From Micropruina glycogenica (GTDB lineage Bacteria > Actinomycetota > Actinomycetes > Propionibacteriales > Propionibacteriaceae): a stretch of 64,000 bases of DNA. Location of the stretch: positions 2,232,001 through 2,296,000 of the forward strand of contig NZ_LT985188.1 of assembly GCF_900289045.1 (NCBI RefSeq), written 5' to 3'. Numbering within the stretch: the stretch's first letter is position 1; each line of letters starts with the position of its first letter. A program made the translations under genes and the position numbers. A model generated the notes under the pieces. It did not search any database, had not been told where the DNA came from, and was given only the letters and a program-made list of their open reading frames with translations. Positions 1-64,000 of this stretch are shown piece by piece.

Positions 1-1205
<1,205 letters not shown>

Positions 1206-1289
1206 TCAAAACCCTTTCTTTGCTGGGCACGGTGGCCCGAAGTTGTCGGATTCGGGGCCGGGACGTCGTCGCGGTGCCGTCTTCGGCCG

Positions 1290-1316
1290 TTCGCACTCTA
1301 CGGGTGAGAGTGCTAA
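1290..1316. promoter_or_regulatory. CIRCE operator (HrcA binding site), proximal copy
   Basis: TTCGCACTC-N9-GAGTGCTAA matches the CIRCE consensus TTAGCACTC-N9-GAGTGCTAA with one mismatch in the left arm. It sits upstream of groES, where HrcA represses the operon under normal temperature. Confidence 0.92.
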
Positions 1317-1334
1317 CTCGAATCTATCGCGGCG

Positions 1335-1361
1335 TTAGCACTCGTTCAACCCGAGTGCCAA
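1335..1361. promoter_or_regulatory. CIRCE operator (HrcA binding site), distal copy
   Basis: TTAGCACTC-N9-GAGTGCCAA has a perfect left arm and one mismatch in the right arm. It is a second operator 18 bases beyond the first, so the groE promoter carries tandem CIRCE elements. Confidence 0.92.
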
Positions 1362-1370
1362 CGATTCTGG

Positions 1371-1715
1371 TCAACTCAGCCAGCCGGCGACGAGTTGCCA
1401 GATCGCCCAGCCGGCGAGCACGGCCAGCGCCGCCAGGTAGGCCAGCACCAGGCGGGTGTCGCGCAGCAGGCACTTCGAGCGGGTGAGCCCGGCGCGGCGA
1501 GCCCGCCAATAGCCGGCGAAGCCCAGCCCGGCGAACACCAGCAGGGCGAACGGGCCGGCCAGCCAGCCGAGCAATGCCACGGTGGCGAAGATGCACAACT
1601 TCAGCGGGTCGAACGCCGGCGCCTCGGCGGCGTCGTCCGTCCCCGACCGGGCAGCCACCTGCTCCGAGGGGCTGGGACCGCCCGCGATGCGGCGGGCGTC
1701 GTCCACGCCGCTCAC
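1371..1715 (-). CDS. Small two- to three-TM membrane protein, last gene of the radical SAM operon
   Basis: A 114-residue protein of unknown function. I chose the GTG at 1713-1715 because it overlaps the stop of the upstream radical SAM gene in a GTGA arrangement; a longer frame continues upstream but only as a shadow of that gene. The N-terminal ~38 residues are polar and Ala/Asp rich. They are followed by hydrophobic stretches (LCIFATVALLGWLAGPFALL and VFAGLGFAGYW, possibly one hairpin), a basic loop, and a last helix (LVLAYLAALAVLAGWAIW). Translational coupling suggests it works with the radical SAM protein, perhaps as a membrane partner; that is inference. Confidence 0.7.
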   Translation of the reverse strand: MSGVDDARRIAGGPSPSEQVAARSGTDDAAEAPAFDPLKLCIFATVALLGWLAGPFALLVFAGLGFAGYWRARRAGLTRSKCLLRDTRLVLAYLAALAVLAGWAIWQLVAGWLS

Positions 1716-3307
1716 GAGCCGGCCCGGCTCGTCTCGACCAGCCGCAGTTCGCGGCGGGTGGTGGCGGTGCTGAGTCGCTGATCGGCCAGTTGCGGCCACG
1801 CCTGCACCGCGCAGAAGGGTGCGCACTGGTGGGCATCGGCTGCGCTCTTGGTGCCCACGTGCACGCAGCACTGGGTGAGCCGCTCTTCGATCATGGTCGA
1901 GATGTCCATGAACGGTTTCACGGTGATGCGCACCACCCGCTCGGCGAGCAGGCGGCGCAGCCGGTTCTGCTGGCCGGGCAGTTTGCCGGCCGCCAGCGTG
2001 GTGAGGGTGCCGATGCCCAGGTCGCACTGGGTGCAGATGTTCTGCCACAGCTGCGCGGTGCGTGGGTGCGACAGCGACGACACCTCGCTCATCAGGTCGA
2101 GCAGCGAGGTGCGCATCAGCTCCCTGAGTTGTGCGGGCAGCTCGTGGTCGGCGATGCGGTTGGCCAGGGCGTCGGGGTCGAGTTCGAGCCAGGCGAGCAG
2201 TTGGTCGTGGCCCACCAGCGCGCACAGCGACCGCCAGACCCCGGCGTCGTCCTTGAGCAGGTAGCCCACCGACGCGCAGTGCGGGTGCGAGCACGGCAGG
2301 GCGGTCAGGTCGTGCCAGGCCACCACCCCGCCGGTCTGTTCTTCGAGCCGAGCCAGCACGCCGGTGTGGGTGAGCCGGTTCACCGGGTCGATGCCGTGGC
2401 CACGGCCCGAGCCGAACACCGTCTGCAGCGCCACCCCACCGACGAACGGCGTCTCGAGCGCCCGCAACACCACCGCGCCGATGTCGCCGTCGTTGACCCC
2501 CAGGGCCGCGGTCATGGTCAGGGTGGTGAACACTCCGGCCTGCGACAGCCGGGCGATGGCGGCCTCTTTGAAACGGGTCAGGTCGCCACCTCGGTGATGG
2601 ATGGACGCCTGCGGCGACGGCCCGTCGTACTGCAGGTACACCTCGACCCGCGACCGGTGCTTGTGCAGCAGGGCGACCAGGTCGTCGTCCGAGGCGATCA
2701 GCAGGCCGTTGGTGTTCACCATGATGCGCACGATCGGCCGCGCCACCAGCTCGTCGAGCAGCTCGGCCAGGTGCGGGTAGAGCGTCGGCTCACCGCCCGA
2801 CAGCATCAGCACGTCGAGCCGGTTCTGCTCGCGGCTGAGCCGGGTGTCGACGTTGGCCAGAATGTCGGCCAGCGGCGCAACGCCCTTCAACGTGGGGCCC
2901 GACGAGGTGAAACAGGTCGGGCAGCGCAGGTTGCAGTGCTCGATCACGTCTTGCAACAAGATGCAGGTGTGCTGGGTCTGCAGCGGCGGCAGGCCGTAGG
3001 CGTAGGCCTGCGGCACCTGGCGAAAGTTCGTCGGGTCGTCGGGGGTGTGCCGTTTGGTGGGCGCCTGCCACTTTTCGAGGTAGCGCAGAATCTGCGGGTC
3101 TTCGTCGTACAGGGTGGTGACGACGCCGTGGTCGGGGCAGGCGCGCTGCAACCAGACGCGGTCGTCGCGTTCGAGCAGTTGGCCCGACAGCCTGCGCACC
3201 TGCGCCAACGGCGGGTTCGACTCGTGGCACAGCGGGCAGAACGCCGTGACGTAGCGGTGAATGCGGTCGCCGCGCAGCGGCTGGCCGGGGCCCAGGGTGG
3301 CCTTCAT
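1712..3307 (-). CDS. Radical SAM protein of the Tes (tetraether lipid synthase)-like family
   Basis: 531 residues. The start at 3307 overlaps the previous gene's stop (ATGA) and gives a clean N-terminus. In order: an N-terminal zinc-ribbon-like pair (C24-P-L-C27, C57-PDHG), the segment QHTC at 112-115, the radical SAM cluster motif CNLRCPTC (C125, C129, C132), LSGGEPT near 173, and a C-terminal cysteine block (C480-C481, C495-APF-C499). This combination (CPLC / CPDHG / QHTC followed by CNLxCPxCF / CC...PFC) is what I recall of the MJ0619-type radical SAM enzymes. Some of these, named Tes, join two lipid tails through C-C bonds to make membrane-spanning lipids. The neighbours are membrane proteins, one of them Lgt-like, which fits a lipid substrate. 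The exact reaction here is not known. Confidence 0.75.
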   Translation of the reverse strand: MKATLGPGQPLRGDRIHRYVTAFCPLCHESNPPLAQVRRLSGQLLERDDRVWLQRACPDHGVVTTLYDEDPQILRYLEKWQAPTKRHTPDDPTNFRQVPQAYAYGLPPLQTQHTCILLQDVIEHCNLRCPTCFTSSGPTLKGVAPLADILANVDTRLSREQNRLDVLMLSGGEPTLYPHLAELLDELVARPIVRIMVNTNGLLIASDDDLVALLHKHRSRVEVYLQYDGPSPQASIHHRGGDLTRFKEAAIARLSQAGVFTTLTMTAALGVNDGDIGAVVLRALETPFVGGVALQTVFGSGRGHGIDPVNRLTHTGVLARLEEQTGGVVAWHDLTALPCSHPHCASVGYLLKDDAGVWRSLCALVGHDQLLAWLELDPDALANRIADHELPAQLRELMRTSLLDLMSEVSSLSHPRTAQLWQNICTQCDLGIGTLTTLAAGKLPGQQNRLRRLLAERVVRITVKPFMDISTMIEERLTQCCVHVGTKSAADAHQCAPFCAVQAWPQLADQRLSTATTRRELRLVETSRAGS

Positions 3308-3681
3308 CGGATCACGCCGAACACCAGGCCGAAGCACAATCCGGCGAGAATGACCAGCACCGCCCCGATGGCCAGCAGCAGGCCCGCGCCGAGGCGCGAG
3401 GTGCTGGGGCGCACCGCGAACACGATGGCGACGACGATGTACGCCACCAGCAGACCGACGGCGAGCCCGAAGCCGACGTCGCCGTTGACGCGGGTGACGA
3501 AGGCCAGGAAGGTCCAGCCCCCGCCCAGCAACACGATGACGCCGATCACCAGACCCAGCAGCAGCGACCCGCCCGAGGTGTTGGGTGTCGGTGGCATCTG
3601 CCAGGGCTGGCCGGGCGGTGGTTGCGACGGCCACCGACCGTCGGACCGGTCGCCCGGCGGCACGAAGTCGGGCCCGCTCAT
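3304..3681 (-). CDS. Three-TM membrane protein with proline-rich N-terminus
   Basis: 125 residues from the ATG at 3681; an ATG 18 bases upstream (3699) is also possible. Residues 1-35 are hydrophilic and rich in Pro, Gly and Gln (PSQPPPGQPWQMPPTP). They are followed by three hydrophobic segments (LLLGLVIGVIVLLGGGW, FGLAVGLLVAYIVVAIVF, LLLAIGAVLVILAGLCF). Its stop overlaps the start of the radical SAM gene by the ATGA arrangement, so the two are translated together. No family recognised; a membrane partner of the neighbouring enzyme is a reasonable guess. Confidence 0.72.
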   Translation of the reverse strand: MSGPDFVPPGDRSDGRWPSQPPPGQPWQMPPTPNTSGGSLLLGLVIGVIVLLGGGWTFLAFVTRVNGDVGFGLAVGLLVAYIVVAIVFAVRPSTSRLGAGLLLAIGAVLVILAGLCFGLVFGVIR

Positions 3682-3739
3682 CGACCAATAGTGACCCATG
3701 CGGGGCGCACAGCGAAGCACCCAGCGGCTTTCTTTTCGG

Positions 3740-4498
3740 TCAGGCGGGCGTGGCGGCGGGGCGCCGGGCCGATCGGACGACGCGAACCACCGACCGGATC
3801 AGCAGCGGCGAGACGGCCAGTAGAAACCACTGCGGGCCACTGAGCCCGAGCCACAGCTCGTGATTGCCCCGCACGAACTCGACCGAGAACCGAAACAGGG
3901 CGTAGGCCGCCACGTAGAGCCGAAACAGCGCGCCGGGCGCCAGCCGCGCACGCCAACGCAGCAGCAGGACGAAGGCCACGAGCTGAAAGGCGATCTCGTA
4001 GGCGAACGACGGGTGCAGGCCGACGTCTGCGACCCCGCCCAGGCGCAGGGCCTGTTCGGGGGTGAGCACCATGCCCCAGTCGCCCCCGGTCGAGGTGCCG
4101 GGATTCTCGGTGAGCAGGCAGCCCACCCGTCCGATGGCCACGGCCAGCGCCACGGCCGGGGCGAAGAGCTCGCCGGTGTCGGCGCGGTAACCGGTCAGCC
4201 GCTTGCCCAGCCAGACCCCGAACCAGGCGCCGACCAGGCCGGCCAGAATGCTGCGGTTGCCCTCGACCCACCACTGCGCCAGCGACGGGTAGCCGCTCGG
4301 CCCGGCCTGTGGCCAGGTGAGCACCCGGGCACCGATGGCGCCGAACGCCACAGCCATGCCGGCCAAGACCCACAGCCGGTCGTCACGCAGGCGGAGCCGG
4401 CGCTTCTCGAGCCCGTACCAGATCAGCGCGGCCAGCAGGCCGAGCCCCACCCAGAGCCCGTGTACCAAGTCGTTGCCGGGGTACGGCAGCGCGATCAT
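3740..4498 (-). CDS. Prolipoprotein diacylglyceryl transferase (Lgt)-like membrane protein
   Basis: 252 residues with about seven hydrophobic segments. It shows degenerate Lgt landmarks: GRVGCLLTEN (Lgt has GRxGNFxNxE), HPSFAYE (Lgt HPxxLYE), and FRFSVEFVRG near the end (Lgt R..EFxR). True Lgt moves a diacylglyceryl group from phosphatidylglycerol to a lipoprotein cysteine. Here the asparagines of the signature are replaced and the protein is short, so a paralogue with a different acceptor or lipid is more likely than the housekeeping enzyme. It is the first gene of a four-gene operon with the Tes-like radical SAM protein, which points to membrane-lipid chemistry. Confidence 0.75.
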   Translation of the reverse strand: MIALPYPGNDLVHGLWVGLGLLAALIWYGLEKRRLRLRDDRLWVLAGMAVAFGAIGARVLTWPQAGPSGYPSLAQWWVEGNRSILAGLVGAWFGVWLGKRLTGYRADTGELFAPAVALAVAIGRVGCLLTENPGTSTGGDWGMVLTPEQALRLGGVADVGLHPSFAYEIAFQLVAFVLLLRWRARLAPGALFRLYVAAYALFRFSVEFVRGNHELWLGLSGPQWFLLAVSPLLIRSVVRVVRSARRPAATPA

Positions 4499-4556
4499 GC
4501 GGTGAGCCTACGCGAGCCCACCGGCCGACCCGCGGCAGTGGGGCCGGGAGCCGTGC

Positions 4557-4985
4557 TCAGGCCGCCGCGGAGGTCGTGACCGACTGGGCCAGTTCGCCGA
4601 CGCCGCGAACGACGGCCGCTTCGGTGTTGCGCAGCCGTCCGCGCGCCTCGACGGGCGTGCGGGCCACCGCGGCAGCACCCAGCGTGGTCAGGGCCTGCCG
4701 GTGCCATCCTTCGGGCAGGCGGTGCAGGTAGCCCGTCAGTGTCAGCAGAAACTGCAGCCGGCGCGCGGGAGTCAGCAGGTGCAGCGACGAGCCGGTGCGG
4801 GCCTGGTTCAGCCGGCCGAGCGCCAGGGCCAGGTGCCGGGCGGCATCGTCGGCCCGATCGTGGGTGGCCAGCAGCACGAACGCGTCGCGCAGTTCGATGG
4901 GCAACATGACGAGCAGCCCCTGCTCGTCGGCGGTGAGCTCCCCAGTGGCGCTCTCGATCATCTCCAGATGATATTTGTCTGTCAT
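4557..4985 (-). CDS. Hypothetical soluble protein, 142 residues
   Basis: No family recognised. The protein starts MTDKYHLEMIESATGELTADEQ and is predicted to be mostly alpha-helical, with Leu/Ala/Arg-rich helices (ADDAARHLALALGRLNQ, LQFLLTLTGYLHRL) and no membrane segment or signal peptide. It stands alone, 58 bases from the Lgt-like gene and divergent from the MarR gene at 5149, so it could share a control region with that regulator. Confidence 0.6.
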   Translation of the reverse strand: MTDKYHLEMIESATGELTADEQGLLVMLPIELRDAFVLLATHDRADDAARHLALALGRLNQARTGSSLHLLTPARRLQFLLTLTGYLHRLPEGWHRQALTTLGAAAVARTPVEARGRLRNTEAAVVRGVGELAQSVTTSAAA

Positions 4986-5108
4986 ACCAATAAGGCTAGC
5001 GCGCCCCAGAAGTGAAACTCATCAGATAGTTGAATTCTCAGCTATCTGCGAGCGAACTCTCAGCAAACCGCCAGCATCAGCCGGCGGCCACCCTGTGCGC
5101 ACAACGGC

Positions 5109-5149
5109 TTGATGGTCAAATGGTTTAACGATCTGGCATACTGGGCGTG
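5109..5149 (+). promoter_or_regulatory. Possible promoter/operator for the marR-MFS operon, perhaps leaderless
   Basis: A -10-like CATACT at 5137-5142 ends 6 bases before the GTG start at 5149, the spacing expected of a leaderless actinobacterial transcript. The AT-rich stretch before it (TGGTCAAATGGTTTAAC) contains a weak dyad that could be the MarR operator. No ribosome binding site is visible upstream of the start. Confidence 0.3.
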
Positions 5150-5640
5150 TGGAAGAACTCGATCGCGCCCGCCTGTTGCGCACGCTGGCCACCCTGGTTC
5201 GTGACGTCGGGTGGTCGTCCGAGCGCGTCGGGCACAGCTTCGCGTCCAGCCAGGGCCTGCACCCCACCGACTTTCGCGCGCTCACCGCGATCTATGCCGC
5301 CGACCTGGCCGGCTCGCCGCTCACCGTGCGCGAACTGGCCGCCCAACTCGACCTCACGCCCGCGGCGATCACCTACGCCGTCGACCGGCTGACCGAGGCC
5401 GGGCACGTGTGGCGCGAGCGCGGCACCCGCGATCGCAGGACGGTGGTGCTGCGTTTCGGCGAGCACGGGCACCGGGTGGCGCGCGACTTCTTCACTCCCC
5501 TCGGCCACCTGCATGCCGACGCGCTGGCCGACTTCTCCGACGCCGACCTCGACGCCTGTGCGCGCGTGTTGGGCGTGGTCAACGCGGCTTTGGAGCGGTT
5601 CGACCGCGAGTTGCGCGAAGCCGAGGAGCCGAACCGATGA
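5149..5640 (+). CDS. MarR-family transcriptional regulator
   Basis: 163 residues. The winged-helix core is clear: LTVRELAAQLDLTPAAITYAVDRLTEAGHV (helix-turn-helix, residues about 62-92), then the wing ERGTRDRRTVVLRF. Such proteins bind as dimers to operators near their own genes and usually release on binding a toxic small molecule. The start is a GTG. The stop overlaps the ATG of the exporter (ATGA), so regulator and transporter form one coupled unit, the usual arrangement for MarR-controlled drug efflux. Confidence 0.92.
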   Translation: MEELDRARLLRTLATLVRDVGWSSERVGHSFASSQGLHPTDFRALTAIYAADLAGSPLTVRELAAQLDLTPAAITYAVDRLTEAGHVWRERGTRDRRTVVLRFGEHGHRVARDFFTPLGHLHADALADFSDADLDACARVLGVVNAALERFDRELREAEEPNR

Positions 5641-8285
5641 GCGCCCGCCGTCCACGCTGGGCACTCGCCATGGGGCTCTACCTGCTGGGCATCTTCATGG
5701 GCGCGATCGACACCGGCATCGTCACCCCGGCCCGCACGATCATCAGCGACGACCTGGGCGTCAGCGAGCAACTCGGCATCTGGATGATCACCATCTACAC
5801 GCTGTCGTACGCGGCAGCGATTCCGGTGTTGGGCAAGCTGGCCGATCGGCTGGGCCGCAAGCCTGTGTACCTGTTCGCGATCGCGCTGTTCGGTGTCGGG
5901 TCGCTGCTGTGCGGGCTCGCGCAGGACGTGGGCAGCTTCGGCATGCTGATCGCCGCCCGTGCCATTCAGGCCATCGGCGGCGGCGGCATTCTGCCGATCG
6001 CTACGGCCGAGATCGGCACCGAGGTGCCCGAAGAACGCCGAGGTCTGGCGTTGGGCCTGGTGGGGGCCGTGTTCGGCATCGCGAACCTGCTGGGGGCGTC
6101 GGCAGGAAGCCTGATTCTCGACATCGCCGGTTCGCACGACTGGCAGTGGATCTTCTACGTCAACGTGCCGATCGCCGCGCTGATCGTGATCGCCGGCTGG
6201 GCGTTGCTGCCGAACCACCGCGAAACCACCGTGGCACCGCTCGACCTGATCGGCACCGCGCTGCTGGTGGCCATGATCATGAGCCTGCTGTACGGCCTCA
6301 CCAACATCGACTTCTTCGACCTCGCCGCCAGCCTCACCTCGATCGACGTCTACCCCTATCTGCTCGCCTTCGTGGTGCTGCTGCCGCTGTTCGTGCTGGC
6401 CGAACGCCGGGCCGCCGACCCGGTGCTCAACCTCGGCTACTTCACCCAGGCACCCATAGCGCTCACCCTGGCGGCGTCGTTTCTGTCGGGGTTCATTCTG
6501 ATGGGCGTGGTGTTCGTGCCGCAGTTGGCCGAGAACGCGCTGCAGTTGCCCAGCGGGTCGGGCGGCTACCTGGTGATCATTCTGGGCCTGGCCTCGGGCG
6601 TGGGCGCTCCGCTGTCCGGACGGCTGACCGACCAGTTCGGCCCCAAACTGGTGCTGGCCGTCGGCGCCTCGATCTCGGCGTTGGCCGCCGTGGGCGTGAT
6701 CGCGTGGGTGATTCCGTCCCCCGGGTACCCGAGCGTGATCGTCACCCTGATTCTGATCGGTCTGGGCCTGGGATTCGTGATTGGTTCACCGCTCAACTAC
6801 CTGATGTTGCGGCTCACCCCGGCCAAACAATCGAACTCAGCGCTGGGCACCCTGTCGCTGGTGCGCTCGATCGGCACCACACTCGCCCCGGTGATCATGG
6901 TCGGCTTTCTGGCCCACGCCGGCGGGCTGGTGCAGGACCGGCTGACCGCCCAACTGCCGAGCACGATCAAGGCACCCGAGCTGCCGTACGCGGCCACCCT
7001 GCAGGCCACGTTCGACACGTGGAAGGCCGACGACCGGTTCGCCGAAGCGCTGAAGGGTGTCGAGTTTCCTGACCTGAGCGGCAAGACCACCATTGCGGTG
7101 AACACCGACGGGGGCGGCACCCTGCCCGATGAGCTGGTGACGCTGCTGAAGAACGCCGACGTCACCACCATCGTCGCCGACACCAAGACGGTGGCCAAGC
7201 ACATGTTCGACGAGCGCACGCCGTCGGTGATCGCCGACATTCAGGGCGGTGTCGAGACCGGCATCGACCAGTTGGGCACCGTCGACGGCAAGCTGAAGAA
7301 GACGCGCACCAAGATGACGAAGACCATCGACGAGATGGCCGAAGGTCTCGACTCGATGCGCACAGGGCTGGCCAAGCTGGACAAGACGGTTGCCTCGATG
7401 GGCAAGGGCATCGACGGCATGACCACGGGCATCGCGGGGCAGACCAAGGGCATCGATGGCATGACCAAGGCCATCGCGGGCATGACCAAGGGCATCGCCG
7501 GGCAGACCAAGGGCGTCAACGGCATGACCAAGGCCATCAAGGGAATCGACCAGGGCATCGCCGGGGTGAGCAAGCCGCTGGCCGGTATCGATGCGGGTAT
7601 CGCCGGCCTGACCAGCGCCATCACGGGGCAACAACAGGCGCTGGCGAAGCTCGAAGCGGCGGGCGACCCTGCGCTGCAGCCGCAGATCGACGCGTTGAAG
7701 GCGTCCATCGCGGCCAACGAGGCCAAGCTCGCCGAGCTGCAGGAGCAACGCAAGCCGCTGGCGGCCGAGCTGGCGTCGCTGAAGCAGCAGCGCAGCACGT
7801 TGGTGACCAAGCGTGCTGCGCTGGTGAAGGCGCGAGCCACCCTGACCGCACAGCGTGACGCCACGGTCGCGAAGCGAGCCAAGCTGAGCGCCGCGCGTGC
7901 CAAGCTCGTCGCCGAGCGCGCCAAGCTGATCAAGGCCCGTGACGGGGTGCTGCAGGCGCGCACGAAGCTGGCCGCCGAGCGGGCCGAGCTGGCCGACGCG
8001 CGCAAACAGTTGGTGCAGGCCCGAGCCGACATCGACGACGCGCGCATCGACGTGGCCGAGACCGTCCGCGAACTCACGGTGCTCGACAAGGCCGTGCCCG
8101 GCGCTTTCGACCAAGCGCTGACCGACTACCTGGCCCAGATCGACGCCCTGGCACCCGAGCTGAAGCAGACCTTTCAGAGCACGCTCAACGAGGGCTTCCG
8201 CGACCTGTACCTGCTCGACGGCGCGGCCTGCCTGTTGCTGCTCGGCCTGCTCCCGCTGATCAAGCTGCCGGCCGACGCCCCCTGA
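5637..8285 (+). CDS. DHA2-type (14-TM) MFS efflux transporter with a large repeat and coiled-coil insertion before the last TM
   Basis: 882 residues against about 500 for the family. Residues ~10-430 look like a normal drug:proton antiporter: GAIDTGIVTPA in TM1, LGKLADRLGRKPVYL (motif A) after TM2, thirteen hydrophobic helices. Residues ~431-855 are hydrophilic. They comprise a possible mixed domain (431-540), then near-identical short repeats of the type GIDGMTKAIAGMTKGIAGQTKG (about 590-660), then a long Lys/Arg/Glu/Ala coiled coil (about 665-810). The protein ends with one hydrophobic helix (DGAACLLLLGLLPLIKL, from 860) as TM14. Topology places the insertion outside the membrane, in the position of the short TM13-TM14 loop. 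It could bridge the cell wall or bind a periplasmic partner; function unknown. Confidence 0.88.
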   Translation: MSARRPRWALAMGLYLLGIFMGAIDTGIVTPARTIISDDLGVSEQLGIWMITIYTLSYAAAIPVLGKLADRLGRKPVYLFAIALFGVGSLLCGLAQDVGSFGMLIAARAIQAIGGGGILPIATAEIGTEVPEERRGLALGLVGAVFGIANLLGASAGSLILDIAGSHDWQWIFYVNVPIAALIVIAGWALLPNHRETTVAPLDLIGTALLVAMIMSLLYGLTNIDFFDLAASLTSIDVYPYLLAFVVLLPLFVLAERRAADPVLNLGYFTQAPIALTLAASFLSGFILMGVVFVPQLAENALQLPSGSGGYLVIILGLASGVGAPLSGRLTDQFGPKLVLAVGASISALAAVGVIAWVIPSPGYPSVIVTLILIGLGLGFVIGSPLNYLMLRLTPAKQSNSALGTLSLVRSIGTTLAPVIMVGFLAHAGGLVQDRLTAQLPSTIKAPELPYAATLQATFDTWKADDRFAEALKGVEFPDLSGKTTIAVNTDGGGTLPDELVTLLKNADVTTIVADTKTVAKHMFDERTPSVIADIQGGVETGIDQLGTVDGKLKKTRTKMTKTIDEMAEGLDSMRTGLAKLDKTVASMGKGIDGMTTGIAGQTKGIDGMTKAIAGMTKGIAGQTKGVNGMTKAIKGIDQGIAGVSKPLAGIDAGIAGLTSAITGQQQALAKLEAAGDPALQPQIDALKASIAANEAKLAELQEQRKPLAAELASLKQQRSTLVTKRAALVKARATLTAQRDATVAKRAKLSAARAKLVAERAKLIKARDGVLQARTKLAAERAELADARKQLVQARADIDDARIDVAETVRELTVLDKAVPGAFDQALTDYLAQIDALAPELKQTFQSTLNEGFRDLYLLDGAACLLLLGLLPLIKLPADAP

Positions 8286-8313
8286 GGGCGATCCGCCGTC
8301 ACCTCTCGCCGGC

Positions 8314-10533
8314 TCATTCGCGGATCAAGGTCGCGATCCCGCCGAACGGCGGCAGTGTCACGGTGAACCCGCCCAGGTCGTCCACCGTGTCGACCTTGCG
8401 ACGAGTGGTCAGGTCGAACACCCGCCCGACGGGGATCTGCTCGGATTGCACCCGTCCGGTGATCTTGTTCGGCCCGAAGTTCAGCACCGTCACCTGGCCC
8501 GCTCCGACGGCCAGCCGGTTGACCAGCACCAGCATCTCTTTGGTCGGCACCTCGGGCACGTCCAACAGGGTGCCGCTGAACAGCCCGTGCCGCTTGCGCA
8601 CCTTCAGAATCTTCGACAGCCGGGCGGCGAACGAGTTGGTGTGGGCGAGCTGGTCGGGCAACGATCCGTACAGAGCCCTGGCCAGCGGCATGCCGGACGA
8701 GGACGCCTCGGCGTCGGGCGAGCTGCCCATCAGGTCGTAGGCACCCCGCTCGATCCAGCGGGTGTCGCCCGCGTCGATCAGGCTCTGCACCTGGCTCCGC
8801 TGCAGCGGCAGCGCACCCACCAGATCCCACCCCGAGAGCGCGAAGACGCCCGGCTGCCAGGCGTTGTACATACACAACAGCAGGTGGGCGGTCTTGATCC
8901 GTTCGATCTCGGCGGCCCCGATCTGGTCGAGCTCGGTGTAGCCCAGGCTGGCCGCGACCACGGACGCGGTGGTCGACGCGATGCCGTTCTGGGTGAACAC
9001 GGCGTTGTAGGGGCCTGCCGTGCCGGTGAGCTTCTGCCGCAGGGTCTCACGGACGTGCTCGGCCAGGTCGGCACCGGTGTAGTCGACGCCACCCAGGGTG
9101 TAGGTGTCGTGGGCGTGCCGGGTCGCGAAGTGCACCAGTTCGTAGGTGAGCTCATCGTGATTCTGCAGCGCGTGCACCAGCGACGCCTGGTCGATGCCGG
9201 CGCTCAGCGACTCGCGCAGGGTGAGCCGCAGGAACTCGGTGTCCTCGGTCGCGAGGGCGAACTGGTAGGCCGGCCGGGTGACGAAGTCGTAGGACAGGTC
9301 GGGCCCGACCTTGCCGGTCTCGGCGATGTCGTCGATCGACAGGTTGAGCTCCTGGAAGGTGAACCCGCCCACCTTGCGCACCATCGACCCGATCAGCTGG
9401 TTGGCCGCCTGAGACAGGGGATGGCCCTCCGACCACGCCGGCCCCGACACGTTCTTCTCCACACCCAGAAAGCCGTTGGCGTCCAGCCGCAGACCGCCGG
9501 AGCCCAGATCGAGCAGGGAGTGCAGCGCGTCCCCTATCACCAGCCGCATGCCGGCGAAGGTGGGATCCAGCCAGTTGATGGACGGCTGGCCCTCTTTGAA
9601 GTAGTGCAGGTAGACCCAGCGGCGCAGCTGACCGGTGTGGTCGTAGATCGGGGGTGTGGCCGACCAGTTGGTCTCTTTGACGCCCGGCTCGTAGAAGATC
9701 ACCCGCTGCAGTTCACCGATGATGTAGCCCGCCTCGGCCAGGGCATGTTCATGGGACGGCGCCAGGTTCACCGAGTCGCGGCCCTTGGGCACCTCGGGCA
9801 GCAGATGCCAGGCTTCCTCGGGAATGTCGACCAGGTGGTAGATGCCCGGGTAGTCGTGGTAGTTCAGCTCGGCCAGCCTGAAGTCGGCACCCTTGCCGGT
9901 GTGCCCGGGCACGATGTCGTCGATGATCGTGCCGTGGTGCTTGCCGGCCACCTCGCACATGCTGCGGTATTCGTCCTCGGTGCCGAACAACGGGTCGATC
10001 GCCATGCTTATCCGGTCGAAATGCCCGTCCACGCTCGGGGTCGCGTCCCACCCTCGTAGGCCTCCCGCCAGCTTGACCGGTCCGGTGTGCACCGCATCGA
10101 TGCCGACCGCCTCGAAGCACTCCCAGAGCCCGTCGTCGCCGAGCGCGCCCAGAAAGGACTGGTTGGGCACGGTGACCAGCGACAGCGGGTACGCGGTGAA
10201 CCAGACCGACGACCGGTCGACCGCCGCGCGCGGGTCCGGTGAGGCGAACGGGTTGGCCCACATGGTGTGCTGGCCGGCCAGCTGCCGCGCCAGGGTGCGC
10301 GCGTCCCCGAGCATCGACTGCTCGACCAACCAGCCGACGTAGGCCTTGTTGCGGCCGTCCGGCGCGAACGGCGGGGCACTGATCGCGTGCAGCGGATTCT
10401 GCCTGCGCCGGGCGGCCGGACGCAGCTTCTTCGGCCTCGCCGGATAGAACTGCGCGTCATAGGTCTGGTCGGGCAGCACGTCTTCGGGATCGATCACCGG
10501 CTGGTCGTCTGGCTCAGCAGTCATGGGCGCCAA
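8314..10533 (-). CDS. GH13 alpha-amylase-superfamily protein, trehalose-synthase-like
   Basis: 739 residues. The four GH13 regions can be placed: DDIVPGHTG (region I), [12 protein letters not shown] (region II with the nucleophile Asp), FTFQELN (region III with the acid/base Glu) and ALQNHDELT (region IV Asp). The C-terminal beta-domain ends [10 protein letters not shown]. The overall shape is closest to what I know of actinobacterial trehalose-synthase-like proteins (GH13_33), which interconvert maltose and trehalose, but region I is unusual and the substrate is uncertain. It is single and convergent with the MFS gene. An internal ATG 9 bases downstream is an alternative start. Confidence 0.8.
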
Positions 10534-10575
10534 TGTAGTGGGGCGAACCCGCTGCCACGTAGCCAGAGCACACCC

Positions 10576-11496
10576 TCAGGCGTTGCAGGTGGCCAGCAGT
10601 GTGCCGTCCGCGTCGTAGATCTGTCCGGTGACGCCCGGCAGGTTGTTCCAGTCCAACTCGATGGCCTTCGTGGGGGCGGCGGAGGCGTCCACGACGGCGA
10701 CGCCCCGCACCACCGGGTGGGTGCTGGTAACAGTGTCGCCGGTCAGTCCGATCACCAGCGTCGCGGCGTCGGTCAGCACCCCGCCGTCGGTGCCGCGCAC
10801 GGGGCCGGCTCCGCGAAGGCGGTACTCCTCGACGGTGCCACCGTCGCTGCGGGCCGGCTCGCGCACGCCGACCGGGCAGCGAGGCGTGGCCGTGGCCGGG
10901 CCGGAACCGCCCAGAGCCAACTCGATCACGCCCCGGCCGGGCTGGTCGAACATGGTGTTCACCAGACACGACAGCACGGTGCCGTTGGCATCGACGAACG
11001 CCGCCGTCAGCTGGGTGGTGCCGGGGTCGGCCGGAGAATGCGGCCAGGTGGTGCCGACCACCTGCTCTGCCTGACGGCCCAGATAGCGCCACTGTTCGTC
11101 GACGGGCAGGCCGCTGGCGCTGCAGAACCGGCGCAGTCCGGCCTCGGTGGCGAGTTCTGCCTGCGACACCGTCACCGACGACTCGGGCTGCGACCAGCCG
11201 ATGCCGCAGTGGTAGTCGTCGGCCAAGAACGAGTACTCGACGCTGCTGCCCGGCTTCAGCCCCGTCAGCACGGTGAGGTCGGGGTCGGAGGACCAGAACG
11301 ACGGCGGCGGGCACCGCTGCACCACCACGGAACGGGGAATCAGGGGCTGGTTCCACCATTCGCCACTCTGGTGCACGTCCAACGCCCAGCCCTCGGGCAC
11401 CGGTTCGAGGGGAATCATCGGGGGGCGTGCGATCAGGGCGATGAGGGCGACCAACGCCACCGCCATGGCTGCGATGCGTGCCGTGCGTTGCTTCAT
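10576..11496 (-). CDS. Secreted or membrane-anchored hypothetical protein
   Basis: 306 residues from the ATG at 11496, which has a GGGG-rich ribosome binding site close upstream. The N-terminus is a typical uncleaved anchor or signal (KQRTARIAAMAVALVALIALIA). The rest is hydrophilic, with several cysteines (QRCPP, YHCGIG, FCSASG, SCLVN, RCPVG, ATCNA) that could form disulfides outside the cell. No family recognised. Confidence 0.72.
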   Translation of the reverse strand: MKQRTARIAAMAVALVALIALIARPPMIPLEPVPEGWALDVHQSGEWWNQPLIPRSVVVQRCPPPSFWSSDPDLTVLTGLKPGSSVEYSFLADDYHCGIGWSQPESSVTVSQAELATEAGLRRFCSASGLPVDEQWRYLGRQAEQVVGTTWPHSPADPGTTQLTAAFVDANGTVLSCLVNTMFDQPGRGVIELALGGSGPATATPRCPVGVREPARSDGGTVEEYRLRGAGPVRGTDGGVLTDAATLVIGLTGDTVTSTHPVVRGVAVVDASAAPTKAIELDWNNLPGVTGQIYDADGTLLATCNA

Positions 11497-11608
11497 GAGG
11501 TCCCCCCAGACCCGCACCGGGCGACAACGGGGTGATCGCCGAAGCCGGTGAGTAACCCACAGAATAGGCCGCCGTCGAACCGGGGTCACCCCTGAGGTTT
11601 GTGGCGCT

Positions 11609-11968
11609 TCAGGGGCCGTCCAACCGGCAGGTCGCAGTGCCGCCGGGCAACCGGTGGCGGTTCGCCGCCACCAGCGCATACACCGGACGGGCCAGCCAGA
11701 GCACCGGCGGACGGCTCAGCACCAGTCCGGCCAGCCGCCACAGCCCGCCGCCGGTGGCAAGCGCCCGTCCGATCGCCTCTGCGCCGTAGCTGACCGACGA
11801 ACCCGCCACGAACGGAATCTCGCGCGCGGCGCGCACTTCGTCGACGCCCAGGGCGTCCAGGTCTGCCCGCTGGAGCGGCTCGATGCGCAGGTGCGGCAGC
11901 CGACCCTTCAGCCATGCGGCGCTGCGGGTGCAGAACCCGCAGTCGGCGTCATACAGCAGCAGCGCCAC
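11609..11968 (-). CDS. DCC-family thiol-disulfide oxidoreductase-like protein (DUF393)
   Basis: 119 residues starting at a GTG. The signature LLYDADCGFCTRSAAWL near the N-terminus is the DCC motif (Asp-Cys-x-x-Cys), a thioredoxin-like redox pair, and IPFVAG and AIGRAL follow as in the family. The substrate of these proteins is generally unknown. It starts 4 bases after the transglutaminase-like gene's stop and is probably co-transcribed with it. Confidence 0.85.
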   Translation of the reverse strand: MALLLYDADCGFCTRSAAWLKGRLPHLRIEPLQRADLDALGVDEVRAAREIPFVAGSSVSYGAEAIGRALATGGGLWRLAGLVLSRPPVLWLARPVYALVAANRHRLPGGTATCRLDGP

Positions 11969-11972
11969 GGGT

Positions 11973-12776
11973 TCAGCGCAGGGCGGTCAGCAGGGTCAGG
12001 TCGTCGCCCGGCAACTCGTCGACGGTCGCGGTCACCTCGACGCTGTGCAGGGTCAGAGACCCGCCCAGCGTGCTGAGAAACGCGGTGTCGGCGGCGTCGC
12101 GTCCGGTGGCGATGCGCAGCAGGGTCGGACGAGGGGCGAGCGCGGTGGCGTCCACCACCCACCAGGCGCCGTCGACGTACGCTTCGGCGACGGCGTGAAA
12201 GTCCATCGGGTCGAGCCCGGGCGCATAGACGGCGGCCAGCCGCGCCGGCACGTTGAGCCCCCGCAGCAGGGCGATCACCAGGTGCGCGTAGTCGCGGCAC
12301 ACGCCCTGCCGCGACAGGTAGGTGTCGACCGCACCGTCGATGGGCTTGGACGACCCCGACACATACGACAGTTGCGAACCCACCCAACTCGACACCGCAT
12401 CGAGCAGCGCTTTGCCCGTGATTCCGGCGAACTCGGCGGCGGCCACCGGCATCAGCTTGTCTGAGTCGCAGTACCGGCTCGGCCGGGCGTAGAGAATGCG
12501 GTCGATCTCGGCGAGCGGCTCGATCGGCGCGACACCCTCGACGGTGGCGGTGTAGTCGATGGTCAGCGGGCCGGCGGGCAGCCCGGCGACGAGATGCAGC
12601 CGTCCCCCGTGGGGTGCGGCGATCTCGTTCGCCACCGCGGCCGTCCCGTTGGCGGTCATCACGAGGCTCTCGGTACGGGTCGGACCATCGGCCACGGCGA
12701 TGGCCAGCGCCAGGTCGGTGCCGGCGGTCACGGTGGCTTCGATGTGGGCGCTGACGGTTCGTTGCACGTCGTCCAT
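11973..12776 (-). CDS. Transglutaminase-like cysteine protease-fold protein
   Basis: 267 residues from the ATG at 12776. The N-terminal half is a beta-sandwich-like region. The C-terminal half holds the transglutaminase core with the triad visible: Cys in RQGVCRDYAHL, His in GLDPMDFHAVAEAYV and Asp in WWVVDATALAP. Bacterial members act as peptidases or amide hydrolases more often than as cross-linkers. It is divergent from the VOC gene pair at 12886. Confidence 0.88.
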   Translation of the reverse strand: MDDVQRTVSAHIEATVTAGTDLALAIAVADGPTRTESLVMTANGTAAVANEIAAPHGGRLHLVAGLPAGPLTIDYTATVEGVAPIEPLAEIDRILYARPSRYCDSDKLMPVAAAEFAGITGKALLDAVSSWVGSQLSYVSGSSKPIDGAVDTYLSRQGVCRDYAHLVIALLRGLNVPARLAAVYAPGLDPMDFHAVAEAYVDGAWWVVDATALAPRPTLLRIATGRDAADTAFLSTLGGSLTLHSVEVTATVDELPGDDLTLLTALR

Positions 12777-12885
12777 GGTGGCAGCGGGTGAGCGGCGCCG
12801 ACCGCCAGCAGCCCGGATTGGAACAGACCCGCAACATCGGCCCCCGTCGGGTAGCGGGTTAGTGTGGGCGCGGAAGGAGCACATC

Positions 12886-13254
12886 ATGGCACTGGTACAG
12901 GTGGCGCAGTACGCCGCGGATCTCGACCGGGCCGCGGCCTGGTACACCACGCTGCTCGGCCGCGGCCCGACCGCCCGGTTCGACCCACCGGGGCTGCTCT
13001 TCTTCGACCTCGACGGCACCCGCCTTCTGCTCGACGGCAACGCACCCTCGGCCCTGCTCTACCTCAGGGTGGACGACGTCGAGGCCGAGATCGCCCGGCT
13101 GGAGGCGGCGGGGGTCGAGGTGGTCACCGCGCCGCACGCCATCTTCGGCCACGAGGACGACACGCTGGGCCCCGCGGGCACCGACGAGTGGCAGGCGTTC
13201 GTGCGCGATTCCGAGGGCAACACCGTGGCGCTGATCGAGTGGAGGGCGGCGTGA
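12886..13254 (+). CDS. VOC (glyoxalase/bleomycin-resistance fold) protein
   Basis: 122 residues. The start at 12886 has a strong GGAAGGAG site 7 bases upstream. The pattern QYAADLDRAAAWYTTLLGRGPTARFDP ... ALLYLRVDDVEAEIARLEAAGVEV ... FVRDSEGNTVALIEW is the vicinal oxygen chelate fold, with the metal-ligand Glu in IEW. Substrate unknown. The stop overlaps the next VOC gene (GTGA). Confidence 0.88.
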   Translation: MALVQVAQYAADLDRAAAWYTTLLGRGPTARFDPPGLLFFDLDGTRLLLDGNAPSALLYLRVDDVEAEIARLEAAGVEVVTAPHAIFGHEDDTLGPAGTDEWQAFVRDSEGNTVALIEWRAA

Positions 13255-13616
13255 GCTATCAGACCCTGATTCCGAAGGTCTTCTACGCCGACCTCGCCAT
13301 CGGTCGCGACCTGTTCGTCGACGGGCTGGGCTTCGAAGTGCTGCACGACGACGGCGATTTCGTGGTGGTCGGCCGCGACGGCTGCAAGCTGTACGTGGTG
13401 GAGGACGCCGAATACGCGGCCAAGGACCGTCCAGAACTGGGCATCGAGACCGACGACATCGACGCCGTGTACGCCGACGTGGCCGGCCGCCGTCCGGACC
13501 TGCTGCACCCCACCTACCCGCGCGGCGGCGGCATCGTGCGGCGCGAGTACGGGGCGCGCGAGTTCGCGGTGCTCGACGCGACCACGGTGTGCGTGGTGTT
13601 TCGCGATTGGAGCTGA
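13251..13616 (+). CDS. Second VOC-fold protein, coupled to the first
   Basis: 121 residues from the overlapping GTG. It has the half-module pattern FYADLAIGRDLFVDGLGFEVLHDDGDFVVVGRDGCKLYVVED ... FAVLDATTVCVVFRDW. The canonical metal-ligand Glu near the C-terminus is not obvious (VVFRDW), so it may bind without a metal. Overlapping tandem VOC genes suggest a heterodimer or a split two-module protein. Confidence 0.82.
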   Translation: MSYQTLIPKVFYADLAIGRDLFVDGLGFEVLHDDGDFVVVGRDGCKLYVVEDAEYAAKDRPELGIETDDIDAVYADVAGRRPDLLHPTYPRGGGIVRREYGAREFAVLDATTVCVVFRDWS

Positions 13617-13678
13617 GCCGACCAACTCGTCACCGCGGCTCGGTAGACTCCCCCGCGACCACCCCGGTGAGGAGCTTG

Positions 13679-14998
13679 ATGGACTGGACCGCACACGTCA
13701 TCTGGTGGCACTGCTACCCGCTCGGCTTCGTGAACGCCGAAGACACCGCGGTGCACGACGTGCGACATCGCCTGGGCCAGCTCACCAACTGGCTCGATTA
13801 CCTGATCGACCTGGGCTGCAACGGCATGCTGCTCAACCCGATCTTCGCCAGCTGGAGCCACGGCTACGACACCCTCGACCACTACGCCATCGACTCGCGG
13901 CTGGGCGACGACAGCGACTTCGACGAGCTGATGTGGAAGGCCAAGGAACGCGGCATTCGCATTCTTCTCGACGGGGTGTTCAACCACCTGGGCCGTGAGC
14001 ACCCGCTCGTGCAGAAGGCGATCGCCGCCGGGCCGGGCACCCCTGACGGTGACTGGATCCGTTGGGTGGACGGCTACCCGCGGGTCTTCGAAGGCCACGA
14101 GGCGCTGGTCGAACTCGACTTCGCCAACCCGGCCGTGCAGACCTTCGTGGTCGACGTGATGTGCCACTGGCTCGAGCGCGGCATCGACGGCTGGCGCCTC
14201 GACGCCGCCTACGCGCCCGGAGCGGCGGCGTGGCGTCCGATCGTCGAGCGGGTGAAGGCCGCGTACCCGGACTGCTGGCTGTTGGGCGAGGTGATTCACG
14301 GCGACAAGGACGAGTTCGTGGCCGAATCGGGCCTCGACTCGGTGACGCAGTACGAGCTGTGGCACGGCATCTGGCAGTCGATGAACGATCACAACCTGTG
14401 GAGCCTCGACTGGGCGCTGCAGCGGCATCGCCGGTTCTGTGAGCACTTCCGGCCGCAGATCTTCATTTCGAATCATGACGTGACGCGCATATCGTCCAAG
14501 CTGGACGACCGTCGCGACATCGAGCACGCGGCCGTACTGCTCACGTTGCTGCCCGGGGTGCCGTCGATCTATGCCGGCGACGAGCACCGGTTCGAGGGCG
14601 TGAAGCTCGACCAGATCGGCGGCGACGACGCGGTGCGTCCGCCGTTTCCCCAGACTCCCGACGGGCTGCTGCCGTTCGGCGACGACACCCGCGAGTTGTA
14701 CCGGAAGTTGCTGGCGATACGCCGCCAGCACGCCTGGATCGTCGACGGCGTGGTGACCACCCGCGATCTCACCAACGAGTCGGTGGTGGTCGAAGTGGCC
14801 GGGCCCGATCAGGTGATCGAACTGGCGCTGAACATCTCCGACGACGACGGCCCCGCCCCTGAGGGCGAGGTGCTGCTGGCCAGCCCCGGCTGCGGCGAGA
14901 CCGTGCCTTCGCACGGCTGGGCGGTCGGGGTGCGTCCGCGCCGCGACGACGACCCGCCCTACCTGGTGCGCAAGCCGGACGGATCGGCGCAGGCGTGA
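13679..14998 (+). CDS. GH13 alpha-amylase-family glycoside hydrolase
   Basis: 439 residues, start preceded by GGTGAGGAGC. The regions are clear: region I DGVFNHLG, region II GIDGWRLDAAY (nucleophile Asp), region III WLLGEVIHGD (acid/base Glu), region IV FISNHDVTRI (Asp). No signal peptide is present, so it acts in the cytoplasm on short oligosaccharides. The short N-terminus (MDWTAHVIWWHCYPLGF) shows that no extra N-terminal module is present. It ends in a 4-base overlap with the MOSC gene. Confidence 0.92.
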   Translation: MDWTAHVIWWHCYPLGFVNAEDTAVHDVRHRLGQLTNWLDYLIDLGCNGMLLNPIFASWSHGYDTLDHYAIDSRLGDDSDFDELMWKAKERGIRILLDGVFNHLGREHPLVQKAIAAGPGTPDGDWIRWVDGYPRVFEGHEALVELDFANPAVQTFVVDVMCHWLERGIDGWRLDAAYAPGAAAWRPIVERVKAAYPDCWLLGEVIHGDKDEFVAESGLDSVTQYELWHGIWQSMNDHNLWSLDWALQRHRRFCEHFRPQIFISNHDVTRISSKLDDRRDIEHAAVLLTLLPGVPSIYAGDEHRFEGVKLDQIGGDDAVRPPFPQTPDGLLPFGDDTRELYRKLLAIRRQHAWIVDGVVTTRDLTNESVVVEVAGPDQVIELALNISDDDGPAPEGEVLLASPGCGETVPSHGWAVGVRPRRDDDPPYLVRKPDGSAQA

Positions 14999-15690
14999 CC
15001 GCGACCGTGCTGTCGGTGAACCTGGGCCGCCCTGCGGTCGACCGCGGCAAGCCCGCGAACACGACCGGCATCGATAAGCAGCCGGTGACCTCGGCGCGGG
15101 TGGTTGCTCCGCCTGCGCGCGAGGTGACCAGGCGGCTGGGGCCCGACGCACGCAGCGGTCTGGTCGGCGACTACATCGGCGACGGCAAGCACCACGGTGG
15201 CACGGTTCAGGCCGCCTACGCCTGCGCCCGCGAAGATCTGGACGCCCTGGGCGCGCAGGTGGGGCGCGAGTTCGCGTCCGGTGCGTTCGGCGAGAACCTG
15301 ACCACTGTGGGGCTGGACGTGACCGGTGCCCTGATCGGCGAGCGCTGGCGCATCGGCGCGGGCGACGATGCGGTCGAGCTCGTGGTCACCTGCCCACGCA
15401 TTCCATGCAACACGTTTCGGGCGTTCATCGCCGAGCGCGGTTGGCTGAAGACCTTCACCAGGGCAGCCATGCCCGGGGCGTACCTGGCGGTCGTGAGGCC
15501 GGGTGTGGTGCGCGCCGGCGACCCGATCGAGGTGATCTTTCGGCCCGACCACGAGGTGACCATCGGCGTGCTGTTCCGGTCGCAGACGCTCGAGCGCGAG
15601 CTGGCACCGTTGGTGCTCACCGCGGCCGACTACCTCGACGCCGAGTCGCTCGACTACGCCCGACGCGGCGAGACCTTCACCATCGGCTGA
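14995..15690 (+). CDS. MOSC-domain protein (YiiM-like)
   Basis: 231 residues from a GTG overlapping the GH13 stop. MOSC domains handle sulfur bound to a conserved cysteine in molybdenum-cofactor chemistry; YiiM-like members reduce N-hydroxylated compounds. The family pattern is visible: VGDYIGDGKHHGGTVQAAYAC, FGENLTTVGLD and the conserved Cys in VTCPRIPCNTF. The last 50 residues carry the small helical extension of YiiM-type proteins. Confidence 0.88.
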   Translation: MTATVLSVNLGRPAVDRGKPANTTGIDKQPVTSARVVAPPAREVTRRLGPDARSGLVGDYIGDGKHHGGTVQAAYACAREDLDALGAQVGREFASGAFGENLTTVGLDVTGALIGERWRIGAGDDAVELVVTCPRIPCNTFRAFIAERGWLKTFTRAAMPGAYLAVVRPGVVRAGDPIEVIFRPDHEVTIGVLFRSQTLERELAPLVLTAADYLDAESLDYARRGETFTIG

Positions 15691-15699
15691 CATCCCGCT

Positions 15700-16857
15700 T
15701 CAGAGGCGGCGCACGACCAGGGCGCGGGCGCCGTCGGGGGTGGGGGTGAGTAGCAGCGTCGCGCTGTTGGGACCGGCCGGCTTCAGCCGGCGGCGCAGCG
15801 CAGCGGGGTCGATGTCGACCCCGCGCTTCTTGATCTCGAGCGTGCCGACGCGCTGCTCACGCACCCAGCCCTTCAACGTCCTCTCGCCCGCGTCGAGCAC
15901 CTGCAGCACCTCGAAGGCCGTCGCGAAGGGGGTGTCCCGCGGCTCGGCAGCGACCAGGTAGGCGATGTCGGCGTGCACCCGCCGGGCCTTCAGCCGCCCC
16001 GCGAGCCGATCAACCAGCCCGGCCCGGATCACCGCCGGATCCGGTTCGTACAGCACGTCCCCGACCCTCGGTGCCGCTGGGTCGGGAGGCTGCTGCCGGC
16101 CACCGTCGCCCAGAACATTGCCACCGGGCAGCAACACCGCCTCACGACCCGGCGTCCACAGTCGATTCCACAACGACAGTTCCACCAGATCGCCGGCGTC
16201 GCTCACCCAGGTGGCTGCCACGGTGTTGGGCACGTGCTTCAGCGGCAGTCCCGGCCCCAGCTTGATGCAGCAGACGCGGGTGGCCAGCAGGTGCTCGACG
16301 AACGACCAGGGCGGCCGTAGGTCCTCCAGGCGCCAACTGCGCCCCGACGACGTGCGCCGGGCGGGGTCGCAGAACACGGCCGCGTCCGGGCCGGCCAGGT
16401 CGTCGAGCAGTTCGACCGCGTCGCCCACCACCACGTCGATGCCCAGATTGGCCCGGGCGAGCACCGCGGTGGCCTCGTCGGCCTCGACGGCGACCACCTG
16501 CAACCCCGCCGCGAGCAGGGCCAGCGCGTCCGCACCCAGGCCGCACCCCAGATCGATCACCCGCCGCACCCCAGCCGCAACGAACCGCTGCGCCCGCCAC
16601 GCCGCGACCCGGGGACGAGTGGCCTGCTCCAGGCCGTCGGCGGTGAAGAACAACGCCGTCGCGAGGGGGCCGAACTTGGTGGCCGCACGCCGCCGCAGCG
16701 CCTCTTGCGCCAGCACCAGCGCCGCACGGTCGGGCGGCAGCACCCGGCGCATGCGCTCGGCCGCGGCGAGCGAGGCGGGGTCGCCCTCGGCCGTCGACGC
16801 CACGAGGGCTTCGGCCGCCTGCGGCCCCACCAGCCAGCGCGCCTGCTCGCCATTCAT
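15700..16857 (-). CDS. Class I SAM-dependent methyltransferase with C-terminal THUMP-like domain
   Basis: 385 residues from MNGEQARWLV. The SAM-binding motif is RRVIDLGCGLGADALALLAAG (about residues 98-118), with the acidic loop VVAVEAD and the motif-IV-like VFCDPARR. The C-terminal ~90 residues (RTLKGWVREQRVGTLEIKKRGVDIDPAALRRRLKP) match the THUMP-like domain of a family common in actinobacteria, probably RNA-modifying. Target unknown. Confidence 0.88.
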   Translation of the reverse strand: MNGEQARWLVGPQAAEALVASTAEGDPASLAAAERMRRVLPPDRAALVLAQEALRRRAATKFGPLATALFFTADGLEQATRPRVAAWRAQRFVAAGVRRVIDLGCGLGADALALLAAGLQVVAVEADEATAVLARANLGIDVVVGDAVELLDDLAGPDAAVFCDPARRTSSGRSWRLEDLRPPWSFVEHLLATRVCCIKLGPGLPLKHVPNTVAATWVSDAGDLVELSLWNRLWTPGREAVLLPGGNVLGDGGRQQPPDPAAPRVGDVLYEPDPAVIRAGLVDRLAGRLKARRVHADIAYLVAAEPRDTPFATAFEVLQVLDAGERTLKGWVREQRVGTLEIKKRGVDIDPAALRRRLKPAGPNSATLLLTPTPDGARALVVRRL

Positions 16858-16900
16858 GACCCGATGTCTACCACCTGGCCCTGCGGCTAGGCTGTTCGCC

Positions 16901-17191
16901 ATGAAGCTGCTGCCCCGCGTTCTGCTGATTCTGGGCGGTGTCGCCCTGGTGGGTGCCATCGGCGTGCTGTCGTACGGCGGCTTCGAGACCTGGAAGCAGT
17001 ACATCGCGCTGTCGGCCAACCGCAGCATGGCGTTCATGAATCCGGTCGGTTACATGATCGGCGGCGCGGCGCTCGCCCTGCTCGGTGGCCTGCTGGGCGG
17101 CTATGCCCTGGCCCTGCCGCGCAACCCCAAGCAGCCGCCGGCCGTCACCCCCAGCCCCACGCAGACCTCCGACCCGACCGAACTGCGCTGA
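16901..17191 (+). CDS. Small two-TM membrane protein
   Basis: 96 residues starting MKLLPRVLLILGGVALVGAIGV. It has a second hydrophobic stretch (PVGYMIGGAALALLGGLLGGYALAL) and a Pro/Thr-rich tail (PPAVTPSPTQTSDPTE). No family recognised. It lies 10 bases upstream of the homocysteine methyltransferase gene and may be co-transcribed. Confidence 0.65.
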   Translation: MKLLPRVLLILGGVALVGAIGVLSYGGFETWKQYIALSANRSMAFMNPVGYMIGGAALALLGGLLGGYALALPRNPKQPPAVTPSPTQTSDPTELR

Positions 17192-17201
17192 CCCGGCGAG
17201 C

Positions 17202-18089
17202 ATGACGTCGTTCGAGGCGCTGCTGGAGCAGCGGCCCGTGCTGCTCGACGGCGGCTTCGCCACGCGGCTGGAGGCCCGCGGGCATGACCTGAGCGACACC
17301 TTGTGGTCGGCGCGGCTGCTGCTCACCGACCCCGACGAGGTGCGCGCCACCCACGCCGACTTCTTCGCCGCCGGCGCCGAGGTGGCGATCACCGCGTCGT
17401 ACCAGGTGAGCGAGTCGGGTTTTCTGGCCGCCGGACGCACCGTGGCCGAGGCCGACGAGGCGCTGGCCCGCAGCGTGCGGCTGGCCCGGGCCGCGGCGGC
17501 CGACTTCGACGGGCCGCGGTTCGTGGCAGCGTCGGTCGGCCCCTACGGAGCCGGCCTGGCCGACGGCTCGGAATACCGCGGTGACTACGGGTTGAGCGTG
17601 GCCAAGTTGCGGGCGTGGCATCGTCCGCGATTGCAGAAACTGGCCGCGGCAGAACCCGACCTACTGGCCTGCGAGACGATTCCTTGCCTGGCCGAGGTCG
17701 AGGCGCTGGCCGCCGAACTCGACGACCTGGGCGTGCCGGCGTGGATCTCGCTCACCACGGTGGGTGACCGCACCCGGCTTGGCGAACCCGCGGCAGAGGC
17801 GTATGCGATGGCTGCCGATGTGCCCTGCGTGGTCGCACTGGGTGCCAACTGCTGCGATCCGCGCGAGTCGGCCGACGTGGTGGCTGCGGTAGCGGGCCGT
17901 CGTCCGGTGGTGTTCTACCCCAACAGCGGCGAATCGTGGGACGCGGTCGCCCGCACCTGGACCGGAGACGCGGCGGCGTCCGAAAGCGTGGACGCCTGGC
18001 GTTCCGCCGGCGTGCGCGCACTCGGCGGCTGCTGCCGGGTCACCCCCGACCAGATCGCGGCGATGGGCGCCCGGCTGACTGCCGAGTGA
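17202..18089 (+). CDS. mmuM: Homocysteine S-methyltransferase
   Basis: 295 residues. It transfers a methyl group from S-methylmethionine (or SAM) to homocysteine, giving methionine. The N-terminal PVLLDGGFATRLEARGHDL and the zinc-binding cysteines, ALGANCCDPRE and GGCCRVTPDQI near the C-terminus, are diagnostic. The start MTSFEALLEQRPVLLDGG gives a family-length protein; a longer upstream frame is only the shadow of the previous gene. Confidence 0.92.
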   Translation: MTSFEALLEQRPVLLDGGFATRLEARGHDLSDTLWSARLLLTDPDEVRATHADFFAAGAEVAITASYQVSESGFLAAGRTVAEADEALARSVRLARAAAADFDGPRFVAASVGPYGAGLADGSEYRGDYGLSVAKLRAWHRPRLQKLAAAEPDLLACETIPCLAEVEALAAELDDLGVPAWISLTTVGDRTRLGEPAAEAYAMAADVPCVVALGANCCDPRESADVVAAVAGRRPVVFYPNSGESWDAVARTWTGDAAASESVDAWRSAGVRALGGCCRVTPDQIAAMGARLTAE

Positions 18090-18103
18090 ACCTGACGGGA
18101 TCG

Positions 18104-18595
18104 TCAGCGGTGGTACGTCCACGACGCGGGACGGCCGTCGACGTAGGGCATCACGCCGTGGAACGGTCGCGGGTCGTCGTCGAAGACCAGCGGCAGAAAG
18201 TGACGGTCACCCGCCCACATCGGTAGTGGTTCGCCCGCCCCCCGCAGCCGCGTGATCGGCACCCAATCCAGCGGTCCGTCGTCGTTGCGCTGCGGCACCT
18301 CACCGGTGAAGGCGTCAACGACGAACAGGAAGCCGAACCAGTCTTCGCCGCCGGTCCCGAACCCTGGCCACGAAATGGTGCCGCGCAGCCGCTGCGCGGT
18401 AACCGTGATGCCGGCCTCTTCCATCAGTTCGCGATGCAGGCAACCGACCACGTCCTCGTCGGCTTCGAGCTTGCCGCCCAGCCCGTTGTACTTGCCCTGG
18501 TGCTGGTCGCCGTCACGGCTGCGCAACACCATCAGCACCCGGTCACGCTCAGGGTGCAGCACGTAGCCCAGCACCCCGATGATCGGCCTGAGCAT
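18104..18595 (-). CDS. NUDIX hydrolase (MutT-like)
   Basis: 163 residues. The NUDIX box is complete: GGKLEADEDVVGCLHRELME continuing EAGI (pattern GX5EX7REUXEEXGU), residues about 40-63. It probably hydrolyses an oxidised or modified nucleoside triphosphate (8-oxo-dGTP type). It overlaps the tsaD stop by one base (TGATG), so it is the last gene of the t6A operon. Confidence 0.92.
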   Translation of the reverse strand: MLRPIIGVLGYVLHPERDRVLMVLRSRDGDQHQGKYNGLGGKLEADEDVVGCLHRELMEEAGITVTAQRLRGTISWPGFGTGGEDWFGFLFVVDAFTGEVPQRNDDGPLDWVPITRLRGAGEPLPMWAGDRHFLPLVFDDDPRPFHGVMPYVDGRPASWTYHR

Positions 18596-19638
18596 CAGAC
18601 CAGCACCGTCGACACCGGCAGGCCCGAGTTGGCCCCGATGTCGAGCGAAGACGGCCGCAGCCCGCGCTCGATCACCTCTGCGCCCAGCACGGCCATCATG
18701 GCGCCGTTGTCGGTGCACAGCCCCGGACGCGGCCGGCGCAGCGTGATGCCGCGGGCGGCCGTGCGCTCCTCCAGCAGCGAGCGCAGCCGCGAGTTGGCGG
18801 CCACTCCCCCGCCGATCAGCAGGTCGCTCACGCCGAGGTGCTCGCAGGCGTCCACGGCCTTGGCGGTGAGCACGTCGCAGACGGCCTCTTGAAACGACGC
18901 GGCCACGTCGTTGATCGGCACGTCTTCACCATCGCGGCGCCGGGTCTCGACCCACCGTGAGACCGACGTCTTGAGCCCCGAGAACGAGTAGTCGAACCGG
19001 CGCTTGACCAGGTCTTTCTGTGCGGTGAGCCCGCGCGGAAAGGCGATCGCCTTCGGGTTGCCGTCGGCGGCCGCCTTGTCGATCACCGGCCCGCCCGGGT
19101 AGGCCAGCCCCAGCAGCCGGGCCACCTTGTCGTAGGCCTCGCCGGCCGCGTCGTCGATGGTCGAACCGAGTTCGGTGATGTCGCCCGTGATGTCGTTCAC
19201 CAGCAGCAGCGAGGTGTGCCCGCCCGACACCAGCAACGCGGCGCACGGCTGCGGCAGCGGGCCATGGTCGAGCAGGTCGACCGCCACGTGGCCGACCAGG
19301 TGGTTCAACCCGTACAGGGGCTTGTTCAGGCTCGCGGCCAGGGCTTTCGCCGACGCCAGCCCCACCACGAGGGCCCCCATCAGGCCGGGCCCGGCGGTGA
19401 CGGCGATGCCATCCACCTCGGTCAGGTCGACATCTGCGGTGGCGAGGGCGCGTTCGAGGGCCGGCCGCATGGCTTCGAGGTGCGCTCGGGACGCGATCTC
19501 GGGCACCACGCCGCCGTACCGCACGTGCTGCTCGACCGATGAGGCCACCTCGTTGGCCAGCAACTCGTGACCCCGGACGATGCCCACCCCGGTTTCGTCG
19601 CACGACGACTCGATACCCAACACCAGCGGAGCGCTCAT
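18595..19638 (-). CDS. tsaD: tRNA N6-adenosine threonylcarbamoyltransferase TsaD
   Basis: 347 residues. It transfers the threonylcarbamoyl group to A37 of ANN-decoding tRNAs, with TsaB and TsaE. It starts [17 protein letters not shown]. The metal-binding histidines are in [14 protein letters not shown], and [10 protein letters not shown] and [13 protein letters not shown] are conserved ASKHA-fold motifs. The start overlaps the rimI stop (ATGA). Confidence 0.97.
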
Positions 19639-20108
19639 GCGATCGCCTCCCCCCGCACCAGTTCGCGCTGCATGACCAATGCGTCGCGATTGGTGCCGTA
19701 GTAGTTCACCCGATGGCTGATCACCACGAAGCCCAGCCCGCGGTACAACGCCAGTGCCGGCTCGTTGGCCCACTCGACCTCGAGCAGCATCCGCTCGGCG
19801 CCACGCTCGGCGGCCCAGGCCAGCCCCTCTGCGACCAGGGCGCGGCCCAGCCCCTGCCCCCGCGCACTAGCGGCGACCACCACCCGATTCAGGTCGGCCA
19901 CCTCGGCGATCTGCTGAAAGGCCGCCACACCGAGAACGACTCCGTCGGGGGCACGTGCCGCCGAGACCAGATGGTCGGCGCCGCTCAACTCGGGACTCCA
20001 CGACGCCGCCACCCAGCGCGACGAAGCCGAGAACCCGGTCTCTTCCAGGGCGAGGATCGCGGGCAGGTCGGCCTCGGTCGCGCGGTCGATCAGCACGGTG
20101 GGGTTCAT
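19635..20108 (-). CDS. rimI: Ribosomal-protein-alanine N-acetyltransferase RimI
   Basis: 157-residue GNAT protein. The acetyl-CoA loop is [21 protein letters not shown] (Q/RxxGxG/A), and [29 protein letters not shown] is the RimI C-terminal pattern. Its place between tsaB and tsaD with 4-base overlaps is the standard actinobacterial order. Confidence 0.94.
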
Positions 20109-20740
20109 CGCGCCAGGCCCGGCGCCAGCCGCGGCTGCAGCAGCGTCGACTTACGGGTGGTGGGCACCTCCGCGTCCGGTCTGCGCAGGTACAGCGGCGA
20201 CAGACCCATATCGGGCAGTTCGGGGCCGGAGAGGGCGAGCAACCCGCCGTCCAGGGGCGTCGACTCACCCCCGGCCAGGGCCGCACCCGGGCCGGTGACC
20301 GGCAGGTCGGGCAACTCGCTCGCGGGGGTGACGAACGGGCCGGCGAGTCGATGGCCGTCTGCGGCGTAGCGGGCCCAGTAGACCTCGCGGCGGCGGGCGT
20401 CCGATACCACGACGAACTCCCCTGCTGCCTCGTGGCCCGCGGCACCGGCGTCGAGGGAACAGACTCCGCGTACCGGCACGCCCAACACGAAGCCGAGGGT
20501 ATGGGCGGTGACCACACCGACCCGCAGGCCGGTAAAGGGGCCCGGGCCCACGCCGACCACGATCTGGGTGACGTCGGCCAGTCGCCGGTCGGCGTCGGCC
20601 AGCGTCCGCTCGATCAACGGCATTAGTTGCTCGGCGTGAGCGCGCGGATCGGTGACGGCACTCGACGCCAGCACGGTCCCATCGGCGGCCAGGCCGACGC
20701 GCACGTCGGTGGAAGTGTCGATCGCGAGGGTCAGGCTCAT
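20105..20740 (-). CDS. tsaB: t6A biosynthesis protein TsaB
   Basis: 211 residues, the inactive TsaD-like partner that scaffolds the threonylcarbamoyl transferase complex. It starts SLTLAIDTSTDVRVGLA and contains the family landmark VGVGPGPFTGLRVGVVTAHTLGF. The short C-terminal half is normal for TsaB. It overlaps both neighbours by 4 bases. Confidence 0.95.
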   Translation of the reverse strand: MSLTLAIDTSTDVRVGLAADGTVLASSAVTDPRAHAEQLMPLIERTLADADRRLADVTQIVVGVGPGPFTGLRVGVVTAHTLGFVLGVPVRGVCSLDAGAAGHEAAGEFVVVSDARRREVYWARYAADGHRLAGPFVTPASELPDLPVTGPGAALAGGESTPLDGGLLALSGPELPDMGLSPLYLRRPDAEVPTTRKSTLLQPRLAPGLAR

Positions 20741-21552
20741 CGCACGCTCTCCAGTTGCCGCGCAGCCCAGCGCGGGCCGCGTCCGGCCAGAAACACCAGC
20801 CGGGTCTCGTCGTCGGGGTCCAGACCCCGGCGAATGTCGATGTCGAGCCGGTCGTCGGCCAGCCCCTCGGCGATGCCCCCACCCCACTCGACCAGCGTGA
20901 CCGAGTCGGCCAGGGACGCCTCGAGATCGAGGTCTTCGAGCTCGTCGAAGCTACCGAGTCGGTAGGCGTCCACGTGCACCAGCGCGGGCCCGCCGGTGGT
21001 GGTGGGGTGCACCCGCGACAGCACGAAGGTGGGCGAGATCACCGGCCCGGCGACCCCCAGACCGGCGCCGATGCCCTGGGTGAGGGTGGTCTTGCCGGCG
21101 CCCAGGTCACCCGTGGCGATGATCACGTCGCCAGGGGCCAGCAGGGCGGCCAGCTTCTCGCCGAGGGCACGCATGGCCTCGGCGGTGGGTGCCTCAACAA
21201 GAGTGGGGACGGCAGTGCGCCAGGCTTCGCCCTCGCGCGTGAAACCGTGCCGACGCAGCCAGGTGCCGAGTTCTGCCGGGCAGTGGGCTTCGATGATGTG
21301 CGCGCCACGGGCGGCCAGCAGGTCGGTGGCGCACTGCAGCAGGGTGCCGCCAATGCCCTCGCCCAGGTGGTCGCGATCGACTGTCACGTCGCGAAGCGTG
21401 GCCGTGGTGCCGTTGAGGTCGATCACCAGAGCACCGACCGTGTCGCCGTTCACGTCAGCGGTGAGATTCAAGCCGTCGGAGGTGGTCTCGACGATGCGCA
21501 GCACCGCGCCGCCGGGCAGCGCGGCCTCGGCGATCACGGTTCGGGCGGACAT
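20737..21552 (-). CDS. tsaE: GNAT acetyltransferase domain fused to the t6A ATPase TsaE
   Basis: 271 residues against ~155 for TsaE alone. Residues 1-115 form a GNAT-like domain (ATLRDVTVDRDHLGEGIGGTLLQCATDLL; Gly-rich acetyl-CoA loop). Residues ~120-271 are TsaE with Walker A GDLGAGKTTLTQ, SPTFVLSRVH, HVDAYRLGSFDELEDLDLE and VTLVEWGGGI. A strong GGAGG site precedes the ATG at 21552. It is the first gene of tsaE-tsaB-rimI-tsaD-nudix, all overlapping. Confidence 0.93.
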   Translation of the reverse strand: MSARTVIAEAALPGGAVLRIVETTSDGLNLTADVNGDTVGALVIDLNGTTATLRDVTVDRDHLGEGIGGTLLQCATDLLAARGAHIIEAHCPAELGTWLRRHGFTREGEAWRTAVPTLVEAPTAEAMRALGEKLAALLAPGDVIIATGDLGAGKTTLTQGIGAGLGVAGPVISPTFVLSRVHPTTTGGPALVHVDAYRLGSFDELEDLDLEASLADSVTLVEWGGGIAEGLADDRLDIDIRRGLDPDDETRLVFLAGRGPRWAARQLESVR

Positions 21553-21590
21553 GACACAACCTCCAAAACGTCGTTGGGAGCCGTGCCAGT

Positions 21591-21899
21591 CTACCCGTTG
21601 GGCGGTGGTTGTGCGTCGCGCCTCCAGAGCAGACCTTGTTCGCCGGTGGACCACTGGTGGAGGTCGTCGGTGCTGTGGTTGGTGACGCGGTAGTGCTGGT
21701 GGTGGGGGCTGGTCCACCAGAAGATGCCGGATGCTGGTTGTTTGACTTGCCGGCGGCGGCTGGTTTCGGCGCGGTGCAGGGTTCGGGTGAGGGGGCCGAG
21801 GTTGTCGGGCCGGGTCTGGTCGTCGATGCCGTCGGTGTAGGGGATGGTGTGGTCGAGGTCGAGTCGGCGGGCTGAGCGGGAGCGGCTATTTGGGTCCGT
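21591..21899 (-). pseudogene. C-terminal remnant of an HNH endonuclease (DUF222/13E12-type)
   Basis: About 100 codons survive. RLDLDHTIPYTDGIDDQTRP, DNLGPLTRTLHRAET and the tail HHQHYRVTNHSTDDLHQW are the HNH motif and typical C-terminus of the large actinobacterial DUF222-HNH nuclease family (about 400-500 residues). Upstream the frame runs into a REP-like palindrome at 21914 with no further homology, so the N-terminal three quarters are gone. No usable start is present. Confidence 0.75.
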
Positions 21900-21913
21900 C
21901 GAGTGAGCGTGAT

Positions 21914-21940
21914 GAGATCCCGGCGTGAGCCGGGATGACG
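21914..21940. repeat. REP-like palindrome (ATCCCGG ... CCGGGAT family)
   Basis: GAGATCCCGGCG-TGAG-CCGGGATGACG is an imperfect stem-loop shared with copies at 22066, 34252, 39773-39860 and 56555-56692. Confidence 0.85.
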
Positions 21941-21962
21941 AAAGCGCGGCCCTTTGTGACCC

Positions 21963-22000
21963 GGTGGCGCGAGTTCGGAACCGTCCCCAACTCGCGCCGC
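21963..22000. repeat. Interspersed inverted repeat (GGCGCGAG ... CTCGCGCC family)
   Basis: Arms GGCGCGAGTT and AACTCGCGCC enclose the core CGGAACCGTCCCC. Two further copies lie at 43903-43982, and a decayed core is seen near 33849. All are in non-coding DNA. Confidence 0.75.
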
Positions 22001-22065
22001 GATGACGAAAAGCGACGACCCCGTGGTGACACAGCCTCGGCCTGACGGCGGACTTGCGCACGGGT

Positions 22066-22087
22066 GAGATCCCGGCGTTCGCCGGGA
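22066..22087. repeat. REP-like palindrome, truncated copy
   Basis: GAGATCCCGGCG followed by TTCGCCGGGA. The usual TGACG end is replaced by CCG, so the copy is decayed. Confidence 0.7.
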
Positions 22088-22437
22088 CCGTGAGCTCAGC
22101 CGCGACCAAAGTGACGCGACGGTCAAAGCGGTGTGGGGGCACCCCGACCCGGTAGGTGGGCGTAGGGCGGGCTCGCCGGCCCACACACGCAAACGGCACA
22201 TCGAGACGCAACTGGCCGGCGAGCTCCGCTTGGGCAGGGCGGGGTGCCCCCCGCACCGCGGCAACAGACTCCCCCGGCCAACCCAGCCACGTCAGGGTAG
22301 GGCGCCCCCGCACCGCGGCAACGAACTGATCCACCGCCAACCAGCCGAGGTGCAACAGACTCCCCCGCGACGGCGACTGCGTCACAGGCCACCCGTCAGT
22401 CCGCCGAGATGACGTGGTGAGCGCTCGGCCAGACCCG
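22088..22437. other. Non-coding stretch with short degenerate repeats
   Basis: No convincing gene. The motif CCCCGCACCGCGGCAAC occurs at 22249-22265 and again at 22306-22322, and CAACAGACTCCCCCG occurs twice (22262 and 22353). The segment between the HNH remnant and the mannitol genes looks like accumulated repeat debris. Confidence 0.55.
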
Positions 22438-22460
22438 GGTTTCGACAAGCTCGACGAGCG
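22438..22460. repeat. Interspersed TCGACAAGCTCGA repeat
   Basis: GGGTTTCGACAAGCTCGACG belongs to the dispersed family also found at 29845-29999, 34221, 39743, 39997-40048, 48489/49983 (split) and 53597. Confidence 0.75.
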
Positions 22461-22468
22461 AGAACAGC

Positions 22469-22939
22469 TCAGAGTTCGACGTCGCTGAACACGTCCATGA
22501 TCTGCTCGGCAGTGGTGGCCGCCTCGAGCTTTCCGATGCCCTCTTCGTCCATGAACACCACGGCGATCTGGCCGAGCAGGTCGAGGTGATCGTCGCCCGC
22601 ACCGGCGATGCCGACCACGAACTTCACCGGGTTGCCGTTCCAGGTGATGCCGTTGGCGTAGCGCACCAACGAGATGCACGACTGCTTGATGAGCGTCTTG
22701 GCCTCATTGGTTCCGTGCGGAATCGCCAGCAGGTTGCCCATGTAGGTAGACACCGAGCGCTCGCGCTCGTACATCGAATCGACGTAGCTGGGGTCGACGT
22801 TGCCGGACGCGACCAGCAGGTCGCCCGCCTCTTTGATGGCGCCGGCCTTGTCGGTGGCGGTGCCGTTGAGCTCGATCGAATTCAGTGCGAGCACCGCGTT
22901 TGAGGCCTGATTTGCCTGTGCTTCTTGGTTCACCCGCAC
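22469..22939 (-). CDS. mtlF: PTS mannitol transporter, stand-alone EIIA component
   Basis: 156 residues, the usual length of a free EIIA(Mtl). It relays phosphate from HPr to EIIB. The active His75 lies in LLAIPHGTNEAK, and GNPVKFVVGIAGAGDDHLDLLGQIA is the family pattern. It closely resembles the EIIA domain at the C-terminus of MtlA at 24242, so the locus has two EIIA(Mtl) copies. It lies 161 bases downstream of mtlD, after a hairpin, and may have its own promoter or be expressed by read-through. Confidence 0.93.
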   Translation of the reverse strand: MRVNQEAQANQASNAVLALNSIELNGTATDKAGAIKEAGDLLVASGNVDPSYVDSMYERERSVSTYMGNLLAIPHGTNEAKTLIKQSCISLVRYANGITWNGNPVKFVVGIAGAGDDHLDLLGQIAVVFMDEEGIGKLEAATTAEQIMDVFSDVEL

Positions 22940-23055
22940 ATGCTACGTGGCGGCGGCAGGGGTGCTGTCAACACGCCGTCCATGCCGGACGGCGCGCCCG
23001 GCACGCGCCACTAGGCCATATCGTGCCCGCGCCCACGGGGGCCCAGACGCAGCGA

Positions 23056-23085
23056 ACGGCGCCCCGGACGAAGCCGGAGCGCCGT
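23056..23085 (-). terminator. Hairpin downstream of mtlD
   Basis: Stem ACGGCGCCCCGG / CCGGAGCGCCGT (one mismatch) with a 6-base loop, 15 bases past the mtlD stop. No T-run follows, as is common in high-GC actinobacteria. It could end mtlA-mtlD transcription or attenuate mtlF. Confidence 0.5.
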
Positions 23086-23100
23086 CGTGCGCTGTGTGAC

Positions 23101-24240
23101 TCAGCCCTGCTGGTGGTTGCGAACGACCTCCAACACCGCCGGGTAGAGGGCGTCGGCCTCGGTCAGGCCGGTGATCTGCGCCACCGCATCTTCGGGTGAC
23201 AACTCCCCCAGCAGCCGTTGCAGCTCGACGGCTTCGGGGTCGTCAGCATTGTCGAAACCGAGACCCGCGCCGATCGCCGCCAGCAGTCCGTTGTAGGGCA
23301 TGCCCCGCTCAGCCAACTGCGACGCCGGCGAAATGAACCTGTCATGCCGGCTCAGCTTGCGCAGCGGCCCACGACCCACCCGCAGGGTGGTGTCGGGCAG
23401 GCTCGGGTTGGCGAACCGCTTGAGGATCTTGCTCACGTAGGCGGTCTGCACCGCATCGTCGACGCCGTGCTTGGCGACGATCAACGACTTGGTGTCGGCC
23501 AATGCGTCGGCGACCTTGGCGGTCACGTCGGCGTCAGCGAGCGCGTCCGAGATCTTCTCGATGCCAGCGGCGTAGCCGAACCAGGCCGCGGTGGCGTGGC
23601 CGGTGTTCACCGTGAACAACTTGCGTTCGATGTAGGGCTCCAGGTCGTCCACCCAGGTGACGCCGTCGATCTCGGGCACGTTGCCCTCGAACGGCGGCGT
23701 CTCGATGGCCCACTCGAAGTAGTTCTCGACCGTGACGTCGAGCCCCGCGTTCGGGTCTTGGGCCGGCACGATGCGGTCGACCGCGGTGTTGGCGAACAAC
23801 GCCCGGTCGGCCAGATCGTCACCGGCGTAGGCCGCCTCGACCTCGCCCTTCAGAATGTCGGTGCCGTTGATGGCGTTCTCACAGGCCATCACCGCCAACT
23901 TGGGTGACCCGGTCGGACGGGCCGCGATACCCGCCGCGATGGCCGGGGCCACGAACTTCAGAATGTGAGCTCCGACAGCTGTGGTGACGATGTCGGCCGA
24001 GGCGATCGCGGCGGTCAACTCCTCAGCCTGCTTGGCCGAGTTGAGAGCGGAGTACCCGCGCACCACGGTGGTGCGCGGGTCATCACCCACCTCGTGCACG
24101 GCGTACGAATCGGAGTTCGCCAGCGCCTCGATCAGCGCGTCGGCGACGTCTGCGAAGACCAGTTCGTAGCCGGCGTTGCTGAGCAGCAGGCCGACGAACC
24201 CGCGACCGATGTTTCCCGCGCCGAAGTGGACCGCTTTCAT
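23101..24240 (-). CDS. mtlD: Mannitol-1-phosphate 5-dehydrogenase
   Basis: 379 residues, normal length. It oxidises mannitol-1-phosphate to fructose-6-phosphate with NAD. The N-terminal Rossmann motif is MKAVHFGAGNIGRGFVGLLL; the catalytic-region segment KLFTVNTGHATAAWFGY and the C-terminal helical domain (DTTLRVGRGPLRKLSRHDRFISPA) match MtlD. One base separates it from the mtlA stop, so the two form an operon. Confidence 0.97.
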   Translation of the reverse strand: MKAVHFGAGNIGRGFVGLLLSNAGYELVFADVADALIEALANSDSYAVHEVGDDPRTTVVRGYSALNSAKQAEELTAAIASADIVTTAVGAHILKFVAPAIAAGIAARPTGSPKLAVMACENAINGTDILKGEVEAAYAGDDLADRALFANTAVDRIVPAQDPNAGLDVTVENYFEWAIETPPFEGNVPEIDGVTWVDDLEPYIERKLFTVNTGHATAAWFGYAAGIEKISDALADADVTAKVADALADTKSLIVAKHGVDDAVQTAYVSKILKRFANPSLPDTTLRVGRGPLRKLSRHDRFISPASQLAERGMPYNGLLAAIGAGLGFDNADDPEAVELQRLLGELSPEDAVAQITGLTEADALYPAVLEVVRNHQQG

Positions 24241-24241
24241 G

Positions 24242-26359
24242 TCAGCCGTTCACCTTTCCGAAGGCGTCCTTGATCTGCTGGGCGTCGGTGGCCGCTTCGA
24301 GTTCGGCGATCTTCGACTCGTCGAGGAACACCTCGGCGATCTTGCCCAGCAACTCGAGGTGGTCGTTGCCCGCGCCGGCGATGCCGATCACGAACTTGAC
24401 CGGGTTGCCGTTCCAGTCGATGCCGTTCGGGTAACGCACCACCGAGATCGACGAGCTCAAGATCATCGACTTGGCCTCGTTGGTGCCGTGCGGAATCGCC
24501 AGCAGGTTGCCCATGTAGGTCGAGACCGACTTCTCGCGCTCGTACATCGAATCGACGTAACCCGCATCGACGTTGCCCGAGGCCACCAGCAGGTCGCCCG
24601 CCTCTTTGATGGCACCGTCCTTGTCACCGGCCGTGCCGTCGAGCACGATCGAACTGAGCTTCAGCACCGAGTCGGACGCTTCGTCGGCGTGGTCGGCGAC
24701 GGCCACCGCCGCAGGGACGGCACCGGCCGTCGGAGCGGCTTCGGGGGCGGCGGTGGCGGCGGGCACGGGCGCCGGAGCCTCCGGCGCGGGCGCTTCGGCA
24801 GCGGCCTCCGAGTTCGTCCGGCGGACCATGTCGACGACCTCGTCGTAACGGGGTGAGGACATGAAGTTGTCCACCGCCACGTGCACGGCGGACGGGGTCC
24901 GCTGCGTCGCGCGCGCGATCAGGTCTTCGTGCGAGACCACCACGTCGAATGCATCGTCGAGGCTCGCGATCGCCTTGTTGACCACCGTCACGTCGCCGAA
25001 CCCGGCGGCCTGGATCTTCTTGCGCAGCACCGAGGCACCCATCGCGGACGAGCCCATGCCCGCGTCGCAGGCGAAGACGATCGACTTGATGGGGCCGCTG
25101 TGAGCCGCGCCGCCGCCGGCGAGGAGCCCGGACAGCGCGTCGGACGACTTGCCCTTGTTGGCTTCGGTCTGGCTCACGGCGCTGGCGAAACGATCCTCGC
25201 CTGCGGCCTCTGCGGCCAGATCGGTCTTGCGAGACGCGCGCAGGATCGCCGCCGCGATCAGGAACGTCACCGTGGCCGAGAGCACCACCGACAAGATGAC
25301 CGCGAAGTAGGCCCCCGGCGCGGTCTGCGCGAGGACGGCCAGGATGCTGCCGGGAGCGGCAGGTGCTCGCAACGCACCACCGAGCAGCATGTTCGTGGTG
25401 ACACCGGTCATACCGCCACCGATCAGGGCCAGAATCAGCGCGGGCTTCATCAGCGCGTACGGGAAGTACACCTCGTGAATACCGCCAACGAACTGGATGA
25501 AGGCAGCGCCCGGAGCCGATGCCTTGGCGGCACCGATTCCGACCAGGGCGAAGGCGAGCAGCAACCCGAGGCCCGGCCCGGGGTTCGCCTCCAGCAGGAA
25601 CAGGATGGACCGGTTGTTGTACGCGGCATCGCCCGCCTGCGCCAACCCGAGCGGGGTCAGCACGCCATGGTTGATCGCGTTGTTCAGGAAGAGCACCTTG
25701 GCCGGCTCGATGATGATGCTAGTCAGCGGCAGCAGGTTGTTCGCGACCAGCCAGTTGACGGCCGAACTCAGGATCGACATCAGGCCGTTGACCAGCCAGG
25801 CGATCGGGTAGAAGCCGATGATCAGCAGTACGAAGCCCCAGATTCCGGCCGAGAACATGTTGACCAGCATTTCCAGCCCGGCCTTGATCTTGTTCTCCCA
25901 CAGCTTGTCGAGCCAGCGCATCGAATAGGCCGACAGCGGGGCCATGACCATCGCACCGATGAACATGTGCACCTGGCCGAGTTCGGAGAAGTCGGCCTCC
26001 GCCTTGCCCGTGGCGAGCCACGCCTCGAGCAGCCGCGCGTTCTCTTGCGCGATCAGGTAGTCCGAGCCGGCGATCGCACCCATCACGCCGATGGAGGCCA
26101 CCACGGCGCCGCGCAGTCCGTAGACCATGTGCCCGCCGGTGTAGGCGATGATGATCGGCAGCAGGTAGTGGATCATCGGACCGACGACGGTCGCGACGGC
26201 TTCGTTCGGGGTGAAGCCCTTGGGAATGAAGAACATGGTGAGAATGCCCCATGCGATCAGGGCAGGAATGTTGGGCATGATCATGCCCGAAAGGAACGTG
26301 CCGAACTTCTGCACATGAATGCGGGCCGAAGACTTCGGCGCCGCGGTGGGGGTAGACAT
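24242..26359 (-). CDS. mtlA: PTS mannitol transporter EIICBA
   Basis: 705 residues. It imports mannitol and phosphorylates it. EIIC (about 20-370) is membrane embedded and starts VQKFGTFLSGMIMPNIPALIAWG. EIIB has the phosphorylated Cys in SIVFACDAGMGSSAMG (about residue 430). A long Ala/Pro linker (about 510-560) precedes EIIA with the active His in LLAIPHGTNEAK (about 623). The start at 26359 has GAGGAG 7 bases upstream. The tandem IS5 array begins 177 bases upstream of this start, so its promoter region may have been altered. No mtl regulator is visible nearby. Confidence 0.97.
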   Translation of the reverse strand: MSTPTAAPKSSARIHVQKFGTFLSGMIMPNIPALIAWGILTMFFIPKGFTPNEAVATVVGPMIHYLLPIIIAYTGGHMVYGLRGAVVASIGVMGAIAGSDYLIAQENARLLEAWLATGKAEADFSELGQVHMFIGAMVMAPLSAYSMRWLDKLWENKIKAGLEMLVNMFSAGIWGFVLLIIGFYPIAWLVNGLMSILSSAVNWLVANNLLPLTSIIIEPAKVLFLNNAINHGVLTPLGLAQAGDAAYNNRSILFLLEANPGPGLGLLLAFALVGIGAAKASAPGAAFIQFVGGIHEVYFPYALMKPALILALIGGGMTGVTTNMLLGGALRAPAAPGSILAVLAQTAPGAYFAVILSVVLSATVTFLIAAAILRASRKTDLAAEAAGEDRFASAVSQTEANKGKSSDALSGLLAGGGAAHSGPIKSIVFACDAGMGSSAMGASVLRKKIQAAGFGDVTVVNKAIASLDDAFDVVVSHEDLIARATQRTPSAVHVAVDNFMSSPRYDEVVDMVRRTNSEAAAEAPAPEAPAPVPAATAAPEAAPTAGAVPAAVAVADHADEASDSVLKLSSIVLDGTAGDKDGAIKEAGDLLVASGNVDAGYVDSMYEREKSVSTYMGNLLAIPHGTNEAKSMILSSSISVVRYPNGIDWNGNPVKFVIGIAGAGNDHLELLGKIAEVFLDESKIAELEAATDAQQIKDAFGKVNG

Positions 26360-26536
26360 AGGTCTCCTCAAGTCTGTGCCCGGGTTGCGTACGCCCCGCC
26401 CACCGCTGGACGGGCCCCCGTGCCCGAGCAACTCTGTGTTCGCACCCTAGACCGGACAAATCATCGACGGCTACCAACAGGCCGCGACACACTTCGACCA
26501 ATCCGGCGACCGGGTCGAATGATCAGCAAACCCTAG

Positions 26537-27730
26537 GGATGCGCTGATTTTTGTGGTGTGCGGTTCGGTGGCTGGCTTCGGCTGTTGGGACGCGAAATTG
26601 TTGGGGTATGGACAGCGAGCAGCCTTCTTTCGCCGATGTCGAGTATGGCAATCGTCGGCGGGTTTCCAAGCGTGAGCAGTTCTTGGAGCAGATGGAGGCC
26701 ACGATCCCGTGGCAGGTGTGGATCGATCTGATCGAGCCGTACTACTACCTGGACCGGCCAGGTAAGACGGGTCGGAAGGCGAAGCCGCTGGCGATGATGC
26801 TGCGCATGTATTTGCTGCAGGTCTGGTTCAACCTGTCCGATGAGGGGGTCGAGGACGCGATCTACGACTCGTTCGCGATGCGCCGGTTCCTGGGTGTGGA
26901 CTTCACGGTGGAGCAGGTGCCCGACGCGACCACATTGCTGCACTTTCGTCACCTGTTGGAGAAGCATCAGCTTGGCCAGAGACTGCTGGCGGCGCAGAAC
27001 GACCTGTTTGAGCGTGAGGGTTGGATCATGCGGGGCGGGACGATCGTGGACGCCACGATCATTGCGGCACCGTCGTCGACCAAGAACGCCACCGGCACGA
27101 GGGATCCCGAGATGCACCAGACCCGCAAGGGCAATCAGTGGTACTTCGGGATGAAGGCCCACATCGGGGGCGATGCCGGCACCGGATATGTGCACTCGGT
27201 CACCGCCACCGCGGCGAACGTGTCCGATATCACCGAGGCTGTCCATCTGATGCGGCCCGATGACACTGCCGGGTGGGGCGATGCCGGTTACCTGGGTGTC
27301 GACAAACGCGAGGAGATCACCGGCGATCCCCACCTCGCCGGCGTCACCTGGCACATTGCAGCCCGCAAGAGCCAGTTGGCGAGGATGCATCCTCATGAGC
27401 GGGCGATCGAGTCCCGCAAGGCCGGGGTGCGGGCCAAGGTCGAGCACGCGTTCCTGATAGTCAAACGAGACTTCGGGTTCACCAAGACCCGCTACCGCGG
27501 CCTGGCGAAGAATCTCCATCGTCTCCACGTCGCGTTCGCGTTGGCGAACTGGCTGATGCGGGCACGTGCCGTCGCTCTCACCACGGCGGCGGCATAGCGT
27601 CAGCCTGCCCGAAACCGCCCCAACAGGCCCCCCGCAGCGAATCGATCAGCCGACAACGCCCACACCCAACCCCTCCAAGAGCACGATCACCGTCACTCAC
27701 GCCACGAATGGCACGTTGATCAGCGGTTCC
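26537..27730 (+). mobile_element. IS5-family insertion sequence, copy 1 (1194 bp)
   Basis: Ends GGATGCGCTGATT and (reverse complement of right end) GGAACCGCTGATC form imperfect terminal inverted repeats. The element is flanked by CTAG at 26533-26536 and 27731-27734, the YTAR-type target duplication of IS5-family elements. Copy 2 begins immediately after the second CTAG, so the two are head-to-tail with one shared 4-base junction. Confidence 0.93.
26608..27597 (+). CDS. IS5-family DDE transposase (copy 1)
   Basis: 329 residues from ATG MDSEQPSFADVEYGNRRR; upstream in-frame GTGs lie in the terminal repeat region and are less likely. It has an N-terminal helical domain (RKAKPLAMMLRMYLLQVWFNLSDE) and the DDE residues in GTIVDATIIAAPSSTKN, GDAGYLGVDKREE and AKVEHAFLIVKRDFGFTKTRYRG. 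Intact. It differs from copy 2 at only a few codons (for example IGGD here, IGTD in copy 2). Confidence 0.95.
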   Translation: MDSEQPSFADVEYGNRRRVSKREQFLEQMEATIPWQVWIDLIEPYYYLDRPGKTGRKAKPLAMMLRMYLLQVWFNLSDEGVEDAIYDSFAMRRFLGVDFTVEQVPDATTLLHFRHLLEKHQLGQRLLAAQNDLFEREGWIMRGGTIVDATIIAAPSSTKNATGTRDPEMHQTRKGNQWYFGMKAHIGGDAGTGYVHSVTATAANVSDITEAVHLMRPDDTAGWGDAGYLGVDKREEITGDPHLAGVTWHIAARKSQLARMHPHERAIESRKAGVRAKVEHAFLIVKRDFGFTKTRYRGLAKNLHRLHVAFALANWLMRARAVALTTAAA

Positions 27731-27734
27731 CTAG

Positions 27735-28928
27735 GGATGCGCTGATCTTTGTGGTGTGCGGTTCGGTGGCTGGCTTCGGCTGTTGGGACGCGAAATTGTT
27801 GGGGTATGGACAGCGAGCAGCCTTCTTTCGCCGATGTCGAGTACGGCAATCGTCGGCGGGTTTCCAAACGTGAGCAGTTCTTGGAGCAGATGGAGGCCAC
27901 GATCCCGTGGCAGGTGTGGATCGATCTGATCGAGCCGTACTACTACCTGGACCGGCCAGGTAAGACGGGTCGGAAGGCGAAGCCGCTGGCGATGATGCTG
28001 CGCATGTATTTGCTGCAGGTCTGGTTCAACCTGTCCGATGAGGGGGTCGAGGACGCGATCTACGACTCGTTCGCGATGCGCCGGTTCCTGGGTGTGGACT
28101 TCACGGTGGAGCAGGTGCCCGACGCGACCACATTGCTGCACTTTCGTCACCTGTTGGAGAAGCATCAGCTTGGCCAGAGACTGCTGGCGGCGCAGAACGA
28201 CCTGTTTGAGCGTGAGGGTTGGATCATGCGGGGCGGGACGATCGTGGACGCCACGATCATTGCGGCACCGTCGTCGACCAAGAACGCCACCGGCACGAGG
28301 GATCCCGAGATGCACCAGACCCGCAAGGGCAATCAGTGGTACTTCGGGATGAAGGCCCACATCGGCACCGATGCCGGCACCGGATATGTGCACTCGGTCA
28401 CCGCCACCGCAGCGAACGTGTCCGATATCACCGAGGCTGCCCATCTGATGCGGCCCGATGACACTGCCGGGTGGGGCGATGCCGGTTACCTGGGTGTCGA
28501 CAAACGCGAGGAGATCACCGGCGATCCCCACCTCGCCGGCGTCACCTGGCACATTGCAGCCCGCAAGAGCCAGTTGGCGAGGATGCATCCTCATGAGCGG
28601 GCGATCGAGTCCCGCAAGGCCGGGGTGCGGGCCAAGGTCGAGCACGCGTTCCTGATCGTCAAACGAGACTTCGGGTTCACCAAGACCCGCTACCGCGGCC
28701 TGGCGAAGAATCTCCATCGTCTCCACGTCGCGTTCGCGTTGGCGAACTGGCTGATGCGGGCACGTGCCGTCGCTCTCACCACGGCGGCGGCATAGCGTCA
28801 GCCTGCCCGAAACCGCCCCAACAGGCCCCCCGCAGCGAATCGATCAGCCGACAACGCCCACACCCAACCCCTCCAAGAGCACGATCACCGTCACTCACGC
28901 CACGAATGGCACGTTGATCAGCGGTTCC
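27735..28928 (+). mobile_element. IS5-family insertion sequence, copy 2 (1194 bp)
   Basis: Same length, orientation and ends as copy 1. It is bounded by CTAG at 27731-27734 and 28929-28932. The right CTAG supplies the stop codon of the convergent nnrE gene (complement CTAG reads CTAG, giving TAG at 28931-28929). Confidence 0.93.
27806..28795 (+). CDS. IS5-family DDE transposase (copy 2)
   Basis: 329 residues, intact, nearly identical to copy 1. It carries IGTD and EAAHLM variants and the codon choices shared with copy 3 (50136), although the segment NATGTRDPE agrees with copy 1 instead, a mosaic pattern. Confidence 0.95.
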   Translation: MDSEQPSFADVEYGNRRRVSKREQFLEQMEATIPWQVWIDLIEPYYYLDRPGKTGRKAKPLAMMLRMYLLQVWFNLSDEGVEDAIYDSFAMRRFLGVDFTVEQVPDATTLLHFRHLLEKHQLGQRLLAAQNDLFEREGWIMRGGTIVDATIIAAPSSTKNATGTRDPEMHQTRKGNQWYFGMKAHIGTDAGTGYVHSVTATAANVSDITEAAHLMRPDDTAGWGDAGYLGVDKREEITGDPHLAGVTWHIAARKSQLARMHPHERAIESRKAGVRAKVEHAFLIVKRDFGFTKTRYRGLAKNLHRLHVAFALANWLMRARAVALTTAAA

Positions 28929-30503
28929 CTAGAGGCCCAGGGACGCTACCACCCCTGGAAGCGCTTCCGCAATCGTCTGCACAGGGTGCGGTCCGGGCGC
29001 ATCGGCCGCAGCCAAAGCCTGAACGGACGCGGCCGCCAGCCCGGCCCGGCCGGGGTTCAGACCGGCCGCCAACAGGCTGCCGCAGATTCCGGCCAGCAGG
29101 TCGCCGGAGCCGGCCTGGGCCGTCCAGGCGGGCCCGGGCACGGTGATCGAGATTTCCCCAGCCGGGTCGCAGACGTACTGGGTTGCGCCCTTCAGCAGCA
29201 CGGCCGCGCCGAACCTGGCGGTGGCCGTCCGCACGGCGTCGATCGGGTCGCGTTCTACCTCCGTCCGCTCGCGACCGAGCAGCCGGGCGAGTTCGCCGGC
29301 GTGCGGGGTGAGCAGTACCCGCTCCCCCAATGGACCGGACGGAAGGTGCCGCAGGGCCTCGGCGTCCAGCACCAGCGGAAGGCCCTCGTCCAGCGCTCGG
29401 CGCACGACCTGGTCGCCGTCCGTCCGGTCGCCCCAGCCGCTGCCCAGCACCCGGGCCTGCACCCGGCCGGCACCGAAGACCACGTTGGGGGCCGCCGCTC
29501 GGATCAGGTCGACCGCCGCCGCAGCACCCTGGAAGCGCACCATGCCGGCCCCGGCATGCACCGCGCCCAAAATGCCCAGCACCGCCGCGCCGGGGTAGCC
29601 GTCCGAGCCGGTGTCGAGGCCGACCACGCCGCGGGAGTACTTGTCGCTGGTGGCGTCCGGCCAGGGCCAGGCGGCGGCCAGGTCGGAGCGCTGCCACGCC
29701 AGCAGATCGCCGGTGGGCAAGTCGAGGCCGATGTCGATCAACTCCACCCGGCCGCAGGCCGAGGCGGCCGGTTCGAGCACGTGGCAGAACTTCAGGCCGC
29801 CGAAGGTGACGGTGAGTGCCGCAGTGAAGTGGGACGCCACGCCCCGGTCGACCGAGCTGGTCGAGACCCCACCACCCTCGGCCCAGCTCGTCGAGACCCC
29901 ACCACCCTCGGCCGAGCTTGTCGAAACGGCCGAGCTAGTCGAGACCCCACCACCGTTGGTCGAGCTTGTCGACACCCCTGCCGGCGAGGCCTCGACAAGC
30001 TCGGCCAGCGATGGGCTGTCGGCCGCCAGGCCGGACGGCAGGTCGACCGCCACGACGGGCACGCCCGCATCGGCACAGGCGCGAGCGAACAGTGCCACCG
30101 GCTCACGCAACCCCGCCCGTCCGCCGATGCCGAGCACGCCGTCGACCACCAGGTCGCTCGTGGGCAGTTCGGCCAGCGCCCCGACGGCGTCGACCGCGCG
30201 ACCGCCGGCGGCCACGAAGGCACGCCACGCCGACTCGTGCACCGACGACCCGGTGCACCAGGCGCGCACCCGCACCCCGCGCCCGAGCAGTCGGACGCCG
30301 GCGTAGAGCGCGTCGCCGCCGTTGTTGCCCGAGCCGACCACCAGCAGCACCCGGGCGCCGTAGACGCGGCCCTTCTCGCGCAGTTCGCGCAACAGCACCG
30401 ACGCCAGCCCGGTCCCGGCCCGCTGCATCAGCACCCCCGGCAGTGCCGTCAGCAGCGGCTCTTCCGCCGCCCTGATGGTCTCAGCCAGATACACCTGCCG
30501 CAT
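28929..30503 (-). CDS. nnrE/nnrD: Bifunctional NAD(P)H-hydrate epimerase / ADP-dependent dehydratase with an in-frame repeat insertion
   Basis: 524 residues. It repairs NADHX and NADPHX. The N-terminal YjeF_N epimerase domain (about 1-240) has VLLVVGSGNNGGDALYAGVRL and VVAVDLPSGL. The C-terminal ribokinase-like dehydratase (about 255-524) has the TPHAGELARLLG, VLLKGA and GSGDLLAGICGSLLA motifs. Between DLPSGLAADSPS and HFTAALTVTFGGLK, where family members have a short loop, about 50 residues of Val-Ser-Thr-Ser-Ser repeats (about 169-220) are inserted. They are encoded by tandem copies of a dispersed repeat. The stop codon is formed by the IS5 target CTAG. It lies 4 bases after acpS. Confidence 0.92.
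   Translation of the reverse strand: MRQVYLAETIRAAEEPLLTALPGVLMQRAGTGLASVLLRELREKGRVYGARVLLVVGSGNNGGDALYAGVRLLGRGVRVRAWCTGSSVHESAWRAFVAAGGRAVDAVGALAELPTSDLVVDGVLGIGGRAGLREPVALFARACADAGVPVVAVDLPSGLAADSPSLAELVEASPAGVSTSSTNGGGVSTSSAVSTSSAEGGGVSTSWAEGGGVSTSSVDRGVASHFTAALTVTFGGLKFCHVLEPAASACGRVELIDIGLDLPTGDLLAWQRSDLAAAWPWPDATSDKYSRGVVGLDTGSDGYPGAAVLGILGAVHAGAGMVRFQGAAAAVDLIRAAAPNVVFGAGRVQARVLGSGWGDRTDGDQVVRRALDEGLPLVLDAEALRHLPSGPLGERVLLTPHAGELARLLGRERTEVERDPIDAVRTATARFGAAVLLKGATQYVCDPAGEISITVPGPAWTAQAGSGDLLAGICGSLLAAGLNPGRAGLAAASVQALAAADAPGPHPVQTIAEALPGVVASLGL
29845..29999. repeat. Tandem TCGACAAGCTCG-family repeats inside nnrE
   Basis: Four units of the type GAGCTNGTCGAGACCCCACC, most about 30 bp apart, plus a shorter unit and one inverted unit (CTCGACAAGCTCGGCC at 29991). 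All keep the nnrE frame (10 codons per full unit). The family is otherwise found only between genes in this window. Confidence 0.88.
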
Positions 30504-30507
30504 GAGC

Positions 30508-30855
30508 TCAAGCCTCGCAGACCACCACCGCCGCTGCGATGCCCGCGTCGTGGGTGATCGAGAGATGGACCGTCGAGATGCCGAGTTCGGCCACCCGCGC
30601 CGCCACCGACCCGTGGTAGTCGAAGAACGGTTTGCCCAGTTCGTCTTTGCGCACCTCGACGTCGTGCCACGACAGCCCCTGGGGTGCTCCGAGCGCCTTG
30701 GCCAGGGCCTCTTTGGCGGCGAAGCGTCCGGCCATGCGGTTCATCGACGAGTCACGCTCGGCGGGGGTGAACAGCCGGGCGAGCAGCCGCTCGTTCTCGG
30801 CGGCGGTGGCGAACCGTTCGACTGGGCAGACGTCGATGCCGATGCCGACGATCAC
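30508..30855 (-). CDS. acpS: Holo-[acyl-carrier-protein] synthase
   Basis: 115 residues, GTG start overlapping the glmS stop. It moves the 4'-phosphopantetheine arm of CoA onto acyl carrier protein. IVGIGIDVCPVERF holds the Mg-binding Asp, RFAAKEALAKALG holds the second metal ligand Glu, and the C-terminal HLSITHDAGIAAAVVV is typical. Confidence 0.96.
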   Translation of the reverse strand: MIVGIGIDVCPVERFATAAENERLLARLFTPAERDSSMNRMAGRFAAKEALAKALGAPQGLSWHDVEVRKDELGKPFFDYHGSVAARVAELGISTVHLSITHDAGIAAAVVVCEA

Positions 30856-32696
30856 TCGACCGTGACCGACTTCGCCAGGTTGCGCGGCTGATCGACGTCG
30901 TAACCCTTGAGCGAGGCCAGCTCGCAGGCGAACATCTGCAGCGGCACGGTGGCCACCAGCGGCTGCATCAGGGTCGACACCTTTGGCAGCCGGAACAGGA
31001 AGTCTGCGTACGGGATGACTTCTTCGTCGTCATCTTCGGCCAGCACGATGGTGAACGCGCCGCGGGCGCGTACCTCTTGAATGTTGCTGGTCACCTTGTC
31101 GTGCAGCTGGTCCCGGCCCTGCGGCGGCACCACCACGAAGATCGGGATCTGGTTTTCGACCAGCGCGATGGGGCCGTGCTTGAGCTCACCGGCCGGAAAG
31201 CCCTCGGCGTGCAGGTAGGCGATCTCTTTGAGCTTGAGCGCACCCTCGAGCGCCACGGGGTAGCCCACGTGCCGGCCCAGAAAGAGCACCGACTTCTGCT
31301 CGGCGTACTTGGCGGCCAGTTGCTTGATCGGCTCGATCTCGTCGAGCACCCGCTGGATCAGCGGCGGCGTGGCGGCCAGCTCGCCCATGATCGCGGCGAT
31401 CTCGTCGCCGAACTTGGTGCCGCGCACCTGCGCCAAATACAGCCCGAGCAGATAGCAGGCGGCCACCTGGGTGAGAAAACCCTTGGTGGACGCCACGCCG
31501 ATCTCGGGGCCGGCGTGGGTGTAGATCACGGCGTCGGACTCGCGCGGAATTGTGGCGCCGTTGGTGTTGCAGATCGCGATCACCTTGGCGCCCTGCTCGC
31601 GGGCGTGCCGAATGGCCATCAGGGTGTCGGCGGTCTCACCCGACTGGCTGAGCGTGACCACCAGGGTGCGCGGGGTGATGATCGGGTCGCGGTAACGGAA
31701 CTCGCTCGCGATCTCGACCTCGCAGGCGATGCGCGTCCAGTGTTCGATGGCGTACTTGGCCACCATGCCCGCGTAGTAGGCCGTGCCGCAGGCCACGATG
31801 ATGATCTTGTCGATGGTGCGCAGTTCGGCTTCGGGAATGTGCAGCTCGTCGAGCTTCAACGAGCCGTCTTCGTTGTAGCGGCCCAGCAGGGTGTCGGCCA
31901 CCGCCTGCGGCTGCTCGTAGATCTCTTTGCGCATGAACCAGTCGTAGCCCTGCTTCTCGGCCGCCGAGAGGTCCCAGGTGACCTCGAACGGGTGGCTGTC
32001 GGCAGGCGTGCCGTCGAAATCGGTGACGGTGAAGCTGTCGGCGGTGACGTCGACCACCCGGTCTTGACCGAGCTCGACGGCGTGCCGGGTGAACTCGATG
32101 AACGCCGAGACGTCCGAGGCGACGAAGTTCTCACCCTCGCCCAGGCCGACCACCAGCGGCGAGTTGCGCCGGGCCGCCACCAACCGGGCGGGTTCGGCGC
32201 TGTCGATGGCGACCAGGGTGAACGCTCCCTGCAGTTGGCGGCAGACGCTACGCATGGCGTCGGCCAGGTCGGCACCGCCCTCGACCTCGCGGCCGAGCAA
32301 CTGGGCGGCCACCTCGGTGTCGGTCTCGGACGTGAATGCCACGCCCTGGGCAACCAGCTCGGCCCGCAGCGGGGCGAAGTTCTCGATGATGCCGTTGTGA
32401 ATCAACGCAACGCGGCCGTTCGCCGAGGTGTGCGGGTGCGCGTTGTAGTCGGTGGGGCCGCCATGGGTGGCCCAGCGCGTGTGCCCGATGCCCAGGCCGG
32501 TGGGCGGCAGCGGGTCGGCCGCGATCGCCGCGTCGAGGTTGACGATCTTGCCGGCCTTCTTGCGCACCTCGAGCGCGCCGTCGGTGACCACCGCCACACC
32601 GGCGGAGTCGTACCCGCGGTATTCCATGCGGCGCAGGCCCTCGACCACCACCCGGCTCGCCTCGCGTGGACCGACGTAACCGATGATTCCGCACAT
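30852..32696 (-). CDS. glmS: Glutamine-fructose-6-phosphate aminotransferase (isomerizing)
   Basis: 614 residues, normal length. It makes glucosamine-6-phosphate for cell-wall precursors. The N-terminal glutaminase domain starts with the catalytic Cys2 (MCGIIGYVGPREAS) and has HTRWATHG. The two SIS isomerase domains follow, with ACGTAYYAGMVAKY, LSQSGETADTLMA and GRHVGYPVALEGALKLKEI, ending DQPRNLAKSVTVE. No glmS ribozyme-like sequence is expected or seen in this phylum. It heads the glmS-acpS-nnrE operon and is divergent from coaA. Confidence 0.98.
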   Translation of the reverse strand: MCGIIGYVGPREASRVVVEGLRRMEYRGYDSAGVAVVTDGALEVRKKAGKIVNLDAAIAADPLPPTGLGIGHTRWATHGGPTDYNAHPHTSANGRVALIHNGIIENFAPLRAELVAQGVAFTSETDTEVAAQLLGREVEGGADLADAMRSVCRQLQGAFTLVAIDSAEPARLVAARRNSPLVVGLGEGENFVASDVSAFIEFTRHAVELGQDRVVDVTADSFTVTDFDGTPADSHPFEVTWDLSAAEKQGYDWFMRKEIYEQPQAVADTLLGRYNEDGSLKLDELHIPEAELRTIDKIIIVACGTAYYAGMVAKYAIEHWTRIACEVEIASEFRYRDPIITPRTLVVTLSQSGETADTLMAIRHAREQGAKVIAICNTNGATIPRESDAVIYTHAGPEIGVASTKGFLTQVAACYLLGLYLAQVRGTKFGDEIAAIMGELAATPPLIQRVLDEIEPIKQLAAKYAEQKSVLFLGRHVGYPVALEGALKLKEIAYLHAEGFPAGELKHGPIALVENQIPIFVVVPPQGRDQLHDKVTSNIQEVRARGAFTIVLAEDDDEEVIPYADFLFRLPKVSTLMQPLVATVPLQMFACELASLKGYDVDQPRNLAKSVTVE

Positions 32697-32829
32697 GGCC
32701 CGAACCTTACCGTTTGGCCGCCGGGCGCTCAGACGATGTGGCGACGCCGGAATACCCGTTTACTGGCCGACAACCGCTTCGACCAGCACACTGTTACCAC
32801 CAGGCAGGGCAGCCAGCAGCGAGGAGCTC

Positions 32830-33819
32830 ATGGATCCACAACAGTTCATCGTGCCGCCGGGGCTGACGATCGCGCCCGAGGACGACCCGTACGGACCGTA
32901 CGTGGCGCTGAGCCGCCGGCAGTGGGCCGACCTCGCCGACACCATTCCGTGGACGCTCGACTCCGACACCCTGGCCCGGCTGCGCGGCCTCGGCGACCCC
33001 ACCGACCACGCCGAGGTGCTGGAGGTGTACCACCCGCTGACCCAGTTGCTGAACCTGTACTGGGAGCGCACCAACGCACTGTTCAGCTCGTCCCACGACT
33101 TTCTCGGGCTCAACGACAAGCAGGTTCCGTTCGTGATCGGGGTGGCCGGATCGGTCGCCGTGGGCAAGTCGACCACGGCTAGGCTGCTGCAGGAATTGCT
33201 GGCGCGCGGGCCGCGCCGGCCGAAGGTCGAGCTGATCACCACCGACGGCTTTCTGTACCCCAACCACCTGCTCGAAGCCATGGGTATCGCGCACCGCAAG
33301 GGGTTTCCCGAGTCGTACGACCGGGCGGCGCTGCTGCAGTTCGTGATCGACGTGAAGTCGGGCAAGAGTGACGTGACCGCCCCGGTGTACTCGCACCTGA
33401 TCTACGACATCGTGCCCGATGAGCGCATCGTCATCGGCGAACCCGACATTCTGATCGTCGAAGGGCTGAACGTGCTGCAGCCGGCGCGTCGGCGCTCCGA
33501 CGGCACGACGGCACTGGCGGTCAGCGACTTCTTCGACTTCACCGTGTACGTCGACGCCCGCACGTCGTTCATCAGGCAGTGGTACATCGACCGGTTCTTC
33601 GCGTTGCGGGCCACCGCGTTTCGCGACCCGAAGTCGTTCTTCAGGCGCTACGCCGAGATGTCGGAGGCCGAGGCGCTGAGCACCGCCGGCACCTTCTGGG
33701 ACACCATCAACGGGCCGAACCTCGAGCTGAACATCAGGCCGACCCGCGGACGGGCCACGGCGATCCTGCGCAAGGGCGAGAACCACGCAGTGACCTGGGT
33801 GCGCATCCGCAAGGTGTGA
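32830..33819 (+). CDS. coaA: Pantothenate kinase (type I)
   Basis: 329 residues. It phosphorylates pantothenate, the first committed step to CoA. The Walker A loop is GVAGSVAVGKSTTARLL (about 104-120), followed by LITTDGFLYPN, the segment KGFPESYD and DILIVEGLNVLQ, as in E. coli CoaA. The ATG at 32830 follows GAGGAG closely. Confidence 0.97.
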   Translation: MDPQQFIVPPGLTIAPEDDPYGPYVALSRRQWADLADTIPWTLDSDTLARLRGLGDPTDHAEVLEVYHPLTQLLNLYWERTNALFSSSHDFLGLNDKQVPFVIGVAGSVAVGKSTTARLLQELLARGPRRPKVELITTDGFLYPNHLLEAMGIAHRKGFPESYDRAALLQFVIDVKSGKSDVTAPVYSHLIYDIVPDERIVIGEPDILIVEGLNVLQPARRRSDGTTALAVSDFFDFTVYVDARTSFIRQWYIDRFFALRATAFRDPKSFFRRYAEMSEAEALSTAGTFWDTINGPNLELNIRPTRGRATAILRKGENHAVTWVRIRKV

Positions 33820-33868
33820 GAGCGGTCGGCTCGGCGCACCGCTGAGCAGGATCGGGGACGGTTCTCAT

Positions 33869-34207
33869 GGCACCGGCGAGATGCTGTACGTGGGCCGCCC
33901 AGACGCCGGCGGCGTTGACCACCACGCGGGCCGCGATATCGGCCTCGGCAACGGTGCGTGCGGTGCCCAGCGTGGGGTGGCCGGCGAACGGCAGCTCGTT
34001 GGCGAGGCTGAAGATGCGTACCCGGTAGTCGGCATCGGGGATGGTGGGCGGCAGCACGAAGGTGCATTCCGAGAGGTTCGTCCACACCGAGATGCGGCGC
34101 AGGTCGTCGTCCGACAATCCCTCGGCGTCGAGCACGGCCGCGAGCGGGTTGCCGCTGAAGTCTCGACTGCCGAAGACGTCGACCTGACGGAAGGGGCGGT
34201 TGGTCAC
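33869..34207 (-). pseudogene. Chimeric remnant: PhzF N-terminus joined to a piece of an FAD-dependent (DAO-type) oxidoreductase
   Basis: The frame opens as a good PhzF-family protein (RQVDVFGSRDFSGNPLAAVLDAEG, NLSECTFVLPP, FAGHPTLGTA; about residues 1-84). At about residue 88 it changes to VVVNAAGVWAAHVQHLAG, a signature of DAO-type flavoproteins, and homology stops near residue 113. PhzF proteins are ~260-300 residues, so most of both parent genes is missing. The frame continues as nonsense into the 3' end of coaA. A decayed copy of the GGGGACGGTTC repeat adjoins the end near 33849. Confidence 0.7.
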
Positions 34208-34220
34208 CGCTGCACCCTAC

Positions 34221-34240
34221 CGCTGGAGCTTGTCGAGACC
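34221..34240. repeat. Interspersed GAGCTTGTCGAGACC repeat
   Basis: CGCTGGAGCTTGTCGAGACC is one unit of the family split by IS110 at 48503/49983, lying just upstream of the chimeric remnant. Confidence 0.7.
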
Positions 34241-34251
34241 CCTTCCGTTTG

Positions 34252-34278
34252 GAGATCCCGGCTTTCGCCGGGATGACG
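34252..34278. repeat. REP-like palindrome
   Basis: GAGATCCCGGC-TTTC-GCCGGGATGACG, a well-preserved copy of the family seen at 21914 and 56580. The rest of 34208-34327 shows no gene. Confidence 0.85.
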
Positions 34279-34327
34279 AGGTTCGCTCGAGGCCCGTTAG
34301 ATGGTCGCCGGGATGACGGCTTGGGCG

Positions 34328-35170
34328 TCACAGCACGAATGCGTGCCAGTCGTCCACGGCCAGGGACTCGTCGCCGGGGTCGACGCCGACCAGGCGTCCC
34401 CCTGGCAGGGTGACGCTGACGTGCTTCGCGCGCTGGTCGAGCCGGACCCGCTCGTCACCCACCAAATCGGCGACGCGCAGTTCACCGGTACGCCAGTCGA
34501 CCAGCGACGAGTGCCCGTACACCTGGCTGAACGGCACCGGGTGGTCGAGCCAGCTGGGCAGCAGTTCGGCGGTGGCCAGCGCCCAGATCGGCCCGGCCAG
34601 CGGTGTCGGACGCCGCCACATCATCGCCGCTCCCGGCCGGAACAGCGCCCGGGGCCGGGTTCGCGCCAGGGCGTTCAGCCGCTGTGCCGCCGTCGCCGCG
34701 GAAGCCGGCGAGCCGAGCACCTCAACCCAGAAGTTCCTGGTCACCCCGGCGTGGGTGATCAGAAACGACTCTCCCCCGCTCTCGATCGCCACCGCCGGCA
34801 CCATCAGCCTGCCGCGCCACCATCGGCGCAGCGTGCGGGCGGCCGGCCGGGCGATCGGCGTGTGCCAACTGAACTGCCGGCGGCGCAGGTAGAACGCCTC
34901 GTGATTGCCCACCACCTGCAGCCAGCGCCGGGGCGTTGCGCTCAGATGTCGGTCGACCAGCGCCACGACCGCGTCCGATTCGGGCCCGCGGTGCACCAGA
35001 TCGCCGACCTGCACCACGGTCAGGTCGGCCGGAATCGGCCCGTCGCCCCCGTCGGGCACCCCCAGCCGGGTCAGCTCGGCGCGCAGCGCGGCGAGGTGTC
35101 CGCCCACGTCACCGAGCACCGCCACCCGCGCTCCGGTCACGGCTGACGGCTCACCCGACTCAAGCACCAC
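34328..35170 (-). CDS. Calcineurin-like metallophosphoesterase
   Basis: 280 residues from a GTG at 35170, overlapping the upstream gene by 11 bases. The metal-binding blocks of the PPP/Ser-Thr phosphatase-like fold are present: VLGDVGGHLAAL (usually GDxHG), VQVGDLVHRGP (GDxVDRGP), VVGNHEAF (GNHE), ITHAGV and VYGHSSL. The first His ligand position is GDVGGH rather than GDIHG, a small departure. Substrate unknown. Confidence 0.87.
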   Translation of the reverse strand: MVLESGEPSAVTGARVAVLGDVGGHLAALRAELTRLGVPDGGDGPIPADLTVVQVGDLVHRGPESDAVVALVDRHLSATPRRWLQVVGNHEAFYLRRRQFSWHTPIARPAARTLRRWWRGRLMVPAVAIESGGESFLITHAGVTRNFWVEVLGSPASAATAAQRLNALARTRPRALFRPGAAMMWRRPTPLAGPIWALATAELLPSWLDHPVPFSQVYGHSSLVDWRTGELRVADLVGDERVRLDQRAKHVSVTLPGGRLVGVDPGDESLAVDDWHAFVL

Positions 35171-37022
35171 CGCCGTCCGATTCGGGGCGCAGCCACTCGT
35201 CCGGCTCTTCGTAGCGGCTGATGTTGAAGACCCGCTTCTGCACCGCCGCGATCTCGCGCACGGCCCGCAGAATCACGCTCTGGTCGATCGCTGACACCTG
35301 CCCGAGGTCGACGATGTCGGTGGCCGGCCGGCCCTGCTGCACCTGCCGCAGCTGATGCCGCAGCCGAATCGACTGCAGCACCCCGTACACCTCGACCAGG
35401 GTGCGCGCCTGCCGCTCGGGCAGCATCGTCGATCCGGAGGCGGCCCGCAGCCGTTCGGCGGTCGGCAGCGCCGGGCTGCCGATGGCCAGGGCGGCGAAGC
35501 GGGCCAGGTTCACGATCGGCAGCAGGGCGTGCTGCTTGATGTCGAACGGGTGCCGGTGCAGAAACAGCGTCTCGAGCCGGCGCACCTTGGCCCGCTTGGC
35601 CAGCGACTCGCTGAGCAGCAGCCGCATGGTGCCGGTGCTGCGCCGCAGCCCGGCGAACAGGTCGGTCACCTTGACCAGCTCGGTGCGGCCGTGAATCGAG
35701 CGGGCGTCCAGCAGCAGCGACGCCATGGTGGCGCCCTGGGCTGCGACCGGGTCGGCCAGCCAGGTCTCGGCGCTCTGCCGCCAGTCGGACGCGGTGCGGG
35801 CGAAGTTCTGGTGCGCCGCCGTGGCGCCGTGGCTGTCGGCGCCGAGACCGGCCCCGCTGAGCGCGGTGGTGACCTCGGCGAACACCTGCCGGTACCGGTC
35901 GATCTCGCCCTGCGAGGTGCCGTCGGGGAAGACCGCGGCCGAGTCGACGTCCGAACTGAGCGTGGTCTCGCGCCGGCCGTTGCTGCCCAGCGCCAGCCAG
36001 GTGAAGCCGTCGGGATCGAGGCCGGGGTGGGCCTCGAACACCAGGTCGAGCACCCGTCGGGCCACCGAGTCGACCAGCGTCGAGTACACGCTCAGCACGC
36101 CTGCCGACGACAGCCCACCGTCGAGCAGGTCGCCGAGCAGGCCGGGCAGCCGGGCGGCCAGTTGCTGCACCTCGTCGACCGAGCCGGCCCGCAGCAGGCG
36201 CTCGTTGAGCGCCACCCCCGGCGCCGCGGCCGACGCGATCAGGTCGCCGCGGTCGACGCAGCCGAGCAGGTCGCCCGCCTCATCGAGCACCAGCACCCTG
36301 GCCGCGCGGCTGTCGAGCAGCAGGGCCAAGGCCTCGGCGGCAGAGGCTCCGCTGGTGACCCGCGGCAGGTCGGTGACCAACACCTGTTCGATCGGCACCG
36401 ACCCCGGCAGCCCGGCGGCCAGCACCTGTTCGCGCAGGCTGCGATCGGTGATCACGCCCAGCGTGCCGTCCTCGCGCCGGATCGCCGCCAGGCCCTCGCC
36501 GCCCTGCTCGGTGAGCGCAGCCGCGACCTGTTGCACGCTCAGACCCGCGGGCAGCACCAACGGCCGCGTGGTCAGCAGGTCGTCCACCCGAAGATGCGGC
36601 GGCGTGAGCACCAGCGCGTGCCGTCCCGATCGGTCGGGTGCCTCGCCGGCCCCGTCGGCCATCGCCCGCTCGACGTCGGCCGCGGGCACCAGCAGCACGG
36701 TGGACGCTTCCGCGGCCACCACCCGGGGCCCGATCGCCCGGCCGGTCAGCGAGGCGTCCAGGCCGAACACGGCTCCGGCGCCCAACCGCAGGTCGGGCTC
36801 GTCGGGTGCGCTCTGAGCCTCGGCCCGCTCGCCCTCGACCCACAGCTCGACCGCGCCGGCGAGCAGCACGCCGACCTGTGCGGGGGTGGTGCGAAAGGCG
36901 TCCAGAATCAGCTCGCCGGCCTCGAACCGGCGCTCCTGCGAGGCCGCGATCAGGGTGGTGCGCACCCGCTTGGGCAGCAGGTCGAAGGGTGGCGCGACCG
37001 CTAGGACGGCTGCTGCGTTCAT
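35160..37022 (-). CDS. cNMP-binding / CBS / DUF294 nucleotidyltransferase-like signalling protein
   Basis: 620 residues. In order: a cyclic-nucleotide-binding-like domain (about 10-140; GELILDAFRTTPAQVGVLLAGAVELWVEG), two CBS repeats (about 160-285; TDRSLREQVLAAGLPG and DEAGDLLGCVDRGDLIA), a DUF294 nucleotidyltransferase domain with LGSNGRRETTLSSDVDSAAVF (G-S-x9-DxD type, about 345-370), and a DUF294 C-terminal helical domain. The GlnD-like NT core suggests nucleotidylation of a partner in response to adenine nucleotides. The target is unknown. It overlaps the phosphoesterase gene. Confidence 0.88.
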   Translation of the reverse strand: MNAAAVLAVAPPFDLLPKRVRTTLIAASQERRFEAGELILDAFRTTPAQVGVLLAGAVELWVEGERAEAQSAPDEPDLRLGAGAVFGLDASLTGRAIGPRVVAAEASTVLLVPAADVERAMADGAGEAPDRSGRHALVLTPPHLRVDDLLTTRPLVLPAGLSVQQVAAALTEQGGEGLAAIRREDGTLGVITDRSLREQVLAAGLPGSVPIEQVLVTDLPRVTSGASAAEALALLLDSRAARVLVLDEAGDLLGCVDRGDLIASAAAPGVALNERLLRAGSVDEVQQLAARLPGLLGDLLDGGLSSAGVLSVYSTLVDSVARRVLDLVFEAHPGLDPDGFTWLALGSNGRRETTLSSDVDSAAVFPDGTSQGEIDRYRQVFAEVTTALSGAGLGADSHGATAAHQNFARTASDWRQSAETWLADPVAAQGATMASLLLDARSIHGRTELVKVTDLFAGLRRSTGTMRLLLSESLAKRAKVRRLETLFLHRHPFDIKQHALLPIVNLARFAALAIGSPALPTAERLRAASGSTMLPERQARTLVEVYGVLQSIRLRHQLRQVQQGRPATDIVDLGQVSAIDQSVILRAVREIAAVQKRVFNISRYEEPDEWLRPESDGGGA

Positions 37023-37053
37023 GCGCTCAGTGTGGGGTGCACGAGCCCGGCTT

Positions 37054-37929
37054 TCACGAGCCCGGGGTGGGCGGGTTCGGAATCTTGTAACCGGACGGGC
37101 CCACGTTGGCCTGCAGCGAGGCCAGCCACGAGCCGTCCTTGATGTAGGCGGTGAGGGCCTGGTTGATCTGGTTCACCAGTTCGGTCGAGCCCTTCTTCAC
37201 CGCGATGCCGTACGGCTCGTCCGAGAACCCCTTGCCGACCACCTTGAGCACGCCCTTGTACTGCGGCTGCGCGGCGAAGCCGGCCAGAATGACGTCGTCG
37301 GTGGTCACCGCGTCGACGTCCCCGTCGGCCAGCATCTTCACGCATTCGCTGAAGGTGTTGGGCTGCACCAGCGCCACCTCGCCGTGGTAGCGAGCCACGA
37401 TGTTGGTCGCCGAGGTGGTGTTGGCGGCCGCACACAGGGTGCGTCCGCTCAGCCGGTCGACGCTGGTGAGTTCTTCGTCGTTGCGCCGCACCAGCAGGTC
37501 CTGGTGCGCGATGAAGTACGGGCCGGCGAAGTCGACCCGCGCGTTGCGGGCGTCGTTGATGGTGTAGCTCGACACCACCATGTCGACCTTGCCCTGTTCG
37601 ATCAGGTTCTCGCGATCGACCGGGTCGGCCTTCACCCAGGTGATGGACGTCGGTTGCACGCCGAGCGCCTTGGCCACGTAGGTGGCGGTGTCGACGTCGA
37701 AGCCCTTCGGGTCGGTTCCGGTGGTGACCCCGTTCGACTCGGTGCCGGCCGTGGCCACGCCGATGCCTGGCTGGTCGAAGCTGATGCCGATGCGCAGGCT
37801 GCTGAACGTGGTCGCGCCGGCCACCGGGGTGGGGTCTTTGACGCTGCCGCTCGAGGTGCAGCCGGTGAGCAGCACGGTCAATGCCGCGCCTGCGGCCGCG
37901 AACCGGCCGAGGTAGCTGGAGGTTTTCAT
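37054..37929 (-). CDS. Solute-binding lipoprotein of the amino-acid (SBP family 3) type
   Basis: 291 residues. A lipoprotein signal is clear (AAGAALTVLLTGCTSSG, lipidated Cys near residue 23). The body is family-3 binding protein: LRIGISFDQPGIG, FDVDTATYVAKALGV, RENLIEQGKVDMVVSSYTIN, RVDFAGPYFIAHQDLLVR, GEPYGIAVKKGS-like near the end. These normally feed ABC importers for glutamate or other polar amino acids, but no ABC permease or ATPase is adjacent; the partner in the operon is an APC permease 20 bases upstream. Confidence 0.92.
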   Translation of the reverse strand: MKTSSYLGRFAAAGAALTVLLTGCTSSGSVKDPTPVAGATTFSSLRIGISFDQPGIGVATAGTESNGVTTGTDPKGFDVDTATYVAKALGVQPTSITWVKADPVDRENLIEQGKVDMVVSSYTINDARNARVDFAGPYFIAHQDLLVRRNDEELTSVDRLSGRTLCAAANTTSATNIVARYHGEVALVQPNTFSECVKMLADGDVDAVTTDDVILAGFAAQPQYKGVLKVVGKGFSDEPYGIAVKKGSTELVNQINQALTAYIKDGSWLASLQANVGPSGYKIPNPPTPGS

Positions 37930-37949
37930 GTCTGGCTCCTTCCGGACGC

Positions 37950-39485
37950 TCAGTGACTGGGGGTGTCGTCGATGGGATCGGCCACGGTGGCGGTGCCGTA
38001 GCGGGGGCCCGTGTCGGTCCAGACCGACTCGATGCGGCCGTCCGTGTTGGCGATCACTCTCGGTTTCACCAGGAACCAGCCGAGCGCCAGCAGGCCGGCC
38101 AGCGCCGGAATGCCGAACACCACCACCAGGAAGTTGATCTTGTGGAAGAAGTCCGGTGAGCTCTGCCAGCCCGAGATGGCGATGCCGACCAGCACGAACA
38201 CCAGGAAGCCGAGGCCGATGTACGACGTCCACGGGTAGCCGGGCGCCGGGAACGGTGTGGGTGGAATGACGCCCTTGTTGATCAGGCTGCGCAGCCGCAA
38301 CTGACAGGCGAAGATCGTGCCCCAGGTGAACACGATCATCACCGCGGTGGCTTCGAGGGCCAGCTCGAAGGCGTCGGGTACGAACGCGTTGAGCACCGCA
38401 CCCAGGGCCATCACGCAGGCGGTCATCACGATGCCCGCCCACGGCACGCCCGACTCGCTCATCTTGAGGGTGAACTTGGGCGCCTGCTGCGACATGCCCA
38501 GGCTGCGCAGCACCCGTCCGGTCGAGAACATGCCGGCGTTCAGGCTCGACATGGCGGCGACGATCAGAATCGCCTGAATCGCCGCGCTCATCCAGTTCAT
38601 GCCGAGTTGCTCGAACACGGTGACGAACGGGCTGATGCCGGGCTTGTAGTCAGAGGTCGGCAGCATCGACACCAGCAGCAGCAGCGAGCCGACGTAGAAC
38701 ACCGCGATGCGCAGAATGACGGCGTTGACGGCCTTGGGCACCTCGCGGGCCGCGTTCTGCATCTCGCCGGCCGCGACGCCCACCATCTCGATGGCGGCGT
38801 AGGCGAACACGACGCCCGACATCACCAGCAGCGGGCCGTACCAGACGTAGGGCGCCTCGGTGGGCCAGAAGCCGCCGGGGTTGCTCCAGAGGTTGTGGAA
38901 GCCGGCCTTGTGGCCGCCGATCTCGAGACCGCCGATGACCACCACGAGGCCCACCACGAGAAAGACACCGATGGCGCCCACCTTGAGAATGGCGGCCCAG
39001 AACTCGAACTCGCCGAACGCCTTGGCCGACATCAGGTTGACCAGCAGCACCACGACCAGGCCGACCAGCACGGTGATCCAGGTGTCGAGGTTCGGGAACC
39101 AGTACTGCATGTAGAGACCGACTGCCGAAAGGTCGGCGATGCCGGTCAGCGCCCAGTTGCCCCAGTAGACCCAGCCGGTGACGAAGGCCCACCGTTCACC
39201 GAAGAACTCGCGCATGTACGAAACGAAGGCACCCGACGTGGGCCGGTGCAGCACCAGCTCGCCCAGGGAGCGCATCAAGAAATAGGCGATCAGGCCGACG
39301 AACGCGTAGCTGAGCACCAGGGCAGGACCGGTGTTGTGCAGCCGCGAGGCCGAGCCCAGAAAGAGGCCGGTGCCGATGGCGCCACCGATGGCGATCATCT
39401 GCACGTGCCGGCGGCCCAGGGTTTGTTTGTAGCCGACCTGCTCGGCGTCCAACGAAGATGTGTGGGGGGATTTGGTATCTGTCAT
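37950..39485 (-). CDS. Amino-acid permease, APC superfamily (AnsP/GabP-like)
   Basis: 511 residues, 12 hydrophobic helices. The N-terminal signature GYKQTLGRRHVQMIAIGGAIGTGLFLGSASRL is that of the AAT family (asparagine, GABA and aromatic permeases); ELVLHRPTSGAFVSYMREFFGERWAFVTGW follows. It resembles the asparagine permease AnsP most, which would fit the asparaginase encoded at 47462, but substrate cannot be decided by eye. First gene of a two-gene unit with the binding lipoprotein. Confidence 0.9.
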   Translation of the reverse strand: MTDTKSPHTSSLDAEQVGYKQTLGRRHVQMIAIGGAIGTGLFLGSASRLHNTGPALVLSYAFVGLIAYFLMRSLGELVLHRPTSGAFVSYMREFFGERWAFVTGWVYWGNWALTGIADLSAVGLYMQYWFPNLDTWITVLVGLVVVLLVNLMSAKAFGEFEFWAAILKVGAIGVFLVVGLVVVIGGLEIGGHKAGFHNLWSNPGGFWPTEAPYVWYGPLLVMSGVVFAYAAIEMVGVAAGEMQNAAREVPKAVNAVILRIAVFYVGSLLLLVSMLPTSDYKPGISPFVTVFEQLGMNWMSAAIQAILIVAAMSSLNAGMFSTGRVLRSLGMSQQAPKFTLKMSESGVPWAGIVMTACVMALGAVLNAFVPDAFELALEATAVMIVFTWGTIFACQLRLRSLINKGVIPPTPFPAPGYPWTSYIGLGFLVFVLVGIAISGWQSSPDFFHKINFLVVVFGIPALAGLLALGWFLVKPRVIANTDGRIESVWTDTGPRYGTATVADPIDDTPSH

Positions 39486-39772
39486 TGTCTACCGCTCCTT
39501 GTCTCGGCAGCCTCGCGGCCGGCGGGGGGACGGGTGGTGCGGGGTGAAAACACGGTGAAACGTCCGGCCTCGTGAGGTGGGCGGCAGCCTAGTCCTGCGG
39601 GACGCAGAAAATCGAGAAGATCTCACTGCCGAATTGCGGAATCTCACACACACAGCGCTTCTGTCGCAAAGATTTAACACGCCGACTTCCGCGGGGCGTC
39701 CGATCGGCAAGTCAGAGGGGTGGACACCCCGTGCTCCGACTCGGGTATCCACAAGCTCGACCGACGAAACCA

Positions 39773-39860
39773 CCGTCATCCCGGGCTTGACCCGGGATCT
39801 CACAACGCAACCCGAACGCTCACTCAGGTTGCGAGATCCCGGCGTTCGCCGGGATGACGG
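39773..39860. repeat. Mosaic of two REP palindromes in opposite orientation (BIME-like)
   Basis: CCGTCATCCCGGG...CCCGGGATCTC faces GAGATCCCGGCG...CGCCGGGATGACGG. The outer arms are perfect inverted repeats of each other and the spacer CAACG...GTTGC is also partly symmetric, so the whole 88 bases can fold as one cruciform or as two hairpins. Confidence 0.85.
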
Positions 39861-39996
39861 TGTGCGGCAACGCGAGATCAAAGCGGAGCGGGGGGCCCCT
39901 GTAAGGGGCGGGTCGAGTGTTTGCGCGTTGCGAGGCGCTCGCCGAGCAGTCTCGGAAGGGCGGGGCAGGGGCGCGTCCGCTCCGCGGCAACAGACG

Positions 39997-40048
39997 GGCC
40001 TCGACAAGCTCGACCGACGGAACGGGTCTCGACAAGCTCGACCAGCGG
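39997..40048. repeat. Two tandem TCGACAAGCTCGACC repeats
   Basis: Units at 39997-40020 (GGCCTCGACAAGCTCGACCG) and 40024-40048 (GGGTCTCGACAAGCTCGACC), spaced 27 bases, just beyond the glmM stop. Confidence 0.8.
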
Positions 40049-40066
40049 TGGGGTTCGACCGGCGGC

Positions 40067-41419
40067 CTACAGCGCCAGTCGCTCCTTCACCACGCCCACT
40101 AGGCGCTCGGCGATCTCTTGGGCCTGCTCATGGGTTCCGGCCTCGACCATCACCCGCACCAGAGGTTCGGTGCCGGACGGCCGCAGCAGCACCCGTCCGG
40201 TGTCGCCCAGCTCGCGGGACGCCGCGGTGACCGCCTGCTGCAACACCGGGTCGAGCCCCGCGCGCACCTTGTTCACGTCGGGCACGTTGATCATCACCTG
40301 CGGCAACCTGGTCATCACGCCGGCCAGTTCGGCCAGCGGCTTGCCGGTGCGCGCCATGCGGGCGGCCAGGTGCAGGGCGGTCAGCACGCCGTCGCCGGTG
40401 GTGGCGAACTCGCTCATGATCACGTGGCCCGACTGCTCACCACCGAGGGTGAAGCCGTTGGCGTTCATGGACTCGAGCACGTACCGGTCGCCGACCTTGG
40501 CCTGATCGACCCTGATGCCGCGTTCGCGCATGGCGATCACGAAGCCGAGGTTGCTCATCACGGTGGCCACCACCGTGTCGCTGTGCAATGCGTGGTCTTC
40601 TTTCATGGCGATCGCCAGAATGGCCAGAATCTGGTCGCCGTCGACGATCTGGCCGACGGCGTCCACCGCGAGGCAGCGGTCGGCGTCGCCGTCGAGGCCG
40701 ATGCCCAGGTCGGCACCGTGCTCGAGCACGGCGGCCTGCAACGACTCCAGATGGGTCGAGCCGCAGTTGTCGTTGATGTTGAGCCCGTCGGGGGCCGCGT
40801 GCAGGGGTACCACCTCGGCGCCCTGCGCATCGAACGCGGCCAGCGCAGTGAGCGAGGCGGCACCGTTGGCGGTGTCGATCACGACCTTGAGCGGGGCCAG
40901 CGACGCGTCGGCACCGAGGCTGCTGACCAGGTGTGCGACGTAGCCCTCGACGGCACCGGTGTCGTCGCGCACCCGCCCGACCTCGGCGCCGGTGGGACGC
41001 GTCCACGCCTCGCCGAGCCGCTCTTCGATGGCGTCTTCTACGGTGTCGTCGAGCTTCACCCCGCCGCGGGCGAAGAACTTGATGCCGTTGTCGGGCATCG
41101 GGTTGTGGCTGGCCGAGAGCATCACGCCCAGATCGGCGTCCAGAGCGCCGGTGAGATAAGCGACGCCGGGCGTCGGCACCACGCCCAGCCTGACCACGTC
41201 AACCCCTGCGGAGGCGAGCCCCGCGACCACTGCGGCTTCGAGAAACTCACCCGAGGCGCGGGTGTCGCGCCCGACCACCGCGAACGGCCGACGGCCCTCG
41301 AACACGCCCGCCTCGCCCAACACGTGGGCGGCGGCGACAGCGAGGTCGAGGGCCAGTTCGGCGGTCAGGTCGGCGTTGGCTCTGCCCCGGACACCGTCGG
41401 TGCCGAACAGTCGAGCCAT
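40067..41419 (-). CDS. glmM: Phosphoglucosamine mutase
   Basis: 450 residues, normal length. It converts glucosamine-6-phosphate to glucosamine-1-phosphate. N-terminal [13 protein letters not shown], the phosphoserine loop [19 protein letters not shown], the metal loop [15 protein letters not shown], sugar-binding GGEQSGH and the phosphate loop [14 protein letters not shown] are all intact. It lies 7 bases after rpsI, an actinobacterial arrangement. Confidence 0.98.
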
Positions 41420-41426
41420 GGGCCGA

Positions 41427-41936
41427 TCAGCGCTTGCTGTACTGCGGAGCCTTGCGGGCCTTCTTCAGACCGGCCTTCTTGCGTTCCTTCACCCGCGCGT
41501 CGCGGGTGAGCAGACCGGCCTTCTTCAGGGCCGGACGGGACGCCTCGGCGTCGACGGCGTTGAGCGCACGGGCGATGCCCAGGCGCAGCGCACCGGCCTG
41601 ACCGGTGACACCGCCGCCGACGATCTTGGCGACCACGTCGTAGCTGCCGGCGACCGCGGCGGTCTCGAAGGGCTCGTTGACCGTCTGCTGGTGCAGCTTG
41701 TTCGGGAAGTACTCCTCGAGCGAGCGACCGTTGATGCGGAATTGGCCCGTGCCCGGGGTCAGCCGCACGCGGGCGATGGCCTCTTTGCGGCGACCGGTCG
41801 CGTCGGCGGCGCCGATCACGGCCGGGCGCTCACCCGGGGCTGCGGACGACGCCACGGCCTCGGCGCGGTAGGCAATCTCACGGTCACCCTCGGTGAAGGG
41901 GGCGAGTTCCTCGGTGGTCTCGACGGCTTCGGTCAC
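41427..41936 (-). CDS. rpsI: 30S ribosomal protein S9
   Basis: 169 residues from a GTG ([14 protein letters not shown]). The N-terminal ~40 residues are an acidic actinobacterial extension. The S9 core starts at [20 protein letters not shown] and ends with the invariant basic tail [11 protein letters not shown]. It lies 17 bases after rplM. Confidence 0.97.
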
Positions 41937-41953
41937 TGTGCTTCCTTCGGCTC

Positions 41954-42397
41954 TCACTGAGCGATCTGGGTGATTTCGTACGGCTGCGGCTGCTGCGCGC
42001 TGTGCGGGTGCTCGGGGCCCGAGTAGACCTTGAGCTTCTTGATCAGCTGACGGCTGAGCTTGTTCTTGGGCAGCATGCCCCACACGGCGCGCTCGACGGC
42101 GTGCCGGGGGTCGGTGGCCAGCAGTTCGCCGTAGGGCACCGACTTGAGGCCGCCCGGACGTCCGGAGTGGCGGTGAGCCAGCTTGTCGGTGGCCTTGTTG
42201 CCGGTCAGGGCGATCTTGGACGCGTTGACCACGATCACGAAGTCGCCCGTGTCGAGGTGCGGTGCGAACTGTGCCTTGTGCTTGCCGCGCAGCAGCGTGG
42301 CAGCCGTGACGGCGAGGCGTCCGAGAACGACATCGGAGGCATCGATCACATGCCAGTTACGGGTGACCTCACCCGACTTGGGGCTGTACGTAGACAC
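41954..42397 (-). CDS. rplM: 50S ribosomal protein L13
   Basis: 147 residues, usual length. [51 protein letters not shown] and [22 protein letters not shown] are typical. It is the first gene of rplM-rpsI-glmM. Confidence 0.98.
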
Positions 42398-42480
42398 GCT
42401 CGTGGACCACTTCCAGTTGATAACAGTTTGTCGGCGGTGCGGGATCTGCCAGCCGGCAGACCTCAGCGCAACAGCGATTT

Positions 42481-42510
42481 AGATTACCTGCCGACCTCGG
42501 GTCGGGTCAA
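42481..42510 (-). promoter_or_regulatory. Promoter of rplM-rpsI-glmM
   Basis: On the minus strand TTGACC (42510-42505) and TAATCT (42486-42481) are spaced by 18 bases, a good sigma-A-type promoter 83 bases before the rplM start. The insertion sequence ending at 42519 lies only 8 bases beyond the -35 box. Confidence 0.72.
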
Positions 42511-42518
42511 AACGACGA

Positions 42519-43887
42519 GTTGACTCGTGCTGAATGCCCGCGTGGGTGGGGTCGTTGACTCATCTGAGAATGCCCGCGTGGGTCAGGCTGCGGGGATGGG
42601 GCTGACGATGAGGCAACGGAAGGCTGTGCTGGCGAGCCAGGTCAAGGCGTGGCCGAAGGCGACCAAGGCTGAGAAGTCGACCATTTTGGATCATCTGGTC
42701 GCGGTCAACGGCTGGCATCGAGACCATGCCCGCAAGATGATCCGGGCAGCGGTCGCCGGTGTGGACGTGAACCGGCCACGCAGGCCCCGCGAGCCTGTGT
42801 TCCGCTACGGACCTGAGGTGATCGACGCCTTGGCGGTGTGCTGGGCGGTGCTGGACGGACCCAGCGGCAAGATCGTGCGCCCAGCGCTGCCGGTCCTGGT
42901 CGCGAGCCTGGTCGCCAAGGGCGAGCTGAACGCGACACCCGAAGTCATCGACGCACTGCTGGCCATGTCGGCGGCGACCATCGATCGCCGATTGCGGCCC
43001 TACCGGCTCGGGCTGGTCGGCAACCTCAAGGGCCGGTCCTTGACCCGCCCCGGATCGCTGTTGAAATCGTCGATCCCGCTGAAGACCTGGCACGAGTGGG
43101 ACGACACCCAGCCAGGGTTCATCGAGATCGATCTGGTCGGTCACGACGGCGGCGACAACAACGGCCACTTCCACTACAGCCTGGACGCTGTCGACGTGGC
43201 TACCGGTTGGACCGAAACCATCACCGTGAAGTCCAAGGGCGAAAGGATCGTGGCCACCGGGCTGGAGCAACTCGCCCTCCGGTTCCCGTTCGCGATCGTG
43301 GGCGTCCACTCTGACAACGGCTCCGAGTTCATTAACCACCACCTGATGAGCTGGTGCAACACCCGTGAGATCACGTTCACCCGCGGCCGCCCGAACCATT
43401 CCAACGACCAAGCCCACATCGAACAGAAGAACTGGACCAGAGTCCGCCGCAACGTCGGCTACTACCGCTACGACACCAGCCGGGAACTCGACCTGCTCAA
43501 CCAGCTATGGCCCCTGGCCGCTGAACTGTCCAACCTGTTCACCCCGCAACAGAAGCTGAAAACCAAGACCCGCACCGGAGCGAAAGTCACCAAGACCTAC
43601 GACACCGCCACCACCCCGGCCGGCCGGCTGCTCCGTGACCACCCCACCGTCCTCGACGACCAGGACCGGCGACACCTTGACAGTCGCATCACCCAGGCCA
43701 ACCCGGCCCAACTACGCCGAGACATCGACCTCATCCAACGCAACCTGCTCGAACTCGCCCGCCGCCGCGGCACCATCCTCAAAGCAGCCAAACGCAACCA
43801 CGTCTACCTATCCCGAACAAAAATGACGCGGGCAAAACGAAATGAGTCAACGACCCAACCCAAGCGGGCATCTTGACATGAGTCCAC
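42519..43887 (+). mobile_element. Integrase-type (DDE) insertion sequence, about 1.37 kb
   Basis: The left end GTTGACTCGTGCTGAATGCC and the reverse complement of the right end GTGGACTCATGTCAAGATGC align over about 45 bases, both then continuing CCGCxTGGGTxGGGTCGTTGACTCAT. No target duplication is obvious, so the exact outer limits may be off by a few bases. GAATGCCCGCGTGGGT is repeated inside the left end (42532 and 42568). Confidence 0.8.
42596..43876 (+). CDS. Transposase with integrase catalytic core
   Basis: 426 residues from ATG MGLTMRQRKAVLASQ; an upstream in-frame ATG in the terminal repeat is less likely. The N-terminal region is helical. The retroviral-type catalytic triad is visible: FIEIDLVGHDGG, GVHSDNGSEFINHHL and NHSNDQAHIEQKNWTRVRR. 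The C-terminus is strongly basic. The stop codon lies inside the right terminal repeat. I would not assign the IS family (IS481-, IS3- or unclassified type) by eye. Appears intact. Confidence 0.9.
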   Translation: MGLTMRQRKAVLASQVKAWPKATKAEKSTILDHLVAVNGWHRDHARKMIRAAVAGVDVNRPRRPREPVFRYGPEVIDALAVCWAVLDGPSGKIVRPALPVLVASLVAKGELNATPEVIDALLAMSAATIDRRLRPYRLGLVGNLKGRSLTRPGSLLKSSIPLKTWHEWDDTQPGFIEIDLVGHDGGDNNGHFHYSLDAVDVATGWTETITVKSKGERIVATGLEQLALRFPFAIVGVHSDNGSEFINHHLMSWCNTREITFTRGRPNHSNDQAHIEQKNWTRVRRNVGYYRYDTSRELDLLNQLWPLAAELSNLFTPQQKLKTKTRTGAKVTKTYDTATTPAGRLLRDHPTVLDDQDRRHLDSRITQANPAQLRRDIDLIQRNLLELARRRGTILKAAKRNHVYLSRTKMTRAKRNESTTQPKRAS

Positions 43888-43900
43888 AGGAACGAGCCGA

Positions 43901-43984
43901 GTGGCGCGAGATGGGGACGGTTCCGAACTCGCGCCAACCACGCAGGTGGCGCGAGATGGGAACCGTCCCCAACGTGCGCCACCC
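43901..43984. repeat. Two opposed copies of the GGCGCGAG ... CTCGCGCC repeat
   Basis: Copy A at 43903-43935 has the core GGGGACGGTTCC, copy B at 43946-43982 has the inverted core GGAACCGTCCCC. Each has its own GGCGCGAG / GCGCC arms. The same family is at 21963. Confidence 0.75.
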
Positions 43985-44047
43985 CCTGACAGCAGCACCA
44001 CAGCGACACCCCAGGGCCCGGACAGAGCCGGCACACACCGTGGGTGC

Positions 44048-46117
44048 GTGACCACTGCAATCATCGATACCGACGCGGGCAGACCAACCGCCCCGGACGG
44101 CACTCCCCCGACGTCGGGCACCCCCGCCGCCACGGCCGGACGACCTTCGCGAGCCTTTTCGCCCGTCGTCCGCCGGGTTTCGCTGGCCGTGACGCTGCTC
44201 GCCGTGCTGGCCCTCTACACCTGGAACCTTGCCGCCTCGGGGTACGCGAACTCGTTCTACTCCGCGGCGGTGCAGGCCGGCGCCGAGTCGTGGAAGGCCT
44301 TCTTCTACGGCTCGCTGGACGCCGGCAACTCGATCACCGTCGACAAGACGCCGGGCTCGCTGTGGCTGATGGCGCTGTCGGTGCGCATCTTCGGCCTGAG
44401 CTCGTGGAGCATTCTGCTGCCGCAGGCGCTGCTCGGCGTCGGCTCGGCCTGGATCCTCTACGGCACCGTCCGCCGGTCGCTGGCCCGCTCGGGCTCGCCC
44501 AACCGCGCCCACTGGGCCGGCATCGTGGCGGCCCTGGCGTTCGCGCTCACCCCCGCGGCCACGCTGATGTTCCGGTTCAACAACCCCGACGCGCTGATGG
44601 TGTTCTGCTACGTGGCCGCCGCGGCCGTCACCCTGCGCGCGGCCGAGACGGCGTCGCGCAAGAAGCTGGCCCTGGCCGGTGCCCTGGTGGGCCTCGGGTT
44701 TCTGGCCAAGATGCTGCAGGCGTTCGTGATTCTGCCGTCGCTGGTGCTGGCCTACGCCGTCGCCGCCCCCGCCTCGTGGCGCAAGAAGATCGTCGACCTG
44801 CTGATTGCGTTCGCGGCTATGGTGGTGACCTTCGGCTGGTGGATCGCCATCGTCGAACTGGTCCCCGCCTCGTGGCGGCCCTACATCGGCGGCTCGCAGA
44901 CAAACTCGATTCTCGAACTGACCTTCGGCTACAACGGGTTGGGTCGGCTGAACGGCGACGAGACCGGCTCGGTCGGCAACGCGTCGGGCCGGTGGGGTCA
45001 GATCGGCATCGGCCGCATGTTCGTCACCCTGTCGGGCGAAATGGTGTCGTGGCTGATTCCGGCCGCCCTGCTGCTGGCCGTGGCCGGTTTCGTACTGCTC
45101 GGACGCCGCGGTTGGGGCACCACCCTGCGCAGCGGGGTCGAGACCGCACGCACCCGCACGGCCGGTGCGCTGGCGCTGTTCGCGAGCTGGCTGGTCATCA
45201 ACATCGCCGTGTTCAGCTACATGGCCGGCATCTACCACGACTACTACACCGTCGCCCTGGCTCCGGCGATCGGTGGCACGCTGGCGATCGGCGGGGCACT
45301 GGCCTGGACCCATCGCGACACTTGGGTCGGACGCGGGTCGCTCGCGCTGGCCGCCGTCGTCAGCGCCGCCTGGGGCATCGCCCTGGCCCGCGTCGCGGGC
45401 GGGGTGTACCTCACCACGTCCATCGTCGCCGGCGCCGTGCTGGTGGCTTGCGCCGCGCTGTTCTTGTTCGGACGCGGCGTCGGCCGCACCCTGCAAACCC
45501 TCGCGATCAGCGCCTCGATCGTCGCCGGACTGGCCGGCCCCGCCGCCTACTCGTTGAACACCGCCGCGACCCCGCACACCGGTTCGATCGTCACCGCCGG
45601 GCCGGCCCGCACCGGCATCTCTGGCAGCACCGGCACGGGCGGCGGTCCGAACGGTGGCGGACGTCCCGGCGGCCAGGGTCAGCCTCCCGGCCAGAATCAG
45701 AACGGCACCGGCTCGTCCACACGCGGCAGTGCAACCCGCGGCGGCGGCATGGGCGGGCTGATCAACGGCGCGAACGTGTCGTCCCAACTGCTCACGATGC
45801 TGACCACCGACGCCGACGGCTACACCTGGGTGGCGGCCACCACGGGCGCCCAGAACGCCGCCAGTTACCAGTTGGCGTCGGGTTCGGCGGTGATGGCGAT
45901 CGGCGGCTTCAACGGCTCCGACCCCTCGCCGACGCTGGAGCAGTTCCAGGCCTACGTGGCCGCGGGCCGGATTCACTACTTCATCGGCGGCGGCAACTTC
46001 GGCGGCCAGAACGGCGGTAGCAACGCCGCCTCGCAGATCGCCGAATGGGTGGCCGAGAACTACACCGCCACCACCGTCGGCGGCACCACCGTCTACGACC
46101 TGACGGCAGCCAAGTGA
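44048..46117 (+). CDS. Membrane glycosyltransferase, GT39/ArnT-like family
   Basis: 689 residues from a GTG. About a dozen TM helices span residues 40-510. The first large loop carries ANSFYSAAVQAGAESWKAFFYGSLDAGNSITVDKTPG, the conserved region of the polyprenol-phosphate-sugar-dependent family. A Gly/Asn/Gln-rich linker (about 520-575) leads to an extracellular domain of ~110 residues (SQLLTMLTTDADGYTWVAATTG ... YFIGGGNFGGQNGGS). It transfers a lipid-linked sugar outside the membrane; the acceptor is unknown. The next gene, 7 bases on, encodes a GT2-GtrA protein that would make and flip the lipid-linked sugar. Confidence 0.9.
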   Translation: MTTAIIDTDAGRPTAPDGTPPTSGTPAATAGRPSRAFSPVVRRVSLAVTLLAVLALYTWNLAASGYANSFYSAAVQAGAESWKAFFYGSLDAGNSITVDKTPGSLWLMALSVRIFGLSSWSILLPQALLGVGSAWILYGTVRRSLARSGSPNRAHWAGIVAALAFALTPAATLMFRFNNPDALMVFCYVAAAAVTLRAAETASRKKLALAGALVGLGFLAKMLQAFVILPSLVLAYAVAAPASWRKKIVDLLIAFAAMVVTFGWWIAIVELVPASWRPYIGGSQTNSILELTFGYNGLGRLNGDETGSVGNASGRWGQIGIGRMFVTLSGEMVSWLIPAALLLAVAGFVLLGRRGWGTTLRSGVETARTRTAGALALFASWLVINIAVFSYMAGIYHDYYTVALAPAIGGTLAIGGALAWTHRDTWVGRGSLALAAVVSAAWGIALARVAGGVYLTTSIVAGAVLVACAALFLFGRGVGRTLQTLAISASIVAGLAGPAAYSLNTAATPHTGSIVTAGPARTGISGSTGTGGGPNGGGRPGGQGQPPGQNQNGTGSSTRGSATRGGGMGGLINGANVSSQLLTMLTTDADGYTWVAATTGAQNAASYQLASGSAVMAIGGFNGSDPSPTLEQFQAYVAAGRIHYFIGGGNFGGQNGGSNAASQIAEWVAENYTATTVGGTTVYDLTAAK

Positions 46118-46124
46118 GGCCGCG

Positions 46125-47432
46125 ATGACGCTCACCATGAAGCCGGGGCAGGGTACGCACCGGGCCACCACCAAGCGGGCCGTGGTCGAGATCGTGGTGC
46201 CCGTGTACAACGAGGCGGCCGATCTCGAGGCCTCTGTTCGCCGGCTCACCGGCTACCTGGCGCACGAACTGCCCTATCGCTACCGGGTGACGATCGCCGA
46301 CAACGCGTCCACCGACGACACGTTGGCGATCGCGGGCCGGCTGGCCGCCGAACTGGACGGCGTGGGCGTCGTCCATCTGGCAGCGAAGGGCAGGGGCCGG
46401 GCACTCAAACAGGTGTGGCTGGCCAGCGACGCCGATGTGGTGGCCTACATGGACGTCGACCTCTCCACCGACCTGGCCGCCCTGCTGCCGCTGCTGGCTC
46501 CATTGGTGTCGGGGCACTCCGACGTGGCGATCGGCAGCAGGCTGGCCACCGGGTCGCGGGTGGTGCGCGGGCCGAAGCGTGAGTTCATCTCGCGCTGTTA
46601 CAACTTGATGCTGCGCGGTGCCCTGCAGGTGTCGTTCAGCGACGCCCAGTGCGGGTTCAAGGCCATGCGCAGCGACGTGGCCCGCCGCTTGCTGCCCCTG
46701 GTGCAAGACACCAACTGGTTCTTCGACACCGAGTTGCTGGTGCTCGCCCAGCGCGCCGGGCTGCGCATTCACGAGGTTCCGGTCGACTGGGTGGACGACC
46801 CGGGCACCACCGTCGACATCGCCGTCACCGCGACCGAAGACCTGCGCGGCGTCTGGCGGCTGATGAAGGGCCTGACCAGGGGTGACATACCGATCGCGGT
46901 GGTACGGGCCGAACTGGCCCGCCCCGCCCTGCCGGCCGCGGCGGCTCCGCAGGGACTGCTCGGGCAGATGCTGCGGTTCGGGGCCGTGGGCGTGGCGTCC
47001 ACGCTGGCGTACTTCGTCCTGTACGTGCTGCTGCGCTTGGGCCTGGACGCCCAGGCCGCCAACCTGACCGCCCTGGCGCTCACCGCGGTGGCCAACACCG
47101 CGGCGAACCGGGTGTTCACCTTCGGCGTGCGCGGCAACGACGGACTGTTCGGCCACCACGTCGTCGGCCTGGTTGCCTTCGTGGTGGCCCTCGGGCTGAC
47201 CAGCGGCTCGCTGGCCCTGCTGCATCTGTTGGCGGCGGACGCATCCAGGCTGGTCGAGGTGCTCGTGCTCGGGGCAGCCAACGCGGTGGCGACGGCGGTG
47301 CGGTTTCTGGCGCTCAAGTTAGCGATGGGCCGCTCACGCGCCCCTGACGTCGTTGCTCGCGATAGCGCTCGTTGCTCGCGTCCGGACGCGAGCAACGTCA
47401 CTGAACGCGAGCAACGTCCAACCGGCGGTTGA
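46125..47432 (+). CDS. Family 2 glycosyltransferase fused to a GtrA-type flippase domain
   Basis: 435 residues. Residues ~20-255 are a DPM1-like GT2 enzyme (EIVVPVYNEAADLEASV, IADNASTDDT, YMDVDLSTDLAALLPLL, QCGFKAMRSDVA). Residues ~285-400 are the four-helix GtrA domain (LRFGAVGVASTLAYFVLYVLL). It would load a sugar onto a polyprenol phosphate and help move it across the membrane for the upstream GT39 enzyme. The last ~30 residues (SRAPDVVARDSARCSRPDAS...) are encoded by a large palindrome and look like a recent addition to the reading frame. Confidence 0.92.
   Translation: MTLTMKPGQGTHRATTKRAVVEIVVPVYNEAADLEASVRRLTGYLAHELPYRYRVTIADNASTDDTLAIAGRLAAELDGVGVVHLAAKGRGRALKQVWLASDADVVAYMDVDLSTDLAALLPLLAPLVSGHSDVAIGSRLATGSRVVRGPKREFISRCYNLMLRGALQVSFSDAQCGFKAMRSDVARRLLPLVQDTNWFFDTELLVLAQRAGLRIHEVPVDWVDDPGTTVDIAVTATEDLRGVWRLMKGLTRGDIPIAVVRAELARPALPAAAAPQGLLGQMLRFGAVGVASTLAYFVLYVLLRLGLDAQAANLTALALTAVANTAANRVFTFGVRGNDGLFGHHVVGLVAFVVALGLTSGSLALLHLLAADASRLVEVLVLGAANAVATAVRFLALKLAMGRSRAPDVVARDSARCSRPDASNVTEREQRPTGG
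47351..47416. repeat. Nested four-arm palindrome at the end of the GT2-GtrA gene
   Basis: CGTTGCTCGCG at 47351 and 47370 faces CGCGAGCAACG at 47387 and 47406. The two spacers are both 8 bases, so the 66 bases are symmetric about 47383/47384; the inner 28 bases are a perfect palindrome. It lies inside the coding frame's last 28 codons and could act as a terminator-like cruciform or a protein-binding site. Confidence 0.9.
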
Positions 47433-47461
47433 GCTCGCCCTGTGGTCGCTAGACTCCGGGC

Positions 47462-48415
47462 GTGGTGAATGTCGGCGACCCTCCGGTGGTCGCGCAGGTG
47501 GTGCGCAACGGGTTCGTCGAATCGACCCACCGCGGCATCGTGGTGGTCACCCGATCGGACGGCTCGGTGTCGTATTCGCGCGGTGACTACGACAGTCACG
47601 TTCTGCCCCGCTCGTCGCTGAAGCCGATTCAGGCCCTGGCGATGGTGCGCTGCGGGCTGCAGGTGCCGCCCGACCAGCTGGCCATTGCCTGCGCCAGCCA
47701 CTCGGGCGAACCCATGCACCTGCAGGCGGTGCTCGACCTGCTGCACGGTGCCGGCCTCACCGAGGCCGACCTGCGCAACACCCCCGATCTGCCGCTGATC
47801 GACGCCCAGCGCAACCAGTGGATCGCCGAGGGCCGGCCGCCCAGCTCACTGGCCCAGAACTGCTCGGGCAAACACGCCGCCATGCTGGCCACCGCGGTGC
47901 TCAACGACTGGTCGCGCGACACCTACCTGAACCGCGGTCACCCCTGCCAGCAGGCCGTGATCGAGACCACCCGCGGCTTCGGCCAGCGCGTGTTCTGGAC
48001 CTCGATCGACGGCTGCGGCGCCCCCGCCTACGCGATCTCACTGGTGGGCCTGGCCCGCATCTTCGGCGAGTTGGCCAAGGCCACCGACGGCGCCGAGAAA
48101 GAGGTGGCCGACGCGATGCGCAGCCACCCCGAACTGGTCGGCGGCACCGGACGCGACGTCACCGACCTGATGCGGGGCGTGCCCGGCATGATCGCCAAGG
48201 ACGGCGCCGAGGGGGTCTACGCAGCGGGCCTGCCCGACGGTCGGGGCATCGCCATCAAAATCACCGACGGCGGGGTGCGGGCACGTCCGGTGGTGATGGG
48301 GGCGGTGCTGCGGCGCATGTGGCTCGGCGACGAGAAGCTGCGCCGGCGGCTGATGGACATGCCGATCTACGGCCGGGGCGTGCCAGTGGGAGCCGTCATA
48401 CCGGTGGACATCTGA
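47462..48415 (+). CDS. L-asparaginase II-type asparaginase (Rhizobium etli AnsA-like family)
   Basis: 317 residues from a GTG. It hydrolyses asparagine to aspartate and ammonia. The family pattern, unrelated to the E. coli-type enzyme, is visible: VVAQVVRNGFVESTHRGIVVV, FVES, LPRSSLKPIQALAMV, IACASHSGEPMHLQAV, QNCSGKHAAMLATA, SIDGCGAPAYAISL and VGGTGRDVTDLM. The SxxK-type catalytic pair is in RSSLKPIQA. Confidence 0.92.
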   Translation: MVNVGDPPVVAQVVRNGFVESTHRGIVVVTRSDGSVSYSRGDYDSHVLPRSSLKPIQALAMVRCGLQVPPDQLAIACASHSGEPMHLQAVLDLLHGAGLTEADLRNTPDLPLIDAQRNQWIAEGRPPSSLAQNCSGKHAAMLATAVLNDWSRDTYLNRGHPCQQAVIETTRGFGQRVFWTSIDGCGAPAYAISLVGLARIFGELAKATDGAEKEVADAMRSHPELVGGTGRDVTDLMRGVPGMIAKDGAEGVYAAGLPDGRGIAIKITDGGVRARPVVMGAVLRRMWLGDEKLRRRLMDMPIYGRGVPVGAVIPVDI

Positions 48416-48488
48416 GTCGTTTCCGGTGGTGCGGTTGCTCGGCCCGAATGGCCCCAGCCCAAGCAGGTCCACGCGTATGCCGTGGAAG

Positions 48489-48503
48489 CGCTGGTCGAGC
48501 TTG
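48489..48503. repeat. Left half of an interspersed repeat split by IS110 (right half at 49983-49990)
   Basis: CGCTGGTCGAGCTTG here and TCGAGACC at 49983 join to the dispersed unit CGCTGGTCGAGCTTG|TCGAGACC, present intact (with one gap) at 34221 and inverted at 40024. Confidence 0.8.
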
Positions 48504-48518
48504 ATGCTCCTATTGGTG

Positions 48519-49742
48519 TCAAGCGGCGGTGAGGTATTCGCGGTAGGCGTTGCTGAGGAGGATGTCGGGACGGGTGCCGCGTTCGAGTTCGCTGATTCGG
48601 GTGGGTGCGGTGCTGAGGTGCTGGGCGACTTGGGTGAGGGTGAGTTCTCGTTGGTGGCGCAGGGTTCTGAGGTCGTCGGTGCGGGGTGCCGGGGTTGGGT
48701 GGACGAGGAGGTGCCAGGCCTCGCGGGCGATCGCTCGTTTCAGGCAGCGCAGGACGTCTTTCTTGCTTTTGCCGGCGGCCCGGAGTTTGGCGGCGTAGGT
48801 TTTCGTGCGTGTGTCGGTGGACAGGCGGACGAGCGCGATCTGGTGCAGGGCCCAGTTGCCCTGCCGGTCACCGCCTCGGTTGAGGCGGTGCCGGGTGGTT
48901 TTGCCGGAGCTGGCGGGGATCGGTGCGGCACCGCAGAGCGCGGCGAAGGATGCTTCGGTGCGTAGCCGGTCGGGGTTGTCGCCCGCGCTGATCAGCAGGG
49001 TCGCGGTGGTGATCACGCCGTAGCCCTTGGTGGCGAGCATCGTGGGTGCGGCCTGGATGGTCAGGGTGTGTAGTTCGGTGTCGATCTCGTCGATCTCGGC
49101 GGTGAGGTTCTGGTGGCGGCGGGCGAGGCGGCGTAACGCTTGCCCGGTCGCGGCGGACACGCTGGTGGTTGCGGGTCCGGGCCGGGTGGTGGCGAGGGTG
49201 TCGATCAGGCGGTTGCCGGTCAGGTCGGTGAAGCGGGCTTTGAGGGCCTCTGGTGCGGTGATCAGCAGGCAGGTGATTTGTCGGTGCGCGGCGACGCGGG
49301 CCTTCATCGCGGAGCGGCGGACCGCCATGAGTACCCGGATCTGCTCGACCGGCCCGTCGTTGGTTTTCGCGACCGGCAGGGTCTCGGGTTCGGCTAGGGC
49401 CTGCGCCGCGGCAGCGTAGGCGTCGATCGGGTCCGACTTCCCGCGCCGCCGTTGAGCGCGTTTGGGGCGGATCACCTCACGAATCGACACCCCTGCCGTA
49501 GCCAGGGACCGGGCAAGGCCGGCACCGTAGGAGCTTGTGCCCTCGATACCGATCAACCTGATCGCGCCGAACGACGCGACGAAACTGAGGAGTTGGTCGT
49601 AGCCTGCCGGGGTCGCGGGAACCTTCAGGTCCCCGAGCCGGGCACCGGTGCCGACGGCGAGCACGGCAACGTGGTGGGTGTCCTTGTGTGTGTCGACTCC
49701 CGCGACGACCGAGGTGTCGCGGCCAGTGGTGGTTGTTGTCAT
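48519..49742 (-). CDS. IS110-family DEDD transposase with a C-terminal XRE-like helix-turn-helix
   Basis: 407 residues. The RuvC-like DEDD domain is at the N-terminus (VAGVDTHKDTHHVAVL, RLIGIEGTSSYG, RRRGKSDPIDAYAAA). The Tnp domain with the catalytic serine is near residues 230-330 (LISAGDNPDRLRTEASFAAL, PASSGKTTRHRLNRGGDRQ, KDVLRCLKRAIAREAW). Residues ~355-407 (DDLRTLRHQRELTLTQVAQHLSTAPTRISELERG) form an XRE-like HTH that standard IS110 transposases lack. Intact. Confidence 0.94.
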   Translation of the reverse strand: MTTTTTGRDTSVVAGVDTHKDTHHVAVLAVGTGARLGDLKVPATPAGYDQLLSFVASFGAIRLIGIEGTSSYGAGLARSLATAGVSIREVIRPKRAQRRRGKSDPIDAYAAAAQALAEPETLPVAKTNDGPVEQIRVLMAVRRSAMKARVAAHRQITCLLITAPEALKARFTDLTGNRLIDTLATTRPGPATTSVSAATGQALRRLARRHQNLTAEIDEIDTELHTLTIQAAPTMLATKGYGVITTATLLISAGDNPDRLRTEASFAALCGAAPIPASSGKTTRHRLNRGGDRQGNWALHQIALVRLSTDTRTKTYAAKLRAAGKSKKDVLRCLKRAIAREAWHLLVHPTPAPRTDDLRTLRHQRELTLTQVAQHLSTAPTRISELERGTRPDILLSNAYREYLTAA

Positions 49743-49982
49743 GATGGTGGAATGCCTTCCTGATGGTGGGCACGCCGGTCGGAGGCCGAGCAGACAAGAC
49801 GTTGATGAGGCTGACCAGGCTCATATGAAGTCATGCAAGGCCTTCGACCGGCGCTCTCGCAGGTCACCCCACGGCAAGAGGGTCGTGGACGGATCAAACC
49901 CAAGGCAGACCCCTTCCGGGGGTACGCCAGTCGAGACCAGGGTCACACGCCCCCTTGCCGGGAGGCACTTACATCCTCTACG
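49743..49982 (-). ncRNA. Candidate bridge-RNA region of the IS110 element
   Basis: The 240 bases 5' of the transposase are non-coding and contain several short hairpins (for example CCCCCGGAAGGGG, and CCGGTCGAAGG facing CCGACCGG). In IS110 elements of this arrangement the long non-coding end encodes the bridge RNA, whose loops pair with donor and target DNA. I did not fold it; position is by analogy only. Confidence 0.45.
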
Positions 49983-50002
49983 TCGAGACCTTTTGCGGCT
50001 AG

Positions 50003-51196
50003 GGAACCGCTGATCAACGTGCCATTCGTGGCGTGAGTGACGGTGATCGTGCTCTTGGAGGGGTTGGGTGTGGGCGTTGTCGGCTGATCGATTCGCTGCG
50101 GGGGGCCTGTTGGGGCGGTTTCGGGCAGGCTGACGCTATGCCGCCGCCGTGGTGAGAGCGACGGCACGTGCCCGCATCAGCCAGTTCGCCAACGCGAACG
50201 CGACGTGGAGACGATGGAGATTCTTCGCCAGGCCGCGGTAGCGGGTCTTGGTGAACCCGAAGTCTCGTTTGACGATCAGGAACGCGTGCTCGACCTTGGC
50301 CCGCACCCCGGCCTTGCGGGACTCGATCGCCCGCTCATGAGGATGCATCCTCGCCAACTGGCTCTTGCGGGCTGCAATGTGCCAGGTGACGCCGGCGAGG
50401 TGGGGATCGCCGGTGATCTCCTCGCGTTTGTCGACACCCAGGTAACCGGCATCGCCCCACCCGGCAGTGTCATCGGGCCGCATCAGATGGGCAGCCTCGG
50501 TGATATCGGACACGTTCGCTGCGGTGGCGGTGACCGAGTGCACATATCCGGTGCCGGCATCGGTGCCGATGTGGGCCTTCATCCCGAAGTACCACTGATT
50601 GCCCTTGCGGGTCTGGTGCATCTCGGGGTCCCTGGCACCGGTGGCGTTCTTGGTCGATGACGGTGCCGCAATGATCGTGGCGTCCACGATCGTGCCGCCC
50701 CGCATGATCCAACCCTCACGCTCAAACAGGTCGTTCTGCGCCGCCAGCAGTCTCTGGCCAAGCTGATGCTTCTCCAACAGGTGACGAAAGTGCAGCAGTG
50801 TGGTCGCGTCGGGCACCTGCTCCACCGTGAAGTCCACACCCAGGAACCGGCGCATCGCGAACGAGTCGTAGATCGCGTCCTCGACCCCCTCATCGGACAG
50901 GTTGAACCAGACCTGAAGCAAATACATGCGCAGCATCATCGCCAGCGGCTTCGCCTTCCGACCCGTCTTACCTGGCCGGTCCAGGTAGTAGTACGGCTCG
51001 ATCAGATCGATCCACACCTGCCACGGGATCGTGGCCTCCATCTGCTCCAAGAACTGCTCACGTTTGGAAACCCGCCGACGATTGCCGTACTCGACATCGG
51101 CGAAAGAAGGCTGCTCGCTGTCCATACCCCAACAATTTCGCGTCCCAACAGCCGAAGCCAGCCACCGAACCGCACACCACAAAGATCAGCGCATCC
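50003..51196 (-). mobile_element. IS5-family insertion sequence, copy 3 (1194 bp)
   Basis: Same element as copies 1-2 in reverse orientation. Bounded by CTAG at 49999-50002 and 51197-51200. Confidence 0.93.
50136..51125 (-). CDS. IS5-family DDE transposase (copy 3)
   Basis: 329 residues, intact. It has NATGARDPE, as in copies 4 and 5, but EAAHLM and the linked silent sites of copy 2. Confidence 0.95.
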   Translation of the reverse strand: MDSEQPSFADVEYGNRRRVSKREQFLEQMEATIPWQVWIDLIEPYYYLDRPGKTGRKAKPLAMMLRMYLLQVWFNLSDEGVEDAIYDSFAMRRFLGVDFTVEQVPDATTLLHFRHLLEKHQLGQRLLAAQNDLFEREGWIMRGGTIVDATIIAAPSSTKNATGARDPEMHQTRKGNQWYFGMKAHIGTDAGTGYVHSVTATAANVSDITEAAHLMRPDDTAGWGDAGYLGVDKREEITGDPHLAGVTWHIAARKSQLARMHPHERAIESRKAGVRAKVEHAFLIVKRDFGFTKTRYRGLAKNLHRLHVAFALANWLMRARAVALTTAAA

Positions 51197-51200
51197 CTAG

Positions 51201-52394
51201 GGAACCGCTGATCAACGTGCCATTCGTGGCGTGAGTGACGGTGATCGTGCTCTTGGAGGGGTTGGGTGTGGGCGTTGTCGGCTGATCGATTCGCTGCGGG
51301 GGGCCTGTTGGGGCGGTTTCGGGCAGGCTGACGCTATGCCGCCGCCGTGGTGAGAGCGACGGCACGTGCCCGCATCAGCCAGTTCGCCAACGCGAACGCG
51401 ACGTGGAGACGATGGAGATTCTTCGCCAGGCCGCGGTAGCGGGTCTTGGTGAACCCGAAGTCTCGTTTGACTATCAGGAACGCGTGCTCGACCTTGGCCC
51501 GCACCCCGGCCTTGCGGGACTCGATCGCCCGCTCATGAGGATGCATCCTCGCCAACTGGCTCTTGCGGGCTGCAATGTGCCAGGTGACGCCGGCGAGGTG
51601 GGGATCGCCGGTGATCTCCTCGCGTTTGTCGACACCCAGGTAACCGGCATCGCCCCACCCGGCAGTGTCATCGGGCCGCATCAGATGGACAGCCTCGGTG
51701 ATATCGGACACGTTCGCCGCGGTGGCGGTGACCGAGTGCACATATCCGGTGCCGGCATCGGTACCGATGTGGGCCTTCATCCCGAAGTACCACTGATTGC
51801 CCTTGCGGGTCTGGTGCATCTCGGGGTCCCTGGCACCGGTGGCGTTCTTGGTCGATGACGGTGCCGCAATGATCGTGGCGTCCACGATCGTGCCGCCCCG
51901 CATGATCCAACCCTCACGCTCAAACAGGTCGTTCTGCGCCGCCAGCAGTCTCTGGCCAAGCTGATGCTTCTCCAACAGGTGACGAAAGTGCAGCAGTGTG
52001 GTCGCGTCGGGCACCTGCTCCACCGTGAAGTCCACACCCAGGAACCGGCGCATCGCGAACGAGTCGTAGATCGCGTCCTCGACCCCCTCATCGGACAGGT
52101 TGAACCAGACCTGAAGCAAATACATGCGCAGCATCATCGCCAGCGGCTTCGCCTTCCGACCCGTCTTACCTGGCCGGTCCAGGTAGTAGTACGGCTCGAT
52201 CAGATCGATCCACACCTGCCACGGGATCGTGGCCTCCATCTGCTCCAAGAACTGCTCACGTTTGGAAACCCGCCGACGATTGCCGTACTCGACATCGGCG
52301 AAAGAAGGCTGCTCGCTGTCCATACCCCAACAATTTCGCGTCCCAACAGCCGAGGCCAGCCACCGAACCGCACACCACAAAGATCAGCGCATCC
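51201..52394 (-). mobile_element. IS5-family insertion sequence, copy 4 (1194 bp)
   Basis: Head-to-tail with copies 3 and 5, separated only by CTAG on each side (51197-51200 and 52395-52398). Confidence 0.93.
51334..52323 (-). CDS. IS5-family DDE transposase (copy 4)
   Basis: 329 residues, intact. It has NATGARDPE with EAVHLM and the silent sites of copy 1. Confidence 0.95.
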   Translation of the reverse strand: MDSEQPSFADVEYGNRRRVSKREQFLEQMEATIPWQVWIDLIEPYYYLDRPGKTGRKAKPLAMMLRMYLLQVWFNLSDEGVEDAIYDSFAMRRFLGVDFTVEQVPDATTLLHFRHLLEKHQLGQRLLAAQNDLFEREGWIMRGGTIVDATIIAAPSSTKNATGARDPEMHQTRKGNQWYFGMKAHIGTDAGTGYVHSVTATAANVSDITEAVHLMRPDDTAGWGDAGYLGVDKREEITGDPHLAGVTWHIAARKSQLARMHPHERAIESRKAGVRAKVEHAFLIVKRDFGFTKTRYRGLAKNLHRLHVAFALANWLMRARAVALTTAAA

Positions 52395-52398
52395 CTAG

Positions 52399-53591
52399 GG
52401 AACCGCTGATCAACGTGCCATTCGTGGCGTGAGTGACGGTGATCGTGCTCTTGGAGGGGTTGGGTGTGGGCGTTGTCGGCTGATCGATTCGCTGCGGGGG
52501 GCCTGTTGGGGCGGTTTCGGGCAGGCTGACGCTATGCCGCCGCCGTGGTGAGAGCGACGGCACGTGCCCGCATCAGCCAGTTCGCCAACGCGAACGCGAC
52601 GTGGAGACGATGGAGATTCTTCGCCAGGCCGCGGTAGCGGGTCTTGGTGAACCCGAAGTCTCGTTTGACTATCAGGAACGCGTGCTCGACCTTGGCCCGC
52701 ACCCCGGCCTTGCGGGACTCGATCGCCCGCTCATGAGGATGCATCCTCGCCAACTGGCTCTTGCGGGCTGCAATGTGCCAGGTGACGCCGGCGAGGTGGG
52801 GATCGCCGGTGATCTCCTCGCGTTTGTCGACACCCAGGTAACCGGCATCGCCCCACCCGGCAGTGTCATCGGGCCGCATCAGATGGACAGCCTCGGTGAT
52901 ATCGGACACGTTCGCCGCGGTGGCGGTGACCGAGTGCACATATCCGGTGCCGGCATCGGTACCGATGTGGGCCTTCATCCCGAAGTACCACTGATTGCCC
53001 TTGCGGGTCTGGTGCATCTCGGGGTCCCTGGCACCGGTGGCGTTCTTGGTCGATGACGGTGCCGCAATGATCGTGGCGTCCACGATCGTCCCGCCCCGCA
53101 TGATCCAACCCTCACGCTCAAACAGGTCGTTCTGCGCCGCCAGCAGTCTCTGGCCAAGCTGGCCTTCTCCAACAGGTGACGAAAGTGCAGCAGTGTGGTC
53201 GCGTCGGGCACCTGCTCCACCGTGAAGTCCACACCCAGGAACCGGCGCATCGCGAACGAGTCGTAGATCGCGTCCTCGACCCCCTCATCGGACAGGTTGA
53301 ACCAGACCTGAAGCAAATACATGCGCAGCATCATCGCCAGCGGCTTCGCCTTCCGACCCGTCTTACCTGGCCGGTCCAGGTAGTAGTACGGCTCGATCAG
53401 ATCGATCCACACCTGCCACGGGATCGTGGCCTCCATCTGCTCCAAGAACTGCTCACGTTTGGAAACCCGCCGACGATTGCCGTACTCGACATCGGCGAAA
53501 GAAGGCTGCTCGCTGTCCATACCCCAACAATTTCGCGTCCCAACAGCCGAGGCCAGCCACCGAACCGCACACCACAAAGATCAGCGCATCC
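52399..53591 (-). mobile_element. IS5-family insertion sequence, copy 5 (1193 bp, frameshifted)
   Basis: Third tandem copy, bounded by CTAG at 52395-52398 and 53592-53595; one base shorter than the others because of the lesion in its transposase. Confidence 0.92.
52532..53520 (-). pseudogene. IS5-family transposase broken by a frameshift (copy 5)
   Basis: Around 53159-53166 the sequence CTGATGCTTC of copies 3 and 4 is CTGGCCTTC here: one base lost plus substitutions. The reading frame shifts after LLEK, so the catalytic part (residues from GGTIVDATII) is in another frame. Otherwise nearly identical to copy 4. Confidence 0.92.
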
Positions 53592-53596
53592 CTAGG

Positions 53597-53619
53597 GGTT
53601 TCGACCAGCTCAACCAACG
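53597..53619. repeat. Interspersed repeat flanking the IS5 array
   Basis: GGTTTCGACCAGCTCAACCA is a diverged inverted copy of the unit that IS110 split at 48503/49983. Confidence 0.65.
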
Positions 53620-53661
53620 ACCGGCACGTTGAGCTGTGGAAGCTCGGGTCGCCTCAGCCGC

Positions 53662-54318
53662 TCAGCTTTTCGTCGTGCCCTTGGGCGGCTCGTCGTCGCT
53701 GTAGGCCGAGTGTGCGGACGGGGTGGTCACCACCGGAACAGCGTGCGGCCCGGCGAACGGAGCCGCGAGGCGCGGAGTCTTGGGGGCGGGCTGATCGTCC
53801 GCCGGTTGCGCGGCGCCCGGCTCGTCAGGCTTCTCGCCGCCCTGGGTTGGGGTCGTCGCGGGGGCATCGTCGCCGCTCTGATCGGACGTCGCCGTGGGAA
53901 CCCCGTAACGGCTCACCTGAGCAGTCGGCACGGGGGTGGGCGCGCTCTCGCCCGCCTGGGAATCGGCCGGCGGTTGTGCCGGTGTTTCCGGCTGCGCAGG
54001 CACCGCCGGTTGCGTGGGCGCCGGACGCGAGGGGAACCCCGCCGCCTGGCCGATGCCCCAGATGTAGGCCAGTGCGGCGACGAACGGCAGCAGGTGACCC
54101 AGCCAGCCGACCCACACGCCGAGGTCGGGGTTGGGTGCTGCCGAACCGGTCAGGTAGGCCGTCCAACCGAAGAGCACCAGCCAGTACAGAGCCAGAAGGG
54201 TGGTTCCGGCCCACAACAGCGGCCGTCCGCGCCCGATGCGGCGGCTCACGTAGACCGTGGCAGCAACGGTGGCCACCACGAACACCAGGGTTCGCAACAG
54301 CGACAACACGATTTCCAT
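53662..54318 (-). CDS. Membrane protein with long Pro/Ala/Thr-rich tail
   Basis: 218 residues. Three hydrophobic helices lie in residues 1-95 (LLRTLVFVVATVAATVYV, LLALYWLVLFGWTAYLTG, VGWLGHLLPFVAALAYIWGI). The remaining ~120 residues are low-complexity, proline and alanine rich (TQPAVPAQPETPAQPPADSQ) with repeated APxxP patterns, and probably disordered. Family unknown. It is divergent from the EF-G-like gene. Confidence 0.72.
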   Translation of the reverse strand: MEIVLSLLRTLVFVVATVAATVYVSRRIGRGRPLLWAGTTLLALYWLVLFGWTAYLTGSAAPNPDLGVWVGWLGHLLPFVAALAYIWGIGQAAGFPSRPAPTQPAVPAQPETPAQPPADSQAGESAPTPVPTAQVSRYGVPTATSDQSGDDAPATTPTQGGEKPDEPGAAQPADDQPAPKTPRLAAPFAGPHAVPVVTTPSAHSAYSDDEPPKGTTKS

Positions 54319-54451
54319 CAGGGCCTCCTGACCGATCGAGAGGGTCCTTCAGCCTAACCCGCACCTCATGCGCCGGTCCCCTTCCGCACGGGGGTGCCGG
54401 GGCTTTTTCGATTCGGTTGCAGCACCCTTCGGGCAGGTGTTAGGTAGGGGC

Positions 54452-56548
54452 ATGAGTTCGAAGGTGAACGCAGCCAGCATGCAGGTGACCAGCCCGGACG
54501 ACGTGCGCAACGTCGTGCTGATCGGCAACGCGGGGTCGGGCAAGACCTCGTTGTTCGAGCAGTTGTTGAAGGCGCGGGTCGAGGGTTACCGCGGCGAGAA
54601 AGAAGACGCCGAGCGCGCATCGCAGCTCTTTCTGGCCTCGTTCGTCACCGGCGACTCGGTGGTCAACCTGCTGGACGCCCCCGGGCACCCCGACTTCGTC
54701 GGCGAACTGCGCGCCGGCATTCGCGCCGCCGACGCCGCCATCTTCGTGGTCTCTGCCGCCGACGGCCTGGACGGCGCCGCCCAGGCCCTGTGGGACGAGT
54801 GCCGCAAGGCCAACCTGCCCCGGGTGATCGTGCTCACCAAACTCGACGCCGGCCACGCCGACTTCGACACCTCGGTCGCCGAACTGCAAGACGTCTTCGG
54901 CGAAGGCGTGCGGCCCACCCACGTGCCCACGTTCGCCGGCCCCGGCCAGGTGTCGGGCAACATCGGGCTGCTCAGCCTCGAAGAGCACGACTATTCGGGC
55001 GGTAGCCCGGTGAGCCGCACCCTGAACGCCCACGACGACCAGGTCGAGACCTACCGCGGCCCGTTGATCGAGTCGATCATTCAAGAGGCCGAGGACGACG
55101 GCCTCATGGATCGCTACCTCGAGGACGACGAACACCTCGACGTCGACGACCTTCTCGACGACCTGATGAAGGCCGTCGCCACCGCGAACCTGTTCCCGGT
55201 CGTGCCGGTGCAGACCGGTTCGGGGGTCGGCATCGAAGAGCTGCTGCGGCTGATCGAGCACGGCTTCCCCACCCCGGGCCTGCACCCCAATCCCCCGCTC
55301 ACCACCACCTCGGGCGAGGTGCTGCCGCAGCCACACAGCGAGCCCGGCGACCCGCTGGTGGCGCAGGTGATCCGCACCACCACCGACCCGTTCGCGGGCC
55401 GACTGTCGATGGTGCGCATCTTCTCGGGCACCCTGCGCACCGACGACGTGGTGCACGTGTCGGGCCACCGCTCGTGGGTGGCCGGCGCAGAGGACGACGC
55501 CCACCCCGACCACGACAACGACGAGCGCATCGGCCTGATCCAGGGCGCGGTGGGCACCGAACTCAAGCCGCGGCAGCAGGCCATCGCGGGTGAGATCGTG
55601 CTGCTGCCCAAGCTCGGCACCGCCGAAACCGGCGACACCTTGTCGGCCAAGGACCGTCCGGGCGTGGTCGAGGCCTGGGCGCTGCCCGACCCGCTGCTGC
55701 CGCTGGCCATCAGGGCCGCCACCCGCAACGACGAAGACAAGCTGGCCACCGCCCTGCAGCGGCTCGCGGTCGAAGACTCCAGCGTGCGGCTCGATCGCGG
55801 TCACGGCGACCAACTGGTGTTGTGGACCACGGGCCAGGCGCACGCCGACCTGGTGCTGGGCCGGCTGGTCGAGCGCTACCAGGTGCGGGTCGAGCAAGAA
55901 GAGCTCAAGATTCCGATGCGCGAGACCTTCACCGGCAAGGCCGACGCAATGGGACGCCACGTCAAGCAGTCCGGCGGCCACGGCCAGTACGCGGTGTGCA
56001 ACATCGAGGTCGAGCCGCTCGAGCGCGGCGCCGGTTTCGAGTTCGTCGACAAGGTGGTGGGCGGTGCCGTGCCACGGCAGTTCATTCCCTCGGTCGAGAA
56101 GGGCATTCGCAACCAGCTCGACAAGGGCGTGTTCGCCGGCTACCCGATGGTGGACGTCCGCGTCACCCTGTACGACGGCAAGGCGCACTCGGTCGACTCA
56201 TCAGACATGGCCTTTCAGCTGGCCGGCTCGCTGGCCATCAAAGAGGCCGCGGCGGCCAAGGGTGGCGTGGTGGCACTGCTCGAGCCCATCGACCTGGTCA
56301 CGGTCACGGTGGGTGAGGAATATCTGGGCTCGGTGATGACGGACCTCTCGGGCCGGCGCGGCCAGGTGCTGGGTTCGGACTCGGTGAACCGCAAGGCCAT
56401 CGTGCGGGCCCTGGTACCGCAGGCCGAGTTGTCGCGGTACGCCATCGATCTGCGCGGCATCGGGCACGGTTCGGGCACGTTCACCCGCGAGTTCCACGGC
56501 TACGAACTGCTGCCGCACAACCTGCTCGACAAGTACGCCCGCAAGTAG
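54452..56548 (+). CDS. Elongation factor G-like protein (FusA2-type paralogue)
   Basis: 698 residues with all EF-G domains: G domain (1-~270), domain II (~300-390), III-V (~400-698; GGHGQYAVCNIEVEPL is the domain IV entry, GHGSGTFTREFHGYE the end). The P-loop is GNAGSGKTS instead of AHVDAGKTT. G3 is DAPGHPDF and G4 is TKLD rather than NKxD, and the switch I sequence ending RGIT is missing (ERASQLFLASFV). It is therefore a divergent EF-G-like protein, common in actinobacteria, not the housekeeping fusA. GTPase rate and ribosome role may differ. Start chosen at MSSKVNAASM; upstream codons are low quality. Confidence 0.9.
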   Translation: MSSKVNAASMQVTSPDDVRNVVLIGNAGSGKTSLFEQLLKARVEGYRGEKEDAERASQLFLASFVTGDSVVNLLDAPGHPDFVGELRAGIRAADAAIFVVSAADGLDGAAQALWDECRKANLPRVIVLTKLDAGHADFDTSVAELQDVFGEGVRPTHVPTFAGPGQVSGNIGLLSLEEHDYSGGSPVSRTLNAHDDQVETYRGPLIESIIQEAEDDGLMDRYLEDDEHLDVDDLLDDLMKAVATANLFPVVPVQTGSGVGIEELLRLIEHGFPTPGLHPNPPLTTTSGEVLPQPHSEPGDPLVAQVIRTTTDPFAGRLSMVRIFSGTLRTDDVVHVSGHRSWVAGAEDDAHPDHDNDERIGLIQGAVGTELKPRQQAIAGEIVLLPKLGTAETGDTLSAKDRPGVVEAWALPDPLLPLAIRAATRNDEDKLATALQRLAVEDSSVRLDRGHGDQLVLWTTGQAHADLVLGRLVERYQVRVEQEELKIPMRETFTGKADAMGRHVKQSGGHGQYAVCNIEVEPLERGAGFEFVDKVVGGAVPRQFIPSVEKGIRNQLDKGVFAGYPMVDVRVTLYDGKAHSVDSSDMAFQLAGSLAIKEAAAAKGGVVALLEPIDLVTVTVGEEYLGSVMTDLSGRRGQVLGSDSVNRKAIVRALVPQAELSRYAIDLRGIGHGSGTFTREFHGYELLPHNLLDKYARK

Positions 56549-56554
56549 GTCCTC

Positions 56555-56692
56555 GTCATCCCGGCGCGCCCAGCCTCTCGTCATCCCGGCGAAGGCCGGG
56601 ATCTCCCAACCTGAGCGCGCGAGATTACGCAGCCCGTCGCGCCCGGCCACCCACGTCATCCCGGCGAACGCCGGGATCTCCCAACCCGGCCG
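56555..56692. repeat. Array of REP-like palindromes
   Basis: GTCATCCCGGCG begins at 56555 (partial), 56580 and 56655. The last two are complete hairpins ending GCCGGGATC and are each followed by CTCCCAACC and GCGCGAGATTRCG, so the unit is about 75 bases and the last one runs into the 75-bp palindrome at 56694. Confidence 0.88.
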
Positions 56693-56693
56693 C

Positions 56694-56768
56694 GCGAGAT
56701 TGCGTCCGATTCGCACCCCTCCTGAGGCGGCTGAGGCGTAACACCCCTCGAATCGGACGCAATCTCGC
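56694..56768. repeat. 75-bp palindrome, upstream copy bracketing the DUF559 gene
   Basis: Perfect 20-base arms, GCGAGATTGCGTCCGATTCG at 56694-56713 and its complement at 56749-56768, around a 35-base loop rich in TGAGGCGG. The copy at 57739 is identical in arms and length. Confidence 0.95.
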
Positions 56769-56855
56769 AGGAAGTTTCAGCTGACTTCCGCCGAAGCTGT
56801 GGATAACTCCCTCTCTGCACGGGGTCGAGCCATGGCCGTCTGATGGCATGGCCCG

Positions 56856-57770
56856 GTGGACGACATTGACGACCTGATGCGGTTGGCGACGGTGATGGGG
56901 TTGAACGGCGGCGTGTTGCGCGCGCGTGACCACCCCCAGTCGCGCGGCGCCTTCGCCGAGCTGGTGCGCTCGGGCGCGATCGTGCGGGTGCTGCCCGGAA
57001 CGTTCGTCGACGAGCGGCTGCGCGCCAGCCGGCTGACCCGATGCGCCGCCGCTCTGGCCACCTACCCGGGCGCACTGTTGTGGGGCACGGATGCCGTCGG
57101 GGCGCTGTGCGGCACCCTCGACGCCATCCCATTCGACGACAACGAGCCGGTGCAGCTGGTGCATCACCAATCCAGGCACTCCGCCCCGAGCATCCGCTGG
57201 ACGCGTCGCCGGGTGCAGTCCGAGCATCGGGTGCGGATCGGCGCGCTACGAGCACCGTCGGCGCGCTACCTGGCGGTGGAGGCCGCCGCCCGCGACTCCG
57301 GCGCACTGATCGAGCGGTTCCTGCGCGATGGCCGGATCAAGCCGTCCGAGTTGGCGGACGTGCTGCCCGCCCTGGCCGGCAGCGCGGGTCAGGCGCGACG
57401 ACGCAGGGTCGTGCGGGTGAGCGGCGACAACCCGTGGTCGGGCGGCGAACGCGAGCTGCTGGCCCTGCTCCGGCGGCATCGCATCACCGGCTGGGTGGCC
57501 AACGCCGAACTGGTCGTCGACCAGGTGCGCTGCTTTCCCGACGTGCTGTTCGAGCACGCTCGCCTGGTGGTCGAGTTCGACGGCTATGCCGTGCACGCCA
57601 AGCCCGAAGTGTTCGAGGCCGACCGTCGCCGGCAGAACCGGTTGGTGCTCGCGGGCTACCGAGTGCTGCGCTACACCTGGAAACAGCTCACCGAGACGCC
57701 CGAAGCGCTGATCGCCGAGCTTCGCGCCGCACTGGCGTGCGAGATTGCGTCCGATTCGCACCCCGGCTGA
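56856..57770 (+). CDS. DUF559 (Vsr-like nuclease fold) protein with AbiEi-like N-terminus
   Basis: 304 residues from a GTG. The N-terminal ~70 residues look like the winged-helix of AbiEi-type antitoxins (RGAFAELVRSGAIVRVLPGTFVDERLR). The C-terminal ~100 residues are DUF559, a very-short-patch-repair-like endonuclease fold: AELVVDQVRCFPDVLFEHARLVVEFDGYAVHAKPEVFEADRRRQNRLVLAGYRVLRYTWKQL, with the acidic residues of the fold in place (PDVLF, VEFDG). The last 11 codons and the stop lie inside the downstream palindrome. No partner toxin gene is adjacent. Bracketing by two identical palindromes suggests a mobile cassette. Confidence 0.82.
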   Translation: MDDIDDLMRLATVMGLNGGVLRARDHPQSRGAFAELVRSGAIVRVLPGTFVDERLRASRLTRCAAALATYPGALLWGTDAVGALCGTLDAIPFDDNEPVQLVHHQSRHSAPSIRWTRRRVQSEHRVRIGALRAPSARYLAVEAAARDSGALIERFLRDGRIKPSELADVLPALAGSAGQARRRRVVRVSGDNPWSGGERELLALLRRHRITGWVANAELVVDQVRCFPDVLFEHARLVVEFDGYAVHAKPEVFEADRRRQNRLVLAGYRVLRYTWKQLTETPEALIAELRAALACEIASDSHPG

Positions 57771-57813
57771 GGCGGCGGAGGCGTACCACCCCTCGAATCG
57801 GACGCAATCTCGC
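57739..57813. repeat. 75-bp palindrome, downstream copy bracketing the DUF559 gene
   Basis: Same 20-base arms at 57739-57758 and 57794-57813. The left arm encodes residues near the C-terminus (CEIASDS), and the stop TGA is in the loop. Confidence 0.95.
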
Positions 57814-57818
57814 AAGCG

Positions 57819-57849
57819 AAAGGCCCTCCCTCATCGAGGGAGGGCCTTT
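57819..57849. terminator. Intrinsic terminator hairpin
   Basis: AAAGGCCCTCCC / GGGAGGGCCTTT with a 7-base loop. On the minus strand it follows the YccF gene stop (57859) by 9 bases; the A/T ends make it usable in both directions. Confidence 0.85.
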
Positions 57850-57858
57850 CAGCGCGGA

Positions 57859-58269
57859 TCAGAAGGAGTAGACCGTCTGGCTGCCGTAGGGGACGTGATC
57901 GCTGTCGACGATCTCTTTGCCCAGCGGCACACAGGTGACCGGGATCATCTTGATGTTGGCGATGGCCAGCGGAATGCCGACGATCGTGATGGCCTGGGCG
58001 GCCGCCGTGGTCAGGTGGCCGATGGCCAGCCACAGACCGGCGACCAGAAACCAGATCACGTTGCCGAGGGCCGAGCCGACGCCCGCGGTCGGCTTGGCGA
58101 CGATGGTCTTGCCGAACGGCCACAGCGCGTACGCCGCCATGCGGAACGAGGCGATGCCGAACGGAATCGTGATGATCAGAATGCAGGCCAGCAAGCCGAA
58201 GAAGAAGTAGCCGATGGCCAGCCACAGGCCGCCGAAGACAAGCCAGATGATGTTGAGCAGAGTGCGCAT
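57859..58269 (-). CDS. YccF-domain inner membrane protein
   Basis: 136 residues from MRTLLNIIWLVFGGLWLAIG. Two YccF repeats are evident, NIIWLVFGGLWLAIGYFFFGL and NVIWFLVAGLWLAIGHLTTAA, each followed by TIPFGIA / GIPLAIA and a P-[FL]-GK motif (WPFGKTIV, VPLGKEIV). Function of the family is unknown. Confidence 0.9.
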   Translation of the reverse strand: MRTLLNIIWLVFGGLWLAIGYFFFGLLACILIITIPFGIASFRMAAYALWPFGKTIVAKPTAGVGSALGNVIWFLVAGLWLAIGHLTTAAAQAITIVGIPLAIANIKMIPVTCVPLGKEIVDSDHVPYGSQTVYSF

Positions 58270-58417
58270 GGTAAGAGTCAGATGCCTTTCGTCGGGCGCG
58301 ATGTGCGCCACCGTTCCAGTGTCGCGCAGCCCGAGCCGCGCAGAGCCTCGCTTCAGGGATATCCCAGGGCCGACCATCACTGCGGTCCGGGCCCTGGCAC
58401 GCCGCTAGCCTGGGCGC

Positions 58418-59146
58418 ATGGACGAACCCCGGCCGCGCGTGCAGCGCGAAGTGGTGTCGTTCGTCCGCCGCAGTGCGCGCATGAACCCTAGTCAGGCCAA
58501 GGCCTGGAGCGAGCGACAGCACTGGGTGGTGCCCGTTCCGCCCCGCGAGACCAGCACCTCGGTGGCACCGGACGCCCACGTCGACTGGGTGGCGGCGTTC
58601 GGCCGTGAGGCCCCGCTGGTGGTCGAGTTGGGCGGCGGCACCGGCGACGTGATCGCGGCCGTCGCGGCCCGGCACCCCGAACGCGACTTCATCGGCTTCG
58701 AGGTGTTCGAACCCGCGGTGGCCAGCACGCTCTCGAAGTGCGCCAGGGCCGGCGTCACCAACGTGCGCATGGTCGTGGCCGACGGCGTGGACGGCCTCGG
58801 CACTCTGATCGACGACGGCACCGTGACCGAACTGTGGACCTTCTTTCCCGACCCCTGGCACAAGAAGCGGCACCACAAGCGGCGTCTGGTCTCGACCGGG
58901 TTCGCCGACCTGGTGGCGGCCAAACTCGCCCCCCACGGCCGGTGGCGGCTGGCCACCGACTGGGCCGACTACGCCGAGGCGATGCGCGAAACCCTCGACG
59001 ATCACCCGCGGCTGGTCAACTGCCACGACGGCTGGGCGCCGCGGTGGCAGGATCGTCCGCGCACGAAGTATGAGCAGAAGGGCGGCGACGCGGGCCGCAC
59101 CATCTACGACCTGTGCTACCGGCTCGGGGAAGGGGGCTGCACGTGA
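58418..59146 (+). CDS. trmB: tRNA (guanine-N7-)-methyltransferase
   Basis: 242 residues. It makes m7G46 in tRNA variable loops. SAM motif VVELGGGTGDVIAAVAARHP, FIGFEVFEPAV, and the hallmark WTFFPDPWHKKRHHKRRLV. The C-terminal TKYEQKGGDAGRTIYDL is typical. The stop overlaps truA (GTGA). Confidence 0.96.
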   Translation: MDEPRPRVQREVVSFVRRSARMNPSQAKAWSERQHWVVPVPPRETSTSVAPDAHVDWVAAFGREAPLVVELGGGTGDVIAAVAARHPERDFIGFEVFEPAVASTLSKCARAGVTNVRMVVADGVDGLGTLIDDGTVTELWTFFPDPWHKKRHHKRRLVSTGFADLVAAKLAPHGRWRLATDWADYAEAMRETLDDHPRLVNCHDGWAPRWQDRPRTKYEQKGGDAGRTIYDLCYRLGEGGCT

Positions 59147-59958
59147 GACTGCGTCTCGACATCGCCTACGACGGCACCGAGTTTCACGGGTGGGCGTCGC
59201 AGCCCGGCCTGCGCACCATTCAGGAGGAGCTCGAGGCCTGGCTGCCCCGGTTGCTGCGGCTCACCGAGCCGGTCACGCTGACCTGCGCCGGCCGCACCGA
59301 CGCCGGCGTGCACGCCCGCGGCCAGGTGGCGCACGTCGACCTGCCCGAGGTGACGGACGTCGAGCGGGTGATCGCCGAACTGGGCTACAAGTTGCGCAAC
59401 GTGCTGCCGCCCGACGTGGTGGTGCGCCGGGTCAGCCTGGCCCCGCCCGGGTTCGACGCGCGTTTCTCGGCGATCTGGCGCCGCTACGTGTACCGCATCG
59501 CCGACTCGACGCCCGACCCGCTGTTGCGCATTCACACCCACGCCATGCGCACCGAGCTCGACCTGGCCCGCATCAACGCGGTGGCGCCCCGCCTGGTGGG
59601 CCTGCACGACTTCGCAGCGTTCTGCAAGGCCCGCGAGGGCGCCACCACGATTCGCAACCTGCAGCAGCTGTCGGCCCGGCGCACCTGGGGCGACGTGGCC
59701 GAGATCACGCTGATCTCGGACGCGTTCTGCCACTCGATGGTGCGCTCAATGGTGGGCGCCCTGGTCGACGTGGCCACCGGACGGCGCGACGCCGACTGGC
59801 TGGTCGGGCTGCTCGACGTCACCGAGCGCGCGGGCGAGGTCAAGGTGATGCCGCCCGGTGGGCTGACTCTCGAAGAGGTGGGCTACCCGCCCGATCGCGA
59901 CCTGGCCGCCCGGGCGAGCGAGGCGCGGGCCGTCCGTACGTTGCAGGAGGCCGAGTGA
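59143..59958 (+). CDS. truA: tRNA pseudouridine(38-40) synthase TruA
   Basis: 271 residues from the overlapping GTG. The catalytic Asp53 lies in TCAGRTDAGVHARGQVAH. N-terminal LDIAYDGTEFHGWASQPGLRTIQEEL, and FSAIWRRYVYRI, DFAAFCK and CHSMVRSMVGALVDV are conserved. Middle gene of three coupled RNA-modification-type genes. Confidence 0.97.
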   Translation: MRLRLDIAYDGTEFHGWASQPGLRTIQEELEAWLPRLLRLTEPVTLTCAGRTDAGVHARGQVAHVDLPEVTDVERVIAELGYKLRNVLPPDVVVRRVSLAPPGFDARFSAIWRRYVYRIADSTPDPLLRIHTHAMRTELDLARINAVAPRLVGLHDFAAFCKAREGATTIRNLQQLSARRTWGDVAEITLISDAFCHSMVRSMVGALVDVATGRRDADWLVGLLDVTERAGEVKVMPPGGLTLEEVGYPPDRDLAARASEARAVRTLQEAE

Positions 59959-60545
59959 GCCACTACTTCACCGACCCGAAGGCGGCCGAGGTCAGGCGCA
60001 GCGTCGAGGTGCGGTTCTGGGACACCGACTGGCGGTTCACCACCGCCAACGAGGTGTTCAGCGCCGACGGCCTCGACCTGGGCACCGCGGTGCTGCTGCG
60101 CTCCAGCGCTCCGCCGGCCGACGCCACCCGGCTGCTCGACCTGGGTTGCGGCTGGGGCGTGCTGGCGGTCGCGCTGGCCACTGCGTGCCCGTCGGCGGTC
60201 GTCGACGCCGTGGACGTGAACCCGCGGGCCCTGGCCCTCACCGCCGACAACGCCCGCGCGCACCGGGTGGGCGAACGGGTGCGTGCGCTCACCCCTGACG
60301 CGGTCGAACCGGACGTGCTCTACGACGAGATCTGGTCGAACCCGCCGATCCGCATCGGCAAACAGGCCTTGCATGAGCTGCTGCTGACCTGGTTACCCCG
60401 GCTGGCGCCGGGCGGCACGGCGCGGCTGGTGGTCGGCCGAAACCTGGGCGCGGACTCGCTGCAGCGGTGGCTGCACGAGCAGGGCTGGCACTGTGACCGG
60501 GTGGCAAGCGCCAAGGGCTTTCGCGTCTTCGCTGTGCGGCCCTGA
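59955..60545 (+). CDS. Class I SAM methyltransferase, RsmC-like
   Basis: 196 residues from a GTG overlapping truA. SAM motif LLDLGCGWGVLAVALA, VVDAVDVNPRALAL and the catalytic WSNPPIRIGKQALHELL (NPP motif of N2-guanine or N-methyltransferases). It has the single-domain length of the actinobacterial RsmC-like family. The target is probably rRNA; the position is not shown. Confidence 0.9.
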   Translation: MSHYFTDPKAAEVRRSVEVRFWDTDWRFTTANEVFSADGLDLGTAVLLRSSAPPADATRLLDLGCGWGVLAVALATACPSAVVDAVDVNPRALALTADNARAHRVGERVRALTPDAVEPDVLYDEIWSNPPIRIGKQALHELLLTWLPRLAPGGTARLVVGRNLGADSLQRWLHEQGWHCDRVASAKGFRVFAVRP

Positions 60546-60674
60546 CCAGGCAAGTCACTGCGGTGCAGCGGGTCTCTCGAACCTGGCCGGTCTCTACAAA
60601 CAGAGCCTCGTGAGCCCTAGTGTTGGCACCGACGGGCAGACGGTCTGACCCAGCACCAGTGGAAGGAGAACGGC

Positions 60675-61130
60675 GTGGCTGACACTGATGGCGGCGGCTT
60701 CCTCGATGACCTTGTCGCCAAGGCCAAGGAAGTGGGCGAGCAGGTCAAGGAATTCGCCGAGGATGCGTTCGACAACGTCAAAGAGTTCACCGGCGACGCG
60801 GTCGAGAAGGGCCAAGAGGTCTTCGAGGGCATCAAAGACAAGTTCGACGGGGACGATGCGGGCGATGCCGTGCAAGACGCCGGTGACGCGGTGAAAGATG
60901 CCGCCGGTGACGCCGGCGACGCCGTGAAGGACGCGGCCGGTGACGTGGCCGACGCTGCGGGTGACGCGGTCGACGAAGCCAAAGACGCGGCGGCCGATGC
61001 TGGCGACGCGGTCAAGGACGCGGCAAGCGATGCGGCCAATGCCGCGGGCGACGCTGCCGACGACGCCAAAGACGCTGCCGCCGACGTGGCTGAGGACGTC
61101 GACAAGGGCGTCGACGAGGCGCAGAACTGA
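60675..61130 (+). CDS. Acidic LEA-like repeat protein
   Basis: 151 residues, start GTG after GGAAGGAG. The C-terminal ~90 residues are near-perfect repeats of the type GDAVKDAAGDAGDAVKDAAG, with Ala, Asp, Gly and Lys making most of the chain. The N-terminus (KAKEVGEQVKEFAEDAFDNVKEF) is an amphipathic helix. The 11-residue-like periodicity resembles group 3 LEA desiccation proteins, and apolipoprotein-like helices are an alternative. No signal peptide. A strong terminator follows. Confidence 0.85.
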   Translation: MADTDGGGFLDDLVAKAKEVGEQVKEFAEDAFDNVKEFTGDAVEKGQEVFEGIKDKFDGDDAGDAVQDAGDAVKDAAGDAGDAVKDAAGDVADAAGDAVDEAKDAAADAGDAVKDAASDAANAAGDAADDAKDAAADVAEDVDKGVDEAQN

Positions 61131-61144
61131 CCCACGGAATCGAT

Positions 61145-61172
61145 GAGGGGCCGTCCGGCTGGACGGCCCCTC
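61145..61172 (+). terminator. Intrinsic terminator after the LEA-like gene
   Basis: GAGGGGCCGTCC / GGACGGCCCCTC with a GGCT loop, then GTTCGT. It lies 15 bases past the stop. Confidence 0.85.
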
Positions 61173-61199
61173 GTTCGTCGTCCGGCGGGTCGGTTAGGC

Positions 61200-61312
61200 T
61201 GGCGGGCACTGAACCTGCGCAGGGGAACCCGGTGAGATTCCGGGACTGACCCGCAGCCGTGAACGCCAGCGATGGCGCAGTCGGAATGCCTGGCCGGTTC
61301 GGCTCTGCAACA
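61200..61312 (+). promoter_or_regulatory. Cobalamin riboswitch 1
   Basis: The conserved blocks are in order: GCAGGGGAACCCGGTGAGAT, CCGGGACTGACCCGCAGCCG, then AGTCGGAATGCCTGGCC. This is the B12-box riboswitch scaffold (GGGAAxxxGGTGxxAxTCC ... CTGxCCCGCxxCCGT ... GTCxGGAxxCC). A TAGGCT -10-like box lies at 61195-61200. Downstream, GCGGGC (61326) can pair with GCCCGC (61353), a hairpin just before the start at 61379 that could control ribosome access. Confidence 0.93.
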
Positions 61313-61378
61313 CCCGCCGAGGTTTGCGGGCAGAGCCCGAGCGATGGGTTCGGCCCGCATCAGCTGATAGGACCGCTC

Positions 61379-62482
61379 ATGTCACACCTGCGCCGCATCG
61401 CCGTGCTGCTGCTCATCAGTCTCACCGCCGCTTACGGGTTGGCGGTCGCACCAGCCCGAGCAGCCGGTGCCGAAGCGATCAAGGCAGCCGACTACATCGT
61501 GTCAACGTTCGAGGCCACCGGCGACAAGCGGTTCGGCGACGTCGGCTCGGCTGCCGACTCGGTGCTGGCGCTGGCCGCAACGGGTGACGCCAAGTACGCC
61601 GACGACATCGCGGCGATCACCACGTTTCTGCAGTCGTCGGCCCCCGCCTACGTGAAGCCCGACAGCGCCGGCGCCTCGGGTGCGGCCAAACTGGCCATCG
61701 TCGCCGCAGCGGTGAAGGCCGAACCGACGAGCTTCGGCGGGGTCGACCTGCTGGCCACGGTGACGGACGGGGTCGGCGCCGACGGCGCGTTCGGCGCCTT
61801 CCCCGGCCCGTTCAGTTCAGGGCTCGCCATGGTGGCGCTGGCCCGCAACGGCCGAGCGGTGCCCGACAGCATGGTCGACTACCTGTTGCGCTACGCCGAA
61901 CCCCGCAGCGGCACCACCGGCGGCGGCTTCGGCTGCGCCACCTACCCGTTCAAGGCCGACGGCGACTGCCCCGCCGCCGACCCCGACAGCACCGCGATGG
62001 CGGTGCTGGGCCTGCGGGCATCGGGGTCGGCGAAGGCCACCCAGGCGGTCACCGACGCCCTGGCCTGGCTGCAGGGCACCCAGCAGGCGGACGGCTCGTG
62101 GCAGAACTACTCGCCGGTGAACTCCACGGGTCTGGTCGGCCCGCTGTTCCCCGCCGGGTCCGAGCAGGCCACCAAGGCCACTGCCTACGTGGTGTCGCAG
62201 CAGTTGGCGTCGGGCGCACTGACCACCGGCACCGACACCAAGGCCAACCTGATCGCCACCCAGCAGGGCATCTTCGCCCTCACCGGCACCACCTACGCCA
62301 CCATCGGCGGGGCGCAGCCGAGCGCTTCGGCCACGCCGTCGGCCGTGGCCTCGACGAGCCCGACCGCTGCACCGGTGCCGGCCACCCCGTCGGCACCGAA
62401 CCCGGTGATCGGCTGGACGACTGCAGGGCTGCTGGTGCTGATGCTGGCCTTCTTCGTGCTCGCCCGCCGTCGGGCTTCGTGA
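61379..62482 (+). CDS. Secreted alpha/alpha-barrel (prenyltransferase-repeat / transcobalamin-like) protein with C-terminal membrane anchor
   Basis: 367 residues. Signal peptide MSHLRRIAVLLLISLTAAYG with AxA cleavage near APARAAG. The mature part has helical-pair repeats of the squalene-cyclase/prenyltransferase type (STAMAVLGLRASGSAKATQAVTDALAWLQGTQQADGSWQN; the DPDST and QQADGSW motifs). A Ser/Thr/Ala/Pro linker (about 310-340) precedes one TM helix (TTAGLLVLMLAFFVLA) and RRR. Eukaryotic intrinsic factor and transcobalamin use this same alpha-barrel to bind B12, and the gene is controlled by a B12 riboswitch. A cell-surface cobalamin- or cobinamide-binding role is inferred. Confidence 0.82.
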   Translation: MSHLRRIAVLLLISLTAAYGLAVAPARAAGAEAIKAADYIVSTFEATGDKRFGDVGSAADSVLALAATGDAKYADDIAAITTFLQSSAPAYVKPDSAGASGAAKLAIVAAAVKAEPTSFGGVDLLATVTDGVGADGAFGAFPGPFSSGLAMVALARNGRAVPDSMVDYLLRYAEPRSGTTGGGFGCATYPFKADGDCPAADPDSTAMAVLGLRASGSAKATQAVTDALAWLQGTQQADGSWQNYSPVNSTGLVGPLFPAGSEQATKATAYVVSQQLASGALTTGTDTKANLIATQQGIFALTGTTYATIGGAQPSASATPSAVASTSPTAAPVPATPSAPNPVIGWTTAGLLVLMLAFFVLARRRAS

Positions 62483-62521
62483 CGTACCCATCGGCAACCG
62501 GCCCGAGGCGTATACGCTGTC

Positions 62522-62636
62522 GATCACCTGAACTCGTGCAGGGGAACCCGGTGCAACTCCGGGGCTGACCCGCAACCGTGACGTCCGTGCAGGGCGAAGT
62601 CGGAATGCCTGCCCGGTTTCCGGCTCTCACACACCC
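62522..62636 (+). promoter_or_regulatory. Cobalamin riboswitch 2
   Basis: Blocks GTGCAGGGGAACCCGGTGCA, CTCCGGGGCTGACCCGCAAC and AAGTCGGAATGCCTGCCC show the same scaffold as riboswitch 1. It lies in the 229-base gap between the two secreted-protein genes, with TACGCT (62513) as a possible -10. Confidence 0.94.
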
Positions 62637-62711
62637 GTCGTGGAACGCGGGGCGGAGCCCGATCGCGTCTGGTCCGGCCTCGTGTCGTGGTCCACACGCG
62701 AAAGGACTCAC

Positions 62712-64000
62712 ATGCATCGCACCCTGCAGCGGGCACTGGCCGTCGGGACTACGGCCGCCCTCGCCCTCTCGGCACTCACCGCCTCGGCACCCACCGCCAG
62801 CGCCGCCGCGCCGAGCCTGACCAAGGCCGCCAACTACCTGGTGCGCAACCTGCCCACATCGGCCGACGGCGTCGGCACGGCTTTGACCACGGCGAACGCC
62901 TTCGCCGCGACCGGCGACTGCACCTACGCACCGGCGGCGCGCACCCTGGTGAGCCAGATCACCAAGGGCGCCAAGGCCTATCTGTATCCGGGCAAGAAGC
63001 TGAACCAGGCCCGCGCCGCCAATCTGGCGATCACCGTGCAGGCCCTCGGTCTCGACGTGCGCAAGTTCGCCGGCTACAACCTGCTGTCGCTGGTGCGCTC
63101 GGGCATGCCGGTCAGCGGCCAGGTCGGCGCCGGCGGTTCGACCTTCAACCAGAGCCTCGGCATCATCGCGATGAGCCGGGGCAAGGCAGACCTGCCGATT
63201 CAGACCCTGACCAGCCTGCTCGCCCTGCAGGTGAGCACAGGCGACGACAAGGGCGCCTTCGGCTACGAGTACCCGGCGGGCACGCTGAACGCCGACCCCG
63301 ACAGCACCGGCTTGGCGCTGGTGGCGCTGAAGGCGGTGGGGCACCTCGACCCGCAGCAGGACGCCGCGCTGGCCTGGGCCAAGGGCGTGCAACAGTCGGA
63401 CGGCTCGTGGCCCAACGACTACTCCCCCGTCGACACCACCGGGGTGCTCGGCTCAGCGGTCAACGCCCTGGGCGGCACCGCCGAAGCGGCCAAGGCGATC
63501 GACTGGCTCGGCACCCAGCAGTTGTCGGACGGCGGCTTTCCGGCCAGCCGCGACGGCGACGACAGCAACGTGATGGCGACCGCCAACGCGATCTGGCTGC
63601 TGGCCAAGAAGACGCCATTGGACGCCTCGCTCAACCTGGCCAAGTGCCCCAAGAACCCGACCAAACTGCCGGCGAGCACCACCACCTGCACCGGAGTCTG
63701 GGTGGTCGTCGATCGCGGCAACGGCGACAGCACGACGCGCTGCGCAACGAAGTACGGCAACGGCATCGACGCGCTCAAGAGCGCCGGCTTCGCCCTGGGC
63801 TTCGACCCGAGTGGCTACATCAACCGCATTCACGGCTTTCCGTACACCATCGACACCACCTTCTCGAAGTACTGGGGCTACTACTACGCCACCCCGAAGA
63901 GCGACGGCGGCTGGAGCGAGTGGAGCGAGTACCAGGTCGGCGCCGGGGATTCCAAGCCCGCCAAGGGTGCGGTCGAGGGCTGGCTCTACGGCCCGTGGCT
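62712..64000 (+). CDS. Secreted transcobalamin/intrinsic-factor-like protein (alpha-barrel plus DUF4430), C-terminus beyond the window
   Basis: 429 residues visible. Signal peptide (RALAVGTTAALALSALTASAPTASAAAP). Residues ~30-315 are the alpha/alpha-barrel (LTKAANYLVRNL, NADPDSTGLALVALKAVG, WAKGVQQSDGSWPNDYSPVDTTG, WLGTQQLSDGGFPASRDG). From ~325 a DUF4430 domain follows (TGVWVVVDRGNGDSTTRC, GIDALKSAGFALGF, YWGYYYATPKSDGGWSEWSEY), the beta domain that closes over B12 in intrinsic factor and transcobalamin. Both domains plus a cobalamin riboswitch make corrinoid capture likely. Downstream genes, perhaps an importer, are outside the window. Confidence 0.88.
   Translation, partial: MHRTLQRALAVGTTAALALSALTASAPTASAAAPSLTKAANYLVRNLPTSADGVGTALTTANAFAATGDCTYAPAARTLVSQITKGAKAYLYPGKKLNQARAANLAITVQALGLDVRKFAGYNLLSLVRSGMPVSGQVGAGGSTFNQSLGIIAMSRGKADLPIQTLTSLLALQVSTGDDKGAFGYEYPAGTLNADPDSTGLALVALKAVGHLDPQQDAALAWAKGVQQSDGSWPNDYSPVDTTGVLGSAVNALGGTAEAAKAIDWLGTQQLSDGGFPASRDGDDSNVMATANAIWLLAKKTPLDASLNLAKCPKNPTKLPASTTTCTGVWVVVDRGNGDSTTRCATKYGNGIDALKSAGFALGFDPSGYINRIHGFPYTIDTTFSKYWGYYYATPKSDGGWSEWSEYQVGAGDSKPAKGAVEGWLYGPW

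Follow-up and report, generated by a model that had tools for sequence, protein, structure and literature searches.

In REP/RAYT systems (TnpA-REP, REPtrons, REPINs) an enzyme gene is flanked by palindromes, and non-autonomous copies of a palindrome family specific to that enzyme are dispersed over the chromosome, partly as close inverted pairs. To our knowledge, RAYT is so far the only enzyme class dedicated to palindromic repeats; likewise, we know of no function assigned to DUF559 genes, which are common in Actinobacteria. Some REP families are stated to have no dedicated transposase (PMC3733652), and the CGTC-tagged REPs (Di Nocera 2013, PMC3733652) are dispersed, short palindromes for which no transposase is known.

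The window, that is, the whole stretch of 64,000 nucleotides from Micropruina glycogenica analysed here, contains a DUF559 gene bracketed by two palindromes. As in REP/RAYT systems, an enzyme gene lies between palindromes, and dispersed chromosomal copies of an enzyme-specific palindrome family occur, partly as close inverted pairs and, in genome G191, mostly between genes. The locus differs in its enzyme, which, judged by its sequence profile, is a nuclease of Vsr/EDxHD fold with a putative AbiEi-type winged helix and not an HUH tyrosine transposase (RAYT), and in its palindromes, which measure 60-100 bp and have long loops. Membership of the REPtrons fails because an HUH tyrosine domain is lacking and because a GTAG or CGTC tag at the palindrome end is absent from the own-genome and G191 families. 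The CGTC-tagged REPs have a different sequence, and no DUF559 gene was found bracketed by them.

IS200/IS605 elements likewise consist of one gene and two terminal hairpins that overlap the gene end or lie close to it; unlike them, the present cassette has no Y1/HUH transposase (TnpA), and each gene copy has arms of its own instead of arms common to an IS family. EDxHD homing endonucleases (I-Bth0305I, 3r3p) resemble it in nuclease fold by profile (E 1.9e-4), in conserved acidic and histidine residues and in selfish persistence, whereas here there is no intron or intein, the palindrome has many dispersed copies, and the gene does not appear to split its target, complete palindromes being found on both sides. 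The AbiEi component of AbiE toxin-antitoxin systems has its counterpart in the AbiEi-like N-terminal winged helix predicted in many members, but a C-terminal nuclease replaces the AbiEi C-terminal domain and no AbiEii toxin gene adjoins. For DDE insertion sequences and MITEs, whose marks are a DDE transposase, terminal inverted repeats and a target-site duplication, a Pfam search of the cassette gene returned no DDE domain.

We consider it likely that nuclease cassettes bracketed by palindromes form a family widespread in Actinobacteria, that the window contains one of its members, and that the family resembles REP/RAYT while using an unrelated nuclease. A cassette consists of a palindrome, an AbiEi/DUF559 gene and a second palindrome, with arms private to the cassette and a loop of 20-55 bases. 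Further copies of this palindrome, solitary or at times paired, are spread over the genome of that cassette and hardly occur elsewhere, and sister species differ at orthologous sites in whether a cassette or a solitary copy is there. These features point to self-spreading DNA of an undescribed kind, relying on an enzyme to which, as far as we know, no such job has been ascribed. No link between DUF559 and palindromes was found in the open-access papers searched; subscription papers and preprints lay outside this search, so that priority is unproven. The reading gives many DUF559 genes one testable job. If it is true, a second, unrelated enzyme class means that palindrome-spreading systems arose at least twice, and the cassettes offer a natural series of protein-palindrome pairs for working out a recognition code.

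The cassette and its encoded protein

The pair of 75-bp hairpins around the DUF559 gene was recovered exactly as described in the original prediction, in coordinates, arms, loops and the 87-bp spacing (Table 1). The arm GCGAGATTGCGTCCGATTCG and its complement occur without mismatch at 56694-56713/56749-56768 and 57739-57758/57794-57813, and the window contains four arm matches with at most 3 mismatches, compared with 0.04 expected from shuffles. As folded single-stranded DNA, the two hairpins reach z-scores of -5.9 and -7.0, and the upstream palindrome matches the covariance model at 2.5e-19. It had also been claimed that the downstream palindrome supplies the last codons and stop of the gene, and indeed the final codons and the TGA (57768-57770) fall inside it.

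Table 1 Features of the cassette and its immediate neighbourhood (positions in the window).
Feature	Position	Strand	Remarks
Left neighbour fusA2 (EF-G-like gene)	54368..56548	+	host flank, insertion site
Two CGTC-type REP units (CGTCATCCCGGCGAANGCCGGGATCTCCCAAC)	56577..56690		adjoin upstream palindrome
Upstream palindrome	56694..56768		perfect 20-bp arms, 35-base loop; 87 bp 5' of gene
DUF559 gene, 304 aa	56856..57770	+	predicted N-terminal AbiEi-like part and C-terminal Vsr/EDxHD-fold nuclease
Downstream palindrome	57739..57813		arms identical to upstream copy, same orientation, loop nearly identical
Intrinsic terminator hairpin	57815..57850		separates cassette from yccF
Right neighbour yccF	57862..58269	-	host flank, insertion site

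The terminator hairpin appears to lie on the host side of the cassette junction, because the sequence AGCGAAgG is common to it and the empty site of the sister genome G005. The CGTC-type REP units are probably repeats independent of the cassette. A known RNA family was rejected as the identity of the palindrome, as a search of positions 50000-62000 against Rfam returned nothing except a cobalamin riboswitch. This riboswitch (61180-61311, plus strand, 41.3 bits) is located 5' of an open frame (61259-62482) that encodes a secreted protein, and overlaps the listed start of that frame.

Pfam DUF559 covers residues 197-293 of the window protein (E=7.9e-9), with E198, D229, E240, D242, H247 and D256 as active-site residues. 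Among 85 homologues, E198, D229, E240 and D242 are kept in 99-100% and H247 in 82%, while D256, R257 and R259 are likewise invariant or nearly so, a pattern that we take to be the one expected of a Vsr/EDxHD-type nuclease. Profile matches in the PDB were 3hrl (7e-8) and 3r3p, the latter being the mobile-intron nuclease I-Bth0305I of the EDxHD family. The fold assignment rests on such profiles because a single-sequence AlphaFold model reached a pLDDT of only 32. In the cassette proteins Pfam recognised DUF559/MTES_1575 only and no Y1/HUH domain. Of the winged helix proposed for the N-terminus, traces were found in part of the family, with AbiEi_4 in 5/40 members and PADLOC AbiEi profiles matching up to 21/40, which is suggestive for the family, while the window protein itself gave neither match. 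It also matched none of the PADLOC defence models, and no AbiEii toxin gene was found beside the gene, the neighbours being the EF-G-like gene and yccF.

Solitary palindromes and site occupancy

Searching the 3.84-Mb chromosome with the arm pattern gave 24 matches, and a covariance model trained on 19 copies located 32 sites at E<1e-3, including the two in the cassette. The anticipated solitary palindromes thus exist, with about 30 copies elsewhere in the home chromosome (a lower bound, as are all genome-wide copy counts given here, which derive from searches), and the arms are not unique to the window locus. The own-genome copies split into two arm subfamilies, GATTACGTCCGATT and GAAATGACGACCGATT. 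Arm pairing is perfect in the cassette copies (40/40 pairs) and partly decayed in the solitary ones (241/300); the corresponding values in the G191 family are 38/38 and 373/418. Mismatches in solitary copies showed no G-U bias (GT versus AC 18:16 and 6:7) and therefore no sign of selection as RNA. In part, solitary copies could be scars of lost cassettes. As 12/27 own-genome copies overlap open frames predicted by a crude gene caller, their intergenic placement is less certain in this genome.

The genome has three DUF559-palindrome families in total. The two further DUF559 genes (L074, G000:C1:2757183-2758025; L079, G000:C1:1438421-1439239) each have their own palindrome family (TGACGAAAGSTGCGCGCCAGT and GTTCTGAAAAGTTGCAGGCGACCG, respectively) with at least 5-6 solitary copies each. 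Carriage on phages or plasmids was considered and rejected, as the searches returned no phage match and, among plasmid records, two weak partial matches; an uncultured Micropruina record also holds palindromes of the same pattern.

In G191 the palindrome copies are mainly intergenic and some form close inverted pairs 70-120 bp apart (L220-L234). On one side only, 14 bases beyond the arm, they have a conserved tag, GGGnACnncnAAAA, which, by analogy with the GTAG tag of REPs, suggests a defined element end. When seven solitary sites of G191 were compared with 25 congeners, several orthologous gaps lacked the palindrome or palindrome pair. The relative orientation of the bracketing palindromes varies, being direct in the window and inverted in G191 and in Tsukamurella.

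An orthologue of the window gene is present in four other Micropruina genomes (62-71% identity) and is bracketed by two palindromes in 4/4. The arms differ among these species (GTGAGATTACGTCAGATTC; GCGAGATTACGTC; ATCAGCGACCGATTC; GCGAAACTGCACC), and within a pair they match closely in 3/4, the G003 pair being alike only in its outer part. G002 (80% complete) has neither a close orthologue nor a palindrome of the window type. The window type of cassette occupies the fusA2-yccF gap in the own genome, adjoins yccF in G004, where the contig ends at the cassette, adjoins another gene in G003 and G005, and lies elsewhere in G001. The fusA2-yccF gap itself is empty in G005, with about 64 bp between stop codons and no palindrome left; in G003 it is filled by another DUF559 cassette, which lies on the opposite strand and has matched palindromes of its own, and in G001 it is occupied by repeats similar to GGGGACGGTTCYCCAACC. 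The cassette moves or has moved, since its presence at orthologous sites differs between sisters. Presence and absence are clear, while exact junctions and target-site duplications are unreadable because the intergenic DNA is too divergent between species. G005 and G003 share another orthologous DUF559 site (L089, L090), where the palindromes at the gene end are strong, wholly different and richer in AT, and where the upstream side has none.

Distribution across Actinobacteria

At 85 homologous loci, 25% of the windows upstream of the gene and 46% of those downstream contained a hairpin (score of at least 12, loop of 20-60 bases); the 644 control windows taken at these loci gave 1.1% (p 5e-11 for upstream and 1e-19 for downstream). 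A clear hairpin is lacking in about half of the homologues, particularly on the upstream side. The downstream palindrome best matched its own upstream region, out of 85, in 23/42 testable cases, where 0.5 were expected. Palindrome copies hence cluster at DUF559 genes, as had been proposed. A comparison of 31 palindromes (30 families) with 16 genomes gave at least 83 solitary copies at home and, in the other 15 genomes, three among the matches listed, all in congeners. Four DUF559-palindrome families are present in G250 alone. Matched pairs were also found in several families of other Actinomycetes orders, with long near-perfect arms at L270, L280, L293 and L295. In Tsukamurella tyrosinosolvens NCTC13231 (WP_068740572.1) the gene is bracketed by TGCGGTGGAT-21-ATCCACCGCA palindromes, located 103 bp before the gene start and 23 bp after the gene end, and similar copies occur in its other replicons.

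The association was also evident in the reverse direction. A blind hairpin search of 864 kb yielded only three matched pairs 0.5-1.8 kb apart, and all three bracket DUF559 genes, one of which the protein search had missed. Loop words of the CTGAG/CTCAG type were enriched (GCTCAGC 7 versus 0.9 and TGAGGCG 9 versus 0.8 expected); a universal loop motif is only suggestive, as shuffled sets yield best words with counts at least as high as the top ones here.

All in silico tests proposed for a REP-RAYT analogue built on a different nuclease came out in its favour, and neither of the outcomes named beforehand as speaking against it, a lack of association across genomes or a lack of empty sites, was found: hairpins and own-pair matches link palindromes to DUF559 genes, the fusA2-yccF gap of G005 is empty, and G191 copies are absent from congener gaps.

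Proposed mechanism and alternative explanations

We infer that the DUF559 protein itself may cut and spread the palindrome. The winged-helix part would read the private palindrome arms, and the Vsr-fold domain would nick or cut the DNA at the hairpin or next to it. A lone palindrome would then be a non-autonomous element and the palindrome-gene-palindrome arrangement an autonomous unit, with elements copied or moved to new sites, mostly intergenic or at gene ends; candidate modes of movement are cut-and-paste, single-strand transfer and break-repair copying. Beyond this locus, we lean towards the view that the actinobacterial DUF559/AbiEi proteins are an unrecognised class of palindrome-specific Vsr-fold transposition enzymes, each with its own hairpin specificity and seeding its genome with solitary hairpins, which would be an independent invention of the REP/RAYT lifestyle.

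A homing-type selfish gene could account for some of these observations. The nuclease would cut solitary palindromes, break repair would copy the gene between two palindromes, recombination of direct copies would delete it and leave a solitary palindrome, much like a solo LTR, and spread of the palindrome would be secondary or due to another process. The profile match to the mobile-intron nuclease 3r3p fits such a gene, as do the nearly identical, direct palindromes of the window, which are expected if gene insertion duplicated one site. A homing gene, however, normally splits its own target, and here the palindromes are intact on both sides of the gene, and the vacant fusA2-yccF gap of G005 retains no palindrome. 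Moreover, copies exceed genes about 30:1 in the own genome and about 22:1 in G191, and some are close inverted pairs, so that a process moving the palindrome itself is needed; we therefore regard homing as unlikely. More improbable still is a non-mobile role, in which the DUF559 protein would serve as a regulator of AbiEi type or as a defence nuclease, and the palindromes would act as its operators, as self-markers or as RNA hairpins controlling the gene. The resemblance of the N-terminal part to AbiEi antitoxins and the operator position of the upstream palindrome would agree with this role, but a further copy is found where the gene ends, with tens more at unrelated genes, the presence of the palindrome differs between sister species, no AbiEii partner adjoins the gene, the window protein has no PADLOC defence-model match, and the mismatches of solitary copies have no G-U bias.

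Spreading of the palindromes by a RAYT or an IS transposase, with the DUF559 gene as cargo, seems very improbable to us. The genome does encode one RAYT-like Y1 transposase, its only one (L010 2463-3284, at about 1635 kb, Y1_Tnp at 1635058), with tandem GGGGACGGTTCYCCAACC repeats flanking it, and the window has an IS5-like transposase gene. The repeats that flank the RAYT (GGGGACGGTTC) are not the window palindrome, and attribution of the palindrome to the RAYT/REP system of this genome was rejected, the RAYT being located elsewhere with other flanking repeats. Furthermore, dozens of palindrome families are each paired with their own DUF559 gene, the reverse search led to DUF559 genes in 3/3 cases, and an invariant nuclease active site together with sequence-matched ends is unexpected of cargo. 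Spread by the DUF559 nuclease itself thus remains the reading we prefer.

Two features of the surroundings were observed in addition. The IS5-like DDE transposase (52532-53577, minus strand) is encoded in two overlapping reading frames, like frameshifting insertion sequences. CGTC-type REP units (CCGGCGAACGCCGGGATCTC) are found within about 30 nt of 7/29 own-genome palindrome copies, at 56577-56690 in the window and also at L016, L018, L021, L092 and L095; the two kinds of repeat may insert at common hotspots or make up composite repeats.
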